Below are positions 1-40,197 of a stretch of 40,197 nt of DNA, piece by piece. Within the stretch, counting starts at the first letter, position 1, and each line of letters opens with the position of its first letter. The translations under genes were made by a program, and so were the position numbers. The notes under the pieces were generated by a model. That model was not told the origin of the DNA and made no database searches. It saw nothing but the letters and a program-made list of their open reading frames with translations. This DNA comes from Candidatus Magasanikbacteria bacterium RIFOXYD1_FULL_40_23 (GTDB taxonomy: Bacteria; Patescibacteriota; Patescibacteriia; Magasanikbacterales; GWA2-37-8): assembly GCA_001783215.1 (NCBI GenBank), contig MFRA01000005.1, positions 393,423 to 433,619 of the forward strand, read 5' to 3'.

Positions 1-1
1 T

Positions 2-325
2 ACCAGAAGTGATGGACACGGTAAGTTGTGGCTTCGCAGACAGATGACAAGATATATCTTTTATTCGATAAATATTATTTTATTGTTTTTAACTATAAAA
101 GTAAGTGGTTGGTTTGTCTTAATTATCTTGGCCGGACAGTTTGATTATGGCAGAAGGTTTTGGAAAAGATGGGCAGTATTCTCAAAAGATTTGCCGTTGT
201 TTAAAAGGTATGTAGGATTTATTTTAATGCCATTTGTAGTTGCTTTTGGTGATCTTGGCAAAATGTGCGGTTGGCCGTTAGGAGTTTACGAAAGAAAAAC
301 AGGAAAAATTAAATTTGAAGTTTAA
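2..325 (+). CDS. Glycosyltransferase-like membrane protein, C-terminal part only (runs off the window start)
   Basis: Frame stays open to the window edge (TRSDGHGKLWLRRQMTRYIFYS...GDLGKMCGWPLGVYERKTGKIKFEV); hydrophobic C-terminus, located beside other GT2 genes. Confidence 0.5.
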   Translation, partial: TRSDGHGKLWLRRQMTRYIFYSINIILLFLTIKVSGWFVLIILAGQFDYGRRFWKRWAVFSKDLPLFKRYVGFILMPFVVAFGDLGKMCGWPLGVYERKTGKIKFEV

Positions 326-373
326 AGCACATAGGGGCTAAATCCCCTGTGGCATTATTCATTTCAATTATAT

Positions 374-449
374 GGGCTAAAGCCACATATATACTCATTC
401 GCTCGTAAATAAATAAGTTAGCTTATTTATTTACTCACTCATTTCGTGT
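374..449 (+). repeat. Intergenic repeat copy 1 (GGGCTAAAGCC ... ACTCATTCGCTC-hairpin-ACTCACTCATTTCG) ending 3 nt before the ATG at 450
   Basis: Shared motifs with copies at 3565-3676 and 26982-27132; stem AAATAAATAAG/CTTATTTATTT. Confidence 0.75.
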
Positions 450-1301
450 ATGAAGCTGTCTATAATATTTGTTAATTGGAAAACCCCAGAGCTGACTAAA
501 AATGCCATAGCCTCTGTTTATAAAGAAACAGCTGGGTTTGATTTTGAAGTAATTGTTGTAGATAATAATTCTGGTGATGGCAGTGTGGAGATGATAAAAA
601 AAGAATTTCCACAAGTAACTCTGATTGCCAATAACGACAATCGTGGTTTTGGTAAGGCGAATAATCAGGGGCTAAAAATAGCAAAAGGTGATTATCTAAT
701 GTTTTTAAATACAGATGTAATTGTTTTGGACGGTGCCCTAAACAAGCTGGTAAGTTACTTGGACCAACGTCAAGATGTAATGATGGTTGGCCCTAGGCTT
801 TTAAATAAAGACTTAACCTTTCAACACTCTTGCCGTAGAGTGTTGCCAAATCCAATAAATTCATTTTTTCACTTATTCGGACTAACTAAAATTTTTAAAA
901 ATAATAAACATGTAAACGAGTATAAGCAGTATGCTAGCGATCCGGAAATTACTGGTCCAACTCAGGCTCTTTCCGGGGCGGCCATGATGTTTCGCAAACA
1001 GGTTTATACCGAAATTGGTGGCTTTGATGAGGAATTTTTTATGTACGGAGAAGATTTGGATTTCTCCAAAAGAGTGTTTGATAAGGGGTGGAAAACGGTG
1101 TATGTTAGCGGTGCAAAAATAATCCATTTTGGCGGACAGAGCAGCGGCAAGCGCCGAATTAAATCTCTGATAAATTTTTATGACGCAATGTGGATATATT
1201 ACAAAAAACATTTTAAATATAATATTTTAGTAAATTTAGCAGTTTGGCTTGGTATTCAATTTAGAATGGCTGTGGCTTTAAGTATGAATATTTTTAAATA
1301 G
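450..1301 (+). CDS. Glycosyltransferase family 2 (rhamnosyltransferase-like)
   Basis: SIIFVNWKTPELTKNAIASV, VDNNSGDGS, NRGFGKANNQG, FLNTDV, FDEEFFMYGEDLDFSKR motifs. Confidence 0.9.
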   Translation: MKLSIIFVNWKTPELTKNAIASVYKETAGFDFEVIVVDNNSGDGSVEMIKKEFPQVTLIANNDNRGFGKANNQGLKIAKGDYLMFLNTDVIVLDGALNKLVSYLDQRQDVMMVGPRLLNKDLTFQHSCRRVLPNPINSFFHLFGLTKIFKNNKHVNEYKQYASDPEITGPTQALSGAAMMFRKQVYTEIGGFDEEFFMYGEDLDFSKRVFDKGWKTVYVSGAKIIHFGGQSSGKRRIKSLINFYDAMWIYYKKHFKYNILVNLAVWLGIQFRMAVALSMNIFK

Positions 1302-1302
1302 T

Positions 1303-2700
1303 ATGCAGACTTTATATATAGGTGCAGGATACGTCGGAAGTTGTAGTGCGGCTGTAATGGCAAAATTTGGCCACAATGCAGTTGTTTACGATGTAAACAA
1401 AGAGCGAATTGGTGTCTTTAATACCTTCAATCGTGATTTAATTGAAGCTTCTTTTTTTGAACAAGATTTAAGTAGTTTAATTATACAAAACAAGCAGAGA
1501 ATGGTTTTTCTCGATGACTATTCTCAGTTTAGTAACTACTTTGATTCTGCCGATGTAATTTTTATTTGTGTACCAACACCTCTTAAAGATGACGATGTGG
1601 GGGATTACGATTTGTCTTACTTTGAGGCAGCATTATCTGAATTGTCTGCTGCGCTTACTAAGCGTAATGGCGGAGCCCAAGAAAAATATGTTGTAGTGGC
1701 AGTAAAAAGTACCGTGCCAATTGAAACACAAGAAAGAGTTGCCAGAGATTTTGAAAAAGCAGGAGTAAAAAACTTTGGCGTTGTTTCTAATCCAGAATTT
1801 TTGGTAGAGGGGCAAGCAATCAAAGATTCGTTTAGTCCAGATAGGGTAGTGGTGGGAGCAAGTCAAGAAAAAGATTTTTCTGTAATGCGAGAGCTTTACC
1901 AGCGTTTTTATAATGCTCCTGGAGTGGGGTATATAGAGGTTAATCCGCGTGAGGCTGCGGCCGGTAAATTGCTTTCTAACTATGTCTTGCTTAGTCGTTT
2001 AGTCACTACTTTCAATGTAATTGGGAGAACTAGCGAAGTGATTCCAGGTATCCAATTTGAAAAACTGCGCAAGATAATTACCACAGATAAGCGCATAGGC
2101 AGTTATGGGTTTTATAATAATATTTATGCTGGTGGCAGTTGTCTAACAAAAGATTCTTCTGCCTTAGCCCACCAAATAGAGTCTGCTAGCGGCAACACAG
2201 ATCAGATCCGTAATATTTTAGGTGGCAATTTATTCCACTTTGATAATTTTGTTGAGCGCATATCCAAAGATGCGAAGTTTTCAATTAAAGGAAAAACTCT
2301 GGCAGTTTTTGGCCTTTCTTTTAAGCGCGACACAAATGATATTAGAAATTCCGGTGCTGCCGATATGGTAGCCAGGCTGATAGAAGGTGGAGCGGCGCAA
2401 TTGCGAGTGTATGATCCGGTAGCCAACGAAATGTTTAAAAGGCATTTTGGCGATAAATACGGTGATAAGGTTTATTATTGCGAGAGTGAACAGGAAGCTT
2501 TGCAGGGCAGCGCGGGTTGTTTAATTCTTACCGATTGGCCGCAATTTAGTACTTTAGATCAGCTTATTCTGAAAGTCTGCCCTGCGCCATATTTAGTTGT
2601 AGATGGGCGCCGTATGATTTCTCAAAGCTATAACAAATTACAAGATGCTGGCTATGATGTGGTGGCTGTTGGTTCGCCGTTTCTAAAAGGCAAGTCTTAA
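1303..2700 (+). CDS. UDP-glucose/GDP-mannose dehydrogenase family protein
   Basis: N-terminal GAGYVGSCSAAVMAKFGH Rossmann motif, VPTPLKDDD, VKSTVPIETQ, GGSCLTKDS, FGLSFKRDTNDIRNS motifs. Confidence 0.9.
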   Translation: MQTLYIGAGYVGSCSAAVMAKFGHNAVVYDVNKERIGVFNTFNRDLIEASFFEQDLSSLIIQNKQRMVFLDDYSQFSNYFDSADVIFICVPTPLKDDDVGDYDLSYFEAALSELSAALTKRNGGAQEKYVVVAVKSTVPIETQERVARDFEKAGVKNFGVVSNPEFLVEGQAIKDSFSPDRVVVGASQEKDFSVMRELYQRFYNAPGVGYIEVNPREAAAGKLLSNYVLLSRLVTTFNVIGRTSEVIPGIQFEKLRKIITTDKRIGSYGFYNNIYAGGSCLTKDSSALAHQIESASGNTDQIRNILGGNLFHFDNFVERISKDAKFSIKGKTLAVFGLSFKRDTNDIRNSGAADMVARLIEGGAAQLRVYDPVANEMFKRHFGDKYGDKVYYCESEQEALQGSAGCLILTDWPQFSTLDQLILKVCPAPYLVVDGRRMISQSYNKLQDAGYDVVAVGSPFLKGKS

Positions 2701-2710
2701 TTATCCTTAT

Positions 2711-2750
2711 AAAACAAAAAAGCCTCCGTTTAAGGGGCTTTTTTGTTTTT
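2711..2750. terminator. Bidirectional intrinsic terminator between convergent genes
   Basis: AAAACAAAAAAGCCTCC-gtttaa-GGGGCTTTTTTGTTTTT, stem with A/T tracts on both sides. Confidence 0.8.
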
Positions 2751-2755
2751 ATTAT

Positions 2756-3031
2756 TTAGGCTTCAACATTTACAAATTTGGCCATTTTCATACTGCCATC
2801 AAAGCGGCGGCGTTTGTGTTGGGTAAATTTTACTTTACCGTCGGCCATAGAAAGTATAGTGTCATCTCCGCCTCTTTTGACGTTTTTTCCCGGGTGGAAT
2901 TTGGTGCCACGTTGACGAACTATTACCATACCCTTACGTACAGCTTCGCCGTCGTGTAGTTTAACGCCAAGGCGTTGGGAGGTAGAATCGCGTCCTAGGC
3001 GGGTAGAACCACCTGCTTTTTTATGAGACAT
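2756..3031 (-). CDS. rpmA: 50S ribosomal protein L27
   Basis: [59 protein letters not shown] is diagnostic. Confidence 0.97.
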
Positions 3032-3189
3032 ACTGGTTTAAAAGTGAGTTAAGATGCTTAAGTTTTACCTGATAAATATAATACAAAATAGCATTATTGT
3101 CAAGAGGTCTTAAATTTGTTAGGATATAGGCAGATTACCCTTGGTTTTAACCGATTAATTGGTGCTTAATTTACCTAATATAAGCCAAA

Positions 3190-3546
3190 ATGATTTTTTA
3201 TTCACCTAGGCTGTACTTCAGAGATTTGTGGATTAGCTCTCCGTTAGCGGGGGCTGTTTTGGTACAATTATTTTTATGGTGGAGTTTGATAGCCAATATC
3301 AGACAGGATACGGGTGTAATTTTTTTACATTACAATATAATTTTTGGTGTTGATTTGGTGGGGAATTGGTGGCAGATATACTACCTTCCTTTGGCTGGTA
3401 TTATCGTTATTCTGTTTAACTACCTGTGTTCCGCAGCGATTTATTTTGCCGACAAGTTTCTGGCCAGGTTGTTAGCTTTTTGGGTTTTATTTTTTCATTT
3501 ATTTTTAGCGATTGGCGTTGGTCTGCTCGTTAAATTAAACTCTTAG
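3190..3546 (+). CDS. Hypothetical multi-pass membrane protein
   Basis: 118-aa ORF with several hydrophobic segments, no recognised family. Confidence 0.6.
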   Translation: MIFYSPRLYFRDLWISSPLAGAVLVQLFLWWSLIANIRQDTGVIFLHYNIIFGVDLVGNWWQIYYLPLAGIIVILFNYLCSAAIYFADKFLARLLAFWVLFFHLFLAIGVGLLVKLNS

Positions 3547-3564
3547 TTTTCAAGATTCGTTTAT

Positions 3565-3676
3565 AGGGGCTAAAGCCCATATAAACTCATTCGCTCGGAA
3601 ATATCCAGTATAAATATTTTTAACTGGCAAGCGGTCAAAAATATTTTTCTGTATATTTCACTCACTCATTTCGCTT
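3565..3676 (+). repeat. Intergenic repeat copy 2, ending 3 nt before the ATG at 3677
   Basis: GGGGCTAAAGCCCATATAAACTCATTCGCTCGGAAATA ... TATTTCACTCACTCATTTCG-CTT-ATG. Confidence 0.75.
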
Positions 3677-4780
3677 ATGGAAAAAGCCAAGCAATCGGCC
3701 GATAGATTATTTTTATTACTTTTTGGTATCTTGGTCATATTTGGCCTAATCATGCTAGCTTCGGCTAGTGCGCCTATAGGGTACGCCAAATTTGGCGATA
3801 CTTATTTTTTTATAAAAAAACAGATACTGTTTGGTTTTTTACCAGGAGTTTTTTTGTTTTTAGTGCTGGGCAACATAAGGTATGGTTTGTTGCAAAGGTT
3901 CGGTGGCCTTATTTATTTATTTTCACTCATTATTCTTTCTTTAGTTTTTATACCAGGTGTCGGTCTTATAATAAACGGCTCCAGAAGCTGGGCGCAGGTT
4001 TTTGGATTAAGTTTTCAGCCGTCCGAATTTATTAAATTAGCCTTGATTATATTTTTGGCCAAGCTGTTGGCAGAAAGTAAAGATTTAAAAGATTGGAAAA
4101 ATGGTCTCTTGCCAATTTTTTCTATGATAATGCCGGCCGTACTGCTTATAGTGGCACAGCCAGATGTGGGCACATTGTCTATTTTAATTGTAATTATATT
4201 TGGCATGCTTTTTTTGGCAGATATACCTAGGGTTTATTTAGCAGGCATGGGCTTATTGGCAGTGGTTGCTTTTATAGGGCTGCTCGTTATTGCCCCATAC
4301 AGAGTGCAGAGGCTTACTACTTTTTTGCACCCAGAACTTGATCCGCAAGGACAAGGTTATCAAATAAATCAAGCTTATTTAGCAGTAGGTTCGGGAGGTA
4401 TTTGGGGTCTTGGGCTGGGACATTCCAGACAAAAATTTCAGTATTTACCAGAGGTGCAAGCAGACTCTATCTTTGCGGTAGTCGCCGAAGAGATGGGTTT
4501 GCTAATTACATCTTCCTTGGTTTTTCTAATTGCCTTTTTAGGCTTAAGGGGGCTAAAGATTGCCAAAGGAGCGCCGGATCAGTTTGGGCGTTTACTTGGC
4601 GCTGGAATTATGATATGGTTTGTGTGGCAATCTTTTCTCAATATCGGTACAATTATTGGGTTGTTGCCCCTTACCGGCGTGCCGTTGCCATTTATTAGTC
4701 ATGGCGGTTCGGCAATGCTTATCGGGTTAGCCAGTATCGGTATTATGGCCAATATTAGTAAACACAGTAAAGTTAATTAA
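3677..4780 (+). CDS. ftsW: FtsW/RodA/SpoVE-family lipid II polymerase/flippase (FtsW-like)
   Basis: SASAPIGYAKFGDTYFFIKKQ, NGSRSWAQVFGLSFQPSEFIKLALIIFLA, QPDVGTLSIL, GVPLPFISHGGSAM motifs. Confidence 0.9.
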   Translation: MEKAKQSADRLFLLLFGILVIFGLIMLASASAPIGYAKFGDTYFFIKKQILFGFLPGVFLFLVLGNIRYGLLQRFGGLIYLFSLIILSLVFIPGVGLIINGSRSWAQVFGLSFQPSEFIKLALIIFLAKLLAESKDLKDWKNGLLPIFSMIMPAVLLIVAQPDVGTLSILIVIIFGMLFLADIPRVYLAGMGLLAVVAFIGLLVIAPYRVQRLTTFLHPELDPQGQGYQINQAYLAVGSGGIWGLGLGHSRQKFQYLPEVQADSIFAVVAEEMGLLITSSLVFLIAFLGLRGLKIAKGAPDQFGRLLGAGIMIWFVWQSFLNIGTIIGLLPLTGVPLPFISHGGSAMLIGLASIGIMANISKHSKVN

Positions 4781-4797
4781 GTTACATAACGTAACGT

Positions 4798-5808
4798 ATG
4801 CGATTATTAGTTTCTGGAGGAGCGGGGTTCATGGGATCCCATTTTATAAAATATATTTTAGCAAAGTACCCGGATTATACCGTGGTAAATTTTGATAAAC
4901 TTACTTATGCCGGCAATTTGGAAAATTTGCGTGAAGTAGAAAATAATCCGCATTATAAATTTGTACAGGGAGATATTTGCGATAGAGAAGCTCTAGAAAA
5001 AGTAATTTCGGAAAATAAAATTGAAGCAATTGTAAATTATGCAGCCGAAACGCATGTAGATAGGTCTATTATGGACCCCGATGCTTTTTTGCGTACCGAA
5101 ATATTTGGGTCATTTAATTTGCTAGAAGCTACCAAAAAATTTAATTTAACTAAAATGGTGCAAGTTTCTACCGACGAAGTCTACGGCAGTATAGAAGACG
5201 GCAGCTTTTCGGAAGAATCTTCATTTAGTCCAAATAGTCCGTATGCGGCCGCCAAAGCTGGCGCAGATCATTTATGTCGTGCCTATTTTGTTACTTATAA
5301 AACTCCAGTGGTAGTAACGCATAGCTGTAATTTTTATGGGACAAATCAATTTCCAGAAAAATTAATTCCGTATTTTATTACTAATTTGATAGAAGGCAAA
5401 AAAGTTCCGTTGTATGGCGATGGCAAAGCTGTGCGAGAATGGATTCATACCAGCGATCATTGCCGAGCTATAGATGTTTTGTTGCACAAGGCAGCTCCGG
5501 GCGAGGTGTATAATATCGGCACTGGTAAAGAGCTAGAAAATATAGAAATAACAAAAATGATATTGTCAGAGATGGGCTTGGGCGAAGATATGATTGAGCC
5601 TGTTAAAGATAGGCCAGGCCATGATAGACGCTATTCTATAGACTGTAGTAAATTATCTCGGGATTTTGGTTGGAAGCCAGAAAAAGATTTTGCTACAGGG
5701 CTCAAAGAAACCATAGAATGGTATAAAGCCAATGCCGATTGGTGGCAGCCATTAAAAAGCGGAGAACATTTAGATTATTTTAGGAAACAGTACACAGATA
5801 AGGCGTAA
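4798..5808 (+). CDS. rfbB: dTDP-glucose 4,6-dehydratase
   Basis: VSGGAGFMGSHFIKYIL, NYAAETHVDRSI, VSTDEVYGS, SPYAAAKAGADH, VTHSCNFYGTNQFPEKLIP, DRPGHDRRYSID. Confidence 0.95.
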   Translation: MRLLVSGGAGFMGSHFIKYILAKYPDYTVVNFDKLTYAGNLENLREVENNPHYKFVQGDICDREALEKVISENKIEAIVNYAAETHVDRSIMDPDAFLRTEIFGSFNLLEATKKFNLTKMVQVSTDEVYGSIEDGSFSEESSFSPNSPYAAAKAGADHLCRAYFVTYKTPVVVTHSCNFYGTNQFPEKLIPYFITNLIEGKKVPLYGDGKAVREWIHTSDHCRAIDVLLHKAAPGEVYNIGTGKELENIEITKMILSEMGLGEDMIEPVKDRPGHDRRYSIDCSKLSRDFGWKPEKDFATGLKETIEWYKANADWWQPLKSGEHLDYFRKQYTDKA

Positions 5809-5822
5809 GCTATATTTATTAT

Positions 5823-6665
5823 ATGAAAACAAAAAAAATCTTGATTATAGGCAATGGTTTTTTGGGAAGAAAGTGTGCCACAGCTTGGCCGGATGCAATT
5901 TTGTCCGATAAAAAAATTTCTTCAGTAAAGGACGTGGAGGATTTGTTGGATGAACACAAGCCAGATTCGGTGTTAAATGCCGCCGGTGTGGTGGGTAAGC
6001 CAAATGTAGATTGGTGTGAGACGCACCAGATGGAAACTATATTAGGAAACACTGTCTTGCCAATAATGATCGCTGAAGCTTGTCAAAACAAGGGTGTTTA
6101 TTTGTTGCATATGGGTACAGGTTGTGTTTTTTATGGATATTCATCAGACTCAGAGGGCTGGAAAGAAGAAGACGTTGCCAACCCTTCGGCTGTCTATACC
6201 CGCACAAAATATGCAGCTGATTTAGTTTTATCAACACTGCCAAATATTGGTATTGCCAGAATTAGAATGCCAATCGATTCTCAATCCACACCGGCCAATT
6301 TAATAGATAAGCTATCTTCGTATGCGAGAGTAGTAGATGTAGTAAATAGCGTTACGGTTGTAGATGATATGGTAGATGTCTTTAAGCAATTGCTAGAAAA
6401 ACAAGCATCAGGTATTTTTCATGTTACAAATCCAGGAGCCATAAAACACAAAGAAATTTTGGAAATGTATAAAGAATTTGTGGATCCAGACCATAAAAAT
6501 GAATGGATTACCGAAAGAGAATTGGTTACTAGCGGCTTGGCCAAGAAAACCAGATCAAACAATATACTTCAGTCAAATAATTTGGAAAAGCTTGGCATAA
6601 AAATGCGTCCGGTAAAAGAAGCCGTGCTTGATGTTCTGAAAAAATACGCTTCATTAAAGAAATAG
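5823..6665 (+). CDS. NRS/ER-like dTDP/UDP-4-keto-6-deoxyglucose 3,5-epimerase/4-reductase homologue (SDR superfamily)
   Basis: NAAGVVGKPNVDWCETHQMETI, GCVFYGY...GWKEED, YTRTK, RIRMPI, FHVTNPGAIKHKEILEMYKEFVDP, TRSNNIL resemble plant UER1/RHM C-terminal domain motifs (recalled, not searched). Confidence 0.75.
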   Translation: MKTKKILIIGNGFLGRKCATAWPDAILSDKKISSVKDVEDLLDEHKPDSVLNAAGVVGKPNVDWCETHQMETILGNTVLPIMIAEACQNKGVYLLHMGTGCVFYGYSSDSEGWKEEDVANPSAVYTRTKYAADLVLSTLPNIGIARIRMPIDSQSTPANLIDKLSSYARVVDVVNSVTVVDDMVDVFKQLLEKQASGIFHVTNPGAIKHKEILEMYKEFVDPDHKNEWITERELVTSGLAKKTRSNNILQSNNLEKLGIKMRPVKEAVLDVLKKYASLKK

Positions 6666-6674
6666 GTTGTTAGT

Positions 6675-7526
6675 ATGAGCGAAAGGGAAGGCCAAGGAAA
6701 AGAAATGGAAAGAGCTGTTCAGCGCGGATGGCTTTTTGATGTGGATGGAGTGCTCAGTCATTTGGTAGAAAAAAAGAATACCGAAAGAGAATTGTTAGAA
6801 AGAATTTTGGGCATGTTAGAAAAAGGTGAGCCGGTAGCTTTAAATACAGGTAGGTCTGTTGATTTTGCAGTTGAAAAAGTATTTAAAGAATTGGAAGCGA
6901 TGACCGATGACAAAAGTATTTTTCAAAATTTATTGCTTGTAGGAGAAAAAGGTGCGATTCAAATTTTTTATAATGATGCCGGCAACCATCAAGAAGAAGT
7001 AGATATATCCATCACTGTGCCGGAGTATTTGCAGAACAAGGTAAGAGAGTTGGTAGAAAAAGATTTTTCTGATATTATGTTTTTTGATACGAGTAAAAGA
7101 ACTATGATTTCAGTGGAGATGGTAGATGGTGGAGATTTGGATGAATTTAAAAGAAGACAGGTAGAATTAAATGGAATGTTAGAAAAATTGCTAGTTGAAA
7201 ACAATTTAGACAAAGATTATAAATTAGATCCAACTCGTATTGCCACAGATGTAGAAAATAAGCATGTTGGTAAGCATTTGGGCGCCAAAAAGGTTTTGGA
7301 ATGGCTGAAGAAATTAAAAATAACGCCGCAAGAGTTTGTTGCTTTCGGTGATAGTAAATCGGATTTGGGTATGGCCGAAGAAATTTATCGCAATGGATTA
7401 AAGGTGCAAATGGTATTTGTGGGTGGTAGGGAACTGATTGAAGGAAGAGAGTTTGATTTTCCAGTTAATATACCGGAATCTAATTACGAAAAAGGCGCTT
7501 TGGAGTATTTAAAGAGTATAGAATAA
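6675..7526 (+). CDS. HAD superfamily (IIB/Cof- or trehalose-phosphatase-like) hydrolase
   Basis: WLFDVDGVL motif I, ALNTGRS motif II, C-terminal VAFGDSKSDLGMAEE motif IV. Confidence 0.8.
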   Translation: MSEREGQGKEMERAVQRGWLFDVDGVLSHLVEKKNTERELLERILGMLEKGEPVALNTGRSVDFAVEKVFKELEAMTDDKSIFQNLLLVGEKGAIQIFYNDAGNHQEEVDISITVPEYLQNKVRELVEKDFSDIMFFDTSKRTMISVEMVDGGDLDEFKRRQVELNGMLEKLLVENNLDKDYKLDPTRIATDVENKHVGKHLGAKKVLEWLKKLKITPQEFVAFGDSKSDLGMAEEIYRNGLKVQMVFVGGRELIEGREFDFPVNIPESNYEKGALEYLKSIE

Positions 7527-7544
7527 AAACTAATAATAAAAATC

Positions 7545-7573
7545 AAAATAATCCATCCAAATGGATTTTTTTG
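7545..7573 (+). terminator. Intrinsic terminator
   Basis: AATCCAT-CCAA-ATGGATT followed by T tract. Confidence 0.75.
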
Positions 7574-7587
7574 TTTATGAAAGGTGG

Positions 7588-7616
7588 TTGACAAAATCAT
7601 AGTTTTGTGGTACTGT
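7588..7616 (+). promoter_or_regulatory. Sigma-70-type promoter of cassette A
   Basis: TTGACA (7588-7593), 17-bp spacer, TACTGT (7611-7616). Confidence 0.55.
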
Positions 7617-7740
7617 TTTCTATTGTTCTTTGCGTTTGTGTAATGGTTTAAAACGATTATATAAACGCGCGCATCCTAAAATTGGGTGCGTGGCACAGTG
7701 CCTGGCCAAAAGCTAGGCGATACGAGTCACGGGGTGCAAC

Positions 7741-8358
7741 ATGAACTGGAGAGAAAGACTGTCCCAAAAGAGGACTGCTTCGAAGATGACGGTCACCCGT
7801 TGTCCGCTCGACAAACTCGGCGGCGGTTGGCATATGGAACCAGACCAGAGCGCCTTCTGTAGAGAGGATGGCAAGTTCCATCGTCTTGAAGGTGTGATGG
7901 CTCATTGCCCCGACCGCGAGGTCACGGACTGGGATCAGCCACTGTTTCGGGAGCAGGGGCCGGGAGTGCTGGTTCTTGTCACTGACGGGGAATTCTTCTT
8001 GGTCACCATGAGCCAAGAGCCGGGCAACCCTGCCAATAAGCAGTATGTGCTGCTCGGCCCTCCGTTGCAGGCTTCGCGGGGCAATTGGGAGCAGGCTCAT
8101 GGAGGCAAGCGTCCGCCTAGAGCCGAGTTCAACGATGATCCGCGTGTGGCGTGGGCGGATGGCCACAAGGATGGCGGCCGATTCATCGGTTCTATGAATC
8201 GAATGGGGGTTTTGCGGGTCCCTACCCTGTTCAACCTCCAGCTGTTGCCAAATGAGCTCGTCCTTTCTCGCCATGAGCTCAAGTTGGCTTTTCTTGGCGG
8301 AGAGGTCAACCTGCACTTGCGCGAGATGATTGGTTTCGCTCTGCTCCTGTTGGATTAA
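7741..8358 (+). CDS. Single-domain NDP-hexose 2,3-dehydratase-like protein
   Basis: EDGKFHRLEGVMAHCPDREVTDWDQPL, VTDGEFFLVTMSQEPGN, GPPLQASRGNWEQAHGGKRPPRAEF resemble the EvaA-type family; locally GC-rich; family call recalled, not searched. Confidence 0.5.
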   Translation: MNWRERLSQKRTASKMTVTRCPLDKLGGGWHMEPDQSAFCREDGKFHRLEGVMAHCPDREVTDWDQPLFREQGPGVLVLVTDGEFFLVTMSQEPGNPANKQYVLLGPPLQASRGNWEQAHGGKRPPRAEFNDDPRVAWADGHKDGGRFIGSMNRMGVLRVPTLFNLQLLPNELVLSRHELKLAFLGGEVNLHLREMIGFALLLLD

Positions 8359-8396
8359 ACCGGCAGGTAGTTGGGAAACCAACGCTTTGATCCGAT

Positions 8397-8428
8397 CCGA
8401 GGAAGTTTTCTCGGGTCGTTTTTTTTCT
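8397..8428 (+). terminator. Intrinsic terminator of cassette A
   Basis: CCGAG-gaagtttt-CTCGG followed by GTCGTTTTTTTTC. Confidence 0.75.
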
Positions 8429-8478
8429 TTACAAAACCACCTGCGGTTGGTAAAATACATCAAATTAATAAATATTTT

Positions 8479-9543
8479 ATGCTAGACAATAGAGAAAAAA
8501 TCCGCCAGTTAGATTCCAAAAACATGCTTGGCAGCATAGAGCTTTTGGGTAGCCAGGTAGAAGAAGTTTTGGCTCAGGCCAAAAAAGTTAAAGTACCGTC
8601 GTCATATAAAAAAGTAAATAATTTAGTAGTTTTGGGAATGGGTGGTTCTGCCTTGGGCGCGCATTTAATCAAATCTATTTTTTTTAAAAGTTTAAAAATT
8701 CCGGTAGAAATTATAAATGGATACGAAACGTCTGGATTTGTAAATGAAAAATCTCTTGTTATCGCTTCTAGCTATTCTGGTTCTACAGAAGAGGTAGTAA
8801 ATGCTGCGGCGGACGCTAAAAAGAGGAAAGCAAAAGTATTAGTAATTTGTTCCGGAGGAAAGTTGGCAGATTGGGCAAAAAAGAACAAAGTTCCAGCTTT
8901 AATTTTTACTACCAACAATAATCCTTGCGGTTCTCCGCGTATGGGCTTGGGCTATTCTATTTTTGGCCAGATTGCTCTGCTTGCCAACGTTGGTGTTTTA
9001 AAATTATCATCTACTGAAATAAAAAATTCTCTACAAACTATTGCAAAGTATAATGCATTGTTTGGTGTAGATAATTTGGAAGCAAAAAACCCCGCTAAAC
9101 AGTTATCCACCAGTTTATTTGGTAAGAGTGTGTGGTATGCAGCTTCCGAACATTTGTCCGGTAATGCGCATATTGCAGCTAACCAGATGAACGAAAACGC
9201 CAAGCGTTTTGCCGGATATTTTGTTATGCCAGAATTAAACCACCATCTAATGGAAGGAATGCTATATCCGGAAAATAATAAAAATAATATAAAAATGGTT
9301 TTGTTGGAGTCCGGGCTTTATGATTTGCGAGTGCAAAAGCGATACGAAATTACCAAAAAAATATTGGATAAAAATGGCATTGAACACGATTCATATCTAG
9401 TACAAGAAAAAACAAAATTACTTCAAGCTTGCGAAGCCTTAATTCTTGGTAGTTATGTAAGTTTTTATTCAGCTATGCTTCAAGGTATAGATCCAACTGC
9501 CATTCCGTTTGTAGATTTTTTTAAAGCTGAACTCAAGAAATAG
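8479..9543 (+). CDS. Bifunctional phosphoglucose/phosphomannose isomerase (SIS domain)
   Basis: LVVLGMGGSALGAHLIKS, VIASSYSGSTEEV, ELNHHLMEGM; ATG at 8479 preferred over the ORF-track start at 8371, which overlaps the terminator. Confidence 0.85.
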   Translation: MLDNREKIRQLDSKNMLGSIELLGSQVEEVLAQAKKVKVPSSYKKVNNLVVLGMGGSALGAHLIKSIFFKSLKIPVEIINGYETSGFVNEKSLVIASSYSGSTEEVVNAAADAKKRKAKVLVICSGGKLADWAKKNKVPALIFTTNNNPCGSPRMGLGYSIFGQIALLANVGVLKLSSTEIKNSLQTIAKYNALFGVDNLEAKNPAKQLSTSLFGKSVWYAASEHLSGNAHIAANQMNENAKRFAGYFVMPELNHHLMEGMLYPENNKNNIKMVLLESGLYDLRVQKRYEITKKILDKNGIEHDSYLVQEKTKLLQACEALILGSYVSFYSAMLQGIDPTAIPFVDFFKAELKK

Positions 9544-9544
9544 T

Positions 9545-10321
9545 ATGCAGCTATCTATAATTACTGTCACCTGGAATGCGGAGGAACTAATTGCCGAACA
9601 AATTAAATCTGTTAAAGCGGGTTGTAAAAGCATTTCTTTTGAAGAAATTATTGTAGATAACGCGTCTACAGATAAGACAGTAGAAATTATAGAGAAAAAT
9701 TTTTCAGAAGTTAAATTGCTAAAAAATAGTACCAATACTGGTTTTGCATATCCAAATAACCAAGCCGCCAAGCTCGCCACCAGCGAGTTTTTGCTTTTTC
9801 TTAACCCGGACATGAGAGTAGAAGAGGGGAGTTTGGATAAGATGGTAGAGTGGATGCGGGCTCATCCAGATGTGGGGCTAGCAAGCTGCAGGTTGGTAGA
9901 TCAGTATGGTAAATTAAACAGAAGTGCTTTGCCTAGGCGTTTCCCTAGCATTTGGGATCAGTTGGCAATCGTTTTTAAATTACCACATATCTTTCCAAGT
10001 ATAGTAGACAAATATTTATTTAAAGATTTTAATGCTGGTATAGAGCAAGAAGTAGATTCGGTGCGCGGATCATTTATGATTATGCCCGTTCAGGTTTACA
10101 AAAAATTAGGTTGGGCATTCGATCCCAGATATTTTATTTGGTTTGAAGATGTAGACCTATGTAGAGAAGTAAAAAAAATGGGACTAAAGGTTGTTTATAC
10201 TCCAGTAATTAGTTGTGTAGATTATGTTGGCCAAAGTTTTAAAAAGATAAATTTTTTTTGGAAACAAAAACAGTTTATTACCAGTATGATAAAATATTTT
10301 TGGAAATGGAGGAAAGATTAA
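9545..10321 (+). CDS. Glycosyltransferase family 2
   Basis: SIITVTWNAEELI, VDNASTDKTVEI, NTGFAYPNNQAA, FLNPDM, FIWFEDVDLCREV. Confidence 0.9.
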   Translation: MQLSIITVTWNAEELIAEQIKSVKAGCKSISFEEIIVDNASTDKTVEIIEKNFSEVKLLKNSTNTGFAYPNNQAAKLATSEFLLFLNPDMRVEEGSLDKMVEWMRAHPDVGLASCRLVDQYGKLNRSALPRRFPSIWDQLAIVFKLPHIFPSIVDKYLFKDFNAGIEQEVDSVRGSFMIMPVQVYKKLGWAFDPRYFIWFEDVDLCREVKKMGLKVVYTPVISCVDYVGQSFKKINFFWKQKQFITSMIKYFWKWRKD

Positions 10322-10324
10322 TTT

Positions 10325-11365
10325 ATGCCTAAATTATCTATACACTTAGTAACGTGGAATGGTGCAAAATATATACCGCACCTTTTTGATTCATTGCGCA
10401 ATCAAACTTTTAAAGATTGGCAACTGCTTGTTATAGATAATAATTCTAGCGATAATACAGTAGAATTAATAAAACAAGAGTTAACAAATTTTCCCGTTTT
10501 TTATCAAGTTATTGAAAACCAAAGCAATCTTGGTTTTGCCGGTGGACAAAATTTGGCTTTCAAGAAAACAGATACAGAATATTTCTTGATGCTAAATCAA
10601 GATATATATTTAGTGCCGGATTGTTTGGAGAAGGTTGTAAATTTTTTGGATACGCATGCAGAGGCTGCAGTTGTTTCTCCGCGTCTTATGAAATGGGCAT
10701 TTAGTAAAATTAAAGAAAATTTTCATTTAACATTTACTGATCAGATAGATAGTCTAGGATTAAAGATTTACCGCAATCGCAGAGTGGTGGAACAGTATGC
10801 GCAGTTAAGCTGGTCGGAAGTATCTGCCAGCCTGTTAGCCGGTGGTCCAGCATTGTCTGTGTTTGGGGTTTCGGGAGCCTTGCCTGTATTTAGAAGATAT
10901 GCAGTGTTGCCTGTTTTATATGCAGATGGTGGAATTTTTGATCAATCGTATAACTCTTATAAAGAAGATGTGGATTTGGCATACAGGCTAGCTGCCATAG
11001 GAGCAAAGGCGTATGTGCTTTTGGATGCCGTTGCCTTTCATGATCGCTCGGCAGCTGGTCCAAAAGAAGCGGGGGATTTGGCCGCTTCGGCAAACAAGAA
11101 AGAACAGTCAGGATGGGTGAAGTATCATAGCTACAAAAACCATTTATCTACCTTGTATAAGAACGAGCATTGGCAGAACCTTATCCTTGATTTTCCTTGG
11201 ATTTTGTGGTATGAATTGAAGAAGTTCGGCTACTTTCTTTTATTTGATAGGTCGGTTTTGGTGGGCTTAAAAAAGGCTTTTAATCATGAAATGTCCGAAA
11301 AACGTCAATTAATTAAATCGCTGCGAAAAATAAATTGGAAAGAAATGAGAAAATGGTGGAATTAG
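10325..11365 (+). CDS. Glycosyltransferase family 2
   Basis: SIHLVTWNGAKYIPHLFDSL, VIDNNSSDNTVELI, NLGFAGGQN, LNQDIYL. Confidence 0.9.
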   Translation: MPKLSIHLVTWNGAKYIPHLFDSLRNQTFKDWQLLVIDNNSSDNTVELIKQELTNFPVFYQVIENQSNLGFAGGQNLAFKKTDTEYFLMLNQDIYLVPDCLEKVVNFLDTHAEAAVVSPRLMKWAFSKIKENFHLTFTDQIDSLGLKIYRNRRVVEQYAQLSWSEVSASLLAGGPALSVFGVSGALPVFRRYAVLPVLYADGGIFDQSYNSYKEDVDLAYRLAAIGAKAYVLLDAVAFHDRSAAGPKEAGDLAASANKKEQSGWVKYHSYKNHLSTLYKNEHWQNLILDFPWILWYELKKFGYFLLFDRSVLVGLKKAFNHEMSEKRQLIKSLRKINWKEMRKWWN

Positions 11366-11366
11366 T

Positions 11367-12209
11367 ATGTTAAAAGATATAAATATAGTATTTGTTAACT
11401 ATTTAATGAAGGACGACATTTTAAATGCCGTATCTTCTGTTTTGAAAGATATTGCGGATTGTCCGTATAAAGTGCAGATTACCGTGGCCGATAATTCTCA
11501 GAATCAAGATAATATAAAAGAAGATTTGGCTGCCAAATTTCCAATGGTAAATTATGTAGATTGTGGCGGTAATGTTGGTTTTGGCAAAGGCAATAATATT
11601 GGATTCAAATCTGTGCCAGCGCGTTATTATTTTGCTTTAAACAGAGATACAACTGTGCCGGAAGGTTCTAGAGTTATAGAGAGGATAATAAAATTTATGG
11701 ACGAACATCCAAAAATCGGATGTATTGGTCCAAAATTACTCAACACCGATGGTACTTTACAGTATTCATGTTATCGGTTTGATTTACAATCAATTTTGAT
11801 CAAGCCATTAAAGCAAATAAATTTTGATAAAAAATATAATTGGGTAAAAAAATATACAGACAGGCTGCTGATGAAAGATTTTGATCATAATTCTACTATG
11901 CCCGTAGATTGGGTGCTGGGAGCGGCCATAGTGGTGCGAAAAGAAGCTATAGATGAAGTAGGCTGGTTTGATGAGCGTTATTTTATGTACATGGAGGACG
12001 CTGATTGGTGCAGGGTAATGTGGGAACATGGTTGGGCGGTTTACTATGTGCATGATATAATCATTATGCACGCACACGCTCGCGAATCAGCCAAAATTCC
12101 CGGCATAATTAAAGCGTTGCTCAAGAATAAATTGGCTCGAATACACTTGAAAAGCTGGTTGTTATATGTGTGGAAATGGCGTAATAATTTTAAATATTTT
12201 CCGCACTAA
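11367..12209 (+). CDS. Glycosyltransferase family 2
   Basis: ADNSQNQDN, NVGFGKGNNIGF, FDERYFMYMEDADWCRVM. Confidence 0.9.
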   Translation: MLKDINIVFVNYLMKDDILNAVSSVLKDIADCPYKVQITVADNSQNQDNIKEDLAAKFPMVNYVDCGGNVGFGKGNNIGFKSVPARYYFALNRDTTVPEGSRVIERIIKFMDEHPKIGCIGPKLLNTDGTLQYSCYRFDLQSILIKPLKQINFDKKYNWVKKYTDRLLMKDFDHNSTMPVDWVLGAAIVVRKEAIDEVGWFDERYFMYMEDADWCRVMWEHGWAVYYVHDIIIMHAHARESAKIPGIIKALLKNKLARIHLKSWLLYVWKWRNNFKYFPH

Positions 12210-12220
12210 ACTTTTTTAGT

Positions 12221-13315
12221 ATGGCTAGTCCAAAGGTAGCTATTATATATCTATCATTTAATTCCGACATCTATTTAGACGATGTTATTTCTGGTTTAGA
12301 AAAAATTACTTATCCGAAAGACAGGTTAGAGTTTGTGGTAGTAGACAATCCTCATCCGCAGTTTGGTTCGTCTATGCCAAACCTAGAAGAAAAACTACTT
12401 CCGATTTCCGGGCAAACTATTCCGCACGTTACACTCCTTCCTCAAAAAGAAAATTTAGGGTTTGCCGGCGGCAATAATTTTGGGATTACTTGGGCTCTAG
12501 AAAATGGTTTTGATTATGTATATTTTCATAACAACGACGGCTTTATGGCCGCCGATTGTATAGAAAAGTTAGTGGCAGCTTTGGAAAATGATCCAAAAAT
12601 TGGTGCGGCTCAATCGTTGCTTTTGCTTTATCCGGAAACAGAATTAGTAAATACAGCTGGTAATTTATTTCATTATCTTGGTTTTGGTTATTGCGGCAGC
12701 TTCAGACATAAAAAAAGCGATCTTAAATTAAGAGAAGTAGAAGAGGTGGGTTATGCTAGCGGCGCGTCTATTCTTATGCGCGCAAAACTGCTCAAAGAAT
12801 ACGGCCTGTGGGATAAAGATTTTTTCTTGTATCACGAAGATTTGGAATATTCTTTGCGTATGAGAGCAGTTGGCTATAATGTAATTATTGTGCGAGATGC
12901 AGTCTTTTATCACAAATACCAGTTTAGCCGCAATCAAGACAAGTTTTATTATATGGAAAGAAATAGATATGGCGTTATGCTCATGTATTTTAAGTGGCCA
13001 ACTTTGTTTGTCCTTTTGCCAATGGCTATAATTATGGAATTTGGTCTTATATTTTTCTCTATTATTTCCGGTTGGTTTAAGGTAAGAATAAATATATATA
13101 AATATTGGCTAACCCCAAAAAATTGGCAGCTATGGCTGGCCAAGCGCAAAAACATTCAATCTATTCGCATGGTAACAGACAAGCAAATTTTGAGCATGGC
13201 TGTAGATAAGGTAATTTTTGAAGAAAAAGATATAAATAATCCGTTGCTTAAATATATTGCCAATCCGCTTATGACAGCCTATTGGTTTATTGCCAAACGG
13301 ATAATTTTTTGGTAG
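12221..13315 (+). CDS. Glycosyltransferase family 2
   Basis: VAIIYLSFNSDIYLDDVISGL, NLGFAGGNNFGI, DFFLYHEDLEYSLRMRAVGYNV. Confidence 0.9.
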   Translation: MASPKVAIIYLSFNSDIYLDDVISGLEKITYPKDRLEFVVVDNPHPQFGSSMPNLEEKLLPISGQTIPHVTLLPQKENLGFAGGNNFGITWALENGFDYVYFHNNDGFMAADCIEKLVAALENDPKIGAAQSLLLLYPETELVNTAGNLFHYLGFGYCGSFRHKKSDLKLREVEEVGYASGASILMRAKLLKEYGLWDKDFFLYHEDLEYSLRMRAVGYNVIIVRDAVFYHKYQFSRNQDKFYYMERNRYGVMLMYFKWPTLFVLLPMAIIMEFGLIFFSIISGWFKVRINIYKYWLTPKNWQLWLAKRKNIQSIRMVTDKQILSMAVDKVIFEEKDINNPLLKYIANPLMTAYWFIAKRIIFW

Positions 13316-13324
13316 AACATTTGT

Positions 13325-14407
13325 ATGCAAATTAAAAAAGCTATACTTACCGGAGGGGGCAGGGCTACGCGCCTAAGACCGGTTACCTCTACAATGAATA
13401 AGCATTTAATTCCGTTGGCCAACAAGCCGATGATTTTTCATGTTATAGAAAAAGCGGTAGAGGCGGGCGTAGAAGAGATTTTTATAAATACCAACCCTGG
13501 CGAAACTGAATTGCAAAAATATATTGGTGATGGCGGACATTGGGGTGTTAAAATTACTTTTTTTGAACAAGAGGGCGGCCCTCAGGGCGTGGCTCATGTA
13601 GTAAAACAAGCCGAAAAATTTATAGGCAATGATCCATTTTTATTTTTTTTATCAGACAATGTTATTTTGGGTAGCCTAAAAGGTTTTGTAGATGAGTTTG
13701 TAAATGGAAATTACGATTGTATGTTGGCTCTGTCCAAGGTAGAAGACCCAGAAAGATTTGGCGTGCCAGTGCTCGACGCTAATGGAAAATTAACAGATGT
13801 AATAGAAAAACCAAAAAATCCGCCAAATAATTTTGCTGTTACCGGTATTTATTTGTATGGTCCGAATGTATTTTTTAAAGCATTTGATCACATACAAAAA
13901 AGCGATAGGGGAGAATATGAAATTTCTAGCATTCATTCGGATTTATTAAAAAATAATCTTAAAGTTGGTTATAAAGAAATTACCGGCTGGTGGAAAGATA
14001 CGGGTAAGCCGGAAGATCTAATAGTTGCAAATCAGCTGCTGATGGAAGAGATAACTGCCGAAAATTTTAAAGTAGAGGGTCAGATTGAAGCGGGCGCGCA
14101 AGTGGGTGACAAGGTGCGCATAGGTGTGGGCACAACAGTAAACAAAAACGTAAAAATTATTGGTCCGGCGCTTATCGGTGAGAACTGTACCCTAGAAGAT
14201 TGTATAATTGGCCCAAATGCTACTATTGGTACGGGCAGTACAATTAAGCAGGCTCAAATTAAAAATTCTATTATACTTAGTAAATGTCGGATTGTTGGTG
14301 AAATAAAACTTTCCGATAGTATAGTTGGCTCTGGTGTAACCGTTGCAAAGAGCCAATCGGATTATCAAAAAATGATATTGGGAGAAAATACCTTGGTAGA
14401 ACTTTAG
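13325..14407 (+). CDS. Glucose-1-phosphate thymidylyltransferase (RmlA-like, long form with left-handed beta-helix)
   Basis: KKAILTGGGRATRLRPVTSTMNKHLIPLANKPMI, C-terminal hexapeptide repeats. Confidence 0.88.
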   Translation: MQIKKAILTGGGRATRLRPVTSTMNKHLIPLANKPMIFHVIEKAVEAGVEEIFINTNPGETELQKYIGDGGHWGVKITFFEQEGGPQGVAHVVKQAEKFIGNDPFLFFLSDNVILGSLKGFVDEFVNGNYDCMLALSKVEDPERFGVPVLDANGKLTDVIEKPKNPPNNFAVTGIYLYGPNVFFKAFDHIQKSDRGEYEISSIHSDLLKNNLKVGYKEITGWWKDTGKPEDLIVANQLLMEEITAENFKVEGQIEAGAQVGDKVRIGVGTTVNKNVKIIGPALIGENCTLEDCIIGPNATIGTGSTIKQAQIKNSIILSKCRIVGEIKLSDSIVGSGVTVAKSQSDYQKMILGENTLVEL

Positions 14408-14432
14408 GTTGGGTGTTTTTATTTAAAATAAT

Positions 14433-14463
14433 AAAAGGCTATGTAACAGATGTTATATAGCCC
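14433..14463 (-). terminator. Intrinsic terminator of cassette B (minus strand)
   Basis: Reverse complement GGGCTATATAAC-ATCT-GTTACATAGCCTTTTATTATTTT. Confidence 0.7.
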
Positions 14464-14514
14464 GTTTGACATATGCTAGGAACCGCTTTGCAGTTTGTTG
14501 GCGTGGTTTAGGAT

Positions 14515-14793
14515 TCATGGTTGTGTGTCATAATCCCATGTGTTGTCCTGAGCTCGTCTGTACATTTCTCGGATTAGCTGGGCAAATTCAGCAGGGCTCA
14601 TAGAATTAAAAATGTAAATCATGTCAAACATGTCTTCTTCTACAACCGAAGATGCTTGCAGATTGCACGTCTCGCACGTTTTAAGGTGGTCAACGAGAGA
14701 CGTCTTGTTGTCTAGAAAGTACTGATAGATTGCTCCGCGGTTTGCGCCGTAGAGCAGCTCACGCCAAGCTTCGCATGGAGTAGAGGGTTGCAT
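14515..14793 (-). CDS. Small Cys-containing protein, zinc-finger/anti-sigma-like motif
   Basis: 92-aa ORF with VDHLKTCETC; AAGGAG Shine-Dalgarno 8 nt upstream of ATG; own promoter and terminator. Confidence 0.6.
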   Translation of the reverse strand: MQPSTPCEAWRELLYGANRGAIYQYFLDNKTSLVDHLKTCETCNLQASSVVEEDMFDMIYIFNSMSPAEFAQLIREMYRRAQDNTWDYDTQP

Positions 14794-14816
14794 AAAGCAC
14801 GCTCCTTGTTTAGCTT

Positions 14817-14845
14817 AAAATATCACATACAAAGGTGCTTTTCAA
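14817..14845 (-). promoter_or_regulatory. Promoter of cassette B
   Basis: Reverse complement TTGAAA - 17 bp - TATTTT. Confidence 0.6.
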
Positions 14846-14900
14846 GAGGGGAAATTTATGTTATGATTAAATCGTAAATAATCCTTATTTTAAATAATTT

Positions 14901-15935
14901 ATGCAAAAATTAGACGCCTATTTTAAAGAAGCAATTAAGCAGGAAGCATCAGATTTACATTTGATAGGCGGTGAGTTGCCTATGATTCGTATCGAAGGCG
15001 AACTAAAAGAGATTGACGACAAGCCTTTGGATAATAAGGAGCTTCTGGGTGAAATTTTTGGCTTGCTTAGCAAAGAGCAACAAGAAAAATATACGCAAGA
15101 AAAAGAGCTGGATATCAGTTATGCAACAGGGGATGTGCGTTTTAGAGTAAACTTGCATCAGCAATTTGATAATGTTGGTTTAAGCGCCCGTGTTATTCCG
15201 GTAGAAATACCAACTCCGGAAGAATTGCACTTTGAGCCTATGTTACTTGAGATGACCAAGCTGCTCGATGGTTTGGTTTTGATTACTGGTCCTACTGGCT
15301 GTGGTAAAACCACCACTATTGCTTCTATGATTGAAGAGATAAACAAAACTCGCAAAACCCATGTTATCACTATTGAAGATCCAATTGAATTTGTCTTTAA
15401 GGATAAACAAAGCTTGATTGAACAGCGAGAAGTTGGCACAGACACCAATTCTTTTGCGAACGCTCTCAAATATGTTTTGCGTCAAGATCCAAATGTAATT
15501 TTTGTGGGAGAAATGCGTGACCCAGAAACAATTGCTACCGCCTTGACCGCTGCCGAAACTGGTCACTTAGTATTTTCCACCCTACACACGCCTACAGCTG
15601 CAGAAGCAGTAGAACGTATCGTAGATGTTTTTGAAGGTTCAAAACAAAAACAAGTTCTTATCCAATTATCTGCTGTTTTGCGCGGCGTGGTAGCGCAACA
15701 GTTGCTTCCGGCCAAAGACGGTGGTCGCATGCCAGCCAGAGAAATTTTAATCAACACTCCGGCTGTAGCCAATTTAATTAGAAATAACGAAGTTGGTCAA
15801 ATAAAATCAGCTATTCAGACCGGAGCCAAAGACGGCATGGAAACTATGGAAAATTCCGTAAAGAAATTAGTTAAAGAAGGCTGGGTAACAGAAGAGGTAG
15901 CCGAACGAAGAGTGGGGGCAAATAAAAAGGCCTAG
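14901..15935 (+). CDS. pilT: PilT/GspE-family type IV pilus retraction ATPase
   Basis: SDLHLIGGELPMIRIEGEL, GPTGCGKTTTIASMI Walker A, FVGEMRDPETIATALTAAETGHLVFSTLHT. Confidence 0.93.
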   Translation: MQKLDAYFKEAIKQEASDLHLIGGELPMIRIEGELKEIDDKPLDNKELLGEIFGLLSKEQQEKYTQEKELDISYATGDVRFRVNLHQQFDNVGLSARVIPVEIPTPEELHFEPMLLEMTKLLDGLVLITGPTGCGKTTTIASMIEEINKTRKTHVITIEDPIEFVFKDKQSLIEQREVGTDTNSFANALKYVLRQDPNVIFVGEMRDPETIATALTAAETGHLVFSTLHTPTAAEAVERIVDVFEGSKQKQVLIQLSAVLRGVVAQQLLPAKDGGRMPAREILINTPAVANLIRNNEVGQIKSAIQTGAKDGMETMENSVKKLVKEGWVTEEVAERRVGANKKA

Positions 15936-15946
15936 AATTATGGAGT

Positions 15947-17416
15947 ATGGACATGTTGCAGAAAATATTTAAACAGGTTGATTTGGTGTCAAAAAATACA
16001 AAATTACCTACATATGTAGTGGGTGGTTTTGTGCGTGATTTTTTGTTGGGCAGAGAACAAAAAAAAGATATAGACTTTGTAGTAGTTGGAAGCGGTTTAG
16101 AGTTTGCCAAAGCCTTTGATGAAGAGTTAAAACAATCAGGTAGTTTGGTAGAGTTTTCGGATTTTGATACCGCTAGGTATATAATAAAAGCCGAAGAAGA
16201 CAGCGAAGAAATCGTGCTAGAATTTGCCGGCGCGCGCACAGAAAAATATAAAACCAATTCTCGCAAACCGGTTGTAGAGCAAACTAGTCTAGAAGAAGAT
16301 TTGGCTAGAAGAGATTTTACCGTTAATGCCATGGCCGTACCTGTTTCGGTTTTTTGTGGTACCAAATTGCCTGGATTACCAAAATTAAAAAAGGAAATTA
16401 TAGATCCATTTGTAGGTCAAAAAGATTTAGAAAATAAAATTTTGCGCACACCGCTTGATCCTGATCAAACTTTTATAGACGATCCTTTGCGTATGATGAG
16501 AGCTGTGCGTTTTGCAAGTCAGCTTGATTTTTCTATTGAACCAAAGACATTGGAATCTATTTATAAAAACAGAGAGCGATTAAAAATTGTCTCTGCCGAA
16601 AGAATTCAAGAGGAACTTTTTAAACTAATGGCCTGTCCAAAACCTTCTATTGCTTTGATCTTAATGTGGCAGACGCGCTTGATGGACCTAGTTTTGCCGG
16701 AAGTATCAAATTTAGAGGGTGTAGAAGAGATTTATGGTCATCAGCACAAAGATAATTTGGTGCATACCTTTAAAGTGGTAGACAATGTTGCCGAAAGATC
16801 TAACAAAACACTTTTGCGTTTGGCGGGTCTGTTTCATGATGTAGGCAAGCCAGCTACTAAAAAATTAATGCCAAAGATTGGTTGGACTTTTCACCAACAT
16901 GAACATGTGGGTAAAAAAATGGTTTATGGTATAAGCCGTCGTTTGCGTTTTTCCAAAAAAGATACCGATTATTTGGCCAAACTTGTGCGTTGGCATATGC
17001 AGCCAATTAGCTTAATGGACGACGGTATTACCGATTCGGCTGTGCGCAGGCTGGTAGTCAATTTGGGAGAAGAACTAGACGATTTGTTAATTTTGGGACG
17101 AAGCGATATAACTAGTGGCAATCCTAATAAAAAAGAAAAACGATTAAAAAATTATGATTATCTAGAAAAAAAGATTGTAGAAGTGTTGGAAAAAGATAAA
17201 TTAAAACAATTCCAATCGCCGTTGCGAGGTGAAGAAATAATGGAGTTAACGGGATTAAAACCAGGCCCAACAGTTGGGAAAATAAAAACTGATATAGAAG
17301 AAGCGATTCTAGACGGTGTTATACCAAATGAATACGAAGCAGCCAAAGATTACTTTGAAAAAATAAAAGATAAGTATCTAAATAAATCCCAAGATTGGGA
17401 GCGAATTAAAAAATAA
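15947..17416 (+). CDS. cca: CCA tRNA nucleotidyltransferase / poly(A) polymerase family with HD domain
   Basis: TYVVGGFVRDFLLGREQKKDIDFVVVG, RRDFTVNAMA, DDPLRMMRAVRFASQL, LAGLFHDVGKPAT. Confidence 0.9.
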   Translation: MDMLQKIFKQVDLVSKNTKLPTYVVGGFVRDFLLGREQKKDIDFVVVGSGLEFAKAFDEELKQSGSLVEFSDFDTARYIIKAEEDSEEIVLEFAGARTEKYKTNSRKPVVEQTSLEEDLARRDFTVNAMAVPVSVFCGTKLPGLPKLKKEIIDPFVGQKDLENKILRTPLDPDQTFIDDPLRMMRAVRFASQLDFSIEPKTLESIYKNRERLKIVSAERIQEELFKLMACPKPSIALILMWQTRLMDLVLPEVSNLEGVEEIYGHQHKDNLVHTFKVVDNVAERSNKTLLRLAGLFHDVGKPATKKLMPKIGWTFHQHEHVGKKMVYGISRRLRFSKKDTDYLAKLVRWHMQPISLMDDGITDSAVRRLVVNLGEELDDLLILGRSDITSGNPNKKEKRLKNYDYLEKKIVEVLEKDKLKQFQSPLRGEEIMELTGLKPGPTVGKIKTDIEEAILDGVIPNEYEAAKDYFEKIKDKYLNKSQDWERIKK

Positions 17417-17420
17417 TTCT

Positions 17421-18986
17421 ATGAATATGAGTATCTTTAAGCTAAAAAAATTCTATATTATTTTAGCGGTAGTGTTGGTAGGTGGTTCGGTTGTGTATGG
17501 CCAAATTAAAAAAGCTAACAAGCCGGTAGAATACGAAACTGTAAAAGCAGAACGGGGAGAGTTAACTCAAACCGTAGAAGCTACCGGTAAGGTGGAGTCT
17601 CAAAGTGATTTGTCTTTGCGCTTTGAAGTGCCGGGCGTTGTAGAAAGAGTAAATGTGATTGCCGGTGCCAAGGTAAGAGCAGGCCAAGTTTTGGCTAGTC
17701 TTAAACTATCTGAACTAAACGCTGCGGTAGCCCAAGCACAGGCTAATTTAGATCAAAAAATTGCTGGTGGAACACAGTCGGAAAAAGATTATTATAAAGC
17801 AGTGCTTGATCAGGCTGCGGCGGATTTAGAAAATAGCCAAATAGTTTCTAGTGCTTACGAAGATGCAGTGAGCGCTCTGCAAACATCTCTTATAAAATTG
17901 GACGATGGTTTGGTGCAAGCGGATAATATTTTGGGTATAGATAATACCAGCGCTAACGATGAATTCCAAGCTCTTTTATCGGTTTCGGATTTAAATAAGC
18001 TTAACTCTGCAAATTCCCAATATTTGGTTGCCAAAAATTTAGTTGCAGAAGCTAAGAAAAAAGTTACTCCGCTTACTAGTGCAAGCGTAGAGGCAGATAT
18101 TGATGTTGCTTTTTCTGTGGCGATTTCGGCATATCAGCAAATGAATTTACTGTTGATTACGGTAGGAGAGGTTTTAAATTATTCGGTAACCGGTGTAAGT
18201 CTGTCTCAGACTTCTTTGTCAACCAAAAAAACTACTATAGACACAACCAGAACTTCGGTAAATACTCAGTTAAATAATTTAACCAACGCTAAGCAAGAAG
18301 TGGCTGATGCGAAAGTAACTTTAAAAATAAAAGAAGCCTTATATAATCAGGCGCTTGCAAATTATCAAAATAAAATAAATCCAGTGCGTGAGGTAGATAT
18401 TGCTGCCTATAGAGCCGCTCTGTCCCAGGCTATTGCCAGTCGCAACAAAGCTATAATTGTGGCTCCTATAAATGGTGTTATAACCTCTGTTAATAAGAAA
18501 GTAGGAGAGTTCGCCGCTTCCAGTGAAGAAGCTATCAGGGTGTTTGTTCCGCACTATGAAGTAAAAGTAGATATCCCAGAAACAGATATTGCAAAATTAA
18601 AAATAAACGATGTTGTTGCAATTACTTTGGATGCGTTTGGTGATGATATTAAATTTTCTGGCCAAGTTATAAATATGGAGCCAGGTTCTACAGATATTTC
18701 TGATGTTGTTTATTATAAAGTTACTATTACTATAAATGATTCGGAAAAAGACATTAAGCCGGGCATGACTGCGAACGTAAAAATAAGTACTGATTTTAGA
18801 ACATCCACCTTGTCTGTGCCGCTTAGGTCTGTGCGCACCAATGATGAAGGTAAGTTCGTAAAAGTTTTAAAAGACGGACAATCTGTTGATATGAAAGTTA
18901 AATTAGGAATACGCGCAGACAATGGCCGGGTAGAAATTCTAGAAGGTTTGGATGAGGGTGTAGAAGTAATTATAAGTACAAAATAA
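17421..18986 (+). CDS. Efflux RND/MacA-type periplasmic adaptor (HlyD family)
   Basis: VKAERGELTQTVEATGKVESQSDLSLRFEVPGVVERVNVIAGAKVRAGQVLASL biotinyl-lipoyl-like domain, coiled coil, C-terminal GMTANVKISTD. Confidence 0.85.
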   Translation: MNMSIFKLKKFYIILAVVLVGGSVVYGQIKKANKPVEYETVKAERGELTQTVEATGKVESQSDLSLRFEVPGVVERVNVIAGAKVRAGQVLASLKLSELNAAVAQAQANLDQKIAGGTQSEKDYYKAVLDQAAADLENSQIVSSAYEDAVSALQTSLIKLDDGLVQADNILGIDNTSANDEFQALLSVSDLNKLNSANSQYLVAKNLVAEAKKKVTPLTSASVEADIDVAFSVAISAYQQMNLLLITVGEVLNYSVTGVSLSQTSLSTKKTTIDTTRTSVNTQLNNLTNAKQEVADAKVTLKIKEALYNQALANYQNKINPVREVDIAAYRAALSQAIASRNKAIIVAPINGVITSVNKKVGEFAASSEEAIRVFVPHYEVKVDIPETDIAKLKINDVVAITLDAFGDDIKFSGQVINMEPGSTDISDVVYYKVTITINDSEKDIKPGMTANVKISTDFRTSTLSVPLRSVRTNDEGKFVKVLKDGQSVDMKVKLGIRADNGRVEILEGLDEGVEVIISTK

Positions 18987-18989
18987 ATT

Positions 18990-19712
18990 ATGGCTTTAAT
19001 TGAAGTAAAAAATTTAACCAAGAGTTATGAAAATGACGGTGTAGCCACTTCGGTGCTTTATGGTTTGAATTTCAAAATAGAAAAAGGTGAGTTTGTAGCA
19101 ATTATGGGTCCTAGCGGATCTGGTAAATCTACGCTCATGCACATTTTGGGATTTTTAGATAAGCTTACCGCCGGCTCATACATTTTTGAAGGCAAAGACG
19201 TGAGCGGGTTAACAGATGACGAGTTGGCAGAAATGCGCAGTAATCAGGTAGGATTTGTTTTTCAAGCGTTTAATTTATTGCCGCGCACCACTGTACTAGA
19301 AAATGTAATGCTGCCCCTTACATATGTAAAAATGGATCAGGCAGAGAGAATTAAAAAATCAAAAGAAGCTCTAATTGCAGTTGGCCTGGAGCATAGATTA
19401 AATCATTTTTCCAACCAATTATCGGGTGGAGAAAAGCAACGCGTGGCTATTGCCAGATCTTTGGTAAATAACCCGGCAGTTATTTTTGCCGATGAGCCTA
19501 CCGGTAATTTGGATTCCAAATCTGGTTTGCAAGTAATGCGTATTTTGCAAAGCCTAAACGAAGCTGGACGCACAATTATTTTGGTTACTCACGAAAAGTA
19601 TACGGCCGATCATGCCAGACGAATCCTGAGAGTAAAAGACGGTCTAATTATAGAAGATGTGGAGGTAGCAAAAAGATTATTTGCTAAAGATGGAGAAGAA
19701 TTAATGAAATAG
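18990..19712 (+). CDS. ABC transporter ATP-binding protein (MacB/LolD type)
   Basis: GPSGSGKSTLMHILGFLDKLTAG, LSGGEKQRVAIARSLVNNPAVIFADEPTGNLDS. Confidence 0.95.
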   Translation: MALIEVKNLTKSYENDGVATSVLYGLNFKIEKGEFVAIMGPSGSGKSTLMHILGFLDKLTAGSYIFEGKDVSGLTDDELAEMRSNQVGFVFQAFNLLPRTTVLENVMLPLTYVKMDQAERIKKSKEALIAVGLEHRLNHFSNQLSGGEKQRVAIARSLVNNPAVIFADEPTGNLDSKSGLQVMRILQSLNEAGRTIILVTHEKYTADHARRILRVKDGLIIEDVEVAKRLFAKDGEELMK

Positions 19713-19713
19713 C

Positions 19714-20952
19714 GTGAACATCATAAAAGAAATTCACAATGTTTGGAATATTGTGGGCCGTAATAAAGTGCGGTCGTTTTTAACCATGCTTGGCATTGTT
19801 ATAGGCATCATGTCTGTAATTGTTGTAATGTCTGTGGGAGCCGGCGCGCAAAGCCTAATCCTTAATCAGGTAAGTAGTCTGGGCTCAAATTTAGTCGGTA
19901 TTCTTCCTGGCCAATCCGAAGACGAAGGGCCTCCAGCTTCGGCTATGGGCATAGTAATTACCACTCTAAAGTACGAAGATATAAAATCCCTTGTAGGGCC
20001 CGAATTCCCTTATATAGTGGCTGCTACAGCCTATGTACGAGGCGTTGATACAGTTAATTGGGGTGATAATAAAACAGACACCAATTTTGTGGGCGTATCA
20101 GCGGCTTTGCCAGAAGTAGAAGATACCAATGTAAGTATCGGCAGGTTTTTTTCGGAAGAAGAAGAAAAAAGTTTGGCTAGAGTCGCAGTCTTGGGAAGTC
20201 AAACCGCCAAAGATTTATTTGAAGGTACAGATCCGATAGGAAAACAAATTAGAATTAAAAAAACCTCTTTTACAGTTATTGGAGTAATGGGAGAAAGAGG
20301 GAGTAGTGGTTTTCAAAATCAGGATAATCAAATTTATACACCCATTACTACTGCGCAAAAATTATTGCTCGGCATAGATTATGTTAGTTTCGGACGTGTA
20401 AAGGTAGACGGTGCAGAAAATGTAGATAAAACTGTAGAATATGTTAAGCAAGTTTTGCGAGAACGACATAAAATAACAAATCCGGAAGAGGATGATTTTT
20501 CTGTGCGTACAACCGCCCAAGGATTAGACGCTCTTACCAACATTACCAATGCGCTCAAAATTTTCTTGTCTGCGATTGCGGCCATTTCTCTAATTGTGGG
20601 CGGGATTGGAATTATGAACATTATGCTTGCGGCTGTGCAAGAAAGAACTAGAGAGATTGGTTTGCGCAAAGCAGTGGGCGCAAAAAACAGTAATATTATT
20701 ACCCAATTTCTGATTGAGACAGTGATGATTACTTTTATGGGCGCGCTGATGGGAATATTATTGGGAACTTTAATTTCTTTTGCTGCCGGTAAAGTTGCGC
20801 AAAGTTTAGGTTATCATTGGGATATAGTTGTTTCTTTGTCGTCTGTTTTGGCCGCTTGTGTAGTGGGTGTTAGTATTGGACTTGTGTTTGGTATAGTGCC
20901 AGCGCGCAGGGCTAGCAAATTAAACCCAATTGAAGCATTGCGATATGAATAG
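19714..20952 (+). CDS. ABC transporter permease (MacB/FtsX-like)
   Basis: NKVRSFLTMLGIVIGIMSVIVVMSVGAGAQ, MNIMLAAVQERTREIGLRKAVGAK; GTG start. Confidence 0.92.
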   Translation: MNIIKEIHNVWNIVGRNKVRSFLTMLGIVIGIMSVIVVMSVGAGAQSLILNQVSSLGSNLVGILPGQSEDEGPPASAMGIVITTLKYEDIKSLVGPEFPYIVAATAYVRGVDTVNWGDNKTDTNFVGVSAALPEVEDTNVSIGRFFSEEEEKSLARVAVLGSQTAKDLFEGTDPIGKQIRIKKTSFTVIGVMGERGSSGFQNQDNQIYTPITTAQKLLLGIDYVSFGRVKVDGAENVDKTVEYVKQVLRERHKITNPEEDDFSVRTTAQGLDALTNITNALKIFLSAIAAISLIVGGIGIMNIMLAAVQERTREIGLRKAVGAKNSNIITQFLIETVMITFMGALMGILLGTLISFAAGKVAQSLGYHWDIVVSLSSVLAACVVGVSIGLVFGIVPARRASKLNPIEALRYE

Positions 20953-22210
20953 TAATTTTTTAGATACAATTAAAGATAATTTAAAATTAGCTAGTCATTC
21001 TTTGCTTGCTCAAAAAACCAGATCGGTCCTGACTATTTTGGGTATCAGTATTGGTGTGGCAGTGGTAATTACCATTTTGGCAGCTGGACGTGGACTCGAT
21101 AAATTTATTATGAGTCAGTTAGAAATTTTTGGTTCCGACACTCTTAGCATAGAGGTGAAAATCCCTAACACCAAAGATACATCCACCGAAAATGCTTTTG
21201 GTCAGGCTACGGGTGTAACTATAACTACCTTAAAAAACTCAGACACAGACAATGTTAGTAAACATCCAAATATTGTAGCCGCTTATGGTTGGATGATTGG
21301 GCAGGCTGTAGTTACTTATCAAGGGCAAATAAAAACAGTTACTTTGTTTGGTCAAGGATACAATATGCCGGAGGTAGAAAAATTTTCTTTGTCAGAAGGT
21401 AGAATGTTTACCAAAGAAGAAGAGGATTCTCTTTCACAAATAGTAGTGCTTGGGTCGGTTGTAAAAGAAAAATTATTTGGTGATGACATTGCTTCGGGCA
21501 AAACTATTTATATAAAAGGTAAGCCATTTAAAGTTGCAGGTGTATCTACCAAGCGTGGGGCTACATTTGGTATGGATATGGATAATATGATAATCGTGCC
21601 AACCAAGACCATGCAAAAAAGAGTTTTGGGCATAGATTATATCCACAATATTATGGCCAAAATGAAAGACACAAGCATTTCCAAACAAACCGTAGAAGAA
21701 TTAAACGAAATTATTCGCGCCAACCACGATATTACCGATCCAAACAAAGATGATTTTACTATAAACACTATGGCCGAAGCGGTTTCCATTTTAGGTAGTG
21801 TGGTAAGCGGCATTACATTTTTGTTGGTGGCGCTTGTTTGCATATCGCTTGTGGTAGGCGGTGTTGGTATTATGAATATAATGTACGTATCTGTTTCGGA
21901 GCGAGTATTCGAAATTGGTTTGCGCAAAGCGCTTGGTGCAAAGGCTAGTGATATTTTGTGGCAATTTTTGTTAGAATCAATTCTGCTTACATCTATTGGC
22001 GGTGTGGTAGGTGTAGCTATGGGTGCGCTTATGGCTCTGGTAGTATATTTTGTGGCAGTTTCCAACAACTTTAATTGGGTTTATAGTATCCCGCTTTTTT
22101 CTATTTTGTTATCTGTTGGCTTCTCGGCATTTATCGGTGTTTTATTTGGCATTTATCCGGCCAGAAAGGCCGCTGCGCTTAACCCGATTGAGGCGTTGAG
22201 GAGGGAGTAA
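20945..22210 (+). CDS. ABC transporter permease (MacB/FtsX-like), second paralogue
   Basis: KTRSVLTILGISIGVAVVITILAAGRG, MNIMYVSVSERVFEIGLRKALGAK; ATG at 20945 overlaps previous stop by 8 nt. Confidence 0.92.
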   Translation: MNSNFLDTIKDNLKLASHSLLAQKTRSVLTILGISIGVAVVITILAAGRGLDKFIMSQLEIFGSDTLSIEVKIPNTKDTSTENAFGQATGVTITTLKNSDTDNVSKHPNIVAAYGWMIGQAVVTYQGQIKTVTLFGQGYNMPEVEKFSLSEGRMFTKEEEDSLSQIVVLGSVVKEKLFGDDIASGKTIYIKGKPFKVAGVSTKRGATFGMDMDNMIIVPTKTMQKRVLGIDYIHNIMAKMKDTSISKQTVEELNEIIRANHDITDPNKDDFTINTMAEAVSILGSVVSGITFLLVALVCISLVVGGVGIMNIMYVSVSERVFEIGLRKALGAKASDILWQFLLESILLTSIGGVVGVAMGALMALVVYFVAVSNNFNWVYSIPLFSILLSVGFSAFIGVLFGIYPARKAAALNPIEALRRE

Positions 22211-22259
22211 AAAAAAGCCGACGGTCTCTTTGGTTATAAATAACCATTGAAACCGTCGG
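22209..22259 (-). terminator. Intrinsic terminator following the tmRNA-like gene
   Basis: Reverse complement CCGACGGT...GGTTAT/ATAACC...ACCGTCGG followed by CTTTTTTT. Confidence 0.8.
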
Positions 22260-22264
22260 TAATG

Positions 22265-22429
22265 TGGTGGAGCTGGTCATGAATTGAACATGACATTCTA
22301 AGCATTGATCGCCACTAGCGATAGTTATCGCTAGCCCCAGAACTCCTCGGCTGGTTCCACCGTCGGAACCCTTTGCAAACCAGCGCAGGAGGCAGCGTGC
22401 TTAGAGTTTTTCCGTTAAACTACAGCCCC
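22265..22429 (-). ncRNA. Compact tmRNA-like / tRNA-like RNA with alanine-type acceptor and encoded CCA
   Basis: 5' GGGGCTG pairs with CAGCTCC-A-CCA incl. G3-U70; T-arm GTCATG-TTCAATT-CATGAC; P2-like stem TCTAAGCA/TGCTTAGA; promoter TTGACA-N17-TATCAT; terminator downstream. Confidence 0.7.
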
Positions 22430-22444
22430 AAATGTCTGGGGAGG

Positions 22445-22473
22445 ATGATACCACAAACCCCTTTATTTGTCAA
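22445..22473 (-). promoter_or_regulatory. Promoter of the tmRNA-like gene
   Basis: Reverse complement TTGACA - 17 bp - TATCAT, 15 nt upstream of the predicted mature 5' end. Confidence 0.7.
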
Positions 22474-22540
22474 TATTATATTATTGCTAGTTTTAGTTCA
22501 GTTATGATAGAGTAGGCTTATAAATACAAGGTGTATTACT

Positions 22541-24343
22541 ATGACTGACACCCAAGCAATAAAAGACAGATTGGACATTGTACAGATAATTGGCGAATAT
22601 GTAAGGCTCAAAAAAGCCGGCATAAACTGGAAAGCCAATTGTCCATTTCACAACGAAAAATCTCCTTCATTTATGGTTCAACCAGAAAAGCAATTCTGGC
22701 ATTGTTTTGGTTGTAGTAAGGGTGGAGACGTCTTTTCTTTCTTACAAGAAATGGAAGGTGTAGATTTTAGCGAAGCTCTAAAAATTTTGGCAGATCGTGC
22801 CGGTGTAAAATTAGACAGTTATGCCAGTGAAGTAAACAAAAGCCAGAAAAATAGAATTATAGAAATAAATAATAAAGCTACTTATTTTTTTAATCACTTT
22901 TTGTCGGAGATGCCGGCGGCCGAAGCAGCTAGAGATTATTTGAAGCGCCGCGAACTAACTACCGAAACAATTACCGAATGGCAAGTTGGTTTTATTCCAG
23001 AGCAATGGGATTTACTTACAAAATATTTATTAAACAAAGGCAATAGCATTGATGATTTACTGGCTTCTGGCTTAGCTATAAAAAAAGACGGTGGTGGATT
23101 CTACGATCGTTTTCGCGGCCGCATAATGTTTCCTATTTGGGATGCGCACGGCAATGTGGTAGGTTTTACCGGACGCATACTGGTAGAAACAGAAAAATCA
23201 GGCGGTAAATATGTAAACACTCCCCAGACTTTGGTATTTGATAAATCTAGGCTTTTGTATGGTTTAAATAAAGCCAAGACAGAGATAAAAGCCAAAGATT
23301 TTACAGTATTGGTAGAGGGCCAAATGGATGTAATTGCCTGCCATCAGGCAGGTATGAAAAACGTGGTGGCGTCTTCGGGTACAGCGCTTACTATGGAGCA
23401 GATTAAATTATTAAAAAGATATTCCAATAATATTGCAATTGCTTTTGATGCAGATGCGGCCGGGCAAAATGCTGCCAAGCGCGGTATAGATTTGGCCCTG
23501 GAGCAGGGAATGAGTATAAAAATTATTCAAATTCCACCGGGTGCTGGCAAAGATGCAGACGAATGTATAAAAAAAGATAAAGATGTATGGTTTAAAGCGG
23601 TAGAGAGTGCCAAAGAGGTAATGGATTGGTATTTTACTAATGCGGTTGTGGGGGTAAATAAAAATGATCCAAAACAAAAACAGAAAATTGCCGAAGTTCT
23701 TTTGGCCGAAATAGCTCGTCTTCCATATGCGGTAGAACGGGATCATTGGCTTAAAAAATTAGCAGATGAGATAGGTGTTGATCGCTCTGTTTTGGTAGCA
23801 GAAATGAGTAGGGTAGTAGCTCAGGCAAAAAGGTATCCAGACAATAGTCATGCCAATTTAGCCAGTAAGCCCGCTAGCCCTAGCATAGCCGCTGCAAGCC
23901 AGGAAAATTGGGAAGAAAAGGGTAAGATTCACCTGCTTGCCGAAAACTTTTTTGCTCTGCTTTTAAAGTTTCCTCAGCTGTTCGCCCAGCATGCCCCTGG
24001 TCTAAGGTCCGAATTCTTTGAGCATACCCCCCTGGCTGGGCTTTACGAGTCGCTAAAAAAGCACTATAATGGCAATATAGATATAATGGTGGTTAAAAAC
24101 AGTTTAACCAAGGAAGAGCAATCTGCCATTGATATTTTAGTATTAAAAACAGACAAAGATTATAGCGGTTTTGATGCCCAGCAAACCAGCAAAGAATTAT
24201 CTATTTTGCTCGGCGCCATAAAAAGTGAGTGGCAAAAAAATAAACGTCAGAAACTATTTGTGGAATTAAAAGAAGCAGAAAAAAACGGAGATCCGGAAGC
24301 TGTGCAGAAAATTCTGAAAGAAATAATGGAATTAGAAAAATAA
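22541..24343 (+). CDS. dnaG: DNA primase
   Basis: CPFHNEKSPSFMVQPEKQFWHCFGCSKGGDVFSF zinc motif, VVGFTGR, VEGQMDVIACHQAGMKNVVASSGTALT TOPRIM. Confidence 0.96.
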   Translation: MTDTQAIKDRLDIVQIIGEYVRLKKAGINWKANCPFHNEKSPSFMVQPEKQFWHCFGCSKGGDVFSFLQEMEGVDFSEALKILADRAGVKLDSYASEVNKSQKNRIIEINNKATYFFNHFLSEMPAAEAARDYLKRRELTTETITEWQVGFIPEQWDLLTKYLLNKGNSIDDLLASGLAIKKDGGGFYDRFRGRIMFPIWDAHGNVVGFTGRILVETEKSGGKYVNTPQTLVFDKSRLLYGLNKAKTEIKAKDFTVLVEGQMDVIACHQAGMKNVVASSGTALTMEQIKLLKRYSNNIAIAFDADAAGQNAAKRGIDLALEQGMSIKIIQIPPGAGKDADECIKKDKDVWFKAVESAKEVMDWYFTNAVVGVNKNDPKQKQKIAEVLLAEIARLPYAVERDHWLKKLADEIGVDRSVLVAEMSRVVAQAKRYPDNSHANLASKPASPSIAAASQENWEEKGKIHLLAENFFALLLKFPQLFAQHAPGLRSEFFEHTPLAGLYESLKKHYNGNIDIMVVKNSLTKEEQSAIDILVLKTDKDYSGFDAQQTSKELSILLGAIKSEWQKNKRQKLFVELKEAEKNGDPEAVQKILKEIMELEK

Positions 24344-24429
24344 AGAAGCGTCGCGCTTCAATGGGCGCTGTGCGACGTGATTTCGTTAAAACAATTTTAT
24401 TATTAAAGTAAGATTAAATTTATCCCTGT

Positions 24430-25752
24430 ATGTCCGTCAAAAAAAAAGGGAAAATTAAAAAATCTTCCAAGCCATTGCGCGTTAAACATACGCGTAAGCA
24501 AAACAGGGAGAAAAAAGTTTCGGTAAAAAAAGCGCCAGCCCCACATAAGGTGCAGGCAAAAAAGCCTAAGAAAAATTTTCAACAAAACAAAAAACACAAT
24601 TTTTTCAAAGGAAAAAATAAAAACAACAAGAAAAATCTTCAAGAGGAAATTGTTTTAGAGCCGTCTCTAAAAGATATCTGGGCATTGGTTGCCAAAGGGC
24701 GCACCCGTGGTTTTATTACCCAGATAGAAGCCGAAACTGTTTTTTCTAGACCAGAACGCTATCTAGATTTGTATGAGGGGTTCATGGATTTGCTAGATAA
24801 AAACGGCGTCACCATCGTAGAGTCTACCGGCAATTTGCTTGGACGTAAAACAGAAAGCGCCCAACTTTTGCACCAATTCCAGGGTAAACAGCCAGATATG
24901 GATACGCCTTTTGATCTTGGTCAAATTTCTTCTGATTCTATACAGATGTATTTGCGTGAAATTGGTAGAATCCCACTGCTTAAATCGGCCGAAGAAATTT
25001 CTTTGGCCAAACGCAAAGAGAGAGGCGACAAAGAAGCTGACAGAAAATTAATTGAAGCCAACTTACGCTTGGTAGTTTCTATTGCCAAAAAATTTGTGGG
25101 CAAATCTTTGTCTTTGCTCGATCTAATCCAGGAAGGAAATATTGGTTTGTTTAGAGCGGTCAAGAAATTTGATTATCGCAAAGGTTTTAAATTTTCTACT
25201 TACGCCACTTGGTGGATACGCCAGGCGATTACCCGTGCTTTGGCAGATCAGTCTCGTACCATTCGTATTCCGGTGCATATGGTAGAAACTATCAATCGCT
25301 TCCAGCAGGTTCAGCGCCGTTTGTTGCAAGATTTGGGCCGTGACCCAACCCCAGAAGAATTAGCTGCTGAAATGGGCGAAGAGGTAGAAAAAATCAATCA
25401 TATTATTAAAATTTCTCAAGATACCGTATCGCTAGAGATGTCTGTTGGTGATGACGACGACGATGATTCATCCTTGCAAGATTTTGTGGAAGATGTAAAG
25501 AACATGTCTCCAGACAGAGTAGCTGGTCTGCAAATCTTAAAAGATTATGTTAAAGACGCCATTAAAGACCTTTCTCCACGCGAGCAAAAGATTTTGGAAA
25601 TGAGATTTGGTCTTACCGATGGAGTAACTCACACATTGGAAGAAGTGGGCAAAGAATTTGATGTTACTCGTGAACGTATTCGTCAAATTGAAGCCAAAGC
25701 TTTGGAAAAAATCCAGCATATGGGTATTATCGCCAAGTTGAAGGACTATTAG
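24430..25752 (+). CDS. rpoD: RNA polymerase primary sigma factor with Lys-rich N-terminal extension
   Basis: [96 protein letters not shown]. Confidence 0.96.
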
Positions 25753-25753
25753 T

Positions 25754-26980
25754 ATGTCTATAAAATCTTTTTCTCCAGAAATGACTGGTGCGGCCAATCG
25801 TAAAATTACCAGTCTAGAAGAAAAAATTTTAAATAGTGAAGCTGCCATACCTCACGCTGAGGTAAAAAAGTATGCTGATTACATAATCGGCAAGCTTAAG
25901 ATGTATAAAGATTTTGAGGACGAAACTCAAGACAAGGTGTCTTTTGTTGTTGATGCATTAAGTGAGGATAGGATATTAAAAGGAATTTTTCACGAAATAG
26001 TTGATGGAAATCTGAATCAGAAAGAAGTTGAAGCTGTTGTCGTTCGTATAAGGCAGGCTTTAATGGAAGAGCTAAAGGGAAAAATTGATGAAAAGATTTA
26101 TCTCGGTATAAAGGATTTTGTTAATGTTGGGCAAGATGTGAGTGTTAGTACAATATCTGGCAGAAAACTTCCTAATTTACCCGAGGAAAAGAACAAGCAA
26201 GAATTAAAATCTTTGCATAAGAAAAATCTAATTAGGCACGCTATAGATATAGACAATAGTAGGGGGGTAGTATACAAAAATCAAGAACGCACAGTTGACG
26301 AAGATTATGAGAAAGCTTTGCAAGAGGCGATGGATTTGTTTATTAAATTAGATCCGCACCCAAATATTGTAAAATTTTTAGAAAATGACCCAAAAAATAA
26401 AGGTGCGCTTTATGAGCACAGAAAGATAAAAACCTTGGTAGAGTATGTATCAGAAAATAAAGTTGATTTTTATCGTAATCCAAAGTTGTTTGCGCAAACT
26501 CTCGAGGTTTTAAAGGGTTGTATGGAGGGGGCTCAATATTTAGCAGAAAATAATCTTGTTTTGCAAGATATAAGGCCTAAAAATTTGGGTGTAGAAGTTG
26601 AAGACGATGAAGTTAGGGGTGTGCTTTTTGATTTGGAGGGGCTTATGAAGCAAGGCACTATAGAATCTAATAGAATGTATGCCACAGGATATGAGCCTCC
26701 AGAAACTACAGAGGACGTTGTGGCTGTTATGCCAGGTGAGATGACGTTTCAGTTTGGTGTGTCTATAAGGGCTTTAATGCAAAAGTGTATTAGTGGATAT
26801 GTGCCAGATCCAGGGAAATTTGATATCTCTGAGATGTTTCTTAAGCAAGGCATAATTAAAGATTTAGCAGTTTTGTCAGAAAAAATGAGTAAGAAAAATC
26901 CAAAAAATAGGCTTTCTTTACCCTTTGCTGTTGCGGAATTAGAGGGTATTATTGAAAGAGTCAAAAACATCGCATCTTAG
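25754..26980 (+). CDS. Divergent protein-kinase-like protein
   Basis: LVLQDIRPKNLGVE (HRDxKPxN-like loop) followed by VLFDLEG (DFG-like) and EPPE (APE-like). Confidence 0.55.
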   Translation: MSIKSFSPEMTGAANRKITSLEEKILNSEAAIPHAEVKKYADYIIGKLKMYKDFEDETQDKVSFVVDALSEDRILKGIFHEIVDGNLNQKEVEAVVVRIRQALMEELKGKIDEKIYLGIKDFVNVGQDVSVSTISGRKLPNLPEEKNKQELKSLHKKNLIRHAIDIDNSRGVVYKNQERTVDEDYEKALQEAMDLFIKLDPHPNIVKFLENDPKNKGALYEHRKIKTLVEYVSENKVDFYRNPKLFAQTLEVLKGCMEGAQYLAENNLVLQDIRPKNLGVEVEDDEVRGVLFDLEGLMKQGTIESNRMYATGYEPPETTEDVVAVMPGEMTFQFGVSIRALMQKCISGYVPDPGKFDISEMFLKQGIIKDLAVLSEKMSKKNPKNRLSLPFAVAELEGIIERVKNIAS

Positions 26981-26981
26981 T

Positions 26982-27132
26982 TTATATGGGCTAAAGCCCA
27001 TATATGCTCATTCGCTCAGAAATAAATAAACCAGTTTACTTATTTCTTCACTCATTTCGCATATATTAAGATATAAACTCACTCACTCGAAAATAAATTA
27101 GCAAGCTATTTATTTTCTCATTCATTTCGTTT
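26982..27132 (+). repeat. Intergenic repeat copy 3 (two tandem 3' units), ending 3 nt before murG ATG
   Basis: TATGGGCTAAAGCCCATATATGCTCATTCGCTCAGAAATAAATAA...TTCACTCATTTCG...CACTCGAAAATAAATTAGC...CTCATTCATTTCG-TTT-ATG. Confidence 0.75.
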
Positions 27133-28206
27133 ATGAAAATCATGTTTTCCGGCGGAGGTACATTAGGGCCGGTAGTACCGCTTCTGGCCATTGCCGAAAT
27201 ATATAAAAAACACAATCCTCAGGTGGAATTTTTGTGGGTAGGTACGCAAAATGGCCCGGAAAAGGATTTGATTGCAGAGTATAACATTCCTTTTTTTACT
27301 ATATTTTCCGGCAAGTTACGTCGTTATATCTCTTTGTGGAATTTTCTTGATATCTTTAAAATACTGTTTGGTTTTTTACAGTCATTATTTTTGCTGTGGC
27401 AAAAGAAGCCGGATTTACTTATCACAGCTGGTGGATTTGTAAGTGTGCCGTTGCATTTTGCCGCCTTTACTCTTGGTATTCCAGCTTGGGTGCACCAGCA
27501 AGATGTGCAGGTGGGGTTAGCCAACAAATTAATGTCTTATACAGCTACAAAAATTACAACGGCTTTACGAGATAGTCAATCTTATTTTCCCGAACATAAA
27601 ACAGAATGGATAGGTAATCCGGTGCGCGACTTATCGGTAAACGACATAAATGAATCAAGAAAAAAATTTAATATTGCCGAAGGTGTGCCAGTAATTTTGG
27701 CTATGGGCGGGGGCACTGGTTCAAATAGTATAAATAAGCTTGTAATAGAGGCGCTACCTGCATGGCCAAGAGATTGGCATATTATTCATTTGGTAGGCAG
27801 AGAAAGACCAAGAGAATTGCAAGAAAATGCTACCGGTGTGTTTCCAAATTACCACGTATACCCATTTTTAAAAGGGGACATGAAGGATGCCTATGCTGTG
27901 GCTGATGTAGTTATAACCCGTGCTGGATTTGCTAGTATTACCGAGTTGGCTGCGTTGGGTAAGGCTACGATTCTTTTACCGATGTCGCTTACTCACCAAG
28001 AAATCAATGCTAGGTTGTTAGCGGATAACAAGGCTGCGGTAGTGTTGGATGAAAGAACAGATAGTGGTTTGAAGCTGGCCAGAATAGTAATGGAGCTCGT
28101 TGAATTTCCGGAAACACGTGATTATTTGGGCAAGCGCCTACAGACTGTATTGCCGCCGGCTAGCCATACAAAGGTGTTAGAGATTATAGACAGTCTTAGC
28201 TCTTGA
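27133..28206 (+). CDS. murG: UDP-GlcNAc--undecaprenyl-PP-MurNAc-pentapeptide GlcNAc transferase
   Basis: FSGGGTLGPVVPLLAIAE, ITAGGFVSVPLHFAAFTLGIPAWVHQQDVQVGLANK, TRAGFASITELAALGKATILLPMSLTHQEINA. Confidence 0.92.
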   Translation: MKIMFSGGGTLGPVVPLLAIAEIYKKHNPQVEFLWVGTQNGPEKDLIAEYNIPFFTIFSGKLRRYISLWNFLDIFKILFGFLQSLFLLWQKKPDLLITAGGFVSVPLHFAAFTLGIPAWVHQQDVQVGLANKLMSYTATKITTALRDSQSYFPEHKTEWIGNPVRDLSVNDINESRKKFNIAEGVPVILAMGGGTGSNSINKLVIEALPAWPRDWHIIHLVGRERPRELQENATGVFPNYHVYPFLKGDMKDAYAVADVVITRAGFASITELAALGKATILLPMSLTHQEINARLLADNKAAVVLDERTDSGLKLARIVMELVEFPETRDYLGKRLQTVLPPASHTKVLEIIDSLSS

Positions 28207-28246
28207 TTTTTTTTATTGATTATTGTATAGTGTTCCATATAATATC

Positions 28247-28300
28247 ATGCGTTCGGAAGTATCTAGCAAGCTAGCTACTTCCTCACTTATTTCTATTATA
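28247..28300 (+). repeat. Degenerate copy 4 of the intergenic repeat
   Basis: CATGCGTTCGGAAGTATCTAGCAAGCTAGCTACTTCCTCACTTATTTC. Confidence 0.5.
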
Positions 28301-28348
28301 GAATTAAGTCCGTAAAGTATAAGGCCTAAAAGTGTCTTATATATCAAT

Positions 28349-28421
<73 letters not shown>

Positions 28422-28477
28422 CATGGCTTTGTAAATTAAAGTCAAAACAGGTACAATGCAGGTTATATTAAATATAT

Positions 28478-28551
28478 GGGCGTTTAGCTCAGTTGGTTAG
28501 AGCGCCTCGTTTACACCGAGGAGGTCTAGGGTTCGAATCCCTAAGCGCCTA
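28478..28551 (+). tRNA. tRNA-Val(TAC)
   Basis: Complete 74-nt cloverleaf; anticodon loop TTTACAC; no encoded CCA. Confidence 0.96.
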
Positions 28552-28711
28552 CAATTTAAGAGTGATGCACCTGCGTGCATCACGTCCAGGGATGAGAACG
28601 CCGGAGCGATGTCTCACGACGCAGAAGGGCGAGTGCGACCGCGAGGCGGTGGCTAGACAAAATTTTCGGAAGAAAATTTTAGTCGAAGCCGAATCCCTAA
28701 GCGCCTACAAT
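28534..28711 (+). mobile_element. 134-bp insertion flanked by 22-bp direct repeat of the tRNA-Val 3' end
   Basis: CGAATCCCTAAGCGCCTACAAT at 28534-28555 and again at 28690-28711; insert is GC-rich and structured. Confidence 0.6.
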
Positions 28712-28748
28712 AAAAATAGCCCCGACATAAGTCGGGGCTATTTTTATT
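28712..28748. terminator. Near-perfect bidirectional terminator
   Basis: AAAAATAGCCCCGAC-ATAA-GTCGGGGCTATTTTTATT. Confidence 0.85.
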
Positions 28749-28762
28749 GTTTTATTTTCAAT

Positions 28763-36003: not shown

Positions 36004-39000
36004 ATGACTGATGTATTAAAATCCGTAAAAAAAATCTTTACGGTTAGCGTTGTCGGTGCCACTATGTCGTGGTCCGTTGGCGTTTCAGCTTTGTTGCCAA
36101 TGGTTGCGAGCGCAGCTGTTTGCCCAACACTCGCTGCTGGCGACATGATCAAGGTATCTGGTAAAGCAGCTATCTACTCTGTCGACAAAATGAACAAAGT
36201 TTTATATTTCCCTTCTGGAGATGAATTCAAGAGTTGGAATGAAAACAATTCTTATGGCGGTTATGTAACCGTTACTCAAGAATGTTTTGATTCTTTGGCA
36301 GTTCCTAGTGCCTACCCAGGTGCTGTTAACTACCGCCCAGGTTCATACGTTGTAAAGAGACCTTCCTCTGATCAATTGTATGTTGTATTACCAGGAAACA
36401 AACTTTCCAAAGTTACTCCTGCCGACGCTGCTCTATTATACGGAGCTTCATACAAAGTAATGACTGTTGCTGACGCTTTCTGGCCTCACTACGTATTAAG
36501 AGGTGCAGACATCGCCGGTATGGTTCATGAAGGTATGTTGGTAAGTAATGATGGCAAAACATGGTATGTTGATGCTGCTAATGTTCTACGCGAAGTTACT
36601 GCTACAGGTATGACCGCAAACAGATTTAAAGCTGCTTTCGTTCACACTGTTCCAGCTTCTGCTTTAGTAGGAACATCAGTTGGTACTTCACTTGCCGCCA
36701 TGGAATCTGTTCTTACAAACAGAACACAAGATGGAGCTATTTCCGCTCCAGCCCCAGTAGTTGGTGGTAACCTAAGTGTTACTCTAGCTGCTGACAACCC
36801 AGCTGCTGCAAACCTTGCTGACGGTTCTGCTTACAACGCTGTGTTGAAAGTAAACCTAAGCGCTGGTGCAGCTACTCAAGTTACAGGATTAACCCTAACT
36901 AAGACTGGTCTTATTTCTAATACAAATATTACCGGCGTTAGTGTTTGGGACGCTGCTGGCAACCGCCATGGCGATGTTATGACTTCCTTAACTTCTGACA
37001 ACAAAATCACTCTAAGCTTCGGATCTTACCCAGTACTTGTTGGTGCTGGTGCATCCGAAACTTTGACAGTTAAAGTAAATATTTCTGGAGCTGCTAATTC
37101 CGGCTTAGTTGGATTTAGTGTTGCAGCTGCTACAGACGTTGTAAGCAACGGAACTGTTAGTGGTTCTTTCCCAATTACAGGAAACCAGATGGCTATCATT
37201 GATGGTAATGCTTCTTTAGCTTCTACCACCATTTCTGGCCAATCAGTTGGCGGAGCTACAACTCAACCAGCTAGCACTGCTTCAGGTAACTTACAAATTG
37301 GTGACTTACAAAAAGAAGTTGCTAAATTTAGATTTACCGAAAACAGTGGTAACGAAGATGTTCAAGTTTCAAGAGTAACTCTTTTCGCTCAAGGAACTAT
37401 CCAAGATGCCGACTTAGCTAACATCAGTGTTTATGCACCAGATGGAACTTTGCTTGGTAATGGCGGAAGTTTGAGTGGTCGTTATGTTACTATTTCATTT
37501 GCATCTCCTTACACTGTACCAAAGAGTACAAATCGTGATCTAACTGTAAAGACTGACGTTGTAAATGGTTCAACACGCAACTTCAGATTCCAAATTCAGA
37601 GTGATTACGATGTAATGATCAAGGGTGTATCCACCGGATTCTACATTTTGCCTGCTTCATTCAGCGTTGTTTCCAGCACAAGTGGTTGGTTCAACATGGG
37701 TGCCGGCTCATTAACCTTAAACAAGACAGTAAGTTCTCCAGCTGGAAACATTTCCGCTGGTGCTTCTAACATTGTTTTGGCTAAATTTGATGTAAAGGCT
37801 GTTGGTGAATCCATGGAATTACGCAAGATGGGTCTTGGTGTTAACTGGGGTCTTACAGGTCCTCACACCAACCTCACAGGCAATGTAGTTGTTAGAGACG
37901 CTACAGATGGTACAGTTTACTTAACCGTAGCTGCTTCCACTGCTGCTCTATATACAAACGGAACACAACATAACCTATCAAGCTACATCAACCTTGCTTC
38001 AAATCAAACCAAGGTATTAGAAGTAGTTGGTAGTGTAAACTCCACTGCTACATCAGGTGTAAGCTATCAGGTACAAATTGGTAACTTCTATGCAAAGAGA
38101 CTTTCTTCATTAGATTTTGCTGATAACCTACCTACATCTGGAAACACCAGTACATCTGCTAACCAGTTAACAGTTAACGCAACTTCCTTAACTTGTTACA
38201 AAGATACAGCTATGGGTAACGTAACTCGCGCTCCTGGAGCAACTGCAGTTATCGGTCAGTACATTTGTACTGCTGGTACTTCTGAAGATGTTCGCTTGAG
38301 CAACGTTTCTGTAGCATTTGGTCAACCTTCAGGATCTGCTCCTGCAATGTTCCAAAACATGTCTCTTTGGAACGGATCTACACAATTAGGCACAACTCTA
38401 AGCACTGTTGCATCCTCATCTAATGCTTACAACTTTGACTTGACTGTTCCTAAGAACCAAACTGTAACATTACAATTGAAAGCCCTTATCGTTTCTGGAG
38501 CTTCCGGAACAGTTTCCTCTTCTCTTGCCTCTTATGCATATAACGGCAAAGACAGTGGAACAGCTGGTAGTTCTACAGATGTGGTAAACGGACAAACAGT
38601 TGTTGTTGGAGCTGGTAACCTAAACATTACTTCCGTATCTGACGCTACAACCATTTCTAGAGTATATGGTCCAGGTCAAACAGGAGTACAATTAGGTAAA
38701 TTCAAATTCGCTGCTGCAAATGATGACGTAACTTTGAGTAAGTTAACTCTTACTGCTCGTCGTCCAGATGTTGGCGGTACAGACCAAACTACTTTGGGTA
38801 CATTTGGAAGCTTGTCATTGTATGATGGCTCCACATTATTGGCCTCTGGTAGTTATGTAAACGGTGATGTTGTATTCACCGGCTTTAGCTCTACAGTTGC
38901 TATGGATAGTTACAAGATTCTCACTTTGAAGGGTACAATCAACGCTTCTGGTGTAATCACAAGTAACTCTACCACTGCTTTCGCTGTAAAGAGCGACAGT

Positions 39001-39723
39001 AACACAGACTTGGAAGCTAGATCAGCTGCTGGTGCCTTACTTGGTACTGCAGATGTAAACTACAACACCGCAAGTAACGCTGGTGCTGCTGAAACCAGAT
39101 TAGCCACATCCACAGCTTATATGTTCCACGATGCTTACCCAACAGTAGCTGTTGGATCAGTAGGAACTGCTTTGCCTTTGGATTCCTTGGCTAAAGTACT
39201 CAAATTCACAATTACCAACCCTGGTACTCGTGATTTGAGAGTTGGTTCAACAACAATCGCATTCAACGTTTCTGGTTTAGTTGGTGGCGTAGACACTGGC
39301 CTTGCTAGTGGTACTATCCAAGATGTTAGATTGTACGAAGATAACGGATCTGGCGGCCTAGGTACTTACCTTGCTAACAGAACTGTTACTATCGGCACAT
39401 CTACAGCTAACCCATACAGTATCGACTTTAACGCTGACTTTGATCAGAACAGCTTATTGGCCAACTTCGTAGTTGCTCCAGGAGCTTCTCGAACATTGAT
39501 CGTTACTGCCGACACTACCCGCATGTTGAACGCAAAGACTACCGGAAGTGTAACACTATCCGCTAAGATCTCTGGTTCTACAGGTTGGAGTGGTACAGCT
39601 TGGAACACAGGTAACTTGTTCTACTTCTACACACCAGTAGGAGGAAGCGAGAACGATGCTCCAGGTTACTCTGCATCAGACTCTTACGATGTATCAGGGG
39701 CAACCTTGAACTACACCCTCTAA
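36004..39723 (+). CDS. S-layer-like secreted surface protein
   Basis: Signal peptide ending LPMVASAA, 1239 aa, Ser/Thr/Ala/Gly-rich beta repeats, very low Cys, own terminator. Confidence 0.75.
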   Translation: MTDVLKSVKKIFTVSVVGATMSWSVGVSALLPMVASAAVCPTLAAGDMIKVSGKAAIYSVDKMNKVLYFPSGDEFKSWNENNSYGGYVTVTQECFDSLAVPSAYPGAVNYRPGSYVVKRPSSDQLYVVLPGNKLSKVTPADAALLYGASYKVMTVADAFWPHYVLRGADIAGMVHEGMLVSNDGKTWYVDAANVLREVTATGMTANRFKAAFVHTVPASALVGTSVGTSLAAMESVLTNRTQDGAISAPAPVVGGNLSVTLAADNPAAANLADGSAYNAVLKVNLSAGAATQVTGLTLTKTGLISNTNITGVSVWDAAGNRHGDVMTSLTSDNKITLSFGSYPVLVGAGASETLTVKVNISGAANSGLVGFSVAAATDVVSNGTVSGSFPITGNQMAIIDGNASLASTTISGQSVGGATTQPASTASGNLQIGDLQKEVAKFRFTENSGNEDVQVSRVTLFAQGTIQDADLANISVYAPDGTLLGNGGSLSGRYVTISFASPYTVPKSTNRDLTVKTDVVNGSTRNFRFQIQSDYDVMIKGVSTGFYILPASFSVVSSTSGWFNMGAGSLTLNKTVSSPAGNISAGASNIVLAKFDVKAVGESMELRKMGLGVNWGLTGPHTNLTGNVVVRDATDGTVYLTVAASTAALYTNGTQHNLSSYINLASNQTKVLEVVGSVNSTATSGVSYQVQIGNFYAKRLSSLDFADNLPTSGNTSTSANQLTVNATSLTCYKDTAMGNVTRAPGATAVIGQYICTAGTSEDVRLSNVSVAFGQPSGSAPAMFQNMSLWNGSTQLGTTLSTVASSSNAYNFDLTVPKNQTVTLQLKALIVSGASGTVSSSLASYAYNGKDSGTAGSSTDVVNGQTVVVGAGNLNITSVSDATTISRVYGPGQTGVQLGKFKFAAANDDVTLSKLTLTARRPDVGGTDQTTLGTFGSLSLYDGSTLLASGSYVNGDVVFTGFSSTVAMDSYKILTLKGTINASGVITSNSTTAFAVKSDSNTDLEARSAAGALLGTADVNYNTASNAGAAETRLATSTAYMFHDAYPTVAVGSVGTALPLDSLAKVLKFTITNPGTRDLRVGSTTIAFNVSGLVGGVDTGLASGTIQDVRLYEDNGSGGLGTYLANRTVTIGTSTANPYSIDFNADFDQNSLLANFVVAPGASRTLIVTADTTRMLNAKTTGSVTLSAKISGSTGWSGTAWNTGNLFYFYTPVGGSENDAPGYSASDSYDVSGATLNYTL

Positions 39724-39760
39724 TGAGTTTGTAGCGAGTCTGTAAAAAGTTTACAGAGCA

Positions 39761-39790
39761 AAACCCGCCCGCAAGGGCGGGTTTTTGTTT
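39761..39790 (+). terminator. Strong intrinsic terminator of the S-layer gene
   Basis: AAAACCCGCCC-gcaa-GGGCGGGTTTTTGTTTTT. Confidence 0.85.
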
Positions 39791-39954
39791 TTAATTTTTT
39801 ATATTTTTAATTCTTTCTTGCGCTTTTTACAACGTAAATTTTTTTTCTCCCCACTTCTTTAGTAGAAAACAGCTTTCCACCTTTTGGAACCAAAAGCTGG
39901 AGGGAAAAGTTTCCGAGCGGATACTCACCTCCGGTACTTCCATCGGCTCAAATT

Positions 39955-40042
39955 CACTTTTGTCCTGAACTCACTTACCTGTCTATAACAGGTAAGTTCA
40001 AACAGCAGGACAAATTCTTTTTGCTAAAGCAAAAAGCAACCG
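39955..40042 (+). ncRNA. Structured 88-nt core, copy 2 (element continues toward the window end)
   Basis: Aligns without gaps to the reverse complement of 31042-31129. Confidence 0.65.
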
Positions 40043-40197
40043 TTCGTTCTCACCGTGGTAAGTACACGTCGTCTCGTATGTGCTCGGATGGACAGTTGAG
40101 TGTCCGTCGATTGTCCGGTTCGGGCGAACATTGGAACTGTGAGGCAAGCAGACAGAGACAAACCCGAACGGTTCCTTGGCGGAATCTGCCCTGTGTT

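What the first reader, a model, noticed from the sequence alone, without database searches (positions are those of the whole stretch)
22265..22429. 165-nt tmRNA-like RNA lacking a normal mRNA-like domain
Minus-strand RNA with acceptor GGGGCTG/CAGCTCC-A-CCA including the G3-U70 alanine identity pair, a 6-bp T-stem with TTCAATT loop, D-arm-like GTTT-AACGGAA-AAAC, and an 8-bp P2-like stem TCTAAGCA/TGCTTAGA. It is expressed from its own promoter (TTGACA-N17-TATCAT) and has a terminator. The acceptor matches what I recall of E. coli tmRNA, but the space between the P2 arms is only ~95 nt, with one long hairpin (CTCCT-GC-GCTGGTT...AACCAGC-CG-AGGAG) and one short hairpin (CTAGCGA/TCGCTAG). No usual tag ending in ALAA is visible; the only short frame noted is GCT AGC GAT AAC TAT CGC TAG (ASDNYR-stop). 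Bacterial tmRNAs are usually ~300-400 nt. Unlike the two tRNAs here, CCA is genome-encoded. Either a drastically reduced tmRNA or a new tRNA-like RNA.
Basis: partly seen in the sequence, partly recalled or inferred. Interest (0 to 1): 0.85.

Follow-up and report, generated by a model that had tools for sequence, protein, structure and literature searches.

The report
Non-decoding tRNA-like RNA in Parcubacteria
A small bacterium carries, besides its normal tRNAs and normal tmRNA, an extra tRNA-shaped RNA whose decoding loop is replaced by a large folded insert; a related species keeps it at the same place with matched base-pair changes, so it is probably a real RNA with a job outside translation, although that job is not known.

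Summary
The RNA is real at the stated place (22265-22429, minus strand) and folds as described. It is not a reduced tmRNA: the same genome has a canonical ssrA right after smpB. It is not an intron-interrupted tRNA in any form that I could test: the one missing isoacceptor, tRNA-Thr(GGU), lies elsewhere, split by a group I-like intron, and no splice that gives a valid anticodon loop is shared with the homologue. A homologue exists in one other species of the genus, G001 (VMGB01000001.1, 'Parcubacteria group bacterium Gr01-1014_13'). It sits divergent from dnaG as here and keeps all 22 cloverleaf pairs, four of them by changes on both sides, with an equally strong promoter. Both have a 7+6 (13-bp) acceptor/T branch, against 7+5 in all ordinary tRNAs of four genomes. 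The G3-U70 pair, and with it the alanine identity, is not conserved. Two other species of the genus, and several hundred more distant genomes, gave no member. Best reading: a non-decoding, tRNA-mimic small RNA with a tRNA(Ala)-like body, ancestral to the genus and lost twice; its molecular target is unknown.

The parts
22265..22429 (-). tRNA-like RNA, 165 nt including encoded CCA
   Evidence: sequence and fold; homologue in G001, L055:9598-9728
22445..22473 (-). promoter TTGACA-N17-TATCAT (11/12, TG before the -10)
   Evidence: G001 has TTGACA-N17-TATAGT (11/12) at the matching place
22423..22429 (-). acceptor 5' strand GGGGCTG
   Evidence: pairs with 22269-22275; same in G001 except position 3 (A)
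22269..22275 (-). acceptor 3' strand CAGCTCC
   Evidence: identical in G001
22406..22420 (-). D-arm GTTT-AACGGAA-AAAC
   Evidence: all four pairs kept in G001; loop keeps G18G19
22398..22405 (-). anticodon-position stem, 5' strand TCTAAGCA
   Evidence: outer 5 bp kept in G001, one pair changed on both sides
22297..22304 (-). anticodon-position stem, 3' strand TGCTTAGA
   Evidence: as above
22305..22397 (-). 93-nt branched insert (long hairpin plus short hairpin) in place of the anticodon loop
   Evidence: predicted fold; z -2.0 when only the insert is shuffled; the G001 insert is unrelated in sequence but also branched
22276..22294 (-). T-arm with 6-bp stem GTCATG-TTCAATT-CATGAC
   Evidence: three pairs changed on both sides and one on one side in G001, none broken; the ordinary tRNAs of the genus are 7+5
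22265..22267 (-). encoded CCA
   Evidence: not encoded in G001
22209..22260 (-). terminator hairpin ACCGACGGT...ACCGTCGGC with T-run
   Evidence: sequence and the long stem shown in the chance MIR774 alignment; the simple terminator scan does not list it because its loop rule is too short

Best explanation
A stand-alone gene for a non-decoding, tRNA-like small RNA. Shown by sequence: strong promoter; a tRNA body with T8, A14, G18G19 and TTCAA elbow signals; no anticodon loop, which is replaced by a branched insert; a 13-bp (7+6) acceptor/T branch; a homologue in a second species at the same place. Inferred: the transcript is trimmed like a tRNA by RNase P and RNase Z and carries CCA, so that it looks like a tRNA to proteins that read the acceptor and elbow. 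It should not decode, because it has no anticodon and its acceptor branch is one pair longer than in the other tRNAs. The fast-evolving insert is then either the effector part or simply a block to ribosomal use. Most likely it acts outside translation as a tRNA mimic, occupying or scaffolding a tRNA-handling protein. It probably arose from a duplicated tRNA of the alanine type. It was present in the ancestor of this genus and was lost twice. Confidence is for the non-decoding tRNA-like RNA with a function; the mimic-of-a-handling-protein step alone is about 0.35.
For: Homologue in G001, divergent from dnaG as here. 22/22 pairs kept, 4 changed on both sides; sliding the partners gives 31-52% pairing and 0-1 such pairs. 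Near-consensus promoter 12-15 nt upstream in both. Both fold better than shuffles, z -3.5 and -4.0. ARAGORN calls a tRNA in both bodies once the insert is replaced by a normal loop, and none with the insert in normal mode. 13-bp branch in both, no T-stem above 5 bp in 183 ordinary tRNAs. Among the best outside matches to the body model, tRNA-Ala genes of other Patescibacteria are the commonest. A full tRNA set and tmRNA exist without it.
Against: Only two members are known, so covariation rests on one comparison (38 of 500 shuffles reach the observed score). G002 and G003 of the same genus lack it at dnaG and gave no hit elsewhere, so it is dispensable. There is no expression evidence. The insert is not alignable between the two species. 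No partner gene identifies the function.
Confidence: 0.6

Rival explanations
1. A decaying tRNA pseudogene with an inserted stretch, still transcribed but without function.
For: Only two of four species of the genus have it; the insert is unalignable; G001 has a second odd tRNA gene (Val-AAC without G18G19) right behind it.
Against: All 22 pairs intact in both species, four with changes on both sides; elbow signals and a near-consensus promoter kept in both; the same unusual 7+6 branch in both.
Confidence: 0.22
2. A functional tRNA interrupted by a short intron of an unknown kind.
For: The insert sits at the place of the anticodon loop; tRNA introns occur in these genomes (tRNA-Thr GGU); ARAGORN in intron mode reads the window copy as tRNA-Leu(CAA) with a 90-nt intron.
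Against: The same mode finds nothing in G001 at default score, and my reading of the sequence finds no splice that leaves U33 there; Leu(CAA) exists as an ordinary gene in all four genomes; inserts of 99 and 68 nt are too short for a group I intron; the 13-bp acceptor/T branch would remain after splicing.
Confidence: 0.09
3. A drastically reduced tmRNA.
For: Alanine-type acceptor with G3-U70 and a TTCAA T-loop in the window copy.
Against: Canonical ssrA with tag reading frame beside smpB; no match to any tmRNA model; a D-stem is present; no shared tag frame; G3-U70 replaced by A3-U70 in G001.
Confidence: 0.03
4. A bacterial Y RNA, that is a tRNA mimic bound by a Ro/Rsr protein.
For: Bacterial Y RNA superposes on tRNA with a circular permutation (PMC11472068), so tRNA mimicry plus an extra stem domain is a known design.
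Against: No TROVE/Ro protein in any of the four genomes; here the 5' and 3' ends form the acceptor, with no permutation; no Rfam match.
Confidence: 0.03

Closest known systems
tRNA-Other of Bacillus cereus (pseudo-tRNA, PMC3399842)
   Same: [quoted passage not shown] its deletion does not slow growth in rich medium.
   Different: tRNA-Other keeps a Trp anticodon; here the anticodon loop is replaced by a branched insert and the T-stem has 6 bp.
tmRNA (ssrA, RF00023)
   Same: Alanine-type acceptor in the window copy, TTCAA T-loop, long stem in place of the anticodon arm.
   Different: No mRNA-like domain or tag, D-stem present, 13-bp branch; a true ssrA exists in the same genome.
Bacterial Y RNA (YrlA)
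   Same: tRNA mimicry joined to an extra stem domain.
   Different: Circularly permuted against tRNA, and works with a Ro protein; neither holds here.
Pseudo-tRNAs used in peptidoglycan synthesis (staphylococcal tRNA-Gly; general knowledge, class named in PMC3399842)
   Same: tRNA-like RNAs kept for use outside the ribosome.
   Different: Those are ordinary-sized, charged tRNAs; here the alanine identity pair is not conserved between the two members.
Selenocysteine tRNA (general knowledge)
   Same: 13-bp acceptor/T branch.
   Different: Bacterial tRNA-Sec is 8+5 with a long D-stem, long variable arm and UCA anticodon; here 7+6, short variable region, no anticodon.

Membership tests
tmRNA | Match to a tmRNA covariance model | tested here: not met
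   no hit at gathering score or at E up to 10
tmRNA | It is the ssrA of the genome | tested here: not met
   ssrA at G000:C1:207275-207671 after smpB
tmRNA | mRNA-like domain with conserved tag frame | tested here: not met
   ASDNYR frame is one side of a hairpin; no counterpart in G001
tmRNA | SmpB binding and alanylation | not testable with these tools
   G3-U70 present in the window copy, A3-U70 in G001
tRNA with intron | A needed isoacceptor is otherwise missing | tested here: not met
   every amino acid is served; Thr(GGU) found with its own intron
tRNA with intron | Splice leaving a valid 7-nt anticodon loop in both homologues | tested here: not met
   Leu(CAA) in G000 only, nothing at default score in G001
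tRNA with intron | Insert matches a known intron family | tested here: inconclusive
   no Rfam match up to E 10, but Rfam also missed the group I-like intron of tRNA-Thr; length alone argues against group I
Y RNA (YrlA) | Ro/TROVE protein in the genome | tested here: not met
   none in four genomes
Y RNA (YrlA) | Circularly permuted tRNA topology | tested here: not met
   5' and 3' ends form the acceptor
tRNA-like / pseudo-tRNA RNAs (functional class) | tRNA body fold | tested here: met
tRNA-like / pseudo-tRNA RNAs (functional class) | No decoding anticodon | tested here: met
   99- and 68-nt inserts between the five conserved stem pairs in place of the loop
tRNA-like / pseudo-tRNA RNAs (functional class) | Not on polysomes; a role outside translation | not testable with these tools
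   needs experiment

The most novel reading that the evidence does not exclude
A new, lineage-restricted class of tRNA-bodied regulatory RNA with a 13-bp acceptor/T branch, matured by the tRNA machinery, in which the anticodon arm has become a freely evolving effector domain that acts on a tRNA-handling enzyme or serves as an aminoacyl carrier outside the ribosome.
Probability: 0.2. Interest if true: 0.75.

Novelty: new variant of a known kind. Interest (0 to 1): 0.5.

Why it matters
If the RNA is made and stable, it would be a second tRNA-shaped non-decoding RNA beside tmRNA in a minimal-genome Parcubacterium, with an acceptor branch one pair longer than that of any ordinary tRNA in its genus. 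It would show how a tRNA gene is turned into a non-decoding RNA, in a lineage that discards most dispensable genes. Ordinary tRNA finders and Rfam miss it, so others may exist.

Tried and rejected
Reduced tmRNA: rejected by ssrA plus smpB. Hidden tRNA-Thr(GGU): the gene's absence from the first inventories of G000 and G001 mirrored the RNA's presence, but Thr(GGU) was found split by a 187-188-nt group I-like intron in both, so the mirror pattern says nothing about this RNA. Other splicing: no shared valid anticodon loop. Y RNA: no Ro. Mobile element or repeat: one copy in the genome, no match in phages, plasmids or viral contigs. More members: covariance models over 196, 39 and 389 genomes (overlapping sets) gave only ordinary tRNAs besides the two; pattern searches gave the two plus tRNAs and chance matches. 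Caution: the first look of the genome search cuts long candidates (it split the window copy in two), so distant members may be missed. Literature searches found no described RNA of this kind, but the library is partial.

Full report
The window is part of a 1.07-Mb genome in 8 contigs. The relative G001 carries the name 'Parcubacteria group bacterium Gr01-1014_13' (VMGB01000001.1), so the genus belongs to the Parcubacteria. The RNA lies in a 330-base gap between a MacB/FtsX-type permease gene (20930-22210, +) and dnaG (22541-24343, +), and is read towards the permease gene.

Observation. The strand folds at -63.3 kcal/mol, z -3.5. ARAGORN and Rfam see nothing.

Not a tmRNA. The genome holds a full ssrA of about 397 nt directly after smpB, with a tag frame. 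The RNA has a D-stem, which tmRNA lacks (general knowledge), and no tag frame that the homologue shares.

Homologue. A DNA search of 147 relatives found one, in G001 of the same genus. Read in full (L055:9598-9728) it has acceptor GGAGCTG/CAGCTCC, the same D-arm with two loop changes, TCTAG/CTAGA, and T-arm GCTCTG-TTCAAAC-CGGAGC. Its promoter is TTGACA-N17-TATAGT. It too is divergent from dnaG (with a 102-aa reading frame between them), and the neighbouring CCA-enzyme and secretion-ATPase genes correspond. All 22 pairs form in both, four with changes on both sides and two on one side; sliding the partners by 1-3 columns gives 31-52% paired and at most one such pair. With two sequences this is suggestive rather than final: 38 of 500 shuffles reach the score.

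Structure. The insert between the five conserved anticodon-stem pairs is 99 nt here and 68 nt in G001, unrelated in sequence. In both, the predicted fold is a stem that branches into a longer and a shorter hairpin. When only the insert is shuffled, the real sequence folds somewhat better (z -2.0 and -2.4), and shuffles give the branched form in 34% and 11%, so the shared topology is weak evidence. Both RNAs have seven acceptor pairs and six T pairs. Among 183 ordinary tRNAs of the four genomes none was scored above five T pairs (four initiator-Met genes were scored 4, which I read as an effect of their mismatched first base). A 13-bp branch is otherwise typical of selenocysteine tRNA (general knowledge) and is a reason to doubt normal ribosomal use. 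Replacing the insert with a normal loop makes ARAGORN call a tRNA in both.

Origin and spread. The outside matches of covariance models built from the two bodies are ordinary tRNA genes of other Patescibacteria, tRNA-Ala the commonest and best, with Arg, Asn, Val and His. The window copy has G3-U70 and A73 like the tRNA-Ala genes of this genome. G001 has A3-U70, so alanine charging is not a conserved trait. In the DnaG tree G001 branches first, then G002, then G000 with G003 (the G000-G003 pairing is only moderately supported). G002 and G003 lack the RNA at dnaG and gave no hit elsewhere. The simplest history is presence in the ancestor of the genus and two losses.

Is it a hidden, needed tRNA? 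The first tRNA inventories of the four species showed Thr(GGU) in G002 and G003 but not in G000 and G001, the exact reverse of the RNA. A search with that tRNA found both halves in G000 and G001, separated by 188 and 187 nt. The intervening sequence is closely alike in the two and carries group I-like core sequences such as AAGATACAGTC and a final G (my reading, since Rfam gave no group I match). So Thr(GGU) is present and is not this RNA. For the RNA itself, the only splice that leaves U33 in the window copy gives Leu(CAA), which exists as a normal gene; in G001 there is none at default score.

Mechanism. Shown: gene anatomy, predicted fold, conservation in two species, absence of an anticodon loop, 13-bp branch. 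Inferred: transcription, tRNA-type end processing, stability, and action as a tRNA mimic on a tRNA-handling protein. The nearest documented case of a pseudo-tRNA with a role outside translation is tRNA-Other of Bacillus cereus (PMC3399842). Y RNAs are made unlikely by the lack of a Ro protein. A transcribed pseudogene remains the strongest rival.

Noticed in passing
G000:C8:86953-87214 (L213) and G001:C4:342879-343139 (L212): tRNA-Thr(GGU) is split after the anticodon by a 187-188-nt group I-like intron in G000 and G001, but is uninterrupted in G002 and G003. Rfam did not report the intron up to E 0.1.
   Followed up: partly
L055:9762-9839 (+), G001: A second odd tRNA gene, called Val-AAC, with no GG in the D-loop, lies directly behind the tRNA-like RNA and before a terminator; it resembles a diverged copy of tRNA-Val(UAC).
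   Followed up: partly
G000:C1:207275-207671 (L001): The genome's canonical tmRNA has a long predicted tag, ANLLSKAKVAVANLFAVRAFAPVMA, which does not end in ALAA.
   Followed up: no
G001 tRNA set: tRNA-Tyr(GUA) was not found in G001 by Rfam or ARAGORN, although the genome is rated complete; an intron-split gene is possible.
   Followed up: no
window 36004-39723 (+): A 1239-aa reading frame with no Pfam match at E 0.001.
   Followed up: no
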